64,000 nucleotides of DNA from positions 1-64,000 of the forward strand of contig JAIYAQ010000011.1 in NCBI GenBank assembly GCA_027488975.1. Direction: 5' to 3'. The notes beneath the pieces were generated by a model, which made no database searches, was not told the DNA's origin, and saw only the letters and a program-made list of their open reading frames with translations. The stretch comes from Cyanobium sp. E1_MAG_00006. Its GTDB lineage: Bacteria; Cyanobacteriota; Cyanobacteriia; PCC-6307; Cyanobiaceae. Position 1 is the first letter of the stretch, and the number at the start of each line of letters is the position of its first letter. The position numbers and the translations under genes were made by a program. Shown here piece after piece: positions 1-64,000 of this stretch.

Positions 1-285
1 CGAGAAGCGGTTCAGCTGCTGCTTCAGGGAGCGGATCTCCTTCTCCAGCTGGTTGGTCCTCCGCCGTTCGGCCCGCAGGGCTTCCGGCACCACCTGGGCG
101 TCGCTCTCGCCCGCTGGCTGGCTGTCGCCATCGATCCCCTCGCCGTAGCCAAGGCCGTTGGTATGGCTGTTCTGTTCGGTCCTGCCCTCCGCAGGCCCAT
201 CGGCTTGTGCCGTGATCAACTCGAGCTCACCGGCCTGGGGGGCTGCAGAGATCGAACGGTTGCTGCTGGTTGCGGTGGTGGCCAT
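1..285 (-). CDS. Putative phage scaffold-like protein, C-terminus cut by window edge
   Basis: An open frame starts with ATG at 285 (reading MATTATSSNRSIS) and runs 95 codons to position 1 without a stop, so the protein is incomplete. The first 70 residues are rich in Ser, Thr, Gly and Glu and look disordered. Residues from about 70 are highly charged (EALRAERRRTNQLEKEI) and look like the start of a coiled coil. It is the last gene seen in the leftward portal series. A disordered then coiled-coil protein downstream of a portal gene is typical of phage scaffolding or head-assembly proteins, but that is inference from position and composition; no family was recognised. Confidence 0.55.
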   Translation of the reverse strand, partial: MATTATSSNRSISAAPQAGELELITAQADGPAEGRTEQNSHTNGLGYGEGIDGDSQPAGESDAQVVPEALRAERRRTNQLEKEIRSLKQQLNRFS

Positions 286-353
286 GACCCGTCGCGGCTG
301 TCAGGTGGTCGAGCACCCCATCCGGGCTGTGCTCTCCCTCCCTATTGCCGAGC

Positions 354-938
354 TCACAGCGGGGTTGCGGTGGCATCCGGCAGCTGATGCAGTTTCATCG
401 TTCCGTAGATCCGTTCACCCACCTGTGCCTGGGTGATGGCGCCGATGCCGCCCGAGCCGTAGTACGCGCCGAACTCGATCACCTCGAATGCGGTGTAGAT
501 GCGTCGCGGATCCACCTCCGTGTCGGGCGGGTCGCTCAGCCGGCTCAGATCGCCAAGCCAGATCAACCCCTGGCAGGGCACCTGCACCGTTCCATCGGAT
601 CGGGTCGCCACACGCGTGTTCTCCTGCTGCCAGCTCAGCGAGCCACTCAGCCAGTCCAGGGCGTCGGTGCTCTGCACCGGCAGCCGGCTGGCACGGCAGA
701 TGAAGCCGCTGTAGGTGAAGTCGCCGGTGTCTACCCCTGGGCCGTTCTCCTTGGCGGTGATGTAGTTCCCCCGGCGCAGAAAGCACTCGAACACGTGCCG
801 CCACAGCCGGGGTGAGCTCAGGTCGCCGGGGATCTGGTTCTGGTATTGCAGCAAACGGGCGTTGGCATAAGGGGCCAGCGGATTGCCGCCGCTGATGCCG
901 CTCACCGGCAGAGCAGGAGAGGGCCAGGAGATCGGCAT
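354..938 (-). CDS. Phage-module protein of unknown function, 194 aa
   Basis: ATG start at 938, four bases after the upstream gene's stop (942), and stop at 354, so it is probably cotranslated with its neighbours in the leftward structural module. The protein has no membrane segment or signal peptide. It is rich in aromatic and Gly residues (for example FGAYYGSGGIG near residue 160), as in beta-rich structural proteins. I do not recognise a family. Position two genes after the portal would fit a head completion, adaptor or decoration protein, but the sequence shows no diagnostic motif. A 68-bp gap separates it from the next gene leftward. Confidence 0.6.
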   Translation of the reverse strand: MPISWPSPALPVSGISGGNPLAPYANARLLQYQNQIPGDLSSPRLWRHVFECFLRRGNYITAKENGPGVDTGDFTYSGFICRASRLPVQSTDALDWLSGSLSWQQENTRVATRSDGTVQVPCQGLIWLGDLSRLSDPPDTEVDPRRIYTAFEVIEFGAYYGSGGIGAITQAQVGERIYGTMKLHQLPDATATPL

Positions 939-941
939 GGG

Positions 942-1445
942 TCAACCCCGCAGCAGCGTGGTGGTGTAGGCCGGGAGCCCGCCATTGGTGTCGCGGCTCC
1001 AGGGCCGCAGGGCCGGCAGGATCAGCAGCAGCTGATCGCACAGACCCTCACGCTGACGGCTGAGCGCATCGGCCTGGCTCAACGGTTGCTGGCTCACCAG
1101 TCGCTCCTCCACCTGCAGCAGCTCGGTGGCGTAGTGGACCACATCCACCTGGCTCGCCGGGGCGATGCCGCTCGCCGCGCTGCTGCCGGGCAGGGGGCCC
1201 TTGCGTTGTTGCTCATTCCAGCGCTGATGGTCCTCCGGCGTCAGCGTCAGCAGCCGGGCATCAAGCTGACCGATCTGATCCAGCAGGCCGCGAGCCGTGG
1301 CAATGGCATCGGGATAGTCCAGCTCCAGCTGGAGCATCGCCCGGTTGATCGCCTCCACGGCCGGTCTGGTCGCGGTGATCCCCAGGGCGATCCGGATGGC
1401 CTCCAGATCGCCTGGCAACCAGCTGGCAGCAGAGGCAGGGGTCAT
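942..1445 (-). CDS. Phage-module protein of unknown function, 167 aa
   Basis: The ATG at 1445 overlaps the portal stop codon by 4 bp (ATGA type), which indicates translational coupling to the portal gene. The protein is predicted mostly helical, with Leu/Gln/Glu-rich stretches around residues 25-75 and 105-145 and no membrane segment. It is not a recognisable major capsid or protease. Coupling to the portal gene and helical character would suit a portal-associated, scaffold or head-tail connector role; this is inference from context only. Confidence 0.6.
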   Translation of the reverse strand: MTPASAASWLPGDLEAIRIALGITATRPAVEAINRAMLQLELDYPDAIATARGLLDQIGQLDARLLTLTPEDHQRWNEQQRKGPLPGSSAASGIAPASQVDVVHYATELLQVEERLVSQQPLSQADALSRQREGLCDQLLLILPALRPWSRDTNGGLPAYTTTLLRG

Positions 1446-2803
1446 GGCTCCTCACCTCCGGGCTCGAATGCGGTGCCGCTGCTCACGGGCTGGCTCACCT
1501 GCACCGGCGTGGAGAGCTCCAGCAGCTGCCGTAGCTCCTCGCGGCTCACCACCCCCTTCTCCTCCAGCAGCAGCCATTCGCTCACCGTCGGCCGCGGCGC
1601 CACCGGCGGGGTGAGCGGGTTCACCGAAACCTGCAGCGTCGCCTGCGGGCTCAGTCCCTCCCCGGTGATCGCGCACCAGTGCAGGAGCAGGCTGCTGAAC
1701 AGCGAGGCCTTCTGGATCGCCTGGCTATGCAGCAGGGCGTACGACTGGCTGGCGGCCAGCGAGATCTCCATCGCCGTGCGGGCCACTCCACCGCTGCTGC
1801 TGGGGATCAGGGCGTCGCGACGCATGGCGGCATCCAGCACCTGCAGCCAGGCGCGGTGCTCCGCCAGCGAACGGGCCTGCACTTCCGCGAACTGGAAGCT
1901 TGCCCCCTCCGGCAGGTCCATCACTGTGTTGGGTCCCAGCACCACGGGTTCACTGCCGGCCGGCTGTCCCACCGCGCCCACCACGCCGGTGCGCACGCCC
2001 ACCGGCAGGGCACAGCGGCTGAGCAGTTCCTGGTAATCGCTCTGGCAGCGGAAGTGATTCAGGTACTGATGGGCCAGCCCCAGGTGCGGCAGGTCCCCCT
2101 CCCCGAAGCTCGCACCATCACTCGAATACCAGAGGCCTGGCAGCTGGGTCAGCCCCCGGTAATGCTGCTGCTCCAGGCGCTGCACCTGCCAGCCCGATGG
2201 GCTCTGGGGATCAGCCCGCAGCACCTCAGTCCGCTGGTCCACGCCATCGCCGTCGAGCAGCAGAGTCCGGTAGAGCCAGCGGCTCGCTCCCTCCGGCCAG
2301 GCTGCTGCCCCCTCAACAGGCGGAGAGTCCGGGCCGGCCTGCGGCTCCCGCCAGGTGATCCGCACCGGCAGGCCATGGGAGTGGGGCAGCCGCCAGCTCA
2401 GGACGTCGCTGCGGGGCACCAGCTGCAGGCGCGGCAACGACAGGCGATCGCCCCGGCGAAGGGCCTGCTGCCGATCCCCTTCCGATGGCCACAGGTGATC
2501 AGGCGGCAGCACCAGCAACAGGCAGCCTCCGTCGCGCAGCACCAGCAGATCGGCTGCAGCGAGGAAGGCGCCCAGGTCTGTTCCCCGTCCATCCACATCG
2601 CTGAGCACCAGGGCCAGCCCGCTCGGCAGCGCTGTCCAGTTCTCCCGCGAGAGCATCCCCGCGAAGGTGCGCAGGGCATCGCGGAAAAAGCCCGAGGGGA
2701 GGGCTGCATCCACCCGGCGCCGGTAGGCGGGCTCCGGTTCCCGTTCCCCCCGGGGCAGGTAGTGCTCTCGCCGCCCCTCCAGGAGGTTCCAGCAATCGGC
2801 CAC
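1442..2803 (-). CDS. Phage portal-like protein (DUF4055 type)
   Basis: A 453-aa protein that resembles the DUF4055 portal family, the dodecameric ring through which DNA enters a phage head. The C-terminal half carries the familiar pattern: a helix with LPHLGLAHQYLNHFRCQSDY near residue 235, a hydrophobic segment around SRCALPVGV, then a long helical region with AEVQARSLAEHRAWLQ near 310 and ARTAMEISLAASQSYAL near 345. The start is taken as GTG at 2803. An in-frame TAG lies about 40 codons further upstream with no ATG between, so an alternative CTG start is possible. It is separated from the terminase genes by a toxin-antitoxin cassette in the opposite direction, unusual for a late operon. The family call is by pattern recognition. 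Confidence 0.75.
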   Translation of the reverse strand: MADCWNLLEGRREHYLPRGEREPEPAYRRRVDAALPSGFFRDALRTFAGMLSRENWTALPSGLALVLSDVDGRGTDLGAFLAAADLLVLRDGGCLLLVLPPDHLWPSEGDRQQALRRGDRLSLPRLQLVPRSDVLSWRLPHSHGLPVRITWREPQAGPDSPPVEGAAAWPEGASRWLYRTLLLDGDGVDQRTEVLRADPQSPSGWQVQRLEQQHYRGLTQLPGLWYSSDGASFGEGDLPHLGLAHQYLNHFRCQSDYQELLSRCALPVGVRTGVVGAVGQPAGSEPVVLGPNTVMDLPEGASFQFAEVQARSLAEHRAWLQVLDAAMRRDALIPSSSGGVARTAMEISLAASQSYALLHSQAIQKASLFSSLLLHWCAITGEGLSPQATLQVSVNPLTPPVAPRPTVSEWLLLEEKGVVSREELRQLLELSTPVQVSQPVSSGTAFEPGGEEP

Positions 2804-2991
2804 CAGCTGCAGCTGTCCGCGGCGGCGCTGCAGTTCAGGCGCCTCCTGCAGCAGCAGGCCCGCGGGAGAAACAGCAGTGGCGGTGGGCTGGCTCAGGGTT
2901 GTGCAGCTTTCCCCCTATTGCCGAAGCCCCCTTGCCCCGGAGCGCCGGTTACGCCTATTACGGTTAAGCAACAACAGGGGAGGAGGTTTCG

Positions 2992-3432
2992 ATGGTCGCG
3001 TCACCCGCGGTGCCTGGCACCATCACGCCCGATTCCATGCCGCCGGAGCAGCTGGATGAACTGCTCGCCCTGTTTCAGGCCGGCGAGGCACGCCTGGTCG
3101 GTCCCCGGGGCGAGGAACACCTGGTGCCGGCGCCGCTCTATGGCCTGATGCGGGGCCTGCTCGACAACCTCAAGCGCGGTGAGGCGGTCACGGTGCTGCC
3201 CCATGACGCCCTGCTCACCACACAGCAGGCTGCCCAGATCCTCAACGTCTCGCGGCCCTACCTCTACCGACTGATCGACGACAAGGCCGTGCCGGTTGTG
3301 ATGGTCGGCAGTCACCGGCGCCTGCGTATTCACGATGTCCTGCAGCTGCGTGATGCGCGCAGGCAGGCCCGCCGCGGGGCCCTGGATGAGCTCAGCGAGC
3401 TGGGGCAGGAGATGCAGGTGGAGGCGGTGTGA
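2992..3432 (+). CDS. HTH (excisionase/MerR-like) antitoxin of a PIN toxin pair
   Basis: A 146-aa protein with a strong GAGGAGG ribosome site about 6 bases before its ATG. Residues 72-120 form a winged-helix DNA-binding segment of the excisionase type (LLTTQQAAQILNVSRPYLY, then a VMVGSHRRLRI wing). The N-terminal part resembles the variable region of cyanobacterial and actinobacterial antitoxins that pair with a PIN protein. The next gene overlaps it by 4 bp. The likely role is to bind and silence the PIN ribonuclease and to autoregulate the pair. It is transcribed rightward, opposite to the surrounding phage genes, and so probably has its own promoter in 2804-2985. Confidence 0.82.
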   Translation: MVASPAVPGTITPDSMPPEQLDELLALFQAGEARLVGPRGEEHLVPAPLYGLMRGLLDNLKRGEAVTVLPHDALLTTQQAAQILNVSRPYLYRLIDDKAVPVVMVGSHRRLRIHDVLQLRDARRQARRGALDELSELGQEMQVEAV

Positions 3433-4010
3433 GCCTCTGGCTTGAACCTGCCGTCTTCCCCGTTCTTCTCGACAGCTGCGTTCTCTATCCCTATGAGCTG
3501 AGAGATCTGCTGCTGGAAATAGCCCACGAGCACCTGTACCGGGTCCACTGGTCGCCGCAGATCCTGGAGGACACGGTCCGCAACCTTCTGGCTGATGCGC
3601 GCAGTACCCCAGAGAAGGCCAGTCGGTTCTGCGCCGCGATGGAACGGGCCTTTCCCGAGGCCCTGGTGGAGCCGCCACCGGGTCTCGCTGATCAGCTGGG
3701 CTGCGATCCCGGTGATCGCCACGTGCTGGCGGCAGCGATCGCAGCCAAGGCCGAGGTGATCGTCACCCTCAACGTGCGGCACTTCCCGACCGAGGTTCTG
3801 GAGCCCCTCGGGATCGAGGCCGTGACGCCCGATCAGTTCCTCTGCAACCTGCTGGATCTCGACCCCGGCGCGATGCACGGTTGCCTGGAAACCATCGCGG
3901 CGCGTCAGCGCAACCCGGCCCGCACGGCCCAGGCCCTGCTGCAGATCCTCAGCCGTCAGGCGCCCACCTTCGCCAGCCGTTGCATGGAGTTTCAGATCGA
4001 CTCCGACTGA
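3429..4010 (+). CDS. PIN-domain toxin (putative ribonuclease)
   Basis: A 193-aa PIN protein. Its GTG start at 3429 overlaps the antitoxin stop by 4 bp. Acidic PIN residues are visible: the N-terminal Asp in LLDSCVLYP (about residue 15), the central Asp residues in DPGDRHVLAAAI (about 95-98), and the last conserved strand VTLNVRHFP (about 115). PIN toxins are Mg-dependent RNases. The C-terminal 60 residues extend past the core domain, as in the larger PIN/HTH pairs. Its stop (4010) lies only 6 bases from the stop of the opposed sigma-like gene, so the cassette is fitted tightly between phage genes. All key residues are present, so it is probably functional. Confidence 0.82.
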   Translation: MSLWLEPAVFPVLLDSCVLYPYELRDLLLEIAHEHLYRVHWSPQILEDTVRNLLADARSTPEKASRFCAAMERAFPEALVEPPPGLADQLGCDPGDRHVLAAAIAAKAEVIVTLNVRHFPTEVLEPLGIEAVTPDQFLCNLLDLDPGAMHGCLETIAARQRNPARTAQALLQILSRQAPTFASRCMEFQIDSD

Positions 4011-4016
4011 CCCCCC

Positions 4017-4532
4017 TCAGGCTTCCGGTTCCACTCCTTCAACCGGCAAGGCCACCACCCGCACAGCGCAGGCACGAACGATCTCGCCCCAGCGCTCGAC
4101 GCTGATCCCCAGCCGGGCAGGCACCTCCTCCGGTGCCACTCCGCTCGCCAGCAGCTTGCGGCCGCGCGCATGCAGTTCCCGCCAGCGGCCGGGAATGCCG
4201 ATCGGGAACCCCTTGTCACGCAGGTAGTGACGGATCTCGCCGTTGATGAACGGGCGAGCATAGGCGCGGAAGTGCCCGGGCCGTGGTCTGCCGTGGCCGG
4301 GGTCGTAGCGGCGGGCCGCCTTGAGCAGGCCGATCGCGGCCTCCTGCTGCAGGTCATCTCGGGGGATCGGCGTACGGGAGGCGTAGTGGCCGGCCACCCG
4401 GTAGGCGAAGTCCAGATGCTCCAGCACCAGAGCATCCGCGGTGGCATCGCGGCAGCGCAGGGATCGGGGCGAGCGGGCCCGTGGCGCCCTCATGCCCGGG
4501 GGGGCCGCGGGTCGTGGCTGATGGGTGGGCAT
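4017..4532 (-). CDS. Short sigma-70 family protein (region 2, no region 4)
   Basis: A 171-aa protein with a clear sigma-70 region 2. Residues about 36-118 include FAYRVAGHYASR, then DDLQQEAAIGLLKAARRYDP, then FRAYARPFINGEIRHYLRDKG, matching the group 3 (SigB/SigF-like) pattern for core RNA polymerase binding and -10 recognition. After it there is only a short helix-turn-helix (about 125-155, containing ARLGISVERWGEIV) that could be region 3 or a degenerate region 4; a normal -35-binding region 4 is missing. The ATG at 4532 is chosen because it falls 18 bases after the terminase stop; a longer form from 4604 would overlap the terminase. In the late operon it may redirect transcription to phage genes, which is inference. 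Confidence 0.72.
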   Translation of the reverse strand: MPTHQPRPAAPPGMRAPRARSPRSLRCRDATADALVLEHLDFAYRVAGHYASRTPIPRDDLQQEAAIGLLKAARRYDPGHGRPRPGHFRAYARPFINGEIRHYLRDKGFPIGIPGRWRELHARGRKLLASGVAPEEVPARLGISVERWGEIVRACAVRVVALPVEGVEPEA

Positions 4533-4549
4533 CGGGATACGGCTGGTCG

Positions 4550-6214
4550 TCAGTGGGAGAACAGCAGCGGCTGCGGGGAGGCGTGTCGGCCCCGTCCGCG
4601 CCACCGCTGCTGCTGCAGCCAGGTCACGCCCTGGCAGAAGGCATCCACCAGGTCGTCATGGGCACCGCTGGGGAAACTCAGCAGTTCGCTCTGCAGCGCC
4701 TCCGTGGCGCGATGAAAGGCCAGCTGCCCCGCCTCCAGCAGCGGTGCCACGGCATGGGCGCGGCTCACCTTGCTCCCCTGCGGCCTCACGGCGATCAGAC
4801 CCGGCACCCGGCTGCGCAGCAGCTGGCACACGGCTGGTCCGTTGGCGGCGTCCTCAACCAGGACGGCATCAGGGTTCAGGCCCTGCCGCCTCAGGGCATC
4901 GAGGGTCTGCAGCAGGTAGTGCACGGTGGCCGGCAGATCGAGTTGATGCCTCTCGGCCCAGAGCACCTCGATCAGAGGTGCCGGCGGCCCCTCCTCTGCT
5001 GCAGTGGCCACGGCGGTGAGAGCGGCACTGCTGGGATGCAGGTTCAGACCCTGGCTGCGGGCCTGCTGCAGCGGATGGGGCTGGCTGCTCTGATCCACCG
5101 CCCCCAGCAGCACGAAGGCACAGGGATCGTGCTCTGCGCCCCCCTTGAAGGACAGATCACACGAGAGCACCAGCGGGGCGTAGGTCCGCGACGACATTCC
5201 CGCAGTGCGGACATTGGATCGCTGCAGCCACGCGCTGCGGAACAGCAGGCCCTCGGCGGGTGAGGGGCGTTGCTGGTACAGCGCTTCCCACCAGTAACGC
5301 CCGGCACGGATGCGGATCTGCTCGAGCTCACTCAGCGGAAACCGCTCCGGGCAGAGGGCCTCGCCGGGAGTTCTCCAGTCCGGTTCCACGCTGCAGGTGG
5401 GTGGAAACGGCAGTCGAGCGCTCTGCGGCTCAGCGATGGCGGGCAGATCGAGCACGTGCCAGTGCTGCGGAGCCTCACCCGCTTCCTGTTCCAGCAACCA
5501 GCCGATCAGATCGTCGTGATGCCACCTGGTGAGCACCACCACCTGGGCGGCACCGCTGCTGCCGTTCACCCCGGGCTCGGCACGGGTGAGCCAGACGGAC
5601 TGGAACCACTCGATCAGCTTCTGGCGCTGGGCACCGCTGCCGGCATCCTCAGGGCCTTTGTAGGGGTCATCGATCACACCGAGGGCATACCCCTTGCCGG
5701 TGAACGGTCCGCGCACCCCGGCGGCGATGCAGCCGCCACGCTGCGGCGTGAGCCAGTTGCCCACGGCCGTGGAATCGCGAGAGAGGGGATGGCCGCAGGA
5801 GCGGTAGAAGTGGCGCGCCTCCCGGCTGTGGGCATAGGCCAGCTCGGCGGAATAGGAGGCGATGGCGCAGAAGCGATGGGGGTATCGGCTCACCCAGTAC
5901 GCCGGAAAGAGCTTCGAGACCAGCAGCGACTTCCCCAGACGCGGCGGGCAGCAGACGATCAGGCGATGCAGCTCGCCATCAGCCACCCGCTGAAGCAGAG
6001 CAATGAGGCGTTCAGCCCAGGCGTGAAAGGCGTAGCCCGGATAGGCCGACGCGATGAAACGGCGGAAGTCCGCAGCAATGGCTGCGGTGGCAGTCCCCAG
6101 GGAGGGATCACGCACACCCAGAACGCCCCAGTCCCCCCAGGCATCGCCGGCTGTCGTCAGGAGCCCCTGCTGCTGCTGACCGAGAGCCGTGTCCGGCCAA
6201 GGGCACAGGGTCAT
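4550..6214 (-). CDS. terL: Phage terminase large subunit (packaging ATPase/nuclease)
   Basis: A 554-aa full-length large terminase. The ATPase half shows Walker A CPPRLGKS (about residue 90) and a Walker B-type VIDDP (about 180). The C-terminal RNase H-like nuclease half shows the acidic residues in LSCDLSFKGG (about 350), LVEDAANG (about 455) and GAHDDLVDAF (about 520). The protein pumps DNA into the prohead and cuts it at packaging termini, in complex with the small subunit and portal. Its ATG overlaps the small-subunit stop by 4 bp. No frameshift or missing catalytic residue is visible, so packaging function has been kept, which argues against a long-dead prophage. Confidence 0.93.
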   Translation of the reverse strand: MTLCPWPDTALGQQQQGLLTTAGDAWGDWGVLGVRDPSLGTATAAIAADFRRFIASAYPGYAFHAWAERLIALLQRVADGELHRLIVCCPPRLGKSLLVSKLFPAYWVSRYPHRFCAIASYSAELAYAHSREARHFYRSCGHPLSRDSTAVGNWLTPQRGGCIAAGVRGPFTGKGYALGVIDDPYKGPEDAGSGAQRQKLIEWFQSVWLTRAEPGVNGSSGAAQVVVLTRWHHDDLIGWLLEQEAGEAPQHWHVLDLPAIAEPQSARLPFPPTCSVEPDWRTPGEALCPERFPLSELEQIRIRAGRYWWEALYQQRPSPAEGLLFRSAWLQRSNVRTAGMSSRTYAPLVLSCDLSFKGGAEHDPCAFVLLGAVDQSSQPHPLQQARSQGLNLHPSSAALTAVATAAEEGPPAPLIEVLWAERHQLDLPATVHYLLQTLDALRRQGLNPDAVLVEDAANGPAVCQLLRSRVPGLIAVRPQGSKVSRAHAVAPLLEAGQLAFHRATEALQSELLSFPSGAHDDLVDAFCQGVTWLQQQRWRGRGRHASPQPLLFSH

Positions 6215-6801
6215 GGCCTGGGCTCCGGCGCCTTGAGGGGGGCTCGCAGCATGCCGGTCACTTCCGCCATCACCCGGTAGGCACCAACGGCGGCGTTGAA
6301 CTGTTCAGCGGCCATCGAGCGGCGGATCAGTTCCGACAACCCTTCGATGTAGGCCGCCTGGTGTTCCAGCCGGTTCTGAACCAGTTCCTCCACCATCCGC
6401 TGGCGGGCCAGCGACAGGTAGCGGCCCACCGTTTTGGTGTTGGTGATCCCCCAGTTTCGGGCAGCATTGTCCCGGATCTCGATCAGGGGAAGCCGCTGCG
6501 CGATCCAGAGCTGAGCCTCTGCGATGCGCCGCTCCACCTCCTGACGGCTGGGCCTGGGCGCGAAGGGCTTCTGAGGAGAGGGCCTGGGTGGCTGGCTGCA
6601 GCGAGGATGGCGGCCACCCTTACCGGAGCGGGATTCGCCGCCAGTCCCACGCCTGGAGCGTGGCTCCTGGCCAGTCCAGATGGGATGCCCGTCCTCATCC
6701 TCTGCCCCAGGCGCCCCGCGAAGATCCTCGATCGGATCACTCGAATCGGCACCAATCCCGCCTGGTGAATCGACCTCCGGTTTTTCGCCACGCGCAGCCA
6801 T
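6211..6801 (-). CDS. Putative terminase small subunit
   Basis: A 196-aa protein directly upstream of, and overlapping by 4 bp, the large terminase gene. Residues 1-85 are disordered and rich in Gly, Arg, Pro and Ser. Residues about 88-185 are helical (RRIAEAQLWIAQRLPLIEIR, then TKTVGRYLSLARQRMVEELV), compatible with the DNA-recognition helices and oligomerisation segment of small terminases. The role is to bind the packaging site and hand DNA to TerL. The call rests mainly on gene order and a helical, basic N-terminal architecture. A TATAAT box lies 24 bases before the start. Confidence 0.68.
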   Translation of the reverse strand: MAARGEKPEVDSPGGIGADSSDPIEDLRGAPGAEDEDGHPIWTGQEPRSRRGTGGESRSGKGGRHPRCSQPPRPSPQKPFAPRPSRQEVERRIAEAQLWIAQRLPLIEIRDNAARNWGITNTKTVGRYLSLARQRMVEELVQNRLEHQAAYIEGLSELIRRSMAAEQFNAAVGAYRVMAEVTGMLRAPLKAPEPRP

Positions 6802-6824
6802 CAGTGCGCCATCGTGCTTGACAC

Positions 6825-6830
6825 ATTATA
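6825..6830 (-). promoter_or_regulatory. Candidate -10 box of the packaging operon
   Basis: Read on the minus strand this is a perfect TATAAT, 24 bases before the ATG of the small-terminase gene. That would give a very short 5' leader. No good -35 hexamer lies 16-18 bases upstream, so an activator or alternative sigma may be needed. The inverted repeat at 6852-6889 sits just upstream. Confidence 0.45.
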
Positions 6831-6851
6831 GGCGCATCTTTTGGCCCTCTT

Positions 6852-6889
6852 GCTCACTCAAAAGCGCTGTTCTGTTCCCTTTTGTGAGC
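6852..6889. promoter_or_regulatory. Imperfect inverted repeat upstream of the packaging operon (candidate operator)
   Basis: GCTCAC at 6852-6857 and CAAAAG at 6859-6864 are mirrored by CTTTTG at 6879-6884 and GTGAGC at 6884-6889. The repeat lies 22-59 bases upstream of the TATAAT at 6825-6830, where an activator or repressor would bind. The CTCAC/GTGAG half-sites recur in the palindrome at 8813-8828. Confidence 0.4.
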
Positions 6890-7034
6890 GACAAGGAGAT
6901 GAAGATCCCTGCATCCGGCGCGCCAGTTTGTGCATCATGTTCATCGCTTGCTCGGTGCTCGTTGATGCGGCGCTCCTCGTGAGCACAAGGTCGCCTGCTG
7001 AGCGTCGGGTCACAGCAGGGCCGCCGCCCATGGC

Positions 7035-7183
7035 GGGGCGAGGAGGAACGCAGCACTGCCCCGGAACCGCACCCCTGTCGGGGTGCTCAAGGCATGCGGT
7101 CAAGGGCTGACGCGAGTGGCGCGTGCCGCGCCACCCCTGACCGCACACCTTGTCCGGGGCGATCGGGCGGCGTTCCTCGCCCC
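7035..7183. other. Nested inverted repeats forming a branched stem structure (candidate structured RNA or packaging/replication site)
   Basis: Four levels of complementarity nest in 149 bases. P1: 7035-7050 pairs with 7171-7183 (13 pairs, bulged AGG at 7044-7046). P2: GCCCCGGA at 7058-7065 pairs with TCCGGGGC at 7153-7160. Inside P2 are two hairpins. P3 is GCACCCC 7069-7075 with GGGGTGC 7080-7086, loop TGTC. P4 begins AAGG 7089-7092 with CCTT 7148-7151, continues TGCGGTCA 7095-7102 with TGACCGCA 7138-7145, then GGG/CCC, and ends GTGGCGCG 7116-7123 with CGCGCCAC 7127-7134, loop TGC. The only mismatch in the long stem is A7103 opposite C7137, which becomes a U-G wobble in a minus-strand transcript and so hints at that strand. 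I do not recognise the class. Confidence 0.6.
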
Positions 7184-7190
7184 TTTCTCC

Positions 7191-7403
7191 ATGGGCTCAA
7201 TCCCTCCCCGCTGCGAGATCCGCCGGCTGCTGCTCCACGCCTATGCCGATGGCATCAAAGGTGCCGAGCAGGAGCGCATCAGGGTTTACTACGGCCGTCG
7301 CGGCCGTCCTGTGAAGAAGCCGCGCTTCATCCCGGCTGAGCTGGCCCACCAGCTGGCCCGCAAGCTCGCGGCACGCGGCCTGGGCACGGTTTCGGTGCTC
7401 TGA
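7191..7403 (+). CDS. Small basic protein of unknown function, 70 aa (uncertain)
   Basis: An ATG at 7191 opens a 70-aa frame rich in Arg and Lys (RVYYGRRGRPVKKPRF in the middle, then a helix LAHQLARKLAARGLG). The composition resembles a small nucleic-acid-binding protein, but there is no recognised family. The start lies 7 bases after the end of the branched structure and has no clear Shine-Dalgarno sequence, so the structure could be its leader, or the frame could be fortuitous. It is transcribed opposite to the genes on both sides. Confidence 0.38.
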   Translation: MGSIPPRCEIRRLLLHAYADGIKGAEQERIRVYYGRRGRPVKKPRFIPAELAHQLARKLAARGLGTVSVL

Positions 7404-7472
7404 GCCGCATGGGCGCCCGGGCCACGGCTCGGGCGCTTTCTCAGCACGACAGCGGCGGGTGATCAAGTGCCT

Positions 7473-8663
7473 TCAGACGAGGCGTTTCTGAAACTTCCAG
7501 CCCCGGTTCTGGCCTCCCTGAGGATCACTTCTGGCGACAACGAACCAATCCGGGAAATCCGAAAGTGGCTTTGGCAATGGCCCCTTCTCGCAGGTCTTTC
7601 GAGCATGCCGTTTGAGGGTGTCGGTAGAGACGTGCAATTTTTTGGCCAGCTGCTCTGAGGTGAACACTTCCGGTGCGAGATCGGGACCTGGCACTGGGTT
7701 GTGGGTCAGGGGGACCAGGAGGCCACTGCTGAGTTGCCGCTGTTCACCCTCGGGTGATGCCAGTCCCACCTGGGCATGGATCAGGTTGAGCACGATCCGG
7801 TTGAACTTGATGCTCTGATCTGGCGTGATCCCCTGCTGGTTCAGCTGCCACCAGTCGATGAGTGCGCGCATCGACTCGCGTGTCTTGCCGGGGATCTCGT
7901 CTGATCGCAGGAAAGGGAGCAGCTGCTTCAGCAGCTTGCGGCTGTCCTCGCCAGTCGGATCGATGGTCGGCCCAGCTTGGAGCTGCTCCGGGGGCGATGG
8001 CTGATCATGGCGTCTGCCTTGGCGATGCTCTGCCGGAAACGCCAGGCGCGGAACGGCATGGATCCGCATCGGACCCTGCAGATCAGCGAGGCCGAGCTCT
8101 CCGAAAGGCGCAATCGTGCTGATCGCATCAAACCCAATGCCGCACTCAATGGCGGGGAAACGGGGCGCCAAGGCCTCTGCCGTGCGGCGCAGCGATTCGG
8201 TGCTGGCCTCGAAAACCCTCTCCAGACCGGTGCTCTGGATGCAAAGGCCCTCAATCAGCCCGCGGCAAGGGTTGACGATCTCCGCGAGCCGCTGCCGACG
8301 CTCCTCCTCCGCCTCGAGGAGTGGATGCATAGCCCGGATGGCGTTGAAGCCGGCAGTGATCTGCTGGATGCGCTGCAGGTCTGCGCTGATCAGATTCCCG
8401 ATCTGATTTCCCAGCGGCGCGATTCCGCCCACATTGAACTGGAGCGCCAGGGCCTTGGCGGCTTCACCTCTGCAGACATCAGAAAGTGCAGCGCTACCCA
8501 GTTGTTGCCGGGCCAGGGCGATCCCTGCCTGTAGAGCCTGCTGATCAGCCACCCTTACGCCAAGCGGAGAGGGTGCCGAAGAAGCGTCAGGCTTGTCGTG
8601 TCCCCCCGGCGTCCTTCGGCCACTCCTTGCGGTCCTGGCCCCTGCTCGCATTCCCCTGGACAT
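7473..8663 (-). CDS. Unrecognised protein with C-terminal helix-turn-helix, up to 396 aa
   Basis: A long leftward frame next to the element border. The last 60 residues contain a HTH of the excisionase/MerR-like kind (VFTSEQLAKKLHVSTDTLKRHA near residue 340) followed by a wing-like WKFQKR end. The central part (about 60-330) is helical with no recognised domain. No tyrosine- or serine-recombinase motif is visible, so it is not an obvious integrase. The first 35 residues are low complexity; a GTG at 8552 (VADQQALQAG) is a plausible alternative start. Position at the att-proximal end suggests a regulator or initiator of the element; this is inference. Confidence 0.6.
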   Translation of the reverse strand: MSRGMRAGARTARSGRRTPGGHDKPDASSAPSPLGVRVADQQALQAGIALARQQLGSAALSDVCRGEAAKALALQFNVGGIAPLGNQIGNLISADLQRIQQITAGFNAIRAMHPLLEAEEERRQRLAEIVNPCRGLIEGLCIQSTGLERVFEASTESLRRTAEALAPRFPAIECGIGFDAISTIAPFGELGLADLQGPMRIHAVPRLAFPAEHRQGRRHDQPSPPEQLQAGPTIDPTGEDSRKLLKQLLPFLRSDEIPGKTRESMRALIDWWQLNQQGITPDQSIKFNRIVLNLIHAQVGLASPEGEQRQLSSGLLVPLTHNPVPGPDLAPEVFTSEQLAKKLHVSTDTLKRHARKTCEKGPLPKPLSDFPDWFVVARSDPQGGQNRGWKFQKRLV

Positions 8664-8940
8664 GCCACTGATCGCGGGTCGAGCCCCACGCCGCAGCGGC
8701 GAGGCTCATCTGAGACGAATTGTAGCGGGTTTTTCCCATCTGCTCCCTGGCGTGCACACCACTGCTAGTGGCAAAGCACCTCCGGCCAAGGCCCAGGGCC
8801 CCACCCCTGGAATCTCACCCCCGTGAGACAAGCCCTCGCCCAGAGCCCGGCGATGCGCAGATGGGAACAGCTGCGACCGTTGATAGGCATCACGTAGTCA
8901 CGTCCTCGCCGAGATCCCTTGCTATACCTGAGCTCCGGGC
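8664..8940. other. Non-coding border region of the element
   Basis: No credible protein gene lies between the HTH-protein start (8663) and the tRNA fragment (8941). The stretch contains two palindromes: CCACT-GCT-AGTGG at 8759-8771 and TCTCAC-CCCC-GTGAGA at 8813-8828. The second shares half-sites with the repeat upstream of the terminase operon. Regulatory sites for the adjacent leftward gene or recombinase binding sites near the att core are both possible. Confidence 0.45.
8813..8828. promoter_or_regulatory. Perfect 6-bp palindrome with CCCC spacer (candidate operator)
   Basis: TCTCAC at 8813-8818 and GTGAGA at 8823-8828 are exact reverse complements across four C bases. It lies about 150 bases before the HTH-protein start. 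The CTCAC/GTGAG half-site also occurs at 6852-6889, as expected if one element-encoded regulator binds both; the functional role is inferred. Confidence 0.4.
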
Positions 8941-8985
8941 TGACTCATAATCCGCCTTAGGCGAGTTCGATCCTCGCGACCCCCA
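8941..8985 (+). repeat. 3' fragment of a CAU-anticodon tRNA: attachment-site scar
   Basis: The sequence matches the 3' half of a tRNA: loop CTCATAA at 8944-8950 (anticodon CAT at 8946-8948), 3' anticodon stem TCCGC at 8951-8955, variable loop CTTAG, T stem GCGAG/CTCGC at 8961-8965 and 8973-8977 around TTCGATC, acceptor strand GACCCCC at 8978-8984 and discriminator A at 8985. A matching 5' half (GGGGGTC acceptor, D arm) is absent in the 80 bases upstream, and the 5' anticodon stem has a mismatch at its third pair. It is therefore not a functional tRNA. Such fragments are left when an element integrates into a tRNA 3' end. Elongator Met and Ile2 identity cannot be separated from this half. Confidence 0.8.
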
Positions 8986-8995
8986 TCTGATCGCG

Positions 8996-10309
8996 ATGCG
9001 CGTGTTCGCCCCGGCGGCGCTCCTGGCTCTGCTGGCCTTCTTCTCGGCCGCGGAGTTCTCCCTGATTCGCCTGCGCCCCACACGGGTGCCACTGCTAGAG
9101 GCCGAGGGCCGTCCTGGGGCTGCTGCCGTTGCCCGGCTGCAGCGGCGCCTGCGGCGGGCGCTTGTGGCCACCCAGCTGGGGCTCACCCTGGCGCTCGTGG
9201 CCCTGGGTTGGAGTGGGCGCGGCCTGGCCGACCGCTGGGCCCAGTCCGGTGCGGCTCCGGGGGTGCCTCAGGCCTGGCTGGATCTGGGGGTGTTCCTGCT
9301 GCTGGTGCTGCTGGCCACCCTGCTGGGCGGCCTGGTCCCGAAGGCCTGGGTGCTGCATCACCCGGAGGCGTCAGCCCTGCGGTTGGCGCCACTGCTGGAG
9401 GCCCTCGGCCGCTGCCTGGCCCCCGTGCTGCTGCTGATCGAGAGGCTGAGCGATGGACTGCTGCGGCTGCTGGGTTTGCCGCGCCAGTGGGATCAGCTGG
9501 TGCCGGCACTCTCCGCCGGTGAGCTCGAAACCCTGATCGAGACCGACAGCGTGACCGGCCTCATGCCGGACGAGCGCGACATGCTCGAGGGCCTGTTCTC
9601 GCTGCGCGACACCCAGGTGCGCGAGGTGATGGTGCCCCGCTCCGGCATGGTGACCCTGCCGCTGGAGGTGCGGTTCGGTGAGCTGATGGAGGCGGTGCAC
9701 GACACCCACCACGCCCGCTTTCCGGTGATCGGCAGCTCCCTCGACGATGTGCGCGGGCTGCTTGATCTCCGCCGCCTGGCCGAACCGATCGCCAAGGGCC
9801 TGCTCCAGCGCGATTCCCCGCTGGCTCCCTACGTGAGCCCGGTCACGAAGGTGCAGGAGACCACACCCCTGGCGGCGCTGCTGCCGGTGATCCGCGGCGG
9901 CCAGCCCCTGCTGGTGGTGGTGGATGAGCACGGCGGTACGGAGGGCCTGGTCACCATCTCCGACCTCACCAGCGAGATCGTCGGCGACGAGGAGGACCCC
10001 GACAATCCCGCCGAGGACGATCTGCAGCAGCTTCAGGAACACAGCTGGCTGGTGGCGGGCGACCTGGAGATCTATGAGCTCAACCGCGAGCTCGGGTTGC
10101 AGCTGCCTGAATCCGACGAGCACCACACCCTGGCCGGCTTCCTGCTGGAGCGCCTGCAGCACATCCCCGCTCCGGGAGAGAGCCTGCGCTGGAAGGGCCA
10201 TCAGTTCCAGATCATGGCCATGGACGGCCCGCGGATTGAGCGGGTGGAGATCACCCGTCGCTCGTCGGAGTCGGCCCAGGACCCTGCCGCTGCTGGTGAG
10301 CTCGCCTGA
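8996..10309 (+). CDS. CorC/HlyC family transporter (CNNM + CBS pair)
   Basis: A 437-aa inner-membrane protein of the hemolysin C/CorC family, linked in other bacteria to Mg2+ (or Co2+) efflux. The N-terminal CNNM region has hydrophobic segments at about residues 1-20, 60-75, 95-120 and 130-150, starting with ALLALLAFFSAAEFSLIRL. A paired CBS region follows (about 200-330; VREVMVPRSGM, then VVVDEHGGTEGLVTISDLTSEIVGD), then the C-terminal CorC domain (about 345-425). The ATG is only 10 bases after the tRNA fragment, so its promoter must overlap or lie beyond the element border, and integration may have replaced upstream control sequence. Confidence 0.85.
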   Translation: MRVFAPAALLALLAFFSAAEFSLIRLRPTRVPLLEAEGRPGAAAVARLQRRLRRALVATQLGLTLALVALGWSGRGLADRWAQSGAAPGVPQAWLDLGVFLLLVLLATLLGGLVPKAWVLHHPEASALRLAPLLEALGRCLAPVLLLIERLSDGLLRLLGLPRQWDQLVPALSAGELETLIETDSVTGLMPDERDMLEGLFSLRDTQVREVMVPRSGMVTLPLEVRFGELMEAVHDTHHARFPVIGSSLDDVRGLLDLRRLAEPIAKGLLQRDSPLAPYVSPVTKVQETTPLAALLPVIRGGQPLLVVVDEHGGTEGLVTISDLTSEIVGDEEDPDNPAEDDLQQLQEHSWLVAGDLEIYELNRELGLQLPESDEHHTLAGFLLERLQHIPAPGESLRWKGHQFQIMAMDGPRIERVEITRRSSESAQDPAAAGELA

Positions 10310-10378
10310 ACCTCGCGGTTGGCTGACACACCGGCGCGGCGCGATCGCTGATAATTGCGCAGCTCTGCCTCCTGCCCC

Positions 10379-11371
10379 ATGCAGCCGGTTCGCGTTGGGG
10401 TCATCGGCATCGGCAACATGGGGTGGCATCACGCCCGTGTGCTGAGCCTGCTGCGGGATGCCGAGCTGGTGGGGGTGGCCGATCTCGATGCCAGGCGGGG
10501 CCAGCTGGCGGTGGAGCAGTTCGGCTGTCGCTGGTTCCCCTCCTACGAGGAGATGCTCGGCGAGGTGGAGGCGGTCTGCATTGCCGTACCGACGCTGCTG
10601 CATCACCGCGTGGGCATGGCCTGCTTCAACGCCGGCGTGCACGTGCTGATCGAGAAGCCGATCGCCGCCAGTCAGGAGGAGGCCGCCGAGCTGGTGCGTG
10701 CCGCCGATGCGGCGGGCTGCCTGCTGCAGGTGGGCCACATCGAGCGCTTCAACCCCGCCTTCCGCGAGCTGGTGAAGGTGGTGGCCAACGAGGAGGTGGT
10801 GGTTCTGGAGGCCCGTCGCCACAGCCCCAACCCCGATCGCGCCAACGATGTGTCCGTGGTGCTCGACCTGATGATCCACGACATCGACCTGGTGCTCGAG
10901 CTGGCCGGGGCTCCCGTGGTGCGCCTGGCTGCCGCCGGTGGCCGCAGCGCCGAGGGCCCGATCGACTACGTGAACGCCACCCTCGGCTTCGCCAACGGTG
11001 TGGTGGCCAGCCTCACCGCCAGCAAGATGGCCCACCGCAAGATCCGCAGCCTCTCGGCCCACTGCCGCACGGCCCTGGTGGAATCGGACTTCCTCAATCG
11101 CAGCCTGCAGATCCACCGCCGCAGCCACCAGTCGTTCAGCGCCGACCACGGTGAGCTGCTCTATCGCAACGACGGCTTCATCGAGGAGGTGAGCACCTCG
11201 CCTGTGGATCCGCTGGTGGCGGAGCTGGAGCACTTCCTGCAGTGCGTGCGTGGCCTGGAGACGCCAGCTGTGGATGGCCCTCAGGCCTCCCGCGCCCTGC
11301 TGCTGGCCGATCTGATCGAGCAGTGCGTGGAACAGCCCACCCTCTGCATGACCCTGGATCAGCCGATCTGA
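10379..11371 (+). CDS. Gfo/Idh/MocA family NAD(P)-dependent oxidoreductase
   Basis: A 330-aa soluble dehydrogenase. The N-terminal Rossmann fold has GVIGIGNMGWHHARVL (residues 6-21), followed by the family EKPI motif (about residue 90) and a C-terminal sheet domain with GHIERFNPAF near 120 and HDIDLVLEL near 170. Members oxidise or reduce sugar or inositol hydroxyls, often nucleotide sugars; the substrate cannot be read from sequence. The ATG at 10379 is used because it opens directly onto the first beta strand. The next gene is convergent with only 3 bases between stops. Confidence 0.85.
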   Translation: MQPVRVGVIGIGNMGWHHARVLSLLRDAELVGVADLDARRGQLAVEQFGCRWFPSYEEMLGEVEAVCIAVPTLLHHRVGMACFNAGVHVLIEKPIAASQEEAAELVRAADAAGCLLQVGHIERFNPAFRELVKVVANEEVVVLEARRHSPNPDRANDVSVVLDLMIHDIDLVLELAGAPVVRLAAAGGRSAEGPIDYVNATLGFANGVVASLTASKMAHRKIRSLSAHCRTALVESDFLNRSLQIHRRSHQSFSADHGELLYRNDGFIEEVSTSPVDPLVAELEHFLQCVRGLETPAVDGPQASRALLLADLIEQCVEQPTLCMTLDQPI

Positions 11372-11374
11372 GCC

Positions 11375-14300
11375 TCAGGCGGCGTCTGGATCCGCCTCCG
11401 CCAGCTCGCGCAGCGCCTGCAGCTGCCAGCGACGGCACTGGGCCGGCGAGGCGCGGTAGAAGCGATCCCAGGCATCTCCCTTGTGCTGGGCATACAGCTC
11501 CCGTGGTTGCTCGGGGTGCTCCTGCTGCCAGCCCACGCGCACGGCATGGCCGATCACCACGTCGAGGGCGAGGTCGTCGTTGAACTGCACCTGCGGGTTG
11601 GCCTCAACAAAGGCGATCAGCGTCAGCAGCGTTTCGGTGCAGAGCTGGCGGTACTCCGCCGCCTCGATCTTGCTGAGCAGGTGTTCCACCAGGCTGGCGA
11701 AGTTGCGCTCGCCCGGGGTTTTCTCGCTGATCAGGGCGGCGCTCTCCAGGCGGTTGCGGCGCTCCAGCTTGTCGCCGATCACCAGGCCGCGGCAGTGGTG
11801 CAGCAGGTCCCAGATGCCGGGATAGAAATTGCGCGGCACCTGCTGCAGCGCCCCCACCCGCATGCGGTGCTGCAGCCAGCAACCGCCCCGGGGCAGATCC
11901 TCGAGAGGGTCGGGCGCCACCCAGCGCACACGGCCGCTCACATGCAGCTGCTCCTTGCGCTGCAGCGCCGCTTTGGCGTGTTCCACATCTGCCATCACCT
12001 GTTGCAGGCGGCGGCGGATGGCGTGAGGCGGCTCGTCGCAAAGGGCCTCGAAGGCGTCCACCGGGCTCAGATCGCGCTCCGTGGCCAGCTCACCGGTGAG
12101 CAGCAGCAGCAGCTGGCCCAGCTGCAGGGTGAGCATGCCGTTGAGCAGGGCCGGGTTGCGGCGGGCCAGGCCGTCGACGGCCAGCAGCAGCTCCTGCTGC
12201 AGCATCCACTCGCGGCCGTCTTCGCCGCTGAAGCGGCGGATCATCGCCGCGATCGCCAGGCTGCCCTGGGGCTGACTGATCAGGGAGTCGTTCGTGTAGT
12301 TGCGGCCCACCACCACCTGTTTCTGGCGCACCAGTAGATCGGTGAGGGCGTCCTCCAGCTGCGGGTGCACCAGGCCGAGGGAGCCGGCGCAGCGGCGCAC
12401 CACGTTCCAGTCGCCGTCGGTCAGGGCGCGGCGGTAGATCTCCTCCAGCAGCAGCTTCGGGCTGGCGCTGCCGCCGGGGCCCTGCAGCACGGCATCAAGG
12501 CCGAGGCGCTGCACCAGTTGCTCCAGCACCTCCGCCTGCTCCGGCAGAGAGGTGCTCCCCCACAGCCGCTCGATCAGGGCGGTGAGCGGTGATTCCTCCA
12601 GCTCCTGCTCCTCTTCAGCGGTGAGCGGCTGGTGCCCGGTGCTGGCGCGAAGCAGCGGGGCCGGAGTGCTCTGACTGTCGGGGCGGGGCTGAGCCTGGCT
12701 GGGCAGGTCGGCCCAGCTGGCCTGATCCAGCAGCACGTTCAGGGGTGCCAGCTGAACGGCCACCCCATCCAGCAGGCCACTGCGCAGCCGTTCCCCCAGC
12801 CGCAGGAAGGCCTCGGGACTGCGCTGGAACGGCGCCTGCTCCACCGGGATCAGCAGCAGCGGGGCGCCCACACCGCGCCAGTGGCGCTGCAGCTGGCTGA
12901 TCTCGCTCTCCACGGCATCCGCCAGCTGCTCCGGGTCGTCGGAGAGGTAGAAGGTGCTCTCCTCCAGCACCGCTGGCTGGAAGGCCAGGGTCTGGCCGTC
13001 CTGGCGGTAGAGCCGCGCCGTGACCATCGTTTCCATGCGCATCGGCGGGTGGCCGCTGAGACCCAGCTGCTGGTTGGCTCCCACCGCCGCCATCCGCTCC
13101 GCCAGCTCCCGTGAGCTGGCAATCCGCACCCGCTGCTGACCCGGGCGGGTCACCGCCAGCCCGGCGGCCTCCAGGGCCGAGGCAATCGCCTCGGTGGCCG
13201 GCACGAAGCTCACCAGCACCTGATCGGCGCCGAGGCTGCTGCCGAGCCGGCGGCCGCTGGGATCCAGGTCGTCCGGGCTGATCAGGCCGTTGAGCAGCAG
13301 GTCGCCCAGCCAGGTGAGGCTCTGGGTCCAGAGCAGCGGCACGTTCTCGTTCGGGATCCGCTGCTGGCTGCCAGGCCGCTGTCGCTCCGCGGCGATCGCC
13401 TGCTCGGGCACCACATAGAGCTCCGGCAGCAACGGCACGCCGTCCACCTCCACAGCCACCCTGGCCAGCCGCTCGCGCCAGCTCCAGGCCTCGGCCCAGC
13501 GCTCCTCGCAGCAGGCTGTGATCAGTTCGTAGGCCAGGAACAGCGGCCATTCGCATTCGATGTGCTCGAACTGGGCCAGCTCCTCGCGCTCGTAGTGCAG
13601 GCGCGTGTGGTCTTCGACCAGGGTCTGGTGGCCGTCGCGGCGGAAGCGCTTGTAGCCGTAGGGGCCGCCCAGCTCGGTGCGGATCTTGTTGCGGGTGCGC
13701 TCCACCAGGGCCGGATCCTCCACGGCCCAGGCGGGGTAGCCGATCACCGACAGGCAGGCCGCATCCACCTCCTTGCTGGCGGATTCGCGCGGCAGCAGGC
13801 CAGTGAGGGCGCGGCGCAGGCGCACGATCGCATCGTGGGGGATGTGCAGGCTGCGCCGGCCGTCGCCGTGGGGGCCATAGAGATCCAGGCCCTCCAGCGA
13901 TTCCAGCGCCGCCTTCACCAGGCCGATCGAGCTGGCATTGCGCTCCGGCAGGCCGTGGTTGCCCTTGTCGCCCCGCTCCCAGATGCCGTAGTCGGCCACG
14001 CGGTAGGCGCGGGCCACGTAATACACGAGGTTCTGGATGAAGTCGTGCTCGTGGCTGGTCTGGATCACCACTAGGCCGGAGCGGGTGAGCTGGGCCAGCT
14101 GCAGCAGGAAGACGGCGGTGGCATCGAGCTGCAGGTGGCCCCAGCCGTCGTCGGGCACCACCGGTTTGCCGCTGCCGGTGTCGTATTTGGCGTGCAGGCA
14201 GTCGAGCCGATCGAGGCTGTGCTTGAAGCGCTCCACCTTCGGCGCCTGGCGCAGCATCGCGTTCAGCAGCCCGCGCATCAGCTGCAGCACCCGCTGCTCC

Positions 14301-14620
14301 AGCTCGAAGGTGCGTGTGCTGGCGCCGCCCAGGCGCCGGTGGGCCAGGGCCAGGCCCCAGACGCATTGAATCGAATAGACGCAGTCGCGCACCCAGGCAT
14401 CGCCGTAGTTGCCGTGCACGGTGTGGGCGGTGCTGGCCGGCAGCAGACCTGTGATCGGATGCTGACGCTGCAGCACGACGCGATCGATCTGACGATCCAG
14501 CTCTTGCAGGCGTTCCCAGGCCTCGGCGCTGCGCAGCTGCAGGGGACCCGACGGCTTGCCGGCACTGGCCATGGGGGCGCTGCTGAGGGTCATGCCGCGG
14601 CCAGGCCGTTGGGTGGCCAT
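11375..14620 (-). CDS. Glycoside hydrolase family 15-related, phosphorylase-kinase-alpha-like protein
   Basis: A very large protein (about 1081 aa from the ATG at 14620) with an (alpha/alpha)6 barrel in the N-terminal half. GNYGDAWVRDCVYSIQCVWG (from about residue 70 of this form) is the family signature, followed by DDGWGHLQLD and the ERGDKGNHGLPERNAS region. Bacterial relatives are annotated as GH15 or phosphorylase b kinase alpha-like; whether they hydrolyse glucans or regulate glycogen metabolism is unproven. The C-terminal half resembles the regulatory part of the kinase subunit. A longer start at 14722 exists but would overlap the divergent glycosyltransferase gene; 14620 leaves a 37-bp divergent promoter region. 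Confidence 0.8.
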   Translation of the reverse strand: MATQRPGRGMTLSSAPMASAGKPSGPLQLRSAEAWERLQELDRQIDRVVLQRQHPITGLLPASTAHTVHGNYGDAWVRDCVYSIQCVWGLALAHRRLGGASTRTFELEQRVLQLMRGLLNAMLRQAPKVERFKHSLDRLDCLHAKYDTGSGKPVVPDDGWGHLQLDATAVFLLQLAQLTRSGLVVIQTSHEHDFIQNLVYYVARAYRVADYGIWERGDKGNHGLPERNASSIGLVKAALESLEGLDLYGPHGDGRRSLHIPHDAIVRLRRALTGLLPRESASKEVDAACLSVIGYPAWAVEDPALVERTRNKIRTELGGPYGYKRFRRDGHQTLVEDHTRLHYEREELAQFEHIECEWPLFLAYELITACCEERWAEAWSWRERLARVAVEVDGVPLLPELYVVPEQAIAAERQRPGSQQRIPNENVPLLWTQSLTWLGDLLLNGLISPDDLDPSGRRLGSSLGADQVLVSFVPATEAIASALEAAGLAVTRPGQQRVRIASSRELAERMAAVGANQQLGLSGHPPMRMETMVTARLYRQDGQTLAFQPAVLEESTFYLSDDPEQLADAVESEISQLQRHWRGVGAPLLLIPVEQAPFQRSPEAFLRLGERLRSGLLDGVAVQLAPLNVLLDQASWADLPSQAQPRPDSQSTPAPLLRASTGHQPLTAEEEQELEESPLTALIERLWGSTSLPEQAEVLEQLVQRLGLDAVLQGPGGSASPKLLLEEIYRRALTDGDWNVVRRCAGSLGLVHPQLEDALTDLLVRQKQVVVGRNYTNDSLISQPQGSLAIAAMIRRFSGEDGREWMLQQELLLAVDGLARRNPALLNGMLTLQLGQLLLLLTGELATERDLSPVDAFEALCDEPPHAIRRRLQQVMADVEHAKAALQRKEQLHVSGRVRWVAPDPLEDLPRGGCWLQHRMRVGALQQVPRNFYPGIWDLLHHCRGLVIGDKLERRNRLESAALISEKTPGERNFASLVEHLLSKIEAAEYRQLCTETLLTLIAFVEANPQVQFNDDLALDVVIGHAVRVGWQQEHPEQPRELYAQHKGDAWDRFYRASPAQCRRWQLQALRELAEADPDAA

Positions 14621-14657
14621 AGATTCTCCCGCGCGGCCCCACCGGACCTTGGCATCA

Positions 14658-15416
14658 ATGGCGACCGACGCCAGCAGCACAGGCTTCGCAGGCCCCGACA
14701 CGCCCCCCTCCTGGCGCATCACCCGTGTGCTCGGGGTTCAGGTGGCCGTGAGCCCCAACGTGTTCGCCGCCGCCCTGGATCTCAAACAGCGCGGCGGCGG
14801 CCAGATCGTCACGCTCAACGCCGAGATGACGATGGCCGCGCGGGCCAACCCTGAGCTGGGCTCCGCCATCGCCGCTGCCGATCTGGTGATCCCTGACGGC
14901 GCAGGCGTGGTGTGGGCACTCGGGCGCCAGGGCTTTCGGGTGCGGCGCAGCCCGGGCATCGAGCTGGCGCGCCAGCTGCTGGAGTACGGCGCCCGCCACC
15001 ACTGGCGCGTCGCCCTGGTGGGGGCAAGCCCGGAGGTGATGGCGCTGCTGCGCGAGCGGCTCACGGCAGAGATCCCCAGCCTGGATCTCGCGTTCACCAT
15101 CCATGGCTTTCAGGAGCCGCAGCTCTGGCCCGGCATCGAGGCCGAGCTGCAGGCGGCACAGCCCGATCTGGTGCTGGTGGCCCTGGGGGTGCCGCGCCAG
15201 GAGACCTGGGTCCAGCGCCTCCACGACGGCCAGCCGGGTCTGTGGATGGGTGTGGGCGGCAGCTTCGATGTCTGGTCCGGTACCAAGGAGCGGGCACCGG
15301 CCTGGATGGGCCGCCTGCACATCGAGTGGCTCTACCGGCTGATCCAGGAGCCCAGCCGCTGGCGGCGCATGCTCGCCCTGCCGGCTTTCGCCATCGCGGT
15401 TCTGCGCGGCGGCTGA
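14658..15416 (+). CDS. WecG/TagA/CpsF family glycosyltransferase
   Basis: A 252-aa member of the family that adds N-acetylmannosamine(uronic acid)-type sugars to lipid-linked intermediates of surface polymers. Visible motifs are TLNAEMTMAARANPEL (about residue 55), IPDGAGVVWA with the conserved Asp (about 80), VALVGASPEV (about 120) and VALGVPRQETW (about 175). ATG 14658 was chosen because the longer frame from 14556 would run through the divergent gene's start. Its acceptor is unknown; the WecA-like gene at 29764 could supply the lipid-linked first sugar. Confidence 0.88.
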   Translation: MATDASSTGFAGPDTPPSWRITRVLGVQVAVSPNVFAAALDLKQRGGGQIVTLNAEMTMAARANPELGSAIAAADLVIPDGAGVVWALGRQGFRVRRSPGIELARQLLEYGARHHWRVALVGASPEVMALLRERLTAEIPSLDLAFTIHGFQEPQLWPGIEAELQAAQPDLVLVALGVPRQETWVQRLHDGQPGLWMGVGGSFDVWSGTKERAPAWMGRLHIEWLYRLIQEPSRWRRMLALPAFAIAVLRGG

Positions 15417-15486
15417 TGGCCGCGGCTGACGACCGAGGCTGTGAAGCCGTGGGCTGAGGGCTGAGCCGTCGCCCAGGCTCAGCCAC

Positions 15487-15514
15487 AAAAAAGCGGCGGG
15501 TCTGCACCCACCGC
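15487..15514 (-). terminator. Rho-independent terminator of the tgt-psbK unit
   Basis: On the minus strand the stem GCGGTGGGT (15514-15506) pairs with ACCCGCCGC (15501-15493), with one U-G pair and a GCAG loop, followed by six T bases (15492-15487). It lies about 60 bases after the psbK stop. Confidence 0.8.
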
Positions 15515-15575
15515 GGCTATCAGCGTCACCCGGCCGTTGGCTGCTCGGGGTGGATGCGCAGATGTGGAGCGTCGA

Positions 15576-15719
15576 TCAGCGGAAACCCACCGAGGCCTGC
15601 CAGACGAAGGCCAGCAGCAGGAAGAACAGGGGGATGACCGGCAGGATGTCCACCAGGGGGCCGAAGGCCTGATAGGCCTCGGGCAGCTGGGCCAGGGTCT
15701 GCAGGGCGTAGGCGGCCAT
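15576..15719 (-). CDS. psbK: Photosystem II reaction center protein K
   Basis: A 47-aa precursor with the PsbK hallmark: a short N-terminal presequence ([19 protein letters not shown]), then mature [21 protein letters not shown] with a single membrane helix, ending ASVGFR. PsbK is a thylakoid subunit of the PSII core that stabilises CP43 and plastoquinone binding. ATG 15719 is used; a longer in-frame start at 15809 would add an unrelated 30 residues overlapping tgt. It lies 29 bases after the tgt stop and is followed by a terminator, so tgt-psbK is probably one transcript. Confidence 0.95.
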
Positions 15720-15748
15720 CCCGGAATTCACGTGGCTGGAGTCGGACG

Positions 15749-16870
15749 CTACCACGTGTGTGCAGCCGGAGAGCCCGGCTCCCAGGGAGCGAAATCCTCT
15801 GAAAAACAACCCTCCTGGATGGCCTTCGCCATGGCCGTGCTGAAGCGCACCAGCTGCGTGATGTTGTGCAGGCTGAGCAGGGTCTTGCCAAGCAGTTCCT
15901 CGGCCTTGATCAGGTGATGCAGGTAGGCGCGGCTGTGCTGCCGGCAGGCCAGGCAGGGGCAGCTGGCATCAAGCGGGGTGTGGTCGTGGCGGAAGCGGGC
16001 GTTCTTGAGGTTCCAGCGCTCGCCGCCCACCAGCGCCGCGCCGTGGCGGCCCAGGCGCGTCGGCAGCACGCAGTCGAACAGATCGAAACCGTTCGCTACG
16101 GCGATCGCCATCTCGCGCAGGGTGCCCACGCCCATCAGGTAGTGGGGCACGGCCTCCGGCAGCAGCGGCCCCACCTGGCGCACGATCCTGTGCATCTCCT
16201 CGGCCGGCTCGCCCACGCTCACGCCGCCCACGGCGATGCCCGGCAGGTTCATCGAGGCCACCACCCGGGCCGATTCGGCCCTCAGGTTCGGATAGCAGCC
16301 CCCCTGCACGATGCCGAACAGCGCCTGGTCGGCTCTGGTGTGGCTGGCGACGCAGCGTTCCAGCCAGCCGTGGGTGCGCTTGCAGGCGGCTGCCACATCC
16401 GCCTCGCTGGCGGGCCAGGGGGGGCACTGGTCGAAGGCCATGGCCACATCAGCGCCGAGGGCCATCTGGATCTCCATCGAGCGCTCGGGGCTGAGCTCGA
16501 TGCGGGCGCCGTCCCGCGGTGAGCGGAACACCACGCCCGCGTCCGTGATCTTGTTGATGGCCCCCAGGCTGAACACCTGGAAGCCGCCGGAGTCGGTGAG
16601 CATCGGCCCGCTCCAGCCCATGAAGAGGTGCAGGCCACCCGCCTCGGCCACCACCGCTTCCCCCGGCATCAGATGCAGGTGATAGGTGTTGGAGAGCACC
16701 ATCTCGGCGCCGGTTTCGGCCAGCTGGGCGGTGCTGACGCCCTTCACCGTGGCCAGGGTGCCCACCGGCATGAAGCGGGGGGTGTGCACCGGGCCGTGCG
16801 GGGTGTCGAAGCAGCCGCAGCGGGCGCGGGTGCGGCTGCAGCGGGCCGTGATCGTGAAGCTGAAGGCCAT
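15749..16870 (-). CDS. tgt: Queuine/preQ1 tRNA-ribosyltransferase
   Basis: A 373-aa TGT, the enzyme that exchanges G34 for preQ1 in tRNAs with GUN anticodons. Seen are [12 protein letters not shown] (about residue 58), the catalytic-Asp motif [13 protein letters not shown] (about 92), [13 protein letters not shown] (about 185), the second catalytic Asp region [19 protein letters not shown] (about 262) and the Zn site residues CPCLAC with a following His (about 300-330). Length and motifs are normal. It is the first gene of the tgt-psbK pair. Confidence 0.95.
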
Positions 16871-16958
16871 CGCGGCGGCCGTGCCGGGCTCTGAGCGGAC
16901 CCTACGCGTCAGCAGGCCGCGGCAGGATCAGGCGGTTGACTCCCCGCCGCCGGCTGCC

Positions 16959-17765
16959 ATGCCCCCGCCTTCGCCCCAGGCCGCGGCGCCCCGCCCACAG
17001 GCCGGCTGGCTGGCGGATCTGGCGGGGGCGTGGGTCTTCTACAGCGTGCTGCCGCTGCCGCCAGGGCTGCAGCCGCGTTTTGAGCGCATCGCCCGCTTTG
17101 CCCCCTGGGTGGGGGCGCTGATCGGTGCCCTGGAGGCGGGCCTGTGGCTGTTGCTGGCGCCCGGCGGTCTGCTGGCGCAGGTGGCCCTGGTGATCGCCTT
17201 CGGCGTGTGGATCAGCGGTGGGCTGCATCTCGATGGCGCCATGGACACCGCCGACGGCCTGGCCGCCGGGCCCGAGCGCTGCCTGGAGGCCATGGACGAC
17301 AGCCGCGTCGGCGCCAGCGGCGTGCAGGCCCTGCTGCAGGTGCTGTTGCTGCGCCTCGGCGGGCTGGCCCTGCTGGGGGCGGCAGCACCGTGGGCCCTTG
17401 TGTGGGCCGCCGTGTGGGGGCGCCTGGCACCGCTGCTGGCGATGGACGCCTTTCCCTACCTGCGCGACCAGGACCGTGGCACCGCTGCCTTCCACCGCCG
17501 TCATTGGCGAGGGCTGCTGCCTGAGCTGCTGCCGGCGCTGCTGCTGCTGCTGGTCCTGAGCAGCCTTGCCATGGCGTTGGCCCCGGGGCCATCGGCCTGG
17601 CTCGGCTGGATCGGCCTCCTGCCTGCGGTTGTGGTGCCCTGGCGGCTGGGCCGGCAACTGGGCGGACACAGCGGCGATAGTTACGGAGCCTGTGTGGAGT
17701 GGACGCTCAGCTGGAGCCTGCTGTTGATGGGGCTGCTGGGGCTTCTGGCGCGGCTTTCGGGCTGA
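16959..17765 (+). CDS. cobS: Adenosylcobinamide-GDP ribazoletransferase (cobalamin synthase)
   Basis: A 268-aa polytopic membrane protein joining adenosylcobinamide-GDP and alpha-ribazole in the last steps of (pseudo)cobalamin synthesis. The conserved acidic motif GGLHLDGAMDTADGL (about residue 88) and the following AMDDSRVGASG are intact, with hydrophobic helices over the rest. ATG 16959 was chosen because upstream sequence belongs to the divergent tgt region. I found no B12-box riboswitch in the 88 bases before it. The protein ends 28 bases from the convergent histidine kinase stop. Confidence 0.92.
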   Translation: MPPPSPQAAAPRPQAGWLADLAGAWVFYSVLPLPPGLQPRFERIARFAPWVGALIGALEAGLWLLLAPGGLLAQVALVIAFGVWISGGLHLDGAMDTADGLAAGPERCLEAMDDSRVGASGVQALLQVLLLRLGGLALLGAAAPWALVWAAVWGRLAPLLAMDAFPYLRDQDRGTAAFHRRHWRGLLPELLPALLLLLVLSSLAMALAPGPSAWLGWIGLLPAVVVPWRLGRQLGGHSGDSYGACVEWTLSWSLLLMGLLGLLARLSG

Positions 17766-17792
17766 GGTCCTGTGGGTTCAGGTCTGGTGTGA

Positions 17793-18923
17793 TCAGGCTG
17801 CGGGCAGCCGCAGGCGGAAGGCATTACCGCAGGCGGGCAGCTGAGGATCGCCCGGGTCGAGGGCCTGCGGTGGCACCAGCAGCTCCAGCGCTCCCCCCAG
17901 GCTGCGGGCCAGCTCACGCCCCAGTGCCAGCCCCAGGCCAGTCCCGGGCAGGTGCTCGCCGCTGCTGCCGCGCTCGCCGCGCAGGAAGACCCGCTCCCGC
18001 TCCGGTGCAGGGATGTCCGGACCGCTGTCCCACACCGTCAGGCTGATTCCTCCTGCCGTCGTTGCTGCGTGCAGGCCGATCGCCCCGCCGGGCCGGCTGT
18101 AGCGGAAGGCATTCTCGAGCAGGTTGGCCAGGATCTCCGAGACGGCCGCGCCATCCCCCATCCAGGCAGGACAGTTGGTGGGCGCGTGCCAGGTCCGTCC
18201 CTGCAGAGTGGCGGTGGCCGCGGCCCGCTCCAGCAGTGGCGTGAGGAACTCCGGCAGGGATTGCGGTGCGGCGCCGCTCAGGGCGGGTGGCAGCAGCAAG
18301 GGTGTGGGGCCCTCGGCGGCGCCGGGCAGCTCCGGTGGATGGGCCAGCGCATCGATCGCCTCGACGTAGCGGGTCAGCTGGCCTTGTTCCGCCAGCAGCT
18401 GATCGACCAGGTTGCGGTTGCCCGGATCCCCATCCAGGCGGCGCCGCAGCAGCTGGCCGAAGGTGCGCAGGGCCGCCAGGGGGTTGCGCAGCTGGTGCAC
18501 CAGCAGCTGCAGCTGATCCTCACGTCGGCTCAGCTCATGGCCCAGCCTTTGTTGCTCGAGATCCAGCCGCAGGGCCTCCGTGAGGCAGCGGGCCGTCGCA
18601 TCGAGCCGCTCCGTGAGGGGTTGGGGCCAGGGCCAGCAGCTGGCATCCACCCGCAGGGCGCCCAGCAGCAGAGAGCCGTCGCGCAGTGCCAGCCAGCGTC
18701 TGGCCGCTCCGAGGGGCAGCCCCGCGCCGTCTGCCCAGCGTTCTTCGGTATCGGCATCCGGCAGGGCCAGATGGGGTGGCCACTGGCCGATCGCCACCAG
18801 GGTGGGTTTGCCGTTGTCGGCCGGCAGGGCCAGGTACACCACCAGGGCCCTCAGGTCGGGACGATCGGTGAATTGGGCCAGCTGCTGCTCCAGCAGAGCC
18901 AGAAACCGCTTGGAGACTTGCAT
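17793..18923 (-). CDS. Sensor histidine kinase (GAF-like input, Hik2/CSK-like)
   Basis: A 376-aa kinase with no membrane segment. The first 130 residues look like a GAF-type sensor domain. The HisKA box LLVHQLRNPLAALRTFGQLL (about residue 143) carries the phospho-His. The ATPase domain has the N box ILANLLENAFRYS (about 265), G1 VWDSGPDIP (about 300) and G2 GTGLGLALG (about 330). The QLRNPLAALRTF variant of the H box resembles the cyanobacterial Hik2 / chloroplast sensor kinase group, thought to report plastoquinone redox state; that subgroup call is tentative. No response regulator is adjacent. Confidence 0.85.
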   Translation of the reverse strand: MQVSKRFLALLEQQLAQFTDRPDLRALVVYLALPADNGKPTLVAIGQWPPHLALPDADTEERWADGAGLPLGAARRWLALRDGSLLLGALRVDASCWPWPQPLTERLDATARCLTEALRLDLEQQRLGHELSRREDQLQLLVHQLRNPLAALRTFGQLLRRRLDGDPGNRNLVDQLLAEQGQLTRYVEAIDALAHPPELPGAAEGPTPLLLPPALSGAAPQSLPEFLTPLLERAAATATLQGRTWHAPTNCPAWMGDGAAVSEILANLLENAFRYSRPGGAIGLHAATTAGGISLTVWDSGPDIPAPERERVFLRGERGSSGEHLPGTGLGLALGRELARSLGGALELLVPPQALDPGDPQLPACGNAFRLRLPAA

Positions 18924-19255
18924 CTGGAGCGCGGTTCAGGGTCTCCTCCCGGCCGGCCAGAAGAAATTCCGGCCGCCATGTTGGAAATCTGGGAAAAAGT
19001 CTTAAGATCCTGGTATCGACCAATACCTCGCAGTCCGGGAGCGGATCGCGCGGCGTCGGCCCGAGGGCCAAGGTTGCAGTTCTCTGCGACCAAGGCTACA
19101 GCAGTGGATGTTGCGTCCCCTGTTGTTCGGAGTCCGTCCGTCGCTGACGGTTGGCTGGTTCGATCGCTTCCGCTTGCGGAGCGACGGGCCGGTCTGGCTT
19201 CCCGGTTGACAGTCGTATGGGCGTTCCGACCCATCCCATCCGGGTTTCCGTACTT
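18924..19255. other. Divergent intergenic region between kinase and DUF3155 genes
   Basis: About 330 bases with no supported gene. A TTGACA hexamer at 19206-19211 points rightward but has no matching -10 box at the expected distance. The sequence before the kinase contains an AT-richer tract near 18985-19025 that could hold its promoter. Nothing else recognisable was seen. Confidence 0.35.
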
Positions 19256-19627
19256 ATGTCCAAGAAGCGCAAGCGCATCAGCCGCCGTCGTCTGGCGGGT
19301 CAGCGGGTTTTGGCCCATGTGCCCACCCACAACCTCGAAACCGGCGAGCACAAGCCGGTGACAGCCGCTCGGCGCTTCATCGCCGAAGGCAACATCACGG
19401 CTCCGGCTCTGCTCAACGTTCGCCGCAACGAGCACACCACCGATCGCTTCTTCTGGGGCGAGAAGGGCCTGTTCAGCGCCCAGTACGCCGAAGAGAACCA
19501 TTTCCTGTTCCCCTCCCTGCGGGCCATCGTCGACCGCATCGGCGAGGACACTCTGTTTGCGGGCCTCGAGTCCATGGCCGCCGACGACTGGGAAGAAATG
19601 GAGGAGTACGAGTACGCCTTCGTCTGA
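19256..19627 (+). CDS. DUF3155 family cyanobacterial protein
   Basis: A 123-aa conserved cyanobacterial protein. The start MSKKRKRISRRR gives a strongly basic N-terminus. The family core follows (KPVTAARRFIAEGNITAPAL, NEHTTDRFFWGEKGLFSAQY, EENHFLFPSLRAIV), and the tail is acidic (DDWEEMEEYEYAF). Function is unknown; the basic tail suggests nucleic-acid or ribosome contact, as speculation. The ATG at 19256 is used instead of the longer frame from 19151, which adds unconserved sequence. A strong terminator follows at 19677-19703. Confidence 0.85.
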   Translation: MSKKRKRISRRRLAGQRVLAHVPTHNLETGEHKPVTAARRFIAEGNITAPALLNVRRNEHTTDRFFWGEKGLFSAQYAEENHFLFPSLRAIVDRIGEDTLFAGLESMAADDWEEMEEYEYAFV

Positions 19628-19676
19628 ATCCGAAACGGCTGACTTCGCTGCAGCGTCAAAGTCTCGGAAACGCCGT

Positions 19677-19703
19677 GCCGGCCCCTGCGGAGGCCGGCTT
19701 TTT
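19677..19703 (+). terminator. Rho-independent terminator after the DUF3155 gene
   Basis: GCCGGCC at 19677-19683 pairs with GGCCGGC at 19692-19698 across a short loop, followed by five T bases. It lies 50 bases past the stop codon. Confidence 0.85.
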
Positions 19704-19711
19704 GCTGGCCT

Positions 19712-20377
19712 TCAGGTTGCCCCCCTCAGGCAGCGCCGCACGAACGCTCCCAGATCCGGCAGCAGCTCCGGATCGATGCCATGCCCACCGCTGAATGGCA
19801 GCAGCTCCACCTGCCCGCCCGCCTGCAGCAGCTGACGCCGCAGCTCCTCGCTGGCCTCGAACGGCACTACGGGATCCTCGCGGCCGTGGCTGAGCAGCAC
19901 CGGTGGCAGTGCCCCGGCCGCCTGCCAGCCCTGGTGGGGATAGCCGCTGCAGCCAACGATCCCAGCCAGTGGCAGGCCGCAGCCCACATCGATGGCCATC
20001 GCACTGCCCTGGGAAAAGCCCAGCAGCACGGTGTTCTCCAGGGCCACGGAGGCAGCCAGCCGCTCGAGCCGCTGGCGCAGGGCCGAGCGGGCGGCGGGCA
20101 GGGCCGACCAGTCGATCGGCTGGAGGCTGTACCACTGGCGTCCGCTGCCGCTGGGATGGGCTTCCGGGGCCCGCAGCGCCACCACGCTCACCTCCGGTCC
20201 CACGAGCAGCTCGCCCAGATCCAGCAGGTCGTCGGCATCGGCACCCCAGCCGTGCAGCAGCACCAGGCGCTGGCCGGCCTGCGCTGGCCCCAGCCGCAGC
20301 GCGTCGTCCGGCTGAGAGTCTGGCTTTGAGTCCTGCAGGGCATCGGGAGTGGAGCTAACCGGGGAGGAGTTCTGCAT
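19712..20377 (-). CDS. Phospholipase/carboxylesterase family alpha/beta hydrolase
   Basis: A 221-aa soluble hydrolase. The oxyanion-side motif [12 protein letters not shown] (about residue 40), nucleophile elbow GFSQGSAMA (about 120), catalytic Asp in GREDPVVP (about 165) and His in FSGGHGI (about 200) make a full Ser-Asp-His triad. Relatives cleave short-chain or lysophospholipid esters; the substrate is unknown. The first 25 residues ([16 protein letters not shown]) are polar and could lie outside the fold. The gene is divergent from purH, 59 bases away. Confidence 0.85.
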
Positions 20378-20436
20378 CGGCGGCGGGGCGGAAACAGCTG
20401 CTGCGTAGGTTGGATCCTCAGCCCTCCTGCTCCCCC

Positions 20437-22029
20437 ATGGCGCCCAAGGCCCTGCTCAGCGTGTCGAACAAGCAGGGGCTGGTGCCCCTGGCGCAGGGTC
20501 TGCTGGATGCGGGCTATCAGCTGATCTCCAGCGGCGGCACGGCCGCCTCGCTGGCGGCGGCCGGACTACCGGTCACCAAGGTGGCGGAGCACACCGGAGC
20601 ACCGGAGATCCTGGGCGGACGCGTGAAAACGTTGCACCCACGCATCCACGGCGGCATCCTCGCCCGGCGCGATGAGCCCTCCCATCAGGCTGATCTGGCG
20701 GCCCAGGGCATCGATCCGATCGATGTGGTGGTGGTGAATCTCTATCCCTTCCGCGAAACCATCGCCCGCCCGGATGTGACCTGGGAGGTGGCGATCGAGA
20801 ACATCGATATCGGCGGCCCGGCGATGGTGCGCGCCGCCGCCAAGAACCATGCCGATGTGGCGGTGCTCACCAGTCCCGAGCAGTACCCGGCCTTCCTGGC
20901 GGCCCTGGCGGCCGGTGCGATCGGCCAGGAGCTGCGCCGCCGTCTGGCCCTGGAGGCCTTCAGCCACACCGCCGCCTATGACACGGCCATCAGCCAATGG
21001 CTGAGCGCCCAGCTGGAGATATCCCCAGCCGCCGAAGGTTCCGAGGCGACCTCCGGCAGCACCGCACCGCTCAGCCTCAGCGTGCCCGTGCGCCAGGGCC
21101 TGCGCTACGGCGAGAACCCGCACCAGAGCGCCACCTGGCACTCTCAGCCCGATGCCGGCCTCGGCGGCGGCGCGCAGCTGCAGGGCAAGGAGCTCAGCTA
21201 CAACAACATCCTTGATCTGGAGGCCGCTCTGGCCACCGTGCGGGAGTTCGGCTACGCCGGCCAGAGCGCCGGCGGCAACGCCTTCCAGCCGGCGGCCGTG
21301 GTGGTGAAGCACACCAATCCCTGCGGGGTGGCCACCGGCAGCGGCAGTGCCGATGCCCTGCAGCGGGCCCTCGATGCCGATCGCCTCTCGGCCTTCGGCG
21401 GCATCGTGGCGATCAACGGCCCGGTGGATGCGGCCACCGCTGGCCACCTCACCAGCCTGTTCCTGGAATGTGTGGTGGCGCCGGTGTTCGAGCCTGCCGC
21501 CCGCGAACTGCTGGCGGCCAAGGCCAATCTGCGCCTGCTGGAGCTCGCTCCGGCGGCGATCGAGCGGGCCAGCCGTCAGCAGCTGCGCAGCGTGCTGGGC
21601 GGGGTGCTGGTGCAGGAGCTCGATGATCAGCCGGTCGATGAATCGATCTGGCAGGTGGTGAGCAAGCGCCAGCCCACGGCCGCTGAACTGGAGGATCTGC
21701 GCTTTGCCTGGCGCCTGGTGCGCCATGTGCGCTCCAATGCCATCACCGTGGCTAAGGGCGGCCAGAGCCTGGGGATCGGCGCTGGCCAGATGAACCGGGT
21801 GGGCTCGGCCCGGATCGCTCTGGACACAGCGGCGGATAAGGCCCGCGGCGCCGTGTTGGCCAGCGATGGCTTCTTCCCCTTCGACGACACGGTTCGCCTG
21901 GCGGCCGGCTACGGCATCAGTGCTGTGATCCAGCCGGGCGGCAGCGTGCGCGATGTCGAGTCGATCGCCGCCTGCGATGAGCTGGGCCTGGCGATGGTGG
22001 TGACGGGCCGCCGCCATTTCCTGCACTGA
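20437..22029 (+). CDS. purH: Bifunctional AICAR transformylase/IMP cyclohydrolase
   Basis: A 530-aa enzyme for the last two steps of IMP synthesis. The N-terminal IMP cyclohydrolase (MGS-like) domain has [10 protein letters not shown] and [10 protein letters not shown] (residues 5-40), [14 protein letters not shown] (about 65) and [16 protein letters not shown] (about 125). The C-terminal transformylase has RYGENPHQ (about 225) and [11 protein letters not shown] (about 290, catalytic Lys-His). The ATG at 20437 opens directly on the domain; an earlier frame start at 20410 adds nine unlikely residues. Length is normal. Confidence 0.96.
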
Positions 22030-22070
22030 TTTAGCTTCGCCCCCGACACCCTCCCTCAGGCCCGCGCCCC

Positions 22071-22535
22071 ATGCCGGAAGCCCTCGCCTTCAATCTCAAC
22101 TTCCTGCACCCGCTGGCCATGTGGGCCCTGCTGGCCCTCAGTGGCTATGCAATGTTCCTTGGCATCAAGGCCAAGAAGACCCGCACCGCTGACGCGGAAA
22201 CCCGTAAGCAGTTGATCAAGGGGCAGTTCGCCAAGCGCCACTACCTGTTCGGCAGCGCCGTGTTGGCCGTGATGGTGCTCGGCACCTTCGGCGGCATGGC
22301 CGTCACCTACCTGAACAACGGCAAGTTGTTCGTTGGCCCCCACCTGCTGGTCGGCATCGCCATGACCTCGATGCTGGTGCTGGCCGCTGCCCTCTCGCCG
22401 CTGATGCAGCAGGGCAACCTGATCGCCCGCAAGATCCACGTGGGTCTGAACATGGGCGTGGTCACCCTGTTCCTCTGGCAGGCCGTCACCGGCATGCAGA
22501 TCGTCAACAAGATCTGGGAGAACCGGCCCGCCTGA
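22071..22535 (+). CDS. DUF4079 family membrane protein
   Basis: A 154-aa cyanobacterial membrane protein with four hydrophobic helices (about residues 13-30, 62-82, 90-112 and 125-142). Conserved His residues lie at HPLAMW, KRHYLFG, GPHLLVG and KIHVGLN, a spacing reminiscent of cytochrome-b561-like haem proteins. Function is unknown. It starts 41 bases after purH, in the same direction, and could share its transcript. Confidence 0.8.
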   Translation: MPEALAFNLNFLHPLAMWALLALSGYAMFLGIKAKKTRTADAETRKQLIKGQFAKRHYLFGSAVLAVMVLGTFGGMAVTYLNNGKLFVGPHLLVGIAMTSMLVLAAALSPLMQQGNLIARKIHVGLNMGVVTLFLWQAVTGMQIVNKIWENRPA

Positions 22536-22601
22536 GATCTCAAGCTGGTTGGCTGAGTTCTCGGATCTGCGGATCGGCGGATCAGAGGATGAGCCTGAGC
22601 C

Positions 22602-23315
22602 TCAGAACTGAGCCCGTCGCCGTGGCGGGCATTCCAGATCGTGGGTGGCGTGGAAATCTTCCTGCACCTTCCAGGTGAGCTTGCGGGAGATCTGCCGCAC
22701 GATCTGACGCAGCAGATGATCGCCGCTGCTCTGCACCAGGCTCTCAGGCAGCAGGCCGATCACCGCAGGCAGGCGGATCCAGACGCTGAGATCCAGCCCC
22801 CAGCACACCTCGGTCAGCGGCGCTTCACCGCTCTGCTCGGCCAGGCGCAGGGAGGCGTTGAACTCCACGTCGTAGAGCTCGCGCAGGCCCGGCTGGAAGC
22901 GTTCGGGCGGCACGGTGCAGATGCGATAGATCCCCTCGCTCTGCGGCAGCAGCTCGAGGCCGATGGTGGGCTCCACCTCGAAGCCGAAGTTGCCGAACCG
23001 CCCGAGGGTCAGCACGTAGCCGTTCTCTTCCAGAGCGTTCACCTGCATCGGTGAGGCACAGCGACGGAACCAGCCTTCGTGGCGGTCCAGGTAGGCGGCC
23101 ACGGTGTTGGCCGGGGCCCGCATCTCCATCACATCGGCGAACTGGCTGCGGTAACAGCGCACCCGGCTGTCATCGCTGTGGCGCAGCGCTGGAGCCAGTC
23201 CATCGGGGTTGCTGGCGGTGGAAGCGACGGAACTGGTCACCGATGCAGTCAACGTGTTCCAAACTCCCGACCGCCCGGAGGCGAGTCCGATGAATGAATG
23301 TAAAGCGCTGGCCAT
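22602..23315 (-). CDS. DUF1997 family protein
   Basis: A 237-aa protein of a family shared by cyanobacteria and plastids. The conserved core begins around residue 50 (RVRCYRSQFADVMEM) and includes LDRHEGWFRRCASPMQVNAL, LGRFGNFGFEVEPTIGLELLP and a C-terminal LRQIVRQISRKLTWKVQEDFHA. The fold resembles START/SRPBCC lipid-binding proteins, so a ligand-carrier role is possible but unproven. The first 45 residues (Ser/Thr/Ala rich) are not conserved, and the true start may be further in. Confidence 0.78.
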   Translation of the reverse strand: MASALHSFIGLASGRSGVWNTLTASVTSSVASTASNPDGLAPALRHSDDSRVRCYRSQFADVMEMRAPANTVAAYLDRHEGWFRRCASPMQVNALEENGYVLTLGRFGNFGFEVEPTIGLELLPQSEGIYRICTVPPERFQPGLRELYDVEFNASLRLAEQSGEAPLTEVCWGLDLSVWIRLPAVIGLLPESLVQSSGDHLLRQIVRQISRKLTWKVQEDFHATHDLECPPRRRAQF

Positions 23316-23359
23316 CCTGGGGCGGCAGCGGTTGTGACAGCGGCCTTTTCAGGGTCCAT

Positions 23360-24580
23360 TCAGGCGTCCGCCAGATCGATCAGGCGGCCGATCACGTCCG
23401 CCACCACCCGGTCCGGCGTGGAAGCCCCGGAGGTGATGCCCACCCGCAGTGGCCCTTCCGGCAGGAAGGGCTCCAGCGCCACCAGCTCCGATCCCAGCGG
23501 CTTGTGTTCGATGCGGTTGCCGGGACCGATGCGCTCCGGCGTGTCGATGTGGAAGGAGAGGATGCCGCGGCTGACGGCGATCTCCTGGAGGTGCGTCGTG
23601 TTGGAGGAGTTGTAACCGCCGATGACGACCATCAGGTCGAGGGGTTCATCCACGAGGGCGAACATGGCGTCCTGCCGCTCCTGGGTGGCGTCGCAGATGG
23701 TGTTGAAGGCCAAGAAGTGGTTGTTCAGCTCGGCGGGGCCGAAGCGTTGCAGCATCGTGCGTTCAAACAGCCGGCCGATCTCCTCGGTTTCGCTCTTGAG
23801 CATCGTGGTCTGGTTGGCCACGCCCACCTGCACCAGGTCGCGGTCGGGATCGAAGCCCGGTGAGCAGGCCTTGGCGAAGCGGGTCATGAAGGCCTGGCGC
23901 TGCTCCGGACTGGGGCCACTGCCGCCGGCGCTGGCCAGGATGTAGTCGCACACCAGCTGGGCTTCGGCCAGATCGAGCACCACCAGGTACGTGCCCGCGA
24001 AGGAACTGGTGGCCAGCGTTTCCTCGTGCTTGACCTTGCCGTGGATGATCGAGGTGAAGGCGTGCTTCTTGTGCTTCTCCACCGTGTTCCACACCTTGGA
24101 GACCCAGGGGCACGTGGTGTCGACGATGTGGCAGCCGCGCTCGCTCAGCAGCTGCATCTCCTGCACCGTGGCACCGAAGGCCGGCAGGATCACCACATCG
24201 CCGCTGGCCACTTCGGAGAAGTCCTTCACGCCGCCCTCCACCTGGATGAACAGCACATCCATCTCGCGCAGGTGATCGTTCACCGAGGGGTTGTGGATGA
24301 TCTCGTTGGTGATCCAGATCCGCTCGCTCGGATAGTGGCGGCGGGTTTCGTAGGCCATCGCCACGGCGCGCTCCACGCCCCAGCAGAAGCCGAAGGCCTC
24401 GGCCAGCTTCACCGTGAGGCGCCCGTGGCGCAGCTCGTGGCCGTTTTCGCGGATGCTGGCAACCAGGTCGCTCTGATAGGCCTGCTCGAGGCTGCCGGCC
24501 ACTTCATCGCCCAGGCCGAAGCCGCGGCGGTTGTAGCGATCCGAATGGTGCAGGGATCGCTTGAACGCGCGGGTATCCAC
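23360..24580 (-). CDS. ispH: 4-hydroxy-3-methylbut-2-enyl diphosphate reductase
   Basis: The last enzyme of the MEP isoprenoid pathway, making IPP and DMAPP at a [4Fe-4S] centre. The cyanobacterial/plant long form is evident: [20 protein letters not shown] at the N-terminus, [19 protein letters not shown] (first cluster Cys), [12 protein letters not shown] (second) and [13 protein letters not shown] (third). GTG 24580 gives 406 aa and the usual first residues of the family; a frame from 24691 adds about 37 residues unlike the family. Isoprenoids made here feed carotenoid synthesis, including the substrate of CrtR at the window end. Confidence 0.95.
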
Positions 24581-24638
24581 GGCGATGGGCACGGGGGAGC
24601 CCAACTCTATGGGCCCCTCCTGCGGGGCTGGTGGTGGC

Positions 24639-25409
24639 TCAGCTGTGGGGCTGCACCGGCACCACCCCCAGCCACTGCACCCCGTGGGCATGGAACCCGT
24701 AGCGGCAGGGGATCACCTCCACCCCCTGCACTAGGGCCTGGCGGAAGAGTTCGCCGTAGCGCGGGTCTGCCCTGTCGCCCGGGGCGAAGCGCGTGACATC
24801 AGCGCGGCTGAGGCAGGGCAGCAGCACGGCTCGTGCCTCCGGCAGCACGCCCATCAGCTCCTCCAGGTGTTTCTGGCCCCGCTCGGTCACCGTGTCGGGG
24901 AACAGGGCCAGATCGCCGTCGGTCCAGGTGGTGTTCTTCACCTCCACGTAGATCGGCCTGGGGTCGGCGGCGCCCTCGGCTGGAGTGAGCAGCAGGTCGA
25001 TCCGGCTGCGGCGGTTGACGCCGTAGGCCACTTCGGCCCGGATGGCGCCGATCGGCCCCAGCCAGGGCTCCAGCAGGCCCGCTTCGATTGTGGTGCGCAC
25101 CAGCCGGTTGGGCAGGGCGGTGTTGATGCCGACCCAGATCGGCTGGCCGTCGGCCCCGGGAGAGAGGGCCTGCTCCCAGCTCCAGGCCAGCTTGCGGGTG
25201 GGCGAAGGGGCGTGGCGCAGGCGCACACGGCCGCCCGGGTGGAGTACGCCGGTCATCGGACCGGTGTTGGCGCAATGGGCCGTCACCACCTCGCCGCTGT
25301 CGAGCTCGACGTCGGCCAGGAAGCGTTTGTAGCGCTTGAGCAGGATGCCCTCGTGCAGGTCCGCCAGGGGCAGCAGCAGCGAGGGTTGGGCATCGGTGCT
25401 GGCCGGCAT
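24639..25409 (-). CDS. sfsA: Sugar fermentation stimulation protein SfsA
   Basis: A 256-aa protein with the SfsA pattern: [14 protein letters not shown] (OB-like domain), [33 protein letters not shown], then a nuclease-like fold with [17 protein letters not shown] and [16 protein letters not shown]. The Asp/Glu-x-Lys arrangement resembles PD-(D/E)XK nucleases, but no activity is established for the family; a DNA-binding regulator is the usual annotation. ATG 25409 starts the protein; longer frames cross the murJ start region. It is divergent from murJ. Confidence 0.9.
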
Positions 25410-25511
25410 GGCAGGCGAAGGCGTGGGCGTGGCGCCATGGTGGCCTCTGGCGGCTTGCGCTTCGCTCACGACCGGCAAGAATCCACGCTCGATCAGGTGG
25501 CTCTGTTCCGG

Positions 25512-27236
25512 ATGGGTGAATCGAGTCAGCTCGGCAACGAGGCGCCGGTGGCAAGCGCGGCAGAGGCAACTGCGGCGGCCGATCCCGCCGAGGTCCAGGC
25601 CAGCGGCAAGGCTGCCGGCGGCGGCCGGTCGCTGCGGCGTATCGCGCTGATCGTGGCGGTGGCCACCGCCCTGAGCAAGCTGGCCGGCCTCCTGCGGCAG
25701 CAGGTGATCGCCGCCGCCTTCGGGGTCGGCGCCGCCTATGACGCCTACAACTACGCCTATGTGCTGCCGGGCTTTCTGCTGATCCTGCTGGGCGGCATCA
25801 ACGGGCCGTTCCACAGCGCCATGGTCAGCGTGCTGGCGCGCCGGCCCCGTCAGGAAGGGGCCTATGTGCTCGCAGCGATCAACACGCTGGTGGGAGCGGG
25901 GCTGATCGTCGTCACGCTGCTGCTGGTGGTGTTCGCCGATCCGCTGATCACCATGCTGGGGCCGGGCCTGGACGGCGTTCGCCACGACATCGCGGTGGTG
26001 CAGCTGCGCTGGATGGCGCCGATGGCCTTGTTCGCCGGCCTGATCGGTCTGGGTTTCGGTGCCCTCAACGCCGCTGATGTGTTCTGGCTGCCCTCGGTGA
26101 GCCCGCTGCTCTCCAGCGTGGCCGTGATCGCCGGCATCGCCCTGTTGTGGTGGAAGCTCGGCGCGGAGATCCTGTCGCCCACCACCGCAGTGATCGGTGG
26201 CATCGTGCTGGCGGCCAGCACCACGATCGGCGCGATCCTGCAGTGGCTGATCCAGCTGCCGGCCCTTGCGCGCGAGGGGCTCAACAAGCTGCAGCTGGTC
26301 TGGGACTGGAAGGACCCCGGTGTGCGTGAGGTGCTGCGGGTGATGGGCCCCGCCACCCTCTCCTCGGGGATGCTGCAGATCAATGTGTTCGTCTCCTTGT
26401 TCTTCGCCTCCGGCATGCCGGCCGCGGCCGCGGGTCTGGGCTACGCCAACCTGCTGGTGCAGACCCCCCTCGGTCTGCTCTCCAATGCGCTGCTGGTCCC
26501 GCTGCTGCCGGTCTACGCCCGGCTTACGGCGCCGGAGGACCGTCAGGAGCTGATCGCCCGCATCCGCCAGGGCCTGATGCTCTCCAATGCCTCGATGCTG
26601 CCCCTGGGGGCGCTGATGGTGGGGCTGGCGGTGCCGATCGTGGCCCTGATCTACGAGCGTGGTGCCTTCAATGCTGAGGCGGCGGATCTTGTTGGGCAGC
26701 TGCTGATGGCTTATGGCATCGGCATGCCGGCCTATCTGGCCCGCGACGTGCTGGTCCGCGTCTTCTATGCCCTGGGCGATGGTGTCACCCCGTTTCGCTG
26801 GTCGCTCGGCGGCATCGGCCTCAATGCCGTCTTCTGCTGGCTGTTCGTGGGGGGGCCCATCCCCGGAGATGTGCTGGTGCTGCCGGGGCTGTACTGCGGT
26901 GCTTCAGGTCTGGTGCTTGCCACGGTGGCGGTGAACCTGATCACCTGCCTGGGCCTGTTGCTGGCCCTGCAACGGCGCCTTGGCGGTCTGCCGCTGCGGG
27001 TGTGGGGGCGTGACACGCTGCTGCTGCTGGTTTCCGCTGTTGCGGCGGGCCTGACGGCCTGGGTTATGGCCAGCGTGATCGCCTGGCCGACCCATCTGCT
27101 CGGCCGGCTTCTGGAATGCAGCGTGGCCAGCGCTGCAGCGCTGCTGGTGTACGGCCTGATCGCCAGCTGGGGGCGGGTGCCGGAGGTGGATCAGATCAGC
27201 CGCCAGCTGCGCGCCCGGATTCCTGGCTTGGGCTGA
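25512..27236 (+). CDS. murJ: Lipid II flippase MurJ (MviN family)
   Basis: A 574-aa polytopic membrane protein with about 14 hydrophobic segments. After a roughly 40-residue Ala-rich cytosolic tail comes ALIVAVATALSKLAGLLRQQVIAAAFGVG, the typical first MviN helix, then AYDAYNYAYVLPGFL and, later, VALIYERGAFNAEAADLVG. MurJ flips lipid II across the plasma membrane for peptidoglycan synthesis. ATG 25512 is preferred; a GTG at 25497 is also possible. The lytic transglycosylase at 49801 and glmM at 52218 serve the same polymer. Confidence 0.92.
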   Translation: MGESSQLGNEAPVASAAEATAAADPAEVQASGKAAGGGRSLRRIALIVAVATALSKLAGLLRQQVIAAAFGVGAAYDAYNYAYVLPGFLLILLGGINGPFHSAMVSVLARRPRQEGAYVLAAINTLVGAGLIVVTLLLVVFADPLITMLGPGLDGVRHDIAVVQLRWMAPMALFAGLIGLGFGALNAADVFWLPSVSPLLSSVAVIAGIALLWWKLGAEILSPTTAVIGGIVLAASTTIGAILQWLIQLPALAREGLNKLQLVWDWKDPGVREVLRVMGPATLSSGMLQINVFVSLFFASGMPAAAAGLGYANLLVQTPLGLLSNALLVPLLPVYARLTAPEDRQELIARIRQGLMLSNASMLPLGALMVGLAVPIVALIYERGAFNAEAADLVGQLLMAYGIGMPAYLARDVLVRVFYALGDGVTPFRWSLGGIGLNAVFCWLFVGGPIPGDVLVLPGLYCGASGLVLATVAVNLITCLGLLLALQRRLGGLPLRVWGRDTLLLLVSAVAAGLTAWVMASVIAWPTHLLGRLLECSVASAAALLVYGLIASWGRVPEVDQISRQLRARIPGLG

Positions 27237-27257
27237 CCGCCGGGCTCAGAACTGGGC

Positions 27258-27512
27258 TCAAAGCTGGACGGTGCGTTCTTCGCGGACCTGGATCGGGATC
27301 TCGAGGTGACTGCGGCCGACCATGGCAGGCCCGTCGATCGAATAGATCCTGGCTTCGATGCCGAAGTCGCGGAAGGCGTTCTCCATCTCCTGCATCAGCG
27401 CCTTCTCCACCTGGGCTTCGGCATCCACCACCTTGCCGATCAGGCGGCTGCCGAGCCGACCGATGCGCTGTCGCACGACCTCGCGGGCGTTGGTGACCTC
27501 GATGACCAGCAC
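27258..27512 (-). CDS. Conserved small cyanobacterial protein, 84 aa
   Basis: From GTG 27512 the frame reads VLVIEVTNAREVVRQRIGRL, then a helix VVDAEAQVEKALMQEMENAF and a beta-rich end (IYSIDGPAMVGRSHLEIP). It looks like a compact alpha/beta protein, and I recognise the sequence type as common in picocyanobacteria without a named function. Longer frame starts (up to 27734) would run through the DUF3181 gene and give Arg/Trp-rich shadow sequence, so the GTG is preferred. It may be cotranscribed with the next two leftward genes. Confidence 0.65.
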   Translation of the reverse strand: MLVIEVTNAREVVRQRIGRLGSRLIGKVVDAEAQVEKALMQEMENAFRDFGIEARIYSIDGPAMVGRSHLEIPIQVREERTVQL

Positions 27513-27537
27513 GGGGCGGCGGCGGGAGGGCGCAACC

Positions 27538-27825
27538 CTAGCCGCGGTTGGCCAGCAGATCCTCCAGGTCCTGCAGCTGTCCGGGCGGCACGAGCCTTGC
27601 CAGGGGCAGGCGGCTGCTGCCGCCTCCGATCGGCACCAGCACGGCCTCGAGAGCCTGGCGAGCGCAGACGCTCGCCCCCTGATCCAGGCGGGCTGCGCAT
27701 TCGATCGCCAGCGCCTCCGCCACGCCGGCATCACCCAGGTAGAGGTGCCAGCCGCCCACCTGGATGTAGAGGCGATCGGCCAGCTCCAGCTGCAGCTCGC
27801 GGATCTCGCTGGGGGAGAGGCTCAT
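27538..27825 (-). CDS. DUF3181 family protein
   Basis: A 95-aa protein with the cyanobacterial DUF3181 pattern (IRELQLELADRLYIQVGGWHLYLGDAGVAEAL near the start). No membrane segment is visible and function is unknown. It sits in a leftward run of three small conserved genes (28091 to 27258) with gaps of 20-25 bases, probably one operon. ATG 27825 is the only sensible start. Confidence 0.72.
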   Translation of the reverse strand: MSLSPSEIRELQLELADRLYIQVGGWHLYLGDAGVAEALAIECAARLDQGASVCARQALEAVLVPIGGGSSRLPLARLVPPGQLQDLEDLLANRG

Positions 27826-27845
27826 GGCGGGGCTGCTGCTGTTGT

Positions 27846-28091
27846 TCAGGATGGCGCGTCAGGGCCGGGGCGGCGCAGCAGCACGCTGAGCAGCTGAATC
27901 AGGAGCAACGCGCCCCAGATCTCCGTGAGCCAGGCCAGGTGCGGCCAGGGATGGCGCATGCCCTGCACGAACCACAGACCGCTGTTCACTGCCGCGAACA
28001 CCATGGCGTGCAGCACCAGGTTCACGATGCGCGAGAAGTGGCGGTAGGTGGGGTCGGCCGGGTTGGCGGGTCCGTACCAGCGGATCGGCAT
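27846..28091 (-). CDS. Small two-helix membrane protein, 81 aa
   Basis: An 81-aa protein with two hydrophobic segments (about residues 25-45 and 52-70), joined by a short loop containing MRHPWPHL. The N-terminus PIRWYGPANPADPTYRHFS is polar. It resembles the 2TM-type small proteins conserved in picocyanobacteria; function is unknown. It is the first gene of the leftward trio and lies 103 bases from tRNA-Arg. Confidence 0.65.
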   Translation of the reverse strand: MPIRWYGPANPADPTYRHFSRIVNLVLHAMVFAAVNSGLWFVQGMRHPWPHLAWLTEIWGALLLIQLLSVLLRRPGPDAPS

Positions 28092-28194
28092 CAGGGGTGG
28101 CCGCTCGGAGCGGGAGGTGCTGCAGGGATTGTGATCGGCAGCCCTGGTTGACGGATGGGCCCTCGGTGTGACGAGAATGTCAGGGCAGGCCCAG

Positions 28195-28268
28195 GCGCTT
28201 GTAGCTCAGCGGATTAGAGCATCTGACTACGGATCAGAGGGTCGGGAGTTCGAATCTCTCCAGGCGCG
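28195..28268 (+). tRNA. tRNA-Arg (anticodon ACG)
   Basis: A complete 74-nt cloverleaf. Acceptor GCGCTTG (28195-28201) pairs with CAGGCGC (28261-28267), discriminator G. The D arm is AGCTCAGCGGATTAGAGC. Anticodon loop CTACGGA (28227-28233) has ACG at 28229-28231 between TCTGA and TCAGA. The T arm has GTTCGAATC. CCA is not encoded. ACG (read as ICG after deamination) decodes the common CGN codons. Confidence 0.97.
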
Positions 28269-28300
28269 CCTGAATCACCTCCTTCCACTGGGGGTGTCGC

Positions 28301-28327
28301 AAACCGCCCCTCACCGGGCGGTTTTTT
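28301..28327 (+). terminator. Rho-independent terminator after tRNA-Arg
   Basis: AAACCGCCC at 28301-28309 pairs with GGGCGGTTT at 28316-28324, and the T tract continues to 28327. It lies 32 bases past the tRNA. Confidence 0.88.
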
Positions 28328-28394
28328 AATGCTCGCAGGGGGCGGCCCCGCCATTGTCGGTTTCTTACGATCAGGTTCACCTGAGCGGCCTTTC

Positions 28395-29684
28395 ATGGCG
28401 GACCCCACCGGCGCGGCGATCAACACCTCTCTGGCGGCCGGCGATCCTGCCATCGCCGCCCTGATCAACCGCGAGCTGGTCCGTCAACAGACTCATCTCG
28501 AGCTGATCGCTTCCGAGAACTTCGCCTCCCGGGCCGTGATGGAGGCCCAGGGCTCGGTGCTCACCAATAAGTACGCCGAGGGCCTGCCCGCCAAGCGCTA
28601 CTACGGCGGCTGCGAGCACGTGGATGCGATCGAGGAGCTGGCGATCGAGCGGGCGAAGCAGCTGTTCGGTGCCGCCTGGGCCAACGTGCAGCCCCACAGC
28701 GGCGCCCAGGCCAACTTCGCCGTGTTCCTGGCGCTGCTCCAGCCGGGCGACACGATCCTGGGCATGGACCTCAGCCACGGCGGCCACCTCACCCACGGCT
28801 CGCCCGTGAACGTGAGCGGCAAGTGGTTCAAGGCCGTCCACTACGGCGTCGACCCCGAGACCCAGCAGCTCAACTTCGACACGATCCGCCAGCTGGCCCT
28901 GGAGCACAAGCCGAAGCTGATCGTCTGCGGCTACTCGGCCTACCCCCGCACGATTGATTTCGAGGGCTTCCGCGCCATCGCCGATGAGGTGGGCGCCTAT
29001 CTCCTGGCCGACATGGCCCACATCGCCGGCCTGGTGGCCGCCGGTGTGCACCCCAACCCGGTGCCCGTCTGTGACGTGGTGACAACCACCACCCACAAGA
29101 CCCTGCGCGGCCCCCGCGGCGGCTTGATCCTCTGCCGCGACGCCGAGTTCGGCAAGCAGTTCGACAAGGCTGTCTTCCCCGGCAGCCAGGGCGGCCCGCT
29201 CGAACACGTGATTGCCGCCAAGGCGGTGGCCTTCGGTGAGGCGCTGCAGCCCAGCTTCCGCACCTACAGCAAACAGGTGATCGCCAACGCCCAGGCCCTG
29301 GCCGAGCGCATCCAGGAGCGTGGCATCGCCGTGGTGAGCGGCGGCACCGATAACCACATCGTTCTGCTCGATCTGCGCAGCATCGGCATGACCGGCAAGG
29401 TGGCCGACCTGCTGGTGAGCGATGTGCACATCACCGCCAACAAGAACACCGTGCCCTTCGATCCGCAGTCGCCCTTCGTGACCAGCGGCCTGCGCCTCGG
29501 CACCGCTGCCTGCACCACGCGCGGCTTCGATGAGGCCGCCTTCCGCGAGGTGGCCGATGTGATCGCCGATCGCCTGCTCAACCCCGAAGACACCGCCATC
29601 GAGCTGCGCTGCCGCGAGCGGGTGGCCGCGCTGTGCGAGCGCTTCCCCCTCTATTCCGCCGAGCGTCAGCTGCAGCCGGTCTGA
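28395..29684 (+). CDS. glyA: Serine hydroxymethyltransferase
   Basis: A 429-aa PLP enzyme interconverting serine and glycine with tetrahydrofolate, the main one-carbon source and a photorespiratory step. Motifs: [18 protein letters not shown] (about residue 35), [16 protein letters not shown] (about 58), [12 protein letters not shown] (about 205) and [14 protein letters not shown] with the PLP lysine (about 232). Start ATG 28395 follows the family N-terminus; the longer frame from 28329 overlaps the terminator. One-carbon units feed PurH and ThyX, both in this window. Confidence 0.97.
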
Positions 29685-29763
29685 GTGCTTGAACCGTCCG
29701 CCCTGCTTAAGCTTTCGGCGGCAGCCCAGCCTCCGGCCCCATGCCGACCGTGCAGCGCTCGTG

Positions 29764-30906
29764 ATGATTTCCAGCCGGCCGGACCTCGCCGCGGTCCTGG
29801 CCTTCGGCATGGCGGCCCTTGGCACGGCTCTGATCGTGCCGCTTGTGCGTCGCGCCGGCCTGCGCTTGGGTCTCACGGACCAGCCTGATGCCCGCAAGCA
29901 GCACACCAAGCCGATGGTGCGCCTCGGCGGTGTGGGCATCGTTGCCGGCTTCGTGCTGGCCCTGCTGCTGATCTGGGGCCTGGGTGGCTTCGTGGAGCTG
30001 CCGCCCGAGCGTGATGCGCTGATCTGGACCACACTGGCCGGTTCGCTTTGCTTCTTCCTGATCGGCCTGGCGGACGACCTGTTTGCCCTGCCGCCCCTGC
30101 CGCGGCTGGCCCTGCAACTTGGGGTGGCGATGGCCGTCTGGAGCCAGGGCGTGCGCATCGGTGCGATCGATCTGCCCTTCGCCCTGTTCGGAAGCCAGAC
30201 CGGCGCGATTGTTCTGCCGGATGGCCTCAGCCTCCTGGCCACCGTGATCTGGCTGGTGGGCATCACCAATGCGATCAACTGGCTCGACGGTCTGGATGGC
30301 CTGGCCGCCGGTGTCAGCGGCATCGCCGCCGTGGGCCTGCTCTCGGTGAGCTACAGCCTCAACCAGCCGGCGCCGGGTCTGCTGGCGGCGGCCCTGGCCG
30401 GCAGCTGCCTGGGCTTTCTGCGCCACAACTTCAATCCCGCCCGCATCTTCATGGGTGACGGCGGCTCCTACTTCCTGGGCTTCGCCCTGGCGGCCATCAG
30501 CATCGTCGGCCCGGCCAAGGGCCTCACCAGCGTCAGCCTGCTGCTGCCCCTGCTGATCCTGTCGCTGCCGCTGGCCGACATGTCGGCCGTGATCATGGGC
30601 CGCGTCAGCGCAGGTCATTCACCCTTCTATCCCGACCGGCGCCATCTGCATCACCGCTTGCTGCGGGTGGGCTTCAGCCATCGCCGCACGGTGGTGCTGA
30701 TCTATGCCTTCACCCAGTGGCTTGTGGCGCTTGCCCTGGTGCTGGCGAACGCCGAGCTCCGTTTCCTCTGGTTGGCCCTGGCCACCGCGGTGCTGATCAG
30801 CGTGGTGATCGGCTGCCGCCGCAGCCTCAGCCGCGAGCAGGATCATCAGGAGCATGATCTGTCTGCTCCCGCTGCCGGCGCCGCCGGCGGAGATCACCAG
30901 CGGTGA
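29764..30906 (+). CDS. WecA/TagO-like undecaprenyl-phosphate sugar-1-phosphate transferase
   Basis: A 380-aa polytopic membrane enzyme of the MraY/WecA superfamily, which loads the first sugar phosphate (usually GlcNAc-1-P) on a lipid carrier. Visible are [15 protein letters not shown] (about 45), the metal-site [10 protein letters not shown] (about 100), [15 protein letters not shown] (about 175), [18 protein letters not shown] (about 220) and the cytosolic His-rich HLHHRLL (about 300) typical of WecA-type rather than MraY enzymes. The ATG at 29764 is preferred. Its stop overlaps the cinA GTG by 4 bp. Confidence 0.9.
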
Positions 30907-32180
30907 GCGGTACCGCTGAGATCCTCTGCATCGGCACGGAGCTGCTGCTCGGCAACATCACCAATGGCAACGCCCGCTGGCTGGCCGAACAGCTGGCGGC
31001 CTTGGGCATCAGCCATCAGCGCCAGGCTGTGGTGGGCGATAACCGCGAGCGGTTGATCGCCATGGTGCGCGAAGCCTCGGGCCGCTGCCGGGTGCTGATC
31101 ACCACCGGGGGCCTCGGACCCACACCCGATGACCTCACCACCGAAGCGATTGCTGCGGCCCTCGGCGCTCCGTTGGTGGAGCACCCGCAGGTGTGGGCCA
31201 CCATCCAGGCCAGGCTCAGTGCCCGCGGACGCCCGGTGGCGGCCAGCAACCGCCGGCAGGCGCTGCTGCCAGTGGGAGCCGCGCTGCTGCCCAATCCCAC
31301 CGGCACCGCGCCTGGCATCATCTGGACTCCCGATCCGGCCGGGCTGGATTTCTCGGTGGAGCCGGGGTTCACGGTGCTCACATTTCCGGGAGTGCCCAGT
31401 GAGATGCAGGCGATGTGGCACGCCACAGCGGCCCCCTGGCTGCGGGACTCGGGCCTCGCAGACGGGGTGGTCGCCAGCCGGATGCTGCGGTTCTGGGGCG
31501 TGGCGGAATCGACCCTGGCCGAGCAGATGGCGGATCTGCTGGAGCAGGCCAACCCCACGGTGGCGCCCTATGCCGGTGCTGGTGAGGTGAAGCTGCGGAT
31601 CACGGCCCGGGCGGTCAGTGCGGCGGAGGCCGATGCGCTTCTGGGGCCGGTGGAGGCCGAGATCCGTGCCCGCAGTGGCAGCGTCTGCTTCGGCGCCGAC
31701 GACGACAGCTTGGCGGCGGTGGTGCTGCAGCAGCTGCGGGCTCGCGGTCAGACCCTGGCGGTGGCGGAGAGCTGCACTGGTGGGGGGCTTGGTGCAGCGC
31801 TGGCGGCCGTGCCCGGTGCCTCGGATGTGTTTCTCGGCGGGGTGATCGCTTACGCCAATGCGCTCAAGCAGGGCCTGCTGGCGGTGCCGGCCGACCTTCT
31901 GGAGGTCCATGGCGCCGTGAGTGATCCGGTGGCGTGCGCCATGGCCGGAGGAGCCCGCCGTGCCACCGGTGCCGACTGGGCTCTGGCCATCAGCGGCATC
32001 GCCGGCCCCGGCGGCGGCAGCGCCGACAAGCCCGTGGGCCTGGTGCACATCGCCGTGGCTGGTCCTGATGGTTGCCACAGTGAGGGTGTGCGCTTCGGAT
32101 CGAGCCGCGGCCGCAGTTGGATTCAGACCCTCAGCGCCGGCGAGGCCCTCAACCGGCTGCGGTTGCGGCTGGCGACCTGA
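30903..32180 (+). CDS. cinA: CinA family nicotinamide-nucleotide amidohydrolase-like protein
   Basis: A 425-aa two-domain CinA. The N-terminal MoCF/COG1058 domain has [20 protein letters not shown] and [17 protein letters not shown] (residues 7-85). The C-terminal NMN deamidase domain has [15 protein letters not shown] with the catalytic Ser (about residue 287) and [19 protein letters not shown] (about 365). It recycles NMN to NaMN and is often damage or competence linked. GTG 30903 overlaps the upstream gene by 4 bp, which indicates coupling. leuC begins 73 bases later. Confidence 0.93.
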
Positions 32181-32253
32181 GCCGGCAGCGATCCGCCGAT
32201 CCTTCTCCAGCCAGCGGTTTTTTAGGGTGGCCGATTCCAATGGCAGCAACGCC

Positions 32254-33663
32254 GTGAGCGCCGGCACCCTCTACGACAAGGTCTGGGATCTGCATCGGGT
32301 CGCCGAGCTGCCCGGCGGGGCCAGCCAGCTGTTCATCGGCCTGCACCTGATCCACGAAGTCACCAGCCCACAGGCCTTCGCGGGCCTCAGGGATCTGGGC
32401 CTGAGCGTGCGCCACCCCGAGCGCACCGTGGCCACGGTGGATCACATCGTGCCCACCACCTCCCAGGCGCGGCCCTTCGCCGATCCGCTGGCGGAGGAGA
32501 TGCTGGTCACCCTCGAGGCCAATTGCGCCGAGCACGGCATCACCCTGCATGGCCTTGGCAGTGGCCGTCAGGGCATCGTGCACGTGATCGCCCCCGAACT
32601 TGGCCTCACCCAGCCGGGCATGACCGTCGCCTGCGGCGACTCCCACACCTCCACCCACGGCGCCTTCGGAGCGATCGCGTTCGGTATCGGCACCAGTCAG
32701 GTGCGCGACGTGCTGGCCAGCCAGAGCCTGGCGATGGGCAAGCTGAAGGTGCGCCGCATCTGGGTGGACGGTGCGCTGCAGAGCGGCGTCTACGCCAAGG
32801 ATCTGGTGCTGCATGTGATCCGCACCCTCGGCGTGAAGGGCGGCGTGGGCTACGCCTACGAATTCGCCGGTCCGGCGATCGATGCGCTCTCGATGGAGGA
32901 GCGCATGACTCTCTGCAACATGGCGATCGAGGGTGGCGCGCGCTGCGGCTACGTCAACCCCGACCAGATCACGTTCGACTACCTGCAGGGCCGCCCCTTC
33001 GCCCCGAGCGGTGAGGCCTGGGAGCGTGCCGTGGCCTGGTGGAGCAGCCTGGCCAGTGGCCCGGACGCCGTGTTCGACGACGAGGTGCGTTTCGATGCGG
33101 CGGCCATCGCCCCCACCGTGACCTGGGGCATCACCCCTGGCCAGGGCATCGGCGTGGATGAGACCGTGCCCACCCTGGAACAGACCGAGGCCGACGAGCG
33201 CCCCCTGGCGGAGGAGGCCTACCGCTACATGGATCTGCAGCCCGGCACGCCGATCGCCGGCACGCCGGTGGATGTGTGCTTCATCGGCAGCTGCACCAAC
33301 GGCCGCCTCAGTGATCTTCAGGCGGCGGCAGCGGTGGCGAAGGGCCGGCATGTCGCGCCCGGCATCAAGGCCTTCGTGGTTCCCGGCAGCGAGCAGGTGG
33401 CCGCGGCGGCGGAAGCCGCCGGCCTCGATGCGCTGTTCCGTGAGGCCGGTTTCGAGTGGCGCGAGCCCGGCTGCTCGATGTGCCTGGCGATGAATCCCGA
33501 TCGCCTGGAGGGCCGGCAGATCAGCGCCAGCTCCAGCAACCGCAATTTCAAGGGCCGCCAGGGTTCCGCTAGCGGCCGGACCCTGCTGATGAGCCCGGCC
33601 ATGGTGGCGGCCGCCGCCGTCACCGGCCGGGTGAGCGATGTGCGCACGCTCCTCAACGCCTGA
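32254..33663 (+). CDS. leuC: 3-isopropylmalate dehydratase large subunit
   Basis: A 469-aa aconitase-family subunit for leucine synthesis (2- to 3-isopropylmalate). Seen are [14 protein letters not shown] at the start, [28 protein letters not shown], the Fe-S Cys in FIGSCTNGR and the pair in EPGCSMC. GTG 32254 matches the usual family start; another in-frame GTG at 32227 adds nine residues. It acts with LeuD, encoded 22 bases downstream. Confidence 0.96.
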
Positions 33664-33685
33664 TCACCTGCCGCCAGCCCATCCC

Positions 33686-34321
33686 ATGACCAACCCCACA
33701 CCCTTCCCGTCCGGATCGATCGGCACGGTCACCGGCACCACCGTGGTGGTGCGCGGCGATGACATCGACACCGATCGGATCATTCCGGCGCGCTTTCTCA
33801 AGTGCGTCACCTTCGAGGCCCTTGGTCCGGCTGTCTTCGCCGACGATCGGGCGGAACTGGCGGCCGACCCTGCCGGTCAGCACCCCTTCGACCGGCCGGA
33901 GCATCAGGGCGCGGCGATCCTGCTGGTGAACCGCAACTTCGGCTGCGGCTCCAGCCGCGAGCATGCGCCGCAGGCGCTGATGCGCTGGGGCATCCGCGCC
34001 GTGGTGGGTGAGAGCTTTGCCGAGATCTTTCACGGCAACTGCCTGGCCCTCGGTATTCCCTGCCTGGTGGCCGGTCATGACCAGATGCTGGCGATCCAGG
34101 CGGCCGCGGCGGCGGCGCCGGCTGAGGGCTTCCGGCTGGAGGTGGCCGGAGCTTGTCTGAGCGGCGCGGGCCAGCACTGGGATCTGGAACTGGCAGCCGG
34201 CCCGCGCCAGATGCTGGCGAGCGGTCAGTGGGATGCCACCGGCCAGCTGGTGGCCAATGCCGAGGCGCTGCAGGCCACGGTTCAGAGGCTGCCTTATCTG
34301 CAGGGCTTCACCAGCATCTGA
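33686..34321 (+). CDS. leuD: 3-isopropylmalate dehydratase small subunit
   Basis: A 211-aa swivel-domain subunit. GDDIDTDRIIPARFLK (about residue 25) and NRNFGCGSSREHAPQAL with GIRAVVGESFAEIF (about 85-115) are the aconitase small-domain motifs that complete the LeuC active site. ATG 33686 gives a short polar N-terminus before the fold. Its closeness to leuC supports one transcript. Confidence 0.95.
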   Translation: MTNPTPFPSGSIGTVTGTTVVVRGDDIDTDRIIPARFLKCVTFEALGPAVFADDRAELAADPAGQHPFDRPEHQGAAILLVNRNFGCGSSREHAPQALMRWGIRAVVGESFAEIFHGNCLALGIPCLVAGHDQMLAIQAAAAAAPAEGFRLEVAGACLSGAGQHWDLELAAGPRQMLASGQWDATGQLVANAEALQATVQRLPYLQGFTSI

Positions 34322-34390
34322 GTGCCCCCGGAGGCGATCTCACCACGCCGTTGTGGCGGCCGGTCTCACAACTGTCTATCAAGGAGACAG

Positions 34391-35011
34391 GTGCTCGTGG
34401 GGCTGGCGGTGATGGGCGACGCAGGCGCAGGGATGGTTGGGCAGCAGGTTGGGCGGGCGGCGGGCGCCCTGCTGCTGGCGGGAACAATGTGTGGCTTGGT
34501 TTCGGACTTATCTGTTCCACGCGGGGTACGGGCGGCGCCACCGGTCGTGGTCTCCCTGCCGGTGCAGCCATGGCAGCCTCGGATTCCCGTGCGTCTGCGG
34601 CCGACGGAGCCCCCTTGGAGTGCCTGTCGCGGCTGTGATCTTCGGCGCGCCGATCTGCGCGGTCTGTTGCTCACGGGGGTCGATCTGCGTGGGGCGGACC
34701 TGCGTGGGGCGGATCTGCGCGGCAGCAACCTTGAGGGTGCCGACCTCACTGGCGCCAATCTGCGGGGGGCTCGCCTCGCGGGCGCCTGGCTCAGCAATGC
34801 CGACCTCAGTGAGGCTGATCTCCGCGATGCCGACCTGCGCGACGCGGTGGTGATCCAGGCCCTGACCCCAGGCGTTCAGCTGGAGGGGGCGGTGCTGGTC
34901 GGCGCGCAGATCACGGGGAGCGATCTGGTGATCGGCGGGCCCGAGGAGCGGGTGCCGCCGCTACCGCCGCTGCGGGGCCTGCCCGGCGCTGATCAGAAAC
35001 CGCGGCGTTGA
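34391..35011 (+). CDS. Secreted pentapeptide-repeat protein
   Basis: About 206 aa. The start is uncertain: GTG 34391 or 34397, both just after an AAGGAG (34381-34386). A hydrophobic segment (VGRAAGALLLAGTMCGLV, about residues 20-40) looks like a signal peptide with a possible cleavage after RAA. Residues about 80-155 are pentapeptide repeats of the A(D/N)LxG type: CDLRR, ADLRG, LLLTG, VDLRG, ADLRG (twice), SNLEG, ADLTG, ANLRG and so on, forming a right-handed beta helix. Function is unknown. The 3' end overlaps the opposed outer-membrane gene by 19 bp. Confidence 0.8.
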   Translation: MLVGLAVMGDAGAGMVGQQVGRAAGALLLAGTMCGLVSDLSVPRGVRAAPPVVVSLPVQPWQPRIPVRLRPTEPPWSACRGCDLRRADLRGLLLTGVDLRGADLRGADLRGSNLEGADLTGANLRGARLAGAWLSNADLSEADLRDADLRDAVVIQALTPGVQLEGAVLVGAQITGSDLVIGGPEERVPPLPPLRGLPGADQKPRR

Positions 35012-38000
35012 AGCGTGGCTGGATCCGTGGACATGGTCATGGGGTTGTAGGGAACGAAGGGCACACCGGTGCCGCGGAAGTTGAAGTCGTTCAGCTTCAC
35101 GCGAATGCCGCCAAGTTGTTGATAGGGGCTGTAATAGACGGCCAGCTCATAGGCGCGCCGCTGCCAGCGCAGCTCGACGTAGGAGTCCACCGTGTCGCCG
35201 AAGAATTCGGAACTGGCATCAACATTCAGGCCGATGCCACCGCTGAGCAGCAGTGGCCCCACGATCTGCTGGGTCAGACCGATGCCAACCGTGGCCAGAT
35301 CAACGGCGCGGTCGAAGCTGAAGGGACTGACCCCATCGCGCAGGGTTCCACCGCCGGTGATGGTGAGCTGGGTGTAGTCCAGAACATTGCGCTGCAGGCG
35401 GCCCAGGGTGAGGGTGGGGCCGCCGCTGAAGCTGATCAGGTTCTGACGGCTGCCATCGCCGAAGTAGGCGAGGCTCACGGTGGTGTTCGTGTTGAGCGTG
35501 AGCCCGGGCACGATCGGCGTCGGGGTGTAGCGGCTCGATGAGTCCGTCACGGGTGTCACCGGCTTGCCCGTCCAGAGAGGCAGCTGACTGTTGAGCGAGG
35601 CGAAGAAGCTGCCCCGCCAGAGTTCGGTCAGATTGGTGCTCTGGAACTCGTCAGCCTGAAAGTTGCCGATTCCGGCACGCCAGTAGAGCTGATTGCTGAG
35701 ACGGCCCCAATTCGGCAGGGTCTGCGCCTGCTCGAGGGAAACGCCGACCGCGGAGTAGACATCCTCCTCACCCAGCGATCCGTTCCAGACCCGGTAGCGG
35801 TAGGCGGCGAAACCACGGGCTATGGTGCTTCCGATCCATGGCAAGCGCAGCTCCCGGGACACGTTCCCCCAGCTGCGGGTGCCGTTGGCGAAGTTGCTGG
35901 GATCGAAGGTGGAGATGTCGGCGGTCGCATCCACCTTGAAGCCCAGAGCTGTGCTCTCCAGCCGCGCCAGCAGGCCGAACAGGTCGCCGATTCTGGTGGG
36001 CTGGCTGCTGGCGGGATCTCCGGCTGACTGTCCCGGCAGGATGTAGCTGTCCGTGGTGCCATCAAGGGCGCGGCGCACCATGAACTGCGGCTGGAGCTTC
36101 AGGGTTCCGTTCTTGCCGAAGTTGATGGCCTTGGCGTTGTAGCCGATGTAGGCGCCATCACGGTCTTCGCCATCGCTGGCCAGCACCCAGCCGCTTTCCA
36201 CCTTTTTCTTCTTCTCGAAGCGCTGGTTGCGCTGAATGGGGATCGGCAGTCGGTCCTCCAGGATCAGCTGGTTGCGGCTGCTCTGGATCACCAGGTCGCC
36301 GTTGGGCTCGAGCTTGGCTACCACCCCTTCGGCATCCATCCAGGCCTGGGCGGGTGTGTAGGGGTCGTTGCTGAAGGCGGCCCGATCGGCCTGCCAGCCA
36401 TCGGGGGTCACGGTGATCTTGTTGGCCTGCATCCGCCAGCGGCTGATGGTGCCGCTCACGAGCTTGCTGTTCTCCTCAGTCAGGATCGGTTGGAGCTGCA
36501 CGGGCCTGACGGCGCCGTAGGTCACTTCGGCGGTCTTGATGTCGTAGTCATCCGGCTGGGCGCCGAAGCGACGGTCCGCCCGGAGGCTCTGCTGGAACTG
36601 GAGGTCGCTCACCCGCTGGTCGACCCCGGCGTTGAGAGCCTCTCGGCGCAGCTGCTCCTGCTGGCGCGGTGGGAGGCCTTGGCTTGCTCGGTTGGCGGCG
36701 GGTCCAGACTTGCTGGGCGTGGCTGTGGCCTGGCCAGCGCTGCCGAGGGCCACCGCGTTGAGCTGTTCAGCCAAAGACCGGGCCTTGCCATTGCCCTTGG
36801 CTGCTGTCGTGCTGCCGGGACAGGGATCCGGCGGCAGCATCGCCACGCCCAGCTGTTTGGCGGCTGCGCTACCGAAGCGATAGCGGAGGCCCAGCAGATA
36901 GGCATTGCTGCCTTCACTCACACCGCTGTAGGTGCCATAGGCCCCGGAGCGGTGATGGATGCGGCCCACCATCGACCATTGCGGCGAAACCAGAGCCTCG
37001 ATTTCAAAGCCCAGGTAGTTCAGGAAGTTGGTGTACTGCTCACGGAAGGTCTTCTCGTAATTGCTGACGTTGGTGTTCAGGCTGACACCCTCGACAAAAC
37101 CCAGGCTCAGCCAAGGTTGCAGCCAGGCCCGCAGGCCGAATCCCCAGGTGAATTCACCGAAGGTCTGGGCCGGTGTGTTGGCGAACGGGTCGCTCTGGTT
37201 GAAGCCCCCTCCAGGCTGCGACAGGGCGCGGTGCAGCAGGGCATTGGAGTCGAACTCCAGTGCCAGTGGCCCGGCGCGCAGCAGGCGCCGGTTGAGGCCG
37301 ACACCCAAGAGGTATTCAGGCCGTAACTCACCTCTGAAGATGAAGGTGTCGCCGAAGTTGGCATCGATCATCTGGCCGCCCCACAGCGTTGCGGCCCATG
37401 GGTATGGGTGCCAATCGGGCAGCGGCGGTAGCGGCGGCGGGCAGGCCATGGTCTGGGCTGCCGGAGACAGGGCCACCGGTGGCATGCGCCAGCTGTCTTC
37501 GGGCAGCTCCATAGCGCTGCCGGCTGGCGGTCCGTCCAAGCCAGCAAAAGGTGCGCTCAAGCCAAGAGCCTCGTGTTCGCCTGGATCGCCAAGTGGCCGC
37601 TGGGTGAGGGCGACGTTGGTGCTGGCTGCTTCGGCGTTCTCCTCTGCCCGTTCAGATGCCAGAGGGGCGTTGAAGGGAGGGGTCAGCTGCTCCCAGTAAC
37701 TCAGAGGCAGCAGCGCTGCGGCTGGAGCGGCGGCCGGGTTGAGATCGAGGGCGCTGCTGTCGAGATCGAGAACGCCGTAGACCTCCTCCAGCTCTCCGCT
37801 GTTTTCGATCAGGCTGTAGCGGAGCCGGCTCGCCTGCAGGTAGTGATTGCCGCGCTGGAAGCGCACCCGTCCGCTGGCCTCGATGGTGCGGCTGGCGGTG
37901 TCGTACTCCAGCCTGTCCGCCAGAAGCCGTCCGCCGGCGAGCATGGCCCGGACATTGCCGGTGGCCACGAAGCGATTGGTCAGCAGATCGAACCCCTGGC

Positions 38001-38295
38001 TGTCCGCCTGGATGGTCAGCTCCTGCGGGGGCTGCTGGGCTGGGGTGGCTGCGATCAGCCCGCGTTCGGCTGGGCGTGCTTGCAGTGGGGGCGGTTGGGC
38101 CGGAGCTGCTGGAACTGCGCTGCCGGTGACAACGGGACTGCCAGCAACAACCTGAAGGGATGCTGTCGGTGAGGCTGCTGACTGTTGGTCAGCGCCGCTC
38201 GGTGCTTCGCCGGCGCGAGCGCTGGTTCCAATCAGCGTGGACGCTGCTCCCAGGGCCGCGATCAGCAGGCAGGCTCGCTGGGAAGGTGGCACCAA
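34993..38295 (-). CDS. LptA/LptD-like outer-membrane protein (DUF3769) with embedded PagL-like segment
   Basis: An 1100-aa protein with a signal peptide (ACLLIAALGAASTLIGTSARA). Residues about 92-180 look like an OstA/LptA domain (LTIQADSQGFDLLTNRFVAT, then a RFQRGNHYLQASRLRYS strand set). Residues about 590-1095 resemble an LptD-type or DUF3769 beta-barrel with alternating aromatic strands, ending in Phe. In between, residues about 300-477 look like a separate small barrel, ending IHHRSGAYG ... YLLGLRYRF with His448, Ser450 and Glu461, matching the H-x-S ... E arrangement of PagL lipid A deacylases. The likely role is lipopolysaccharide insertion in the outer membrane, perhaps with lipid trimming. 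The barrel and PagL calls are inference from sequence pattern. Confidence 0.72.
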   Translation of the reverse strand: MVPPSQRACLLIAALGAASTLIGTSARAGEAPSGADQQSAASPTASLQVVAGSPVVTGSAVPAAPAQPPPLQARPAERGLIAATPAQQPPQELTIQADSQGFDLLTNRFVATGNVRAMLAGGRLLADRLEYDTASRTIEASGRVRFQRGNHYLQASRLRYSLIENSGELEEVYGVLDLDSSALDLNPAAAPAAALLPLSYWEQLTPPFNAPLASERAEENAEAASTNVALTQRPLGDPGEHEALGLSAPFAGLDGPPAGSAMELPEDSWRMPPVALSPAAQTMACPPPLPPLPDWHPYPWAATLWGGQMIDANFGDTFIFRGELRPEYLLGVGLNRRLLRAGPLALEFDSNALLHRALSQPGGGFNQSDPFANTPAQTFGEFTWGFGLRAWLQPWLSLGFVEGVSLNTNVSNYEKTFREQYTNFLNYLGFEIEALVSPQWSMVGRIHHRSGAYGTYSGVSEGSNAYLLGLRYRFGSAAAKQLGVAMLPPDPCPGSTTAAKGNGKARSLAEQLNAVALGSAGQATATPSKSGPAANRASQGLPPRQQEQLRREALNAGVDQRVSDLQFQQSLRADRRFGAQPDDYDIKTAEVTYGAVRPVQLQPILTEENSKLVSGTISRWRMQANKITVTPDGWQADRAAFSNDPYTPAQAWMDAEGVVAKLEPNGDLVIQSSRNQLILEDRLPIPIQRNQRFEKKKKVESGWVLASDGEDRDGAYIGYNAKAINFGKNGTLKLQPQFMVRRALDGTTDSYILPGQSAGDPASSQPTRIGDLFGLLARLESTALGFKVDATADISTFDPSNFANGTRSWGNVSRELRLPWIGSTIARGFAAYRYRVWNGSLGEEDVYSAVGVSLEQAQTLPNWGRLSNQLYWRAGIGNFQADEFQSTNLTELWRGSFFASLNSQLPLWTGKPVTPVTDSSSRYTPTPIVPGLTLNTNTTVSLAYFGDGSRQNLISFSGGPTLTLGRLQRNVLDYTQLTITGGGTLRDGVSPFSFDRAVDLATVGIGLTQQIVGPLLLSGGIGLNVDASSEFFGDTVDSYVELRWQRRAYELAVYYSPYQQLGGIRVKLNDFNFRGTGVPFVPYNPMTMSTDPATLQRRGF

Positions 38296-38365
38296 GGCTT
38301 CGGGAGCGGGCGTGATCCTGCCACGCCCTGCGGGTGCTCAGCGGCGGATCAGCTGAAGGACTGGA

Positions 38366-38485
38366 TCACTCCTCGAGATCCTTGCGGCTGGGGGTACGGC
38401 TGGGATCGCTGGCCAGGAAGCCGAACACGAAGATCCCGATGAAGAAGAAGACGACGGAGTAAACCGAGATCTTGAGGGCGAGCAT
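38366..38485 (-). CDS. psbI: Photosystem II reaction center protein I
   Basis: A 39-aa protein starting [19 protein letters not shown], a single thylakoid helix, then [18 protein letters not shown]. This is PsbI, bound beside D1 and CP43 and needed for early PSII assembly. ATG at 38485, TGA at 38366. It is leftward, 70 bases before the outer-membrane protein start and divergent from the alpha-mannosidase gene (121 bases apart). Confidence 0.96.
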
Positions 38486-38606
38486 GGATCCGTCCGGCGG
38501 GTGACAGGGAGTGACAGGCGCCAGGTGGGCCCAGAACGACCCTGCGGCAGCCGCATCATCCTATGGGTCACGATCACGTTGACCGCCGCCGGAGGCTCCA
38601 GAGGCC

Positions 38607-41600
38607 GTGCTTCGCTCCTGGATTGAAACGTTTCAGGCGCAGACGCGACTGGACCTCCTGCCCCTGTGGGAGTGCCGGGGCCCTGATGGCACCGCCGTCG
38701 CGGCTCTGGCGGACCCCTGGGGTGCGGCCCAGCGTCCCGACTGGCACGCCCGTGGGCTGCTGAGCTGGCCTCGCGGTGGGCGCTGGCAGCGGTTGCTGCT
38801 GCAACTGCCCTGCCCACCAGCCTGGCGGCAGCAACAGCGGGGTGATCGCCAGGCGCGGCTGGTGCTGCGTTGGTGGGCCGATGCCGTGCAGCTGCGGGTC
38901 GACGGCCGTGTGGTGCATGAAGGCGACCTGTTCGACAGCGCCTGCCGTTGGCTGCTGCCTGAGCGCTGGTGGCAGGGCGAGCCCCTTGCGCTGGAGCTGG
39001 ACCTGCGCTCTCCCCTGCACGACGACGGAGCGCTGATCGAGAGCCGGCTGGAGCTGGAGCCGATCGATCCCGCAGATCCGGCCGGCCTGTTGCAGGCCCA
39101 GGCGCTCAGCCTGCTGGAGTTGCGTCAGGGTGCTGATGTCTGTCAGGCCCTGCTGCAGGGGCTGGATTCGGCTGATCCCGCCAGCGGTTCCGCCATCCGG
39201 ACGCGGCTCTCCCAGCTGGCGCTGCAGCGTCCGGCCGGTGGATTTCAGGTGCTGGGCCATGCCCACCTTGATCTGGCCTGGCTGTGGCCGGTGGCCGATA
39301 CCTGGCAGGCGGCGGTCCGCACGTTCGCTTCGGCGCTGACTTTGCTGGAGCGCCATCCGCAGCTGCACTTCGCCCACTCCACTCCGGCCCTCTACGCCTG
39401 GATCGAGCGCCATCACCCCGCCCTGTTTGGCCGGATCCGCGCCGCCATGCAGGCCGGTCGCTGGGAGCCGATCAACGGCCCCTGGGTGGAGAGCGACTGC
39501 GTGCTGATCAGCACCGCGTCGCTGTTGCGTCAGTTCCAGCTCGGGCAGGCCTACAGCCGCCGCGCCTTCCCGGAATGGCGTCACGAGCTGTGCTGGCTGC
39601 CGGACAGCTTCGGCTTCGCAGCGGGGTTGCCGGCTGTGGCCCAGGCCACGGGTGTGCGCTGGTTTTGCACCCACAAGCTGGCCTGGAACGCCACCAATCC
39701 CTTCCCGCACCGTCTGTTCCGCTGGCGCAGCCGCTGCGGCGCCGAGCTGCTGGCGCTGATGACGGCGCCGATCGGCACCGATGGTGATCCCGTGGCGATG
39801 GAGCGCTACCGCCTGCAGTGGCAGGCCGGTACCGGCCTCGACGAGGCCCTCTGGCTGCCGGGTGTGGGCGACCACGGTGGCGGCCCCACCGAGGAGATGC
39901 TGCAGCAGCTTGAGCTCTGGCAGCAGCAGCCTCTGGCCTGCCCGCAGCGGCACGGCACGCTGCGGGACTATCTCGATCGGCTCGAACCGCTCGCTCCGCA
40001 GCTGCCGGTGTGGCGTGATGAGCTCTACCTGGAGCTGCATCGTGGCTGCGCCACCAGCCGCCCGGATCAGAAGCGCCACAACCGCAGCCTGGAGCGGCTG
40101 CTGCGGGAGGCGGATCTTGCCCTGGCCTTGCTGAGCCTGAGCGGCCAGGCCAGCGGCACCACACAGCAGAGCGCCGACTGGCGGCCACTGCTGTTTCAGC
40201 AGTTCCACGACATCCTCCCCGGCACCTCGATCAGCGCGGTGTTCGAGCAGGCGGAACCTCAGTGGCGCTCCAGTCGCCGCGCCGCTGCCCGCCTGCGTGA
40301 TCGCGCGCTGCAGCAGCTGCTGGGTCCGGGGTCTGCCGGTTGCTGGTGGCTGATGAGCCTGCAAGCCACGGCCGCTGGCCCGCGCACCCTGCGCCTGCCG
40401 CGCGGCAGCTGGCGGCTGGCGGGGGAGCCGGCGGCGGCGGCGCCCCTGCGGAGTCAGCCGGCTCCGGGTGGTGGCAGCTGGGTTCAGCTGCCGGCCACCA
40501 GCGGCATCGCCGGGCTTGCCCTCGAACGCTCAGATCCGGCACCAGCCGCAGCGCCTGAGGCGATCCTGCAGCCGGTGGAGCTCCGCGAGCTCCCTGAGCT
40601 CAGTGATGGTGCGTCTGGACGCCGCTGGCTGCTCGGCAATGGCCTGGTGAGCGCCGAGCTGGCGGCCGCCGGGGTGGTGCAGCTCTGGGGTGCCGATGGT
40701 TTGCCTCAGCTGTCACAGCCCTTGCAATGGTGCCGCTGGCGCGATCAGGGCGAGTTCTGGGATGCCTGGGATATCGCCGCCGACTACCGCGAACAGCCTC
40801 TGCCGCTCGAGTGGCAGGGCACGCCTGAGCTGGTGGAGCAGGGGCCTCTCTGCTGCCGCCTGCTCTGGCGCGGGCGTTGCGGCAGCAGTTCGCTGCGGCT
40901 GGATGTGCAGCTGCGGGCGGCCAGTCCGTGGCTGGAGCTGACGCTGCAGGTGGACTGGCGCCAGTGTCACGAGCTGTTGCGGCTGGAGATCCCCCTGGCC
41001 CAGCCGGCCGTGCGGCTGGCGGCGGACACCGCTGGAGGTGTTCTGGAGCGTCCGGCGCGGCCCGTCACCGCCCGCGAGCAGACGCGCTGGGAGGTGCCGA
41101 TGATCAGCTGGATCGCCTCCCAACCGCTGTCCGGCGCGGGCGGCGGTCTGGCCGTGCTGCTGGATGGTCCGCAGGGAGCCTCCATCGCGCCGGAGCGGCT
41201 TGGGGTGTCGCTGCTGCGTGCGCCAACCTGGCCGGATCCAGGGGCAGACAACGGTCTGCAGCGCCTGCGGCTGGCGCTCATGCCATGCACAGCAGGCTGG
41301 CGTCAGCAGGCTGTGCCGGGCCACGCGCGCAGCTTCCGCGAACCATTCTGGCTGCGGCCGGCGTCCCCGGTACCGCCAGGCTTAGGTCAGCCTTCTGGCT
41401 CGTGCCCTCAGGCCTCCCTGCCGCCGTTGCGGTTCGGTTCGGAAGCTCTGGAGCTGATCGGTCTTGAGCCGGCTGAAACGGCTGGGCAGGTCTGGTTGAC
41501 CCTGCAGAACCTCAGTCCGCTGCGGCAGCGCCTGCAGCTCTCCATGGGCTGGAGGCTGCTGGAGGGATCGCCTGCTATCAGCCCCTGGCAGCTGGTGCGG

Positions 41601-41639
41601 CTGCGGCTGGCACTGGTGCCGCCTGATCAGTCGTCGTGA
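38607..41639 (+). CDS. Glycoside hydrolase family 38 alpha-mannosidase
   Basis: A 1010-aa protein with GH38 architecture. After an N-terminal beta domain (about 1-205), the catalytic domain begins GHAHLDLAWLWPV (Zn-binding His and Asp, about residue 215). It has PWVESDCVLIS (about 290), the nucleophile region LPDSFGFAAGLP (about 330) and GVGDHGGGPTEEML (about 420). Beta domains fill the C-terminal half, with HDILPGTSISAVFEQ near 535. It trims alpha-mannosides; with no signal peptide visible it probably acts in the cytosol on glycans or storage sugars. GTG 38607 follows a GGAGG ribosome site. Its last 13 bases overlap psbN on the other strand. Confidence 0.9.
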   Translation: MLRSWIETFQAQTRLDLLPLWECRGPDGTAVAALADPWGAAQRPDWHARGLLSWPRGGRWQRLLLQLPCPPAWRQQQRGDRQARLVLRWWADAVQLRVDGRVVHEGDLFDSACRWLLPERWWQGEPLALELDLRSPLHDDGALIESRLELEPIDPADPAGLLQAQALSLLELRQGADVCQALLQGLDSADPASGSAIRTRLSQLALQRPAGGFQVLGHAHLDLAWLWPVADTWQAAVRTFASALTLLERHPQLHFAHSTPALYAWIERHHPALFGRIRAAMQAGRWEPINGPWVESDCVLISTASLLRQFQLGQAYSRRAFPEWRHELCWLPDSFGFAAGLPAVAQATGVRWFCTHKLAWNATNPFPHRLFRWRSRCGAELLALMTAPIGTDGDPVAMERYRLQWQAGTGLDEALWLPGVGDHGGGPTEEMLQQLELWQQQPLACPQRHGTLRDYLDRLEPLAPQLPVWRDELYLELHRGCATSRPDQKRHNRSLERLLREADLALALLSLSGQASGTTQQSADWRPLLFQQFHDILPGTSISAVFEQAEPQWRSSRRAAARLRDRALQQLLGPGSAGCWWLMSLQATAAGPRTLRLPRGSWRLAGEPAAAAPLRSQPAPGGGSWVQLPATSGIAGLALERSDPAPAAAPEAILQPVELRELPELSDGASGRRWLLGNGLVSAELAAAGVVQLWGADGLPQLSQPLQWCRWRDQGEFWDAWDIAADYREQPLPLEWQGTPELVEQGPLCCRLLWRGRCGSSSLRLDVQLRAASPWLELTLQVDWRQCHELLRLEIPLAQPAVRLAADTAGGVLERPARPVTAREQTRWEVPMISWIASQPLSGAGGGLAVLLDGPQGASIAPERLGVSLLRAPTWPDPGADNGLQRLRLALMPCTAGWRQQAVPGHARSFREPFWLRPASPVPPGLGQPSGSCPQASLPPLRFGSEALELIGLEPAETAGQVWLTLQNLSPLRQRLQLSMGWRLLEGSPAISPWQLVRLRLALVPPDQSS

Positions 41640-41797
41640 TCGTCGAAGGGGTCAGTGAGCCCCTTGGACGGCGGGCCGAAGGCCAGGTAGATGCCGAAGC
41701 CAGTCAGGCCGAGCAGCACAGCCAGCACGGCGATCGCCACGGAGAGGGCTGGCGAGCCGCTGGCGGCAACGCTGCTGTCAATCAGGCTGGTTTCCAT
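41627..41797 (-). CDS. psbN: Protein PsbN
   Basis: A 56-aa protein: METSLIDSSVAASGSPALSV, then a membrane helix (AIAVLAVLLGLTGFGIYLAF) and the family C-terminus GPPSKGLTDPFDDHDD. PsbN is an assembly factor for PSII, not a subunit. ATG 41797, TGA 41627. The ten-residue insert after METS makes it slightly longer than the usual 43-46 aa. The psbN-psbH divergent arrangement is conserved in cyanobacteria and chloroplasts. Confidence 0.95.
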   Translation of the reverse strand: METSLIDSSVAASGSPALSVAIAVLAVLLGLTGFGIYLAFGPPSKGLTDPFDDHDD

Positions 41798-41884
41798 CAC
41801 AACTCTCGACGTGGGCCGCGGTGCGGGCCGGCAGCACCCTTACAGTAACCAGACCTTTTCCCTGCCAGAGAGCATCGCGCCGTC

Positions 41885-42085
41885 ATGGCTCAACGCACCC
41901 GCTTGGGAGACCTGCTCCGCCCCCTCAACTCCGAGTACGGCAAGGTGGTGCCGGGTTGGGGAACCACGCCGGTGATGGGCATCTTCATGGCCCTGTTCCT
42001 GGTGTTTCTGCTGGTGATCCTGCAGCTGTACAACAAGTCGCTGCTGCTCGACGGCATCACCGTCAACTGGAACGGCATGGGCTGA
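41885..42085 (+). CDS. psbH: Photosystem II reaction center protein H
   Basis: A 66-aa protein, starting [20 protein letters not shown], then [30 protein letters not shown] with one thylakoid helix and a short lumenal tail (ITVNWNGMG). PsbH stabilises the PSII core around CP47 and QB. It starts 88 bases from divergent psbN and is followed after 5 bases by tatA, so psbH, tatA, pth and the DUF3146 gene form a likely operon. Confidence 0.97.
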
Positions 42086-42090
42086 GCCTG

Positions 42091-42378
42091 ATGAACGTCT
42101 TCGGGATCGGACTGCCCGAGCTGGCTGTCATCGCCGCCATCGGCTTGTTGGTGTTCGGCCCGAAGCGCCTGCCTGAACTGGGTAAGACCCTTGGTCGCAC
42201 CCTCAAGGGCTTCCAGGCGGCCTCCAGCGAGTTTGAGCAGGAGTTCCGCAAGGCGGTCGACACGGTTGAAGCGGAGGTGAGCGCCGCTCCTTCCGAGGCC
42301 GAGCGTTCAACTGCTGACCGTCTGCCTGCTGCCTCGGAGCCCGAAGCCGCCAATCCTGTCGACAAGCCGGCCAGCTGA
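42091..42378 (+). CDS. tatA: Twin-arginine translocase subunit TatA/E
   Basis: A 95-aa protein with one N-terminal membrane helix (IGLPELAVIAAIGLLVFGPKRLPELG), the TatA signature, followed by an amphipathic helix (KTLGRTLKGFQAASSEFEQEF) and a disordered acidic tail. TatA oligomers form the pore for folded proteins. The ATG at 42091 follows the psbH stop by 5 bases. The FGPKRLPELG motif fits both TatA and TatB; length favours TatA. Confidence 0.92.
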   Translation: MNVFGIGLPELAVIAAIGLLVFGPKRLPELGKTLGRTLKGFQAASSEFEQEFRKAVDTVEAEVSAAPSEAERSTADRLPAASEPEAANPVDKPAS

Positions 42379-42385
42379 GCTCGCC

Positions 42386-43036
42386 ATGGCTGATCCCTGT
42401 GGGCTCTTGCCCCTGCAGTTGCTGGTGGGTTTAGGCAACCCTGGGGAGAAGTACGCCGGCACCCGCCACAACGTTGGTTTCATGGCCCTGGAGCGGCTTG
42501 CGTCGCGTGCCGGGACCGCTTTCCGCCAGCAAGCCAAACTTCACGGTCTGCTGGCGGAGGTGGGCCAGGGCCAGAAACGCTTGCGTCTGCTGATGCCGCA
42601 GACCTACATGAACGACAGCGGGCGTTCCATCCGTGCCGCCCTCGACTGGTACGGCATTGAGCCGGTGCAGATGTTGGTGCTCGTCGACGACATGGATCTG
42701 CCCCTGGGCCGCCTGCGGCTGCGCAGCTCCGGGGGGGCGGGTGGACACAACGGCCTGCGCAGCACCACCGCTCACCTGGGTGGGCAGGAGTTTCCGCGCC
42801 TGCGCATCGGCATCGGGGCTCCAGCACTCAATCCGGTGGAGCGCAAGCAGCGCACCGTGGGCCATGTGCTCGGTCGTTTCGCTCCTGCCGAGCAGCCCGT
42901 GCTGGAGGAGGTGCTGGATGAGGTGCTGGCGGGCATTGATCTGATCCAGCGCCTCGGTATTGAGCGGGCCGGTAACCGATTGAACGGGTTTGTAGCCCCG
43001 GCTGCCGCCAAGCTGGCCCAGGCCCCCGTCGCCTGA
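42386..43036 (+). CDS. pth: Peptidyl-tRNA hydrolase
   Basis: A 216-aa Pth releasing tRNA from prematurely ended peptides. Motifs: LLVGLGNPGEKYAGTRHNVGF (Asn and catalytic His, about residues 12-32), LLMPQTYMNDSGRSI (about 68), VLVDDMDLPLGRLRLR (about 95) and GGAGGHNGLRS (about 115). All catalytic residues are present. It lies 7 bases after tatA. Confidence 0.96.
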   Translation: MADPCGLLPLQLLVGLGNPGEKYAGTRHNVGFMALERLASRAGTAFRQQAKLHGLLAEVGQGQKRLRLLMPQTYMNDSGRSIRAALDWYGIEPVQMLVLVDDMDLPLGRLRLRSSGGAGGHNGLRSTTAHLGGQEFPRLRIGIGAPALNPVERKQRTVGHVLGRFAPAEQPVLEEVLDEVLAGIDLIQRLGIERAGNRLNGFVAPAAAKLAQAPVA

Positions 43037-43046
43037 GGCCCATCCC

Positions 43047-43304
43047 GTGAGCCGTCTGCCTGCCACCACTGCCCAGCTGCGGGTGCTGCATCAGAGCTTC
43101 AGCCAGCGGCTGCTGGAGGGGGAGGTGAGCGCCGGTGGGTTTCAGTGGACCTTCAGCTGGTTCTTCGATCGCGGTGAACTGCTCGTGGAGCCATCTTTGG
43201 GCCGGGCCCTGATCCAGGACGCCCTGCTGCGGTTTCTGCTCAAGGCCGATTACCAGCTGGAGCCCGGCGGCGACTATGCCTTCACGGTCCGGGCGAAGTT
43301 CTGA
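43047..43304 (+). CDS. DUF3146 family protein
   Basis: An 85-aa cyanobacterial protein: QRLLEGEVSAGGFQWTFSWFF, then LLVEPSLGRALIQDALLRFLL and a short beta end (YAFTVRAKF). GTG 43047 starts it, 10 bases after pth. Function is unknown. Its 3' end overlaps the opposed YqgF-like gene by 23 bp. Confidence 0.78.
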   Translation: MSRLPATTAQLRVLHQSFSQRLLEGEVSAGGFQWTFSWFFDRGELLVEPSLGRALIQDALLRFLLKADYQLEPGGDYAFTVRAKF

Positions 43305-43770
43305 TCCTGGCCAGCCAGTGTGTCCGGCTGCGCTGCAGCGGCCGCCCCAGGTGGCGCTCCAGCAGCAGTTGCGCCACGACGTCGTCCACGTCCCGCGGCG
43401 GTAGCCGCATCCCTTTCGGCAGCAGCCGTTGCCAGCCCCTGGGCGGCTCCAGCTGCCAGTACCGCTGCCGTGCCGCCAGGGTCGTGCCGGCCTCGTCCAC
43501 CAGCACAACCGGCAGCCTGAGGCGGGCCAGTTGCTGCTGCCAGTGGGAGCTGCCCGTGCCGTTGCCGAGTACCACGGCGGCGATCAGCCCCTGCTGGCAC
43601 CACTGCTCGAGCTGCCGCCAGCAGATTTCCGGTTCGAGAACGCCGGCGCTCAGGATCTCCAGGGCGTCCTGGTCGCTGCGCACCAGGCCGCATTTGCTGC
43701 GGCCTGGATCCAGGCCTGCATAGGGCGCCACCGCAGGGCTGGTGGCGCTGCGGGGCATCGGCGGCTTCAT
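43282..43770 (-). CDS. YqgF/RuvX-like RNase H-fold protein
   Basis: A 162-aa protein. YAGLDPGRSKCGLV (about residue 17) carries the first catalytic Asp of the RNase H fold, VVLGNGTGSSHW (about 66) is the next conserved strand and loop, and PRDVDDVVAQLLLERHL (about 125) gives C-terminal acidic residues. Relatives include pre-16S rRNA nuclease YqgF and resolvase-like proteins; this divergent cyanobacterial type is of unproven function. Its ATG overlaps the stop of the DUF3084 gene by 4 bp. Confidence 0.75.
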   Translation of the reverse strand: MKPPMPRSATSPAVAPYAGLDPGRSKCGLVRSDQDALEILSAGVLEPEICWRQLEQWCQQGLIAAVVLGNGTGSSHWQQQLARLRLPVVLVDEAGTTLAARQRYWQLEPPRGWQRLLPKGMRLPPRDVDDVVAQLLLERHLGRPLQRSRTHWLARIRTSPGP

Positions 43771-44987
43771 CGATTGGCGGGACCACGCTGCAGCTGGGGC
43801 GCAACCGGCACGGTCTGCAGTGCACGGATGTCAACCACCACAGGGTCGGCCAGGTCGCTGCTGCGGCGGGCGACGGCCTCGAGGCGCACCGTCTGGCCGC
43901 TGGGACGGTTGGTGAGTGCCGCTCCGAGCTGATTGAAGCTGCCAGCGTCGAACTGAAGCCCGTCGCTGAGGGTGCCGCGGCGCTGGGCCTGGCTGAAGGC
44001 CGCGGCCAGCAGCAGGTTCAGGCGGCTGCGCACCTGCTCGGGGCTGCGTTCATCCCCTTCAAGAACGGTGGTGGACAGCTGCTCGCCCGCCTGAACCACC
44101 TGTCGGTTGGGCCGTGCATCCATGAAGGCCACCACCTGCCGTTCCCCCTTGAGCACGTTGGCGGCGGAGATCACGCTCACCACCCAGCTGCCGCGCTTGC
44201 TGATGACCGTCTCCAGCTTGGCGATGTCGCTGCGGGGCACCAGCAGGATCTGACGGTTGGCCGTCTCGCCGGGAAGAACGCGGCGGTAGGCGTTGAGATT
44301 GGCCTGGCGCAGCAGGGCCTCGATCACCTCCTTCGCCTGGCTCGGCTTGTCGATCTGAACCTTGGCGATCTCGATGGGCTGGCCGCTGGAGATCACCACG
44401 TCGCCCCGGCGCAGGGCGATCAGATTGGTTTCCAGCTGCTGGAGTTCACGGGCGCTTTTGGTGATCTTGCTGGTCACCTGGGCCAGTTCAGCCCGGTTGC
44501 GGCGGATGTCGGCATCCTTGGCGGTGATGTCGCGGCTGAGTCGATCGCGCTCCTGTTCCAGCTGCAGGCGCTGCTGGTTCAGGGGCACCAGTTCCCGGCG
44601 CAGCCCACTGGCCTGCTGCTCCACCACGGCCAGCTTGCTGCGCGCCTGACGCTGTCCGCCTTCAGCGCGGCGCAGCTCACTCTGGCTGCGCTGCAGTTGT
44701 TCACGGCTGCTCTCCAGGGCGTTGCGGCTGTCCCGCAGCCGGCGCTCCAGCTGGTCGAGCTCGAACAGTCCGGTGCGTAGCCGCTGGCTCACCAGCAGCA
44801 TCAGTCCGAGCGACACAGCACTGATCAGGCTGCCTGTCAGCACCGTGATCAGCACCGCTGTGCGGCGTGGACGGAGGTTGAACAGGCTGAGCCTCGCCTT
44901 GCCCACCCGTGTTCCCAGGCGATCTCCGAGGGTCGAGAGCACGCCCCCGAGGACCAGCAGGGCCAGGATCAGAAGCCAGCCAGACAC
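43767..44987 (-). CDS. DUF3084 family membrane-anchored coiled-coil protein
   Basis: A 406-aa protein with two N-terminal membrane helices (about residues 3-20 and 45-67, around GTRVGKARLSLFNLRPRRTAV). A long coiled coil (about 75-200, Gln/Glu/Arg/Leu rich) follows, then a globular C-terminal domain. This is the DUF3084 pattern found in cyanobacteria; function is unknown, with a cell-envelope or organising role plausible. It is translationally coupled to the YqgF-like gene and lies 119 bases from the ntcA stop, on the same strand. Confidence 0.82.
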   Translation of the reverse strand: MSGWLLILALLVLGGVLSTLGDRLGTRVGKARLSLFNLRPRRTAVLITVLTGSLISAVSLGLMLLVSQRLRTGLFELDQLERRLRDSRNALESSREQLQRSQSELRRAEGGQRQARSKLAVVEQQASGLRRELVPLNQQRLQLEQERDRLSRDITAKDADIRRNRAELAQVTSKITKSARELQQLETNLIALRRGDVVISSGQPIEIAKVQIDKPSQAKEVIEALLRQANLNAYRRVLPGETANRQILLVPRSDIAKLETVISKRGSWVVSVISAANVLKGERQVVAFMDARPNRQVVQAGEQLSTTVLEGDERSPEQVRSRLNLLLAAAFSQAQRRGTLSDGLQFDAGSFNQLGAALTNRPSGQTVRLEAVARRSSDLADPVVVDIRALQTVPVAPQLQRGPANR

Positions 44988-45057
44988 GGGACGGAGCGAA
45001 GAACGCCAGTATCGACGCGGAGGTTTTTGTTCAGGCCCAGGGTGTGACCAGCCTCAC

Positions 45058-45083
45058 AGCTGAACTGAGCAGCTGAACTGAGC
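45058..45083. repeat. Two tandem copies of a 13-bp repeat downstream of ntcA
   Basis: AGCTGAACTGAGC occurs at 45058-45070 and again at 45071-45083 without change. A hairpin follows towards ntcA: GAACCGA 45087-45093 with TCGGTTC 45102-45108, overlapping the stop codon. There is no T run, so it is not a standard terminator. Confidence 0.7.
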
Positions 45084-45106
45084 TGCGAACCGATCAACGG
45101 CTCGGT

Positions 45107-45847
45107 TCAGCTGAAGCGCTTGGCCAGGGCCAGGGGGTCGAACACGGTGATCTTCTTGCGGTCGATCTGCACCAGACCGGCATTGCGGAGGTCGCCCAGC
45201 AGGCGGGTGATGGTCACCCGGGTGGAGCCGATGGCCTCGGCGATGGCCTGGTGGGAGAGCCGCAGGTCGATGGTGATCCCCTCGCTGCTGGGCACGCCGA
45301 AGTCGCGGCAGAGCACCAGCAGAAAGCTCACCAGCCGCGAGGACATGTCGCGGTGCGTGAGCGTTTCGATCATGGTCTCGGTCTGCAGGATGCGCGAGGA
45401 GAGGCCCTGCAGCATTAGCAGTCCAACGCTGGCGTCCTGCTCGATCGCCTTGCGCACCGAGGTGGCCGGTGCTGTCACCATCTCGACGCGGGTAAAGGCG
45501 ATGGCGTGATAGAAGCGATCGGAACGCTGACCGGTGAGCAGCGACAGCACCCCGAAGAGGCTGTTTTCCCGCAGCAGTGCCACGGTGATCTCCTCGCCGG
45601 ATTCGTACACCCGCGAGAGGCGCACGGCGCCACGGCGCAGCAGATAGACCTTTTCGGCTGGGTCGCCGGGGAAGAAAATCGTCTTGCCCCGTTCCACCGT
45701 TTCGGTGGTGCTTCCCGACAGCGCGCGGATCACATCCAGCAGGGTGGTATTCGCCGGCTGCATGCTGGAGGCTGCGGGGGGCAGCCCCGAAACGCCGGTG
45801 GTTGGACTGGCGGAGTAGCGGCTGAAGCCGCCTGTGGCGCCGACCAT
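45107..45847 (-). CDS. ntcA: Global nitrogen regulator NtcA
   Basis: A CRP-family activator of nitrogen assimilation that senses 2-oxoglutarate. The effector domain has [42 protein letters not shown] and [15 protein letters not shown]; the DNA-binding HTH is [24 protein letters not shown] 45847 ([14 protein letters not shown]) gives 246 aa and resembles the marine Synechococcus N-terminus. The longer frame from 45898 would begin upstream of the transcription start predicted from the NtcA-type promoter at 45871-45912, so the shorter form is preferred. Confidence 0.95.
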
Positions 45848-45870
45848 GACGGCGGTGCGAGGTGAGCCGG

Positions 45871-45912
45871 ACCCTACGGATCGCCTTCGCAGCGCCATGT
45901 AACGGTTGACAC
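45871..45912 (-). promoter_or_regulatory. Candidate NtcA-activated promoter of ntcA
   Basis: On the minus strand, GTG-N8-TAC at 45912-45899 matches the NtcA site GTA-N8-TAC with one change. Exactly 22 bases later comes TAGGGT (45876-45871), fitting the TA-N3-T -10 box and the usual 20-24 spacing of NtcA-dependent promoters. Transcription would start near 45864, 17 bases before the chosen ATG. This implies positive autoregulation, as known for ntcA elsewhere. Confidence 0.5.
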
Positions 45913-46169
45913 CAATCGACGGCTTGCGCCCTGGTCTCTGGCTGGGTCTGCGGCGCCTCCTCAGGTCCCTTGTCGCCTGCGTCGGGAGTGGATCGTCTGA
46001 CCACAGCTCGGACGCTCACCCCGCCGCCGTCCCGTCCCGGCGTTGGCCTGCACGCCTCACAACGGATTGCTGCCCCGCTGGTACGGGTGTTTCCACTACA
46101 GGTGGTGGCCGCAGCTTGCCTGCTGGGCCGACACCGCTACATTCAGGTTTCAAGCGGAGTCGAGCGGGA
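45913..46169. other. Intergenic region between divergent ntcA and BtuR-like gene
   Basis: About 320 bases separate the two start codons. Beyond the NtcA-type site I see only a weak TACATT (46138-46143), 26 bases before the BtuR-like ATG, as a possible -10 box. No B12 riboswitch box was found. No gene is supported. Confidence 0.35.
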
Positions 46170-46775
46170 ATGACGGTGAGCATGGCGGCCTCGGCCAAGC
46201 ACCAGCCCCGCTCCGGACCCGCGCCCCTGCGTTCCGCTGTCCCACCCCGACCCGCGGAGCCCGTGCGCAGCCTGCGGCTGGTGGCGCAGCAGGAAGGATT
46301 GGTTCAGGTCCATACCGCCCCGTTCCGCGGCAGCTTCAGCGGTGTGTTCAGCCAGGCCCTGCGCAGCGCCGGTCTCGGTAGCCGCGTGCTGATCAGTCAG
46401 TTCCTCAAGGGCGGCGTCGACCAGGGGATCGAGCACAGCGTCTGGCTGTGCGGTCGCCTGCAATGGTTGCGGCCGGCGGTGGCTGCCTGCCTGGCGGAGC
46501 CCGCCCGTGCGGAGAGCGGCTCGGCAGAGGATCGTGATGCGGTGCGGGCTGTCTGGGACTACACCCGTGCCCAACTGCTGGGCGGTGAACTGGATCAGCT
46601 GGTGCTGGATGAGCTGGGCCTGGCGGTCGAGCTGGGTTATCTCTCCGCCACCGATGTGATCGCGGCGCTGGAGCAGCGGCCGCCCCATCTGGATGTGATC
46701 CTGACTGGACCCTGCATGCCTGCTGCCCTTCTCGCCATGGCTGATCAGGTCACCCAGTTGCGCCGAGGCTTCTGA
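46170..46775 (+). CDS. BtuR/CobO-like protein with degenerate Walker A
   Basis: A 201-aa protein resembling cob(I)alamin adenosyltransferase of the BtuR/CobO type: QVHTAPFRGSFSGVFSQALRSAG, then LGSRVLISQFLKGG (about residues 42-80), DQLVLDELGLAVELG (about 140) and HLDVILTG (about 180). In active enzymes the first motif is a P loop with GKGKTT; here it is APFRGSFS, lacking the Lys and Thr for phosphate binding, while the downstream VLDEL motif and QFLKGG remain. Either it uses ATP differently or it has another role. Its stop overlaps the dcd ATG by one base. Confidence 0.75.
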   Translation: MTVSMAASAKHQPRSGPAPLRSAVPPRPAEPVRSLRLVAQQEGLVQVHTAPFRGSFSGVFSQALRSAGLGSRVLISQFLKGGVDQGIEHSVWLCGRLQWLRPAVAACLAEPARAESGSAEDRDAVRAVWDYTRAQLLGGELDQLVLDELGLAVELGYLSATDVIAALEQRPPHLDVILTGPCMPAALLAMADQVTQLRRGF

Positions 46776-47368
46776 TGCTCAAGAACGACCGCTGGATCAA
46801 GGAGCAGGCAGGCGCCGGCATGCTCGAGCCGTTCCAGCCCGAGCTGGTGCGTCACCTGGATCCCGGCAACGGCACCGGCCCGGTGCTGAGCTTCGGCTGC
46901 TCCTCCTACGGCTACGACCTGCGGCTCTCGGCCAAGGAATTCATGATTTTCCGGCATGTGCCCGGCACGGTGATGAACCCCAAGCGGTTCAACCCGGCCA
47001 ACCTGGACACGGCACCCTTGCACGAGGACGAGGACGGCGCCTACTTCATCTTGCCGGCCCACTCCTACGGCCTCGGGGTGGCCTTGGAGCACATGCGCGT
47101 GCCGCCGAATATCACGGTGATCTGCCTGGGCAAGAGCACCTACGCGAGGCTGGGCATCATCGTGAACACAACGCCGGCTGAAGCCAGCTGGGAGGGCCAT
47201 CTCACCCTGGAGTTCAGCAACTCCTCCGGAGCCGATTGCCGCATCTACGCCAACGAGGGCATCTGCCAGCTGCTGTTCTTTGAGGGCGATCCCTGCGAGA
47301 CCACTTACAAGGATCGCGCCGGTAAGTACCAACATCAGCCCGAACGGGTGACGCTGGCCAGGATCTAG
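46775..47368 (+). CDS. dcd: dCTP deaminase
   Basis: A 197-aa trimeric enzyme converting dCTP to dUTP. CSSYGYDLRLS (about residue 45), CLGKSTYARLGIIVNTTPAEASWEGHLTLEFSN split over about 115-145 (catalytic Glu in WEGHLTLE) and NEGICQLLFF (about 165) are family motifs. It is coupled to the upstream BtuR-like gene and convergent with thyX (4-bp overlap). Dcd supplies dUMP (through dUTPase) to ThyX. Confidence 0.95.
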   Translation: MLKNDRWIKEQAGAGMLEPFQPELVRHLDPGNGTGPVLSFGCSSYGYDLRLSAKEFMIFRHVPGTVMNPKRFNPANLDTAPLHEDEDGAYFILPAHSYGLGVALEHMRVPPNITVICLGKSTYARLGIIVNTTPAEASWEGHLTLEFSNSSGADCRIYANEGICQLLFFEGDPCETTYKDRAGKYQHQPERVTLARI

Positions 47369-48087
47369 GGGGCGAGCCGGGCCTTGTGCAGGCGGGTCTT
47401 CTCGTACCAGGCGGCAATTTCCGGTGCCCAGGCCTGCATGTGCGGCCACATCAGGTCGCACAGCACGCGGATTTCCTCCTGAGCGTCGAGCTTGGCGCGC
47501 AGGTCCATGAAGTGCAGGAAGGCGCGCAGCGAGAAGCTCACCACGAAGTGCTGGCGGTAGTCGAACGGCAGGATGCCGCGCGCATGCTCCTCGGCGAATC
47601 CGGCGTCCAGCATCTCCCGATAGCGTTCGGCGGCGGCTCGGCAGAGGTCGAGATCCTTGTTGCGCTCCTCGGCGGTGTAGGTGTACTTCTTGCCTTGGCG
47701 GTCGCTGTACTGACCCACCGGCCGCAGGTAGAACACCTCCTCCAGATCGAGCTCGCCGCTAGCGGCGCGGCAGATGCGATCGCCCGTGTACCGCATCGAC
47801 TGCACATCGAAGCTCACGCCCACCCGGTGGGTGCGGGCCTGTTGCATCACCGAGTGGGGGAACCAGCCCACGTTCAGCACGATCTGGGCATGCTCGAGCG
47901 GGCCGTAGTGGCCGCGCTCGCCGGCCAGCAGACGCTTGACGCAGACCTCACCAGCCTTCGTCTCATCGGGCCAGTTGGCGCGGTCGGCCACTACGAATCC
48001 TTCGCTGTAGTCCTGGTGCATCGCCGCGTAGATGCACTGCTGCGGATTCGGGGTGGCGGCGATCAGCTCGACCCGGAAGCGGTTCAT
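47365..48087 (-). CDS. thyX: FAD-dependent thymidylate synthase
   Basis: A 240-aa ThyX making dTMP from dUMP with FAD and methylene-THF. The signature RHR-X7-S appears as RTHRVGVSFDVQS (about residue 83). LPFDYRQHFVVSFSLRAFLHF (about 170) supplies more active-site residues. ATG 48087 (MNRFRVELIAATPNPQ) is chosen; the frame upstream to 48261 is Pro/Arg-rich and unlikely. No thyA was seen in the window. dcd next door makes its precursor. Confidence 0.95.
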   Translation of the reverse strand: MNRFRVELIAATPNPQQCIYAAMHQDYSEGFVVADRANWPDETKAGEVCVKRLLAGERGHYGPLEHAQIVLNVGWFPHSVMQQARTHRVGVSFDVQSMRYTGDRICRAASGELDLEEVFYLRPVGQYSDRQGKKYTYTAEERNKDLDLCRAAAERYREMLDAGFAEEHARGILPFDYRQHFVVSFSLRAFLHFMDLRAKLDAQEEIRVLCDLMWPHMQAWAPEIAAWYEKTRLHKARLAP

Positions 48088-48196
48088 GGGAATCCGGCGG
48101 CGGGACGGCCGGGGTGCGGGTCGGTGCAGGCTAGGCGGCCTCCAGGGCTCTGATCGGCTGCTTGGGTCAGCGCGTCGCTCCCCGGCTCGCCGGGGC

Positions 48197-48763
48197 TCAG
48201 CTATGACTGCGGGGACCGGCCTGGGATGTGCTGGTGACGCCGCCGCCGGGGCTGATCGCACTGAGGGTTCCTACCCCGGGCAGGCTTGGCAGCGGCGTTT
48301 GAGCGATCAGGGCATGGCTGAGGGCTTCGAGCTCAGGCCTGCTGCGGGCACCGAGGGAGCGGCCAATGGCGGCGCCCTCGGCATCAAACAGTTCCAGCTG
48401 GGGGATGCCGTTCACCTCGAAGCGATCGATCTCGGGTTGCCAGCGCGGGTTGTCGACATTGAGAAGAACCACGTCAAGTTCGCCGCGGTGTTGCTGCTCA
48501 ATCGTCTCCATTGCCGGAGCCATTGCACGGCAGGCTTCGCACCAGTCGGCATAGAACTCCACCATGGTCGGACGACCATCGGCCAGTGCCACCGGTAGAT
48601 CCAGCGATTGGCGGGCGAGTTTCTCCAGGGGAGCGGCCGGCTGCAGACCGCCACGGAGCAGCACCAGCAGCACCGCCAGCAGCGCAGCCAGAGCGGCGAG
48701 CACCACACGCTCCCGCCGACCGAGTGGCGAGGCGGTGTCGGGTTGCGGTGCAGGTGCGCTCAC
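48197..48763 (-). CDS. Membrane-anchored thioredoxin-like protein (TxlA/HCF164 type)
   Basis: About 188 aa from GTG 48763. One N-terminal membrane helix (VVLAALAALLAVLLVLL) is followed by a thioredoxin fold with the active site ADWCEACRAMAP (CxxC, Glu-Ala between the cysteines) and cis-Pro NGIPQLELFD. Cyanobacterial TxlA and plant HCF164 reduce apocytochromes or thylakoid proteins on the lumenal side. In-frame ATGs at 48859 and 48856 would overlap the divergent ferredoxin gene, so the GTG is used. Confidence 0.82.
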   Translation of the reverse strand: MSAPAPQPDTASPLGRRERVVLAALAALLAVLLVLLRGGLQPAAPLEKLARQSLDLPVALADGRPTMVEFYADWCEACRAMAPAMETIEQQHRGELDVVLLNVDNPRWQPEIDRFEVNGIPQLELFDAEGAAIGRSLGARSRPELEALSHALIAQTPLPSLPGVGTLSAISPGGGVTSTSQAGPRSHS

Positions 48764-48842
48764 GGCCGGCCCGTTGAGAAGGGTGACCCAATCTGACAGT
48801 TCCGGCGGGCCCGTTACGCTGCATTCAGGCGGGAGCTGACGT

Positions 48843-49283
48843 GTGAAGCGCCGCATCACCCTCCACTTCCCCCGCGAGGCGGTGCATCAGCCGATCACCT
48901 ATCGGCTGGCCGTTGATTTCGACATCGCCGCCAAGATCCTGCGGGCCCAGATCGCACCCAACCAGAGCGGCACCATGGTCGTGGAGCTCTCGGGCGACAT
49001 CGACGATCTCGATGCGGCCGAGCAGTGGCTGGAGAGCCAGGGGCTGGGACTGAACCGTGCGCCCGGGGAGATCCGCATCGATCGGGATCGCTGCGTGGAC
49101 TGCGGCATCTGCAGCAGCCTGTGCCCCAGTGGTGCCCTCAGTCTGCAGACCCCCACTTGGCAGCTGCAGTTCGACACGCAACGCTGTTTCGTGTGCGAAC
49201 AATGCATCCCCTCCTGTCCGTTCGAGGCCATCGCTCTGGTGTTGGATCAACCGGCCGCTGACCCTCTGGGAGCTTCGCTGTGA
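48843..49283 (+). CDS. NIL domain plus 4Fe-4S ferredoxin protein
   Basis: A 146-aa protein. The N-terminal NIL domain (about residues 1-75, ITYRLAVDFDIAAKILRAQI) is a small ligand-binding fold seen in methionine transporters. The C-terminal 2[4Fe-4S] ferredoxin has CVDCGICSSLCPSGAL and CFVCEQCIPSCPFEAI, all eight Cys present. This fusion is common in cyanobacteria and has been tied to homocysteine or sulfur-amino-acid metabolism in other microbes; the role here is not known. GTG 48843. Its stop overlaps the next gene by 4 bp. Confidence 0.88.
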   Translation: MKRRITLHFPREAVHQPITYRLAVDFDIAAKILRAQIAPNQSGTMVVELSGDIDDLDAAEQWLESQGLGLNRAPGEIRIDRDRCVDCGICSSLCPSGALSLQTPTWQLQFDTQRCFVCEQCIPSCPFEAIALVLDQPAADPLGASL

Positions 49284-49786
49284 GACGGCTGATGCTGCTG
49301 CTGTTCCTGCCGCTGCGGGCACCCATGCTGCTGTTGCTCCTTCTGGTGAGCGCCTTCATGGGGCTGCACTGGGCGGATGTGGATCCTGCCCTGATCCAGG
49401 AGGCCCAAGGCACGGCCACCCGTGCCATGGCGGGACCGTTCTTCTGGCCGCTCCAGTGCCTGCAGGCGGTGTTCGTGGTGGTGCTCTGCACCATGCCGGA
49501 TCTGCTGATGCGTGAGATCTCCCTGCTGATGGCCTCCAGCAAGGCGCTCACCCTGGTGGTGACGCTGCTGGCGGTGATCACCGGCGGTCTCTACATGCTG
49601 CACCTGGCTGTTTTCGCCGAAGTGCTGGTGCTGGCGTCGGCGGTGCTGCTGGCGCGCCTGGATCTCACCCGGCTGCGGCTGGTGCCGCCGCCGCTGCTGG
49701 GTTGTGTGGCGATCAGCGGCTGGGTGCTGTTGGGCATTGCCATTGGCCGGAGTCTCCACAACAGGCTGGGCAGTTACCTCAGCTGA
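49280..49786 (+). CDS. Four-helix membrane protein of unknown function, 168 aa
   Basis: GTG 49280 overlaps the ferredoxin stop by 4 bp. The protein is very hydrophobic, with helices at about residues 5-28, 55-75, 85-120 (perhaps two) and 135-155, and an arginine-flanked N-terminus. No family was recognised. Coupling to a ferredoxin suggests a membrane partner for electron transfer, but no cofactor motif is visible. Confidence 0.68.
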   Translation: MRRLMLLLFLPLRAPMLLLLLLVSAFMGLHWADVDPALIQEAQGTATRAMAGPFFWPLQCLQAVFVVVLCTMPDLLMREISLLMASSKALTLVVTLLAVITGGLYMLHLAVFAEVLVLASAVLLARLDLTRLRLVPPPLLGCVAISGWVLLGIAIGRSLHNRLGSYLS

Positions 49787-49800
49787 GCGCGGTCCCGCAC

Positions 49801-51900
49801 TCAGCAGGGAGGGCGGAGTCCCTGACGGTACGTCCAGTAATTGCCCAGAACTTTTTTGGTGTACAGCCTGGTTTCGGGGTAGGGAATGGCCTCGGTCCAC
49901 AGTTCCGGTTCGCTGGTCACATCCGGGTTGGCAGCACCCCGCCAGCCCTGGACCGCTCCAGGCCCGGCGTTGTAGCTAGCCACGGCGAGGAAAGGATTGC
50001 CGCCCCAGGAGTCCAGCAGCTGGCGTAGAAAGCGCGCTCCTAGCCGTGCGTTGCGATCAGGGTCCTGCAGATCTTGCGTGGAGAGCGCAGAGCCCGCCAG
50101 CTCAGCTGCCGTTTCTGGCATCAGCTGCAGGAGCCCCACCGCCCCCACCGCGGAGCTCACCGCCGGCGTGAATCGCGATTCCTGGCGTGCCACCGCCAGG
50201 AGCAGTGCCGGATCCAGGCCTGCCTGAGCAGCCGCCTCGCCGAAGGCACTCTGGAAGCGGCGGGGGTGCAGCTGCAGATCCCGTTGCCACTGGTTCAGGC
50301 AGCTGGTCTGCGGCAGGCGCAGCCCAGCCTGCTCCAGCTGGCCCAGCCCGGTCCAGTCATCGCCGACGGCGGTGCGCAGCCGTCCTTCCAGCAGCAGCTC
50401 CCTGGCTCCCTGCGGCTGACGCCCTCCCTGGCGATGCCGCCAGTGCTCCCAGGCTTCGAGCGGTTGGCCCAGGCGCCAGAGCGCATCGAGATGGGCATCC
50501 CCGCTGGCGAGCGCATGCCAGGGAAGCTCCGCTGCTGTGTTGTCTGAGCGGTTGATCCCTGCCGTACTGCTTTGGGAGGCCGTGCTGCGACGTGGGTCAT
50601 CGTTACTGCCCTGGCCCAACCGCAGCCGTGCCCGCCAGGCGTAGTAGCCGCCGGGGCTGAAGGTCAGAAGCCGGCGCCAGCTTGTTTCAGCCTGCTGCGG
50701 ATCGCCCAGTCGGCGGGCGCTGTAGCCCTGCCAGAACAGTTGCCGTGCTGCGAGCTGGCTCGGCAGGAGGCGGCTGTCGAGGCTGGCCAGCACGGCGGCG
50801 GCCTGCCGCCACTGCCGCTGCAGCAGGGCCTTGCGGGCCAGCTCCCACTGCAGATCCCAGCTGCTGGGTTCGTTTGGCCAGCGCTGCAGGACCCGCCGCC
50901 AGGGCACCTGCCCCTCCAGGGCAACCCGGGCCTGCACGGGGGCGCTGGCGCGCAACACGGCGGGCAGCCGCTGCAGGGCCAGCAGGGCCGCGGCGCCCGG
51001 CTGCTGGGCGAGGAGGGCCGTGGCCTCCCGTGCATCCGGGCTGTCGGGCTGCCGGCGCGCCACCGTGAGCAGCAAGTCCTCCGTCCGCAGCTGCTCCTGG
51101 CTCGATCCCCGCAGCAGTGTTCTCGCGAGGGTCAGCTGCAGAGGCGCCGGCGCCGGGGCACCGGCGAGGCACTCCAGGGCTGCGGCACCATCGTTCAGCT
51201 TCACCAGGCCAGCTGCCAGCTGCTGCCGCTCGTCCGTGGTCGGTGGGTTCTGGCGTTTGCGGCAGCTCTGGCGCAGCAGGGCGTCCGCTCCGGGCCAGCG
51301 CGGCCCCCAGCGGGCCAGGTGCAGGGCCTGACGCGCTTCCAGAGCGGCCGCCAGAGCGGCGGGATGGGCCGGAAAGCGCTGCAGAAGCTGGCGGCGCAGG
51401 GGTGGTGATCGGCGGCCAAGGGCATAGAGCGCATCGGCGCTGGCCGCCTGAGCCGGGAAGCGTTGCAGCAGTTGCCGCCACAGGCTCTCGGCCTCGCCGG
51501 GATGGCCGCTGGCTTCCGCAGCGAGGGCCGCCTGCTTCAGGGTCACCGCTGCCAGGGGGTCAGGTCCCCAGGCCTGCCCGTGCAGCAGGCGAGTGCGTTG
51601 CAGAGCGGTTGTGCGATCCCGCGCACTGAGCAGCAGGGCGGCGTCGCGGCGGCGTTGCGGATCGACGCTCCAGTGGCGGCTGCGCTCCAGCTGGGCTGCG
51701 GTGCTGTCCGGGGTGAGGGGCGGAGCGAGGCGCACCAACACATCGCGACCGGCGGCCAGGACCGCCCCGCTGGCCAGGCAGGTGAGGCCGATCAGCAGGG
51801 GGCCGAACGTCCCGGTGGACGGGCGGTTGGTCGGGCTCGGCAGCGGCACGGATCCTGGGCGGATGCTGGCATTCTTGAGGAGCTCGTGGTCCCGGGCCAC
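49801..51900 (-). CDS. Lytic transglycosylase (Slt family)
   Basis: A 699-aa periplasmic enzyme. A membrane anchor or signal (LLIGLTCLASGAVLAAG, about residue 35) is followed by a long alpha-superhelical region of Leu/Ala/Arg-rich TPR-like repeats (about 65-520). The C-terminal SLT domain has the catalytic Glu in VARQESRFTPAVSSAVGAVG (about 578), then LLQLMPETA and ASYNAGPGAVQGW. It cleaves peptidoglycan glycan strands. GTG 51900 is the likely start. Confidence 0.9.
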   Translation of the reverse strand: MARDHELLKNASIRPGSVPLPSPTNRPSTGTFGPLLIGLTCLASGAVLAAGRDVLVRLAPPLTPDSTAAQLERSRHWSVDPQRRRDAALLLSARDRTTALQRTRLLHGQAWGPDPLAAVTLKQAALAAEASGHPGEAESLWRQLLQRFPAQAASADALYALGRRSPPLRRQLLQRFPAHPAALAAALEARQALHLARWGPRWPGADALLRQSCRKRQNPPTTDERQQLAAGLVKLNDGAAALECLAGAPAPAPLQLTLARTLLRGSSQEQLRTEDLLLTVARRQPDSPDAREATALLAQQPGAAALLALQRLPAVLRASAPVQARVALEGQVPWRRVLQRWPNEPSSWDLQWELARKALLQRQWRQAAAVLASLDSRLLPSQLAARQLFWQGYSARRLGDPQQAETSWRRLLTFSPGGYYAWRARLRLGQGSNDDPRRSTASQSSTAGINRSDNTAAELPWHALASGDAHLDALWRLGQPLEAWEHWRHRQGGRQPQGARELLLEGRLRTAVGDDWTGLGQLEQAGLRLPQTSCLNQWQRDLQLHPRRFQSAFGEAAAQAGLDPALLLAVARQESRFTPAVSSAVGAVGLLQLMPETAAELAGSALSTQDLQDPDRNARLGARFLRQLLDSWGGNPFLAVASYNAGPGAVQGWRGAANPDVTSEPELWTEAIPYPETRLYTKKVLGNYWTYRQGLRPPC

Positions 51901-51923
51901 GCAGCGTCAGCCCTGCCCCCCCG

Positions 51924-52160
51924 TTGCCCTTGCTGCGATCGCTGCCCACTCTCCCGGCCCTGCCTCCGGAGCTCACCGCGCTGCCGGGCTGGCGACAGCG
52001 GCGACGGCTGCTGCAGGTGTGGGCGCTTGCCGGGGCCGTGATGCTTCTGCGTCCCCTCTGGCCTGTTCGCCTGCTGCCCGGCTGGTTGGTGGGGACGTTG
52101 CTGCTCTGGGCCGTGCTGGAGCTCGTTCTTTTCTGCTGGCGGCCGCGGCGCTGGCGCTGA
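51924..52160 (+). CDS. Small membrane protein, 78 aa (uncertain)
   Basis: A TTG at 51924 opens a 78-aa frame with two hydrophobic stretches (about residues 30-45 and 52-72), Arg-rich edges (WRQRRR, WRPRRWR) and Leu/Pro-rich start (LPTLPALPPEL). It fills the gap between the divergent lytic transglycosylase and glmM. No family was recognised; composition is plausible for a real small membrane protein. Confidence 0.5.
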   Translation: MPLLRSLPTLPALPPELTALPGWRQRRRLLQVWALAGAVMLLRPLWPVRLLPGWLVGTLLLWAVLELVLFCWRPRRWR

Positions 52161-52217
52161 TCGGGGTGCGAAAGCCCCTTCCCCTTAGCGTGACGCCACT
52201 CTCGCTGCTCTTTCGCG

Positions 52218-53609
52218 ATGGCTGAGCCGGTCCGCCACCCTCTCGGCGCACCGCTGGCGCCGGGTTCGGCCGGTTTCGGCACCGACGGCATCCGCGGTCG
52301 GGTGGGCCAGCTGATCACGCCTGCCCTGGCGCTGCAGCTTGGCTTCTGGTGCGGCCGCGAGCTGCCGCAGGGTGGTCCGATCGTGCTGGGCATGGACTCG
52401 CGCAGCAGCGGGCCGATGCTTGTGGCGGCGCTTACGGCGGGACTCACCGCCGCCGGTCGTGAGGTGCTCGACATCGGCCTCTGCCCCACCCCCGCCGTCC
52501 CTGGTGCGATCCGTCAGCTGGGGGCCAGCGGTGGCTTGATGGTGTCCGCCAGCCACAACCCTCCCCACGACAACGGCATCAAGGTCTTCGGGGCCTGCGG
52601 CGCCAAGTTGGGCAAGCAGCAGCAGCAGGCGATCGAAGCGGGCCTGCACGGCGTCGTGCCGTTGGCCGAGGGCTTCCGGGCTGATGGGCGTCTCCAGGCG
52701 CGCCCTGATCTGCTGGCGGACTACCAGCAGCGGCTGCTGGAGAGCGTCGGCGCGATCCGCCTCGACGGCTGCCGGATCGTGCTGGATCTGTGCTGGGGCT
52801 CCGCCACGAGCTGCGGGGATGCTGTCTTCCGCGCCCTTGGCACCGAGGTGCACGTGCTGCATGGCAGTCCCGATGGCAGCCGCATCAATCAGGGCTGCGG
52901 CAGCACGCATCTGGGGCAGCTTCGGGCCGCTGTGCTGGAGCAGGGCGCTGCCATGGGTTTCGCCTTTGATGGCGACGCCGATCGGATGCTGGCGGTGGAT
53001 GGCCGCGGCCGGATCGTCGACGGTGATCAGGTGCTCTACCTCTGGGGCCAGGCCCTGATGGCCGCCGGCGACCTGCCGCAGAACCGCCTGGTGGCCACGG
53101 TGATGAGCAATCTCGGCTTCGAGAGGGCCTGGCAGGCCCGCGGCGGTGTGCTGGAGCGCACCGCCGTGGGTGATCAATACGTGCATGCCGCCATGGAAGA
53201 GCTTGGGGCGGCCCTGGGTGGTGAGCAGTCGGGGCACATCCTTTCGGCTCGTCATGGCATGAGCGGGGATGGGTTGCTCACGGCACTTCAGGTGGCCTCC
53301 CTGATCCAGACGAGCGGCGGCTCCCTGGCCGACTGGCTGGATGGCAGCTTCCACCCCTATCCCCAGAAGCTGGTGAATGTCACGGTCCCGGATCGCGCCC
53401 GCCGCAGCGGCTGGCAGAGCTGTGAGCCCCTGGCGGATGCCGTTGCCGCAGCCGAGGCCGCCATGGCTGGCAGTGGCCGTGTGCTGGTGCGGGCCAGCGG
53501 TACCGAGCCGCTGCTGCGGGTGATGGTGGAGGCCGCCGAGGCGGGCGATGTGGAGCATTGGAGCTCCCACCTGGCTCAGCTGGCCGATCAGCACCTCAAC
53601 GCGGCCTGA
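52218..53609 (+). CDS. glmM: Phosphoglucosamine mutase
   Basis: A 463-aa enzyme converting GlcN-6-P to GlcN-1-P for UDP-GlcNAc. Motifs: FGTDGIRGRVG (about residue 20), the phospho-Ser loop VSASHNPPHDNGIK (about 110), the Mg site FDGDADRMLAVD (about 255) and the sugar loop GGEQSGHIL (about 333), with RASGTEPLLRVMVEA at the C-terminus. Its last 22 bases overlap the opposed N-acetylglucosamine-kinase-like gene. Confidence 0.95.
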   Translation: MAEPVRHPLGAPLAPGSAGFGTDGIRGRVGQLITPALALQLGFWCGRELPQGGPIVLGMDSRSSGPMLVAALTAGLTAAGREVLDIGLCPTPAVPGAIRQLGASGGLMVSASHNPPHDNGIKVFGACGAKLGKQQQQAIEAGLHGVVPLAEGFRADGRLQARPDLLADYQQRLLESVGAIRLDGCRIVLDLCWGSATSCGDAVFRALGTEVHVLHGSPDGSRINQGCGSTHLGQLRAAVLEQGAAMGFAFDGDADRMLAVDGRGRIVDGDQVLYLWGQALMAAGDLPQNRLVATVMSNLGFERAWQARGGVLERTAVGDQYVHAAMEELGAALGGEQSGHILSARHGMSGDGLLTALQVASLIQTSGGSLADWLDGSFHPYPQKLVNVTVPDRARRSGWQSCEPLADAVAAAEAAMAGSGRVLVRASGTEPLLRVMVEAAEAGDVEHWSSHLAQLADQHLNAA

Positions 53610-54586
53610 GCCGCCAGGCTGAGGGCGCCGGCACAGGCATCACCCGCAGCTGCCTGCAGCTGGGCACCGGGGCAGTGCCGTTCCACCGCGATGGAGAAGG
53701 CGGCCTGCAGCGTGCCGAGATGCTGCAGCGCGCCACCCACGCCGCAGACCGCCGGCCGCGCCAGATCCAGGCGGAGGCTTACCCCCGCCACCATCTGGGC
53801 CAGCGCCTCGGCGGAGCGCTCGATCACAGCCCTGGCCTGGGGATCACCTGACGCCGCGGCGGCATCCAGCAGCGGTGCCAGTCGGGCGAAACCGGCCGGT
53901 GCAAACCCGTCGGCCACCACCGCCGCCTTCACCTGCTGCGGCGTCTCCACCGCCAGGGCTTGCCAGAGGGCGGCCCGCAGCGGGGTTTCGGCCAGGCGGC
54001 CGTCGGCCATCTGCACGCTCAGGGCCAGGCCGTCGCGGCCGATGTCCATCGCCGATCCGGCCCCATCCAGCAGCCAGCCCCAGCCGCCGCAGCGGTGGGT
54101 GCGGCCGCCGGCATCGCGGCCAAGGGCGATGCAGCCGGTGCCGCTGATCACCAGCACACCGGGCTGCTCACCGAACGCCCCCAGCAGGGCCGTGTACTCA
54201 TCGCCGCAGACATCGGCCTGCTGCAGCCTGAGCCCGAGGGCTGCGGCGGTCAGGGCCAGTCCCCGTTGCTGCACCGCGGTGCCAGCCTCGATGCCGCTGG
54301 CCCCCACCGCCGCCGCTGCCAGGCGCTGATGGCCCGGTAGGCCCGCCGCGGCCAGCGCGGCCGTGAAGCTGCTGCGCAGGGCGGCCTCGAAACGCTGCTC
54401 ACCGGCAGGTGCCCCAAGGTGGCTCACGCCGCTTCCCTCACCCTCCGCCAGGGATGTCCAGGTGCCGGTGGCCGTCAGCAGGGCCAGCCGGCAGGTGGTG
54501 TGGGTCTGGCCGGCGTCGAAGCCGGCGATCAGCGGCTGCTGCAACGGCTGGTGCAGCTGCTGCTGCTGTGGGGGTGCTTCGGCCAT
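53588..54586 (-). CDS. BadF/BadG/BcrA/BcrD ATPase family, N-acetylglucosamine-kinase-like
   Basis: A 332-aa ASKHA-fold protein. Phosphate-1 motif IAGFDAGQTHTTCRLA (about residue 20), adenosine-side VISGTGCIALG (about 145) and GGWGWLLDGAGSAMDIGRDGL (about 168) match the NAGK-like branch. It probably phosphorylates GlcNAc or a related sugar, e.g. recycled from peptidoglycan. It faces glmM tail to tail with a 22-bp overlap. It lies 12 bases after ictB at the end of the leftward FIST/trmB/ictB operon. Confidence 0.82.
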   Translation of the reverse strand: MAEAPPQQQQLHQPLQQPLIAGFDAGQTHTTCRLALLTATGTWTSLAEGEGSGVSHLGAPAGEQRFEAALRSSFTAALAAAGLPGHQRLAAAAVGASGIEAGTAVQQRGLALTAAALGLRLQQADVCGDEYTALLGAFGEQPGVLVISGTGCIALGRDAGGRTHRCGGWGWLLDGAGSAMDIGRDGLALSVQMADGRLAETPLRAALWQALAVETPQQVKAAVVADGFAPAGFARLAPLLDAAAASGDPQARAVIERSAEALAQMVAGVSLRLDLARPAVCGVGGALQHLGTLQAAFSIAVERHCPGAQLQAAAGDACAGALSLAAQAALRC

Positions 54587-54598
54587 GGAGGCAATGCC

Positions 54599-55903
54599 TC
54601 AGTCCGCCCGGCTGGCGCTGAGGGTGGCCAGGCAGAACCAGCCGCTCATCTGCACCTCGGGGCGGAAGAAGATCGTGTCGGTGGCACCCTGCACGCACAG
54701 GCCGGCGATGGCTGCCACCGCCGCCAGGGCCGGCAGTGCCCAGGCCGATTCCCCTTTGAGCTGGGCGAGCCCGGTGCGCAGGCTCGCCAGCAGCAGCCCC
54801 AGCCCAGCCAGCAGTCCCGGCACACCGCCCTCCACGAGCAGCTCCAACGGCACGGAGTAGGCGCTGAGGGCGTTGAACTTCGGTTGCTGGTACAGCGGAT
54901 AGATCAGGTTGAAGGCACTGTTGCCGGGGCCGATCCCAAGCCAGGGACGGTCCTGGATCATCTCGATCGCCGCCAGCCAGACGTTGATGCGGAAGTTGTT
55001 GGAGCTGTCCTGACGGCCGGCCACCAGGCTCATCACGCGGATGCGCAACGGCTCGATCTGGGTGACGGCCACCACCAGCAGGGCAACGCCGGCGGCGATC
55101 AGCAGCACGGGAAACAGGCGTCGCCACAGGGGCGGCCAGCTGCGGGTCTGGCGCAGCACCAGCAGCAGCACCAGGCTGCCCAGGGCCGCCAGCATGCCCA
55201 GCCAGCCGCCGCGGCTATAGCTCAGGAACAGGGCCGCGGTGCCCAGCACCAGGGCGGCGGCGGCGAACAGCCGCTGCGGCCAGGACCGCCAGCGCAGCAG
55301 GGCCACCGCGGCGATCGGCAGGATCGGGATCAGATAGCCCGCCAGCAGGTTGGGGTTCTCCAGCGGGCCGTAGACGCGGATCGTGCCATCGGCCACGGAG
55401 TTGGGATCGGCCCAGCGCGCTAACTCACCGGTGTCGCCGTAGAGCTGGCGGATGGCGATCACGGTGCTGGCCAGTTCCCCTGCCAGCAGCGCCGCCACGA
55501 TCCGGTCCCACCATGGCGGTGCTGCCTCCAGCAGCTGGCGCATCAGGGCGTAGACACCCAGGTAACTCACCAGTTTGAGAAGGCCCTTGAAGGCCGCCAG
55601 CGGCACCGGTGAGAAGCCGGTGGCCAGCACGGCCACCGCCAGCATCACCAGCAGCCAGGCGCTGATCGGTCGGATCGGCCCGGCCGGGGTGCGCAGGCTC
55701 CAGAGCAGCCAGAGCAGGCCCGCCGCCAGGATCAGCAGGCTGAGGCCGCCGCGGGTCACCAGGGGCAGGCCGGCCATCAGGGCGCAGAGCACTAGGCCGG
55801 CAATCAGGCTGAGGCGTCCGTTGAGCGGGCCAGGCTCGCCGCTGGCCAGCAGCCCCTGCCAGCGCAGCAGCCAGGGGGTGGGGGAAGCCGGAGCCGGAGT
55901 CAT
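54599..55903 (-). CDS. ictB: IctB family putative inorganic-carbon/O-antigen-ligase-like membrane protein
   Basis: A 434-aa membrane protein with about ten helices. It matches the cyanobacterial IctB type within the O-antigen ligase superfamily: [20 protein letters not shown] (about residue 175), [15 protein letters not shown] (about 228), [22 protein letters not shown] (about 305) and [13 protein letters not shown] (about 410). IctB was proposed to aid bicarbonate accumulation, though a surface-polymer role is also possible. Its ATG overlaps the trmB stop by 4 bp. Confidence 0.88.
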
Positions 55904-56628
55904 TGGGATGTAGTTGCGGCCGGCGCGGCTGCCGGGGCGGTGGCCGGATTATCGGCGGCTTCCAGCCATTCCTCCAGGGTCTGCAGCGTCGGCAAGGGAG
56001 CGCTGTTGCGTTCGTAGAGCACCCGATACACGGGCAGGCCCTGGCTGAGCACGAAGGTTTCGCGCTCGGTGGGCAACGGCAGCGGGTTGTCCCGGCGCCA
56101 GGGCTGCTGATCGCCGGCGGGTCGCTCGAAGCAGCCGCTGGCCTCGCACAGGGCCACCATCGGCTCGATCACCGCCAGCACATCGCTCTGCAGGAACAGC
56201 TGGCGGCCGGGGGCCAGGGCCGCAGCAATCGCTAACAGCAGCGCTGGCTGAAGCACCCGCCGCTTGTGGTGTTTTTTCTTGAACCAGGGATCCGGGAACT
56301 GGATCGACACCAGCTCCAGTTGGTCCGCCGGCAGGGCGCTCAGCCAGGCCTCAAGGCTGATGTTGGCGTTGCAGAACAGAACGCGCAGATTGCCCAGCCC
56401 CAGGCCGCGGCGCTCCTCCTCGGCGGCAGCCACCAGGGCACGGCGGATCTCCACCCCGAGGTGGTTGCGCTGGGGTTGCAGCGGTGCCAGACCCAGCAGG
56501 AAGCGCCCGCGTGCGCAGCCGATATCCAGGTGGATGGGCAGCGCGGGATCGGAAAACAACGCAGCCGGTTGCGGCAGTTCGAGCGGTTGCTGGAAGAAGC
56601 GGCTGAGGGGATTGACGTGTTGGCGCAC
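55900..56628 (-). CDS. trmB: tRNA (guanine-N7-)-methyltransferase
   Basis: A 242-aa SAM enzyme making m7G46 in tRNAs. [16 protein letters not shown] (SAM motif I, about residue 34), NHLGVEIR (about 58) and [18 protein letters not shown] (about 118, the TrmB signature) are present. GTG 56628 ([19 protein letters not shown]) is chosen, giving a family-like N-terminus just after the FIST gene's stop; longer frames overlap that gene. The last 20 residues are Ala/Pro-rich and disordered. Confidence 0.93.
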
Positions 56629-56638
56629 GATCGCAGAC

Positions 56639-57937
56639 TCAGGTGGCGGGGTTGTTGGGCACCAGGAAGCCCCAGCTGGCGGTGTAGCCATGCAGGTGGC
56701 TGGCGCCGCCCACCGGGCCGATCTCCCCGTTGCAGAAGGCCCCCGCCACCGGCACGGCCGGGAACGGATCGCGGCAGGCCTGCACATCGCCGTCTGGCTG
56801 GCCGTAGAGGCCTTCACCGCGCCCGAGGCAGGCGAACAGCAGCGCGGCCAGTGGTTCCGCTTCACGCTGCCGCTGTTGCTCCAGCAGCTGGCGCTGCTCC
56901 TGACGCGAGGCCGCGGCATCGCGCAGCTGGAATTGAATCTGCTGACCCACCCGCAGCCGCTCGCCCACGGCCACTGAGCCTGTGCGCGGGTCCACGCCGA
57001 TCAGGTTGCGCACCAGGAAGGCTGAACCCTCCTGCGGTTCAGCTCCGAGCTGAAAGTTGCTCTTGGCCACCCCGAGGAAGAGCGAGTGGCGCACCAGGTC
57101 CCGTTCCTCTGGGTTCAGGGTTTCAAGGATCGCCTGCAGACAGGCCACTGGTGTGCCCTTGAGGTCGGGGCTGCTGATCTGTTGGACCACATTCCGTTCG
57201 GCCCGCTCGATCTCGAACACCGGCCCGATCGGTCGGCAGCCTTGCGCCACGACTGGATCGATGCGCCAGGGCCCGGCGATCAGGCAGCCGATCGCGCCCT
57301 CGACCACCTGATCGTCGAACAGGAGCGAGCCATGGCTGGCGCTGTGCTGGCCGGCGATGCCACCGACCTTCACGGTGTTCGGGTAGGCGTAGTCGAGCCC
57401 GCTGATCAGGTCGTTGATTGAGGGGCAGCCGGGGTCCACCAGCAGCAGCATGGAGTGGCTCTGCAGCGGATCGCCACCCACCCAGTCAATCCACTGCTGG
57501 CTGGGGCCATCCAGGTCGGGAAGCCGGCCCGGTTCAAGCCGGAAGGGCTGCAGGGTGCAGCCCGGCAGGCTGATCACTGTCAGGTTGATCGCCGGCTGAC
57601 TCTCCAGTTCATGGGGGGTTCCATCAGGGTCGGTGCCGACCACGCCGCCACAGGCGCAGCCGAGCCAGTGGCGCGCTGGAACCGCCTGCCGCAGCAGCGG
57701 CAGCAGCCGCTGCAGGTCGCTGGCGTAGGCGGTGGAGCAGAACACCAGGGCCAGATCCGCCCCGGCGCCGTCGCTTCCTCTGGGCAGGCCGCAGCGGCGC
57801 AGCTCGGCCGCCAGTTCGGCCACGGCGCCCTCGAGTGAGGGATTGCGGCTGAGAGCCGTGCAGCAGAGGGCCTGCTCCGGCCTGCGGGGCTTCAGCAGGC
57901 CGCTCAGCGCTGGGGGAAGCGAGGGGCGCCAGACCAT
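56639..57937 (-). CDS. FIST domain sensory protein
   Basis: A 432-aa soluble protein with FIST_N (about residues 25-210: [33 protein letters not shown]) and FIST_C (about 215-390: [48 protein letters not shown]) domains, ending [20 protein letters not shown] is a predicted small-ligand sensor module, often amino-acid related, in signalling proteins; no output domain is fused here. First gene of the leftward operon with trmB, ictB and the kinase-like gene. Confidence 0.88.
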
Positions 57938-58005
57938 CGGCGGACCCTACAGCCCCTGCGTGCACCGGACCCGCGGATAATGACGACTTGCCGACCCCCT
58001 GTTGC

Positions 58006-58623
58006 GTGCCGGACCTGCTGCTCTATCGCACCCTCGTCTGGCTCGATTACCGCCTGGCGGCCCTGTTCGCGGTTGGTCTGCCACTGGTCCTGCTCATCTG
58101 GGCATCCGTGCGTCAGGAACGGGCCCTGCAGCGCCTGCTCGGCATCTACTGGAAGGTGGCCAGCCTGCTGCTGATTGCCGTGCTGTTGCTCACGGACAAT
58201 CGCCCCATGGGGTACGTGGTGGCGGTTCTGGCCCAGCTGCTGGTGGTGGTCAGCCTCTGGTTCTGGGTGGATCTCAATGAGGAGCTGGCAGACCTCCCGC
58301 CCTGGCGACCCTTGCCCTTCGTGGTGCGCTCCTGGCGCTGGGGGCTGAGCGTGTTCGGCTTGCTCGGTGCTGGCCTCAGCGCCCTGGCCCTCAGCTGCCT
58401 TGGCGGCCCTCTCAGCCGTCCACTCTGTCGGGCCTGGCTGGAGGCTCCCGATGATCTGCACGGCGGCTTTGCCCGCGTGTTCGGCTTCCTGTTCGGTGGC
58501 ACCTGGACCGGAGCCATCGCCGCCTTTGTGGGCTACGTGGCCCTGGTGGCCTACGTGGTGGGCCTGCTGCAGTGGCTGCTGGTGCGCCTTCCCCGCCAGG
58601 GACGGGTGGCCGGCGGGTTCTGA
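58006..58623 (+). CDS. DUF3177 family membrane protein
   Basis: A cyanobacterial membrane protein of about 205 aa: VPDLLLYRTLVWLDYRLAAL at the start, then hydrophobic helices at about 20-35, 50-65, 70-88, 110-130 and 165-190. Family pattern recognised; function unknown. GTG 58006 is preferred over a TTG at 57988. It lies 17 bases before the next gene, with which it may be cotranscribed. Confidence 0.78.
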   Translation: MPDLLLYRTLVWLDYRLAALFAVGLPLVLLIWASVRQERALQRLLGIYWKVASLLLIAVLLLTDNRPMGYVVAVLAQLLVVVSLWFWVDLNEELADLPPWRPLPFVVRSWRWGLSVFGLLGAGLSALALSCLGGPLSRPLCRAWLEAPDDLHGGFARVFGFLFGGTWTGAIAAFVGYVALVAYVVGLLQWLLVRLPRQGRVAGGF

Positions 58624-58640
58624 GCCACCTGGATCGTTCG

Positions 58641-58958
58641 ATGGCCATGCCCGTTGCAGATCTGTTGGCTGCTCTGGAGGTGATCAGCCGTGAGCACCCC
58701 GATCGTGTGCTGCGGCTGCGCGGTGAGCTCTCGGGGGAGGAGGGGCAGTCTGAAGCCTTCGAGCTGCTGATCTTCCGCGGCTTCTCCAGCAGCGTCAGCC
58801 ATCCAACCGCCTTTGATCCGGATCAGCCGGCATTGCCGGCTGACGCCCGCATCGATGGCGCCGAGCTGTTGCAGGGTCCTCTCAGTCCCACCGACGAGCG
58901 CCTTTTGGCTGGCCCGGCTGCGGCGCAGCGGTTTCTCGAGGCTGCGGCCTGGTCCTGA
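58641..58958 (+). CDS. Conserved small protein (DUF7734-like), 105 aa
   Basis: A soluble protein starting MAMPVADLLAALEVISREHP, then beta strands RVLRLRGELSG and AFELLIFRGFSSSVSHPTAF and a helical end. The core LLIFRGFSSSVSHPT is what I recognise from cyanobacterial and plastid proteins of unknown role. ATG 58641 sits 17 bases after the DUF3177 stop. The stop is 9 bases from the convergent cupin gene. Confidence 0.65.
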   Translation: MAMPVADLLAALEVISREHPDRVLRLRGELSGEEGQSEAFELLIFRGFSSSVSHPTAFDPDQPALPADARIDGAELLQGPLSPTDERLLAGPAAAQRFLEAAAWS

Positions 58959-58967
58959 TCCGGGCCC

Positions 58968-59489
58968 TCAGGAACGGCTGCAGAGGTCTTGCCAGTGGGG
59001 ACAGATCCGGTTCAGGGCTTCCCGATGGCCGAGCAGCTGTCGGGGGCTGGCCAGTTCGAAATCCTCAAACACAAATCCCGGTGCCACGGTGCAGCTCACC
59101 AGGCTCCAGGGGGCGTCGCCGGCCGGTTCCGCTGCGAACCAGCGGCCCGCCGGCACTACATGCTGCGGTGTGTCCCCGGCCAGCAGATCGAGCCCAAGGC
59201 GGCTGGAGCGAGTCTGGCCGTCAGGCGAGAGCTCGTGGATCAGCAGCGGCCCGCCGGCGTGATGGTGCCAGGCTTCGTCGGAGTGGATCCGGTGCCAGGC
59301 GGATCGCTCCCCCGCGGCCAGCAGGAACAGGATGGCCGTGCTGGCCGGGCGCGAGCCTCTCGCCGTGGCCACCTGGAGGCTGGCGCGGTAGGTCTCCCGG
59401 TAGTGGCCGCCTTCCGGATGGGCCACCAGGGCGAACTGCGCGATCAGCGCCTCGGCGCTCAGGTGCTGCGACTGTGAGGCGATTGCCAT
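58968..59489 (-). CDS. Cupin-fold protein (DUF985 type)
   Basis: A 173-aa single-domain cupin: LVAHPEGGHYRETYRAS (about residue 22), ILFLLAAGERSAWHRIHSDEAWHHHAGGPL split over about 50-78 (cupin metal-ligand His and Glu), and LVSCTVAPGFVFEDFEL (about 130). Members bind a metal or sugar, but no reaction is assigned. ATG 59489 follows the ileS stop by only 5 bases, so it is in the ycf66/ileS operon; the longer frame from 59741 lies inside ileS. Confidence 0.85.
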   Translation of the reverse strand: MAIASQSQHLSAEALIAQFALVAHPEGGHYRETYRASLQVATARGSRPASTAILFLLAAGERSAWHRIHSDEAWHHHAGGPLLIHELSPDGQTRSSRLGLDLLAGDTPQHVVPAGRWFAAEPAGDAPWSLVSCTVAPGFVFEDFELASPRQLLGHREALNRICPHWQDLCSRS

Positions 59490-59494
59490 CGGCT

Positions 59495-62400
59495 TCAGCC
59501 CAGCACGGCCACGCAGCGGCCGCAGAGGCTGGGATGGGCGCTGTGCTGGCCGATGTCGGTTTCGTAGTGCCAGCAGCGCTCGCACTTCTGGCCTTCGGCC
59601 CGGGCGATGCGCACCGTGACACCGCCGTCGCTGGTTTCGCTGAGCACCTCCGCCGGCGTCTCGCCCCCCTGCTGCAGGGCCGACACCAGCAGCCAGTCGG
59701 CCAGGTTGTCGACGCTGGGGTGCGCTGATCCCTCGAGCCATTCGATGGCGGCCGCGATGGCCTCGGCGCCCTCGGCCAGCTCCAGTTGAACCTGGGCCTC
59801 AAGCGAGGCGCCGATCCCCTGCCCGTGCCCGTGCGTGGACCCCGCTTGTTGCTTGCGGCAGCTCTCCAGTTGGCGGTTCACCAGGCTGCGCAGTTCGAGG
59901 ATCCTTTCCATCGGCTGCTCCAGTTCGGCCCGGCGCCAGGCATCGGGGGCCGAGGGCCAGCCGCGTTCGAACACCGAGGCCTCCGCCACCGGGTAGGGCA
60001 GGTTCTGCCAGATGTCCTCGGCCATGTGGCAGAGCACCGGCGCGATCAGGCCGGCCAGGCGCTCCACCACCAGGGCCAGCACCGTCTGGCAGCTGCGGCG
60101 GCGGAATTCGTCTGCTCCGCTCACGTAGAGGCGGTCCTTGGCGATGTCGAGGTAGACGTTGGAGAGGTCCACCACGCAGAAGTTCTGCAGCGCCTGGAAG
60201 AAGCGGTAGAACTCGAAGCGCTTGAAGTCGCCCGTCACGCTGTCGATCAGGGCGGCGGTGCGCTGCAGCATCCACTGATCCAGCAGCGGTAGGTCGGGGG
60301 TGGCGATGGCATCACCGCCTTCGCTCACCGGCCGCGGATCGAAGTCGTGCAGGTTGCCCAGCAGATAGCGGGCGGTGTTGCGCACCTTGCGGTAGACGTC
60401 CGCCAGCTGCTTGACGATGCCTGGCCCCAACGGCACATCGGCGGAGTAATCCACCGAGCTCACCCACAGCCGCAGCACATCAGCGCCGTAGGCCGGCTCC
60501 TGCTTTTCGTTCTTGCCGCCCTCCACCAGCACCGCCGGATCGACGACGTTGCCCAGGGATTTGCTCATCTTGCGGCCCTTCTCATCGAGGGTGAAGCCGT
60601 GGGTGAGCACGCGTTTGTAGGGGGCGTGGCCGTTGACGGCCACCGAGGTGAGCAGGCTGCTCTGGAACCAGCCGCGGTGCTGATCGCTGCCCTCGAGATA
60701 CAGATCAGCCGGGTACTGCAACCCGGGGCGGCCCTCCGCTGCTGCCAGTCCCCCCAGAACGCCGGCCCAGGAGGAGCCGGAGTCGAACCACACGTCCATC
60801 GTGTCGGTGCCCTTGCACCACTGCGCGGCATCGGCGGCGTAGGGCTCCGGCAGCAGCCCGGCCTCATCGCGCTGCCACCACACATCGGCGCCGTGCTCGG
60901 CGATCAGGGCCTGGATGTGGGAGAGGGTGGCCTCATTGAGCAGCACCTCGCCGGTGTCGCGGTGATAGAAAACGGGAATGGGCACGCCCCAGGTGCGCTG
61001 GCGGCTGATGCACCAATCGCCCCGCTCGCTCACCATCGCCTCGATGCGGTTGCGGCCGCTGGCGGGCAGCCACTCCACCGCCGCGATCGCTTCGAGTGCC
61101 GCGGCGCGGAAGCCTTCCACCGAGGCGAACCACTGCTCGGTGGCGCGGAAGATCGTCGGTTTCTTGGTGCGCCAGTCGTAGGGGTAACGGTGCTCATAAC
61201 GCTCCTGCTTCAGCAGCAGGCCCGTGCCTTCCAACGCCGCGATGATCGTGGGGTTGGCGTCCTTCAGCACATTGGTGCCGGCGAACGGCCCGGCTTCGCT
61301 GGTGAGGGTGCCTGCTGCATCCACCGGACAGAGCACCGGCAGCCCGTACTTCTTGCCGGTGTTGAAGTCGTCCACGCCGTGGCCGGGGGCGGTGTGCACC
61401 AGGCCCGTGCCGGCTTCGGTGGTGATGTAGTCGCCGCCGATCACCACCGGGCTGGTGCGCTCCAGCAGCGGGTGGCGATAGCTGATCCCCTCCAGGGCGG
61501 CACCTTTCACGCTGAGGATCGGCGTGAGTGCGAGGCCGAGGCTGCTCTCCAGGTTCTCGCGCAGCTCGGCGGCCACCACCAAGTGGCTGGCGGCCGGCAA
61601 TGGAGTTTCGCCGCGCCCTGCCACCGCACAGATGGCGTAGTCGAGCCGCTCGTTCACGGACACGGCCAGGTTGGCCGGCAGGGTCCAGGGGGTGGTGGTC
61701 CAGATCGCCACCGCAAGGCCACCCGCTCCGGTGGTGGCCTCGGGGCTGAGGCCCGCGTCGCTCAGTTGCTGGGCCAGGGCCTCCGGCAGCGCAACGGCCG
61801 GGAAGGCCACATACAAGCTGGGGGAGGTGTGGCCGTCGGGATACTCCAGTTCGGCCTCGGCCAGGGCTGTGCGGGAGCTGGGGCTCCAGTGCACGGGTTT
61901 GAGGCCCCGGTAGATGTGGCCGGCAAGCACCATGGCGCCGAACACGCCGATCTGGGCGGCCTCGTAGCTGGTCTGCAGGGTGAGGTAGGGCTGGTCCCAG
62001 TCGGCCCAGATGCCCCAGCGGCGGAAACCTGCCTTCTGGCCGTCCACCTGCTCGAGGGCATAGGCGTGGGCCTTCTGGCGCAGGCTGATCGGGGTAAGTT
62101 CGGCGCGCTCGCTGCTGCTGAGGCCCTGCAGCACCTTGAGCTCGATTGGCAGGCCGTGGCAGTCCCAGCCCGGCACGAACCGTGCCTTCTTGCCCTGTAG
62201 CAGGGCGGTTTTGTTGATGATGTCCTTGAGGATCTTGTTGAGCGCGTGGCCCACATGCAGGGCCCCGTTGGCGTAGGGCGGCCCGTCGTGCAGGGTGAAG
62301 GTTTCGCCCGGGTTCTCCTGGCTCAGGCGTTCGTAGAGCTTGCGCTCGGCCCAGAAGGCCTGGATTTCGGGTTCACGCACCTTGGCGTTGGCCCGCATGT

Positions 62401-62503
62401 TGAAGGGCGTCTGCAGCAGGTTGAGCGTGTCCTTGTAGGAGATCTGGCCCGCTTCGGACTGGCCCGCTGTGGGAGTTGTCTCGGGCGCAGAGCTGGCGGT
62501 CAC
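59495..62503 (-). CDS. ileS: Isoleucyl-tRNA synthetase
   Basis: About 1002 aa. The class I HIGH motif appears as PPYANGALHVGHALNK (about residue 73) and KMSKS as GRKMSKSLGN (about 635). The editing (CP1) region lies between, with TTPWTLPANLAVSV and HTAPGHGVDDF. The C-terminal Zn finger CERCWHYETDIG and LCGRC is present. A GTG at 62503 (VTASSAPETT) is preferred to the TTG at 62521. It charges tRNA-Ile; the lysidine-type tRNA-Ile (CAU) is one of the two candidates for the fragment at 8941. Confidence 0.96.
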   Translation of the reverse strand: MTASSAPETTPTAGQSEAGQISYKDTLNLLQTPFNMRANAKVREPEIQAFWAERKLYERLSQENPGETFTLHDGPPYANGALHVGHALNKILKDIINKTALLQGKKARFVPGWDCHGLPIELKVLQGLSSSERAELTPISLRQKAHAYALEQVDGQKAGFRRWGIWADWDQPYLTLQTSYEAAQIGVFGAMVLAGHIYRGLKPVHWSPSSRTALAEAELEYPDGHTSPSLYVAFPAVALPEALAQQLSDAGLSPEATTGAGGLAVAIWTTTPWTLPANLAVSVNERLDYAICAVAGRGETPLPAASHLVVAAELRENLESSLGLALTPILSVKGAALEGISYRHPLLERTSPVVIGGDYITTEAGTGLVHTAPGHGVDDFNTGKKYGLPVLCPVDAAGTLTSEAGPFAGTNVLKDANPTIIAALEGTGLLLKQERYEHRYPYDWRTKKPTIFRATEQWFASVEGFRAAALEAIAAVEWLPASGRNRIEAMVSERGDWCISRQRTWGVPIPVFYHRDTGEVLLNEATLSHIQALIAEHGADVWWQRDEAGLLPEPYAADAAQWCKGTDTMDVWFDSGSSWAGVLGGLAAAEGRPGLQYPADLYLEGSDQHRGWFQSSLLTSVAVNGHAPYKRVLTHGFTLDEKGRKMSKSLGNVVDPAVLVEGGKNEKQEPAYGADVLRLWVSSVDYSADVPLGPGIVKQLADVYRKVRNTARYLLGNLHDFDPRPVSEGGDAIATPDLPLLDQWMLQRTAALIDSVTGDFKRFEFYRFFQALQNFCVVDLSNVYLDIAKDRLYVSGADEFRRRSCQTVLALVVERLAGLIAPVLCHMAEDIWQNLPYPVAEASVFERGWPSAPDAWRRAELEQPMERILELRSLVNRQLESCRKQQAGSTHGHGQGIGASLEAQVQLELAEGAEAIAAAIEWLEGSAHPSVDNLADWLLVSALQQGGETPAEVLSETSDGGVTVRIARAEGQKCERCWHYETDIGQHSAHPSLCGRCVAVLG

Positions 62504-62528
62504 GTCGCCACAGGGCAGCAAGGGGCGA

Positions 62529-63068
62529 TTATCCCGCCTCGCCGCTGGCGGCTTCGATCAGGGCATCGATCTCGGCGAAGGAGCGCACCACCACGGTGTC
62601 GGTGCTGGAGGCGTTGGAAGGTTCCGTGGTTTCGGGCCGCACCCAGCGCTTGCCGCTGCCGGCTGACTTGCTGCGGCCGCTGCCCCGTTGCAGGGCCGCC
62701 GTCAGGCTGGTCAGGCTCTCGCTCAGGGCGCCGGCGCCGCGGTTCAGGCTGGTCGTCAGCTCGCTGACGCTCGTCTGCCAGCGCTCCAGCGAGCTGAGCC
62801 GCTGCTGCTCCTCTGGTGTGAGCTGGCTCCAGCGCAGCTGCATCACTTCGCCACCCAGCCGCCCGATCAGCAGGCCGCCGCAGAGCACGGCCAGCATCGG
62901 TGAGCCGCTGAGGCGATCGGCGCCGGTGACCAGCACCAGCCCCAGCAGCAGGAGAACCGCTCCCCAGACGGCGTCGCGTGGCCGGCTCAGCTCCGGGCTG
63001 AGCAGGGGCAGCAGCATCACGGCCAGCCCGAGGGCCAGGGCGAAGCTTCCACTGAGGCTGGCGAGCAT
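62529..63068 (-). CDS. Ycf66 family-like membrane protein
   Basis: From ATG 63068 (MLASLSGSFALALGLAVMLL) a 179-aa protein with three hydrophobic helices in the first 85 residues, containing SPELSRPRDAVWGAVLLLLG and MLAVLCGGLLIGRLGGE, similar to picocyanobacterial Ycf66 proteins. The rest (about 90-179) is polar and helical then disordered (Ser/Thr rich), ending in an acidic VVVRSFAEIDALIEAASG. Function is unknown. It lies 25 bases before ileS; a longer frame to 63125 would enter the tRNA-Leu gene. Confidence 0.7.
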   Translation of the reverse strand: MLASLSGSFALALGLAVMLLPLLSPELSRPRDAVWGAVLLLLGLVLVTGADRLSGSPMLAVLCGGLLIGRLGGEVMQLRWSQLTPEEQQRLSSLERWQTSVSELTTSLNRGAGALSESLTSLTAALQRGSGRSKSAGSGKRWVRPETTEPSNASSTDTVVVRSFAEIDALIEAASGEAG

Positions 63069-63119
63069 CGTGCCGTGCTGCGTTGACCCCATTCTGAGCG
63101 GCCCGTACAGTCGCGGTCT

Positions 63120-63201
63120 GCCCACCTGGCGGAATTGGTAGACGCGCTGGGTTTAGGTTCCAGTGGCTTCGGCTGTGGGGGTTCAAGTCCCCCGGTGGGC
63201 A
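63120..63201 (+). tRNA. tRNA-Leu (anticodon TAG)
   Basis: A complete 82-nt class II tRNA. Acceptor GCCCACC (63120-63126) pairs with GGTGGGC (63194-63200), discriminator A at 63201. The D arm has GGCGGAATTGGTAGACGC. The anticodon stem CTGGG/TCCAG holds the loop TTTAGGT with TAG at 63154-63156. There is a long variable arm, and the T arm has GTTCAAGTC. CCA is not encoded. It reads CUN codons. Confidence 0.97.
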
Positions 63202-63217
63202 TTGATCTCGCGGACAA

Positions 63218-63256
63218 CCGCCCAGAACATCCGTTCAGGACATCCGCCCAGGACAT
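63218..63256. repeat. Three tandem 13-bp repeats between tRNA-Leu and crtR
   Basis: CCGCCCAGAACAT (63218-63230), CCGTTCAGGACAT (63231-63243) and CCGCCCAGGACAT (63244-63256) follow each other directly; a partial copy (GCCTGGACAT) ends at 63284. They lie 116-154 bases before the crtR start. Iterated sites of this kind may bind a regulator, or they may be a decaying tandem repeat. Confidence 0.75.
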
Positions 63257-63371
63257 TGGCCTGATTGGTCGCATGCCTGGACATCAGCCGTGACTGTCGG
63301 CGAGGGGTGTCTGCTGAGCGGCCTCAGTTCCTAAGGTGGTGCGTCAAAGGTTCAGACGCGCTGCCCAGAGG

Positions 63372-64000
63372 ATGATGCAAGCTCTGGTTCAGTCGATGGA
63401 CACCACAGGCGAAGGCCAAGAGCTTCGGGCCTCGGTCAGTGCCGTACCCAAGCAGTATCTCGCCCCGCCGGCGTCCTGGAATCCCACCGTGGGCCTGTTC
63501 CTGGGTGGTTACGCCCTGGCACTGATCACGATTGCCGGTTGGTTCCTCTGGGGGTGGCCCCTGCCGCTGCTGCTGGCCACCGGCTTTCTGGCGCTCCATC
63601 TGGAAGGCACCGTCATTCACGACGCCTGCCACAACGCCGCCCATCCCAGCCGCTTCTGGAACGCCGTGATGGGCCATGGTGCGGCACTGCTGCTGGGCTT
63701 TAGCTTCCCGGTGTTCACGCGGGTGCATCTGCAGCACCACGCCCATGTGAACGACCCGAAGCACGATCCCGATCACATCGTCAGCACCTTCGGGCCGCTC
63801 TGGTTGATCGCCCCGCGCTTCTTCTACCACGAGTATTTCTTCTTCAATCGCCGTCTCTGGCGTCGGTATGAACTGATTGAGTGGGGCATCGCCCGCGGCA
63901 TCTTTTTGTGCATCGTGCTGGCCGGGGTCAAGTTTGGCTTCATCGATTTCATCTTCAACTGCTGGTTCGCACCGGCGTTGATGGTGGGCGTAACCCTCGG
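63372..64000 (+). CDS. crtR: Beta-carotene hydroxylase (CrtR type), C-terminus cut by window edge
   Basis: The frame starts MMQALVQSMDTTGEGQ at 63372 after an AGAGGA and runs off the window after about 209 codons. It belongs to the fatty-acid-desaturase-like di-iron family: first His boxes HDACHNAAH (about residue 88) and HLQHHAHVNDPKHDPDH (about 120), with membrane helices around them (LFLGGYALALITIAGWFLW; LLLATGFLALHL). CrtR adds the 3-OH groups that make zeaxanthin from beta-carotene. The third His box lies beyond the window. Another membrane desaturase is possible, but the HVNDPKHDPDH run favours CrtR. Confidence 0.85.
   Translation, partial: MMQALVQSMDTTGEGQELRASVSAVPKQYLAPPASWNPTVGLFLGGYALALITIAGWFLWGWPLPLLLATGFLALHLEGTVIHDACHNAAHPSRFWNAVMGHGAALLLGFSFPVFTRVHLQHHAHVNDPKHDPDHIVSTFGPLWLIAPRFFYHEYFFFNRRLWRRYELIEWGIARGIFLCIVLAGVKFGFIDFIFNCWFAPALMVGVTL

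Follow-up and report, generated by a model that had tools for sequence, protein, structure and literature searches.

A structured leader on the start codon of a small orphan gene in a Cyanobium mobile element, and its recurrence before other mobile-element genes

Introduction

The window analyzed here, a 64,000-nucleotide stretch of DNA from Cyanobium sp. E1_MAG_00006, contains within a mobile element a segment of roughly 150 bases that folds on paper into a closed, multi-branched structure and lies beside a terminase gene pair. The initial annotation read it as an unclassified structure with a polarity towards the terminase operon, and offered a new noncoding RNA, a long structured leader, or a packaging or replication site upstream of terS as candidate functions. 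Which gene does this structure belong to, and what might it do there?

Results

The structure closes on the start codon of a small gene

Folding both strands of positions 7025-7195 against dinucleotide shuffles, as the initial annotation had proposed, gave a minimum free energy (MFE) of -110.8 kcal/mol for the plus strand (shuffles mean -81.0, sd 4.4; z -6.7), which 0 of 200 shuffles reached, and of -120.5 kcal/mol for the minus strand (z -8.3), which 0 of 200 equaled. The folded stretch is a genuine structure, far from chance. All stems listed earlier are present in the plus-strand MFE fold, slightly shifted; the outer boundary placed on them missed one further helix, P1, which is the outermost. 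The features of the region are as follows, with helices from the MFE fold.

7027..7195, plus strand: closed structured leader, about 165 nt (folds of both strands, consensus fold of 11 relatives, covariation)
7027-7033/7189-7195, plus strand: P1, 7 pairs; the 3' arm includes the ATG of P0001
7035-7045/7173-7183, plus strand: P2, 11 pairs
7049-7051/7167-7169, plus strand: P3, 3 pairs
7057-7065/7153-7161, plus strand: P4, 9 pairs
7069-7075/7080-7086, plus strand: P5 hairpin, 7 pairs
7088-7092/7148-7152, plus strand: P6, base of the long hairpin, 5 pairs
7095-7102/7138-7145 (8 pairs) and 7104-7106/7135-7137 (3 pairs), plus strand: P7 of the long hairpin
7116-7123/7127-7134, plus strand: apical stem of the long hairpin P6/P7 (7088..7152), 8 pairs
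7101..7116, plus strand: conserved core CAAGGGCTGACGCGAG, in which 7107-7115 form an unpaired 9-nt bulge
7191-7403, plus strand: P0001, gene for a small protein of 70 aa (ORF with its ATG inside P1; relatives)
7413..7443, plus strand: terminator-like hairpin with a T run, just 3' of the P0001 stop (hairpin scan)
6211..6801, minus strand: TerS-like gene, divergent from the leader (position beside TerL; relatives in contigs L223-L226; PHROG matches weak and function-less)
4550..6214, minus strand: TerL gene (phrog_38, E 1.3e-80; Pfam Terminase_6C)

P0001, which is absent from the list of genes in the window, opens at the ATG of P1, so that its start codon is paired in the window's own closed fold. 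Leader, P0001 and terminator-like hairpin make up a unit of about 415 bp that diverges from the TerS-like gene. A stricter terminator scan (five T in eight) passes over the hairpin at 7413-7443; among relatives of P0001, terminator-like hairpins follow the stop codon in 57 of 114 cases, compared to 15 of 181 random positions. No sigma-70 promoter-like site was found on either strand of 6780-7480 with a strict consensus, a search confined to this region of the window. In 76 of 119 P0001 copies the reading frame stays open on the upstream side, and an N-terminal extension is formally possible.

The window segment itself has one copy in its own genome at E 0.001, while a single-sequence search for relatives of P0001 in the window's family (Cyanobiaceae) was positive for 65 of 300 genomes, with up to 9 copies per genome, and a profile search for 83 of 400. 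In a draw across the phylum, 9 of 386 genomes had a relative, all of them within the window's family, and 30 IMG/VR contigs also carry one. One further relative sits on a contig labelled as a Bifidobacterium breve MAG (L074), which is probably misbinned, and a relative in the window's own genome (G000:C36:27527-27715) contains an in-frame TAG.

An alignment of 66 P0001 members (A4) has six invariant columns, and AlphaFold2 predicts a beta-beta-alpha-beta arrangement with a mean pLDDT of 77. P0001 had no match in Pfam or NCBIfam and a single weak one in PHROGs (E 0.074); Pfam over the 66 members returned three families only, at E 0.017 or weaker. A PDB sequence search with A4 found nothing at E 5, and neither PDB nor BFVD offered a match to the predicted fold at E 0.001. 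An HNH endonuclease that headed the BFVD fold rows was set aside, as those rows are weak. Phage records held no match at the protein level, and plasmids none in a DNA-level search.

Two side observations concern the surroundings. An inverted repeat (GCTCACTCAAAAG / CTTTTGTGAGC) at 6852-6889, between terS and the leader, is operator-like. At about 8937-8986 lies the 3' part of a tRNA, tRNA-Met by eye (anticodon loop CTCATAA), which ARAGORN did not call; it is probably the attachment-site end of an integrated element, and its second match in the genome is partial only.

The leader is conserved and its helices covary

In L075, a viral contig with the window's layout, the leader (7027-7190) is identical to that of the window at 144 of 164 positions (88%) and the P0001 gene at 180 of 213 (85%), compared to 112 of 225 (50%) for the upstream flank. 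The leader is therefore as conserved as the gene in this pair, and the upstream flank is not.

To extend the comparison, 198 profile hits were reduced to 119 distinct P0001 copies by leaving out those that lacked a start codon, were partial (model start >20 or end <60), lay at contig edges or were duplicates. With 5 and 2 further leaders, seven in all from other families, these formed a set of 126, of which the 125 without N were used for folding and start-codon pairing. The mean folding z was -2.7 in the 125 leaders and -0.5 in control windows, and z fell below -3 in 48 of 125 leaders compared to 4 of 126 control windows. Unstructured homologues had been named earlier as counter-evidence to the structure: as a set the leaders are structured, but singly 77 of 125 do not fall below z -3, and most are unremarkable individually.

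Covariation had also been proposed as a test, and it came out in favor of the fold. In an alignment of 11 of 15 close relatives (A5), 11 of the 63 pairs of the consensus are compensated on both sides, whereas shuffles gave 4.2 on average and 0 of 500 reached 11; slid versions of the alignment had at most 4 such pairs. These changes fall in P1 (2), P5 (2 of 6 pairs) and the long hairpin (7 of 17). No pair of P2-P4 shows a two-sided change, which for P4 follows from its being nearly invariant. The shuffle controls used for covariation, here and below, remove relatedness among the sequences only in part. A default MAFFT alignment of mixed families (A2) was left out because it misaligned P2 and P4.

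The central hairpin is absent or replaced in some relatives (L039, L040, L044, L047; L049, L050). In L049, L050, L076, L125 and L167 it is swapped for other sequence while P0001 and the remaining leader are kept, as though a hypervariable insert occupied this position in these leaders.

Pairing of the start codon is common among the leaders and not universal. A Watson-Crick helix of at least 7 pairs covers the ATG in 39 of 125 leaders, in 119 of 746 swapped pairs and in 0 of 124 control windows, and in 47 of 125 the ATG lies outside any Watson-Crick helix. Two sequence versions of the stem that covers the start codon exist, CCATGG/CCATGG and GCCATCAC/GTGATGGC.

A shared core motif precedes other gene families

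The best-conserved piece of the leader is the unpaired stretch of the long hairpin, CAAGGG-CUGACGCRA-G, with a bulge of 8-9 nt. It occurs in variants such as CUGCGCAA, CUACGCAA, CUUCGCGA and UUUCACGA and in a second form, CAAGGAUCAGGCC; by the patterns used, 33 of 119 P0001 leaders lack it. A search of 25 genus genomes found the first form 21 times and the reversed pattern not once. At 17 of the 21 places (hand count) a same-strand gene follows that belongs to a recurrent family, namely F2 (six), F4 (five), F1 (three, the window among them), ArdC-type (two) and F6 (one). With a looser pattern, 182 of 390 family genomes are positive; summed by hand over the 25 genomes of the genus, it gave 69 hits and its reversed control 8, so some of the looser-pattern hits are chance. 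The gene families below were counted only from loci read individually, and their mutual unrelatedness was judged by eye and by Pfam.

F1: the P0001 family
F2: small paralogue of F1, judged by eye; no Pfam match at E 0.01
F3: ArdcN plus zincin-like metallopeptidase (PF08401, PF18818)
F4: about 95 aa; no Pfam match at E 0.01
F5: SLOG YAcAr (PF10686)
F6: 65 aa; no Pfam match at E 0.01
F7: 174 aa; no Pfam match at E 0.01
Sigma-70 protein family behind leaders (PF04542, PF08281)

The core hairpin thus stands before antirestriction-like ArdC/zincin genes, before genes for SLOG and sigma-70 proteins and before small orphans, some of them arranged as same-strand series. Twelve further stretches chosen for their motif clusters contain 35 motif places, of which 29 (hand count) stand before a gene whose family is recurrent or has a Pfam name; between the leader-bearing genes stand others without a recognized leader. 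The unit order is F7-F6-F1 in both L271 and L277, and F6-F4-ArdC in L268, L270 and L274. Taking each stretch as one element, L274 has leaders before F6, F4 and the ArdcN-zincin gene, and L271 has five motif places, one of them preceding an ArdcN-zincin gene. On IMG/VR contigs L224-L226 three leader units stand in series ahead of TerS, a place taken by a single unit in the window; these contigs, which hold TerS relatives, were rejected as examples of an empty site, as the three units occupy that position. Model R1 matched two places in the window's own genome and, across the phylum, 5 of 367 genomes, all in the window's family. A second leader of the class lies in the window's own genome (G000:C24:16592-16674), before an F2-type small gene.

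To ask for covariation across families, 104 cores were narrowed to 60 with short loops and 35 non-redundant ones, 33 of which were aligned (A3). The covariation score of these core hairpins, which belong to several gene families, was 0.277 compared to 0.088 in shuffles, 0 of 500 being as high, and slid versions of the alignment scored at most 0.143. Two of five measures were weak: pairs with two-sided change numbered 6 compared to 4.6 (57 of 500 shuffles as high), and pair types 15 compared to 12.1 (30 of 500). Separately, the A3 bulge often ends in C-GNRA-G (GCGA, GCAA), which could make a two-pair mini-hairpin and, with it, a three-way junction.

The recurrence of this core before seemingly unrelated genes suggests a shared RNA switch, and leaders with a common core look like a shared regulatory tag. 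A different account of the repeated pairing of structure and gene is a mobile cassette with attC-like ends that recombine as folded single-stranded DNA, in which case the tie would reflect joint movement. The up to 9 P0001-family copies per genome, in differing surroundings, would agree with this. However, the constant unit is the structure plus its downstream gene, with the start codon in or beside the fold, and in some stretches the units follow one another in much the same order (L271/L277; L268/L270/L274), and we regard a cassette as highly improbable.

Position ties the leader to the plus-strand gene and not to the terminase operon

The recurring partner of the structure in relatives is the plus-strand gene directly downstream, which leaves the polarity towards the terminase operon proposed in the initial annotation unsupported. 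The idea of a long structured leader survives with a different gene behind it, as the leader of plus-strand P0001 and not of the terminase operon. No support was found for a noncoding RNA directed at terS, nor for a terS-linked site of packaging or replication, the latter because the element also precedes ArdC-type, SLOG, sigma and other genes. The window's TerS was matched at 3 of 83 loci, two of which are the window itself; this is weak evidence, as TerS diverges fast. A relative of the window's portal gene lies nearby in 8 of 23 loci.

Energies and mismatches were also compared between the strands. In 104 of 125 leaders the minus strand folds to the lower MFE, and the mismatch A7103/C7137, which becomes a U-G pair on a minus-strand transcript, had been taken as a clue to polarity. 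An A.C is indeed present at this position in 6 of 33 core hairpins, window included, but a general strand test did not decide the matter. In Watson-Crick-only folds, single mismatches (A.C:G.T) were 94:49 in leaders and 151:94 in controls, a count that used 95 of the 126 leaders and left out group folds derived from the plus strand, as these favor G.T. In the core hairpins, A.C accounts for 9 cells and G.T for 16. Wobble pairing is accordingly not decisive for the strand. The lower minus-strand energy was dropped as a sign of antisense RNA or single-stranded DNA, the mismatch ratio being about that of the control; A/C-rich loops in a plus-strand RNA would likewise lower the energy of the minus strand. 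Position favors the plus strand, because the partner that recurs lies on it and the stop codon of this gene has a terminator-like hairpin behind it more often than random positions do.

A structured antisense RNA that is made from the minus strand and silences the P0001 message by pairing would account for the lower minus-strand MFE and for the 6 of 33 cores in which A.C replaces A.T at one P7 pair. Since the mismatch count lies near the control and the G.T cells of the core hairpin exceed the A.C cells, we consider such an RNA very unlikely.

Discussion

Comparison with known systems

An Rfam search, another of the checks proposed at the outset, yielded no family that fits. At the gathering score, Rfam 15 found two tRNAs only in the window, and in the loci of 20 relatives one guanidine-I riboswitch plus one tRNA, both away from the leaders; between 6850 and 7300 there were seven matches up to E 5, five of them to miRNA families and all far under gathering. 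The guanidine-I riboswitch (L206:1903-1997, 81 bits) is on a stretch that also carries an F4-type leader. Like the riboswitches and cis-regulatory leaders of Rfam, the leaders described here are conserved structures upstream of a gene with conserved unpaired residues; unlike them, they precede mobile-element genes and no metabolic pathway. Among the matches listed in a literature search that reached few subscription papers and no preprints, none dealt with leaders of this kind from Cyanobium, Synechococcus or the phages of either, a silence that is weak evidence of novelty.

Closest in arrangement is EGeRS1 of the Bacillus plasmid pLS20. According to excerpts of the published report, its structured conserved sequences precede ardC as well as four further operons, a search for sigma promoters found none, read-through is blocked in the native orientation, and the authors call the mechanism unknown (PMC8708921). 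As here, several structured copies per element lie directly upstream of ardC and establishment genes, whereas EGeRS1 measures 420-750 bp, by the same excerpts, against about 165 here (PMC8708921). EGeRS1 belongs to conjugative plasmids of Bacillus and the present leaders to phage-type elements of cyanobacteria; the read-through block is shown for EGeRS1, and for the present leaders it would be one possible mode of action. The pLS20 ardC is annotated as zincin-like, and in our own fold of its leader the outer stem closes about 25 nt before the start codon. Model R1 found nothing at E 1 or better in pLS20 40000-65000 (L279, a 25-kb stretch), and the best blastn match there was 20 nt long (E 2.2). 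EGeRS1 is the nearest known system; in our best reading the leaders would work like it, with no sequence relation detected.

Frpo/ssi regions (F, ColIb-P9) share a structured region upstream of early anti-host genes, although the window region has no -35/-10 pair and the context here is phage. A single-stranded DNA promoter of this kind, in which the strand opposite the gene folds and anti-host genes are transcribed from entering single-stranded DNA, would explain why antirestriction-like and small genes on one strand each have a structured upstream region, and why the minus strand, the template, is the better-folding one in 104 of 125 leaders. Against it, the unbiased mismatch count lies near the control. 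Tailed phages, to which the portal-gene relatives near 8 of 23 loci point, deliver double-stranded DNA, and the stems are GC-rich up to the ATG. In the part of its report consulted, Frpo is described by -35/-10 and UP elements within the fold, in contrast to the window region, and as serving antirestriction-like or early anti-host genes, much like those found here (PMC11541004). We judge a Frpo-type promoter quite unlikely, and less likely than an EGeRS1-like leader.

Early mRNA of phage T7 has RNase III sites between its genes, and these too combine a hairpin and an asymmetric internal loop between same-strand genes. If the leaders were intercistronic processing sites, the long hairpin with its asymmetric bulge would free each gene from a longer transcript; the same-strand genes with one leader each, and the length of the P7 helix, with its asymmetric internal loop, are consistent with this. 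Here, however, the fold is larger and multi-branched, extending through P1-P5 to the start codon, which it pairs in many copies; the conservation of the bulge sequence is far above that known for such sites; and single units exist with their own terminator-like hairpin. Processing by RNase III is thus an unlikely explanation.

A model for the leaders

Given the observed structure and covariation, the cis position before the gene and the recurrence before other genes, we moderately favor a new, cis-acting structured 5' leader RNA that gates P0001 and an establishment-type gene set. We infer folding as RNA and not DNA, as well as the off state, the common factor and the timing. Transcription would start upstream of 7027, and the leader transcript would fold into the closed multi-branched structure that finishes on the P0001 start codon, with the transcript probably stopping at the hairpin at 7413-7443. 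During residence of the element, the closed fold would keep the gene off, either by burying the start region or by blocking read-through from neighbors. On entry or induction of the element, a common factor would bind the conserved bulge and open the leader.

More tentatively, and with considerable doubt, the leaders may define an RNA-tagged establishment regulon, in which unrelated anti-host and regulatory genes share one new leader class and are opened together by a single factor recognizing the bulge. Within the window, only P0001 was found with such a leader, and this small basic protein may therefore bind its own leader.

How anti-host genes stay silent during residence and switch on at entry is, in the excerpts of its report, an open question for EGeRS1 (PMC8708921). 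If the model is true, the leaders of Cyanobiaceae would provide one more example, apparently unrelated to the first and far shorter, from a different phylum and from phage-type elements. More than 100 natural leader variants are at hand, and covariation already points to bases worth testing. The core motif would also serve as a handle for finding unnamed gene families, possibly anti-host, in freshwater phototrophs.
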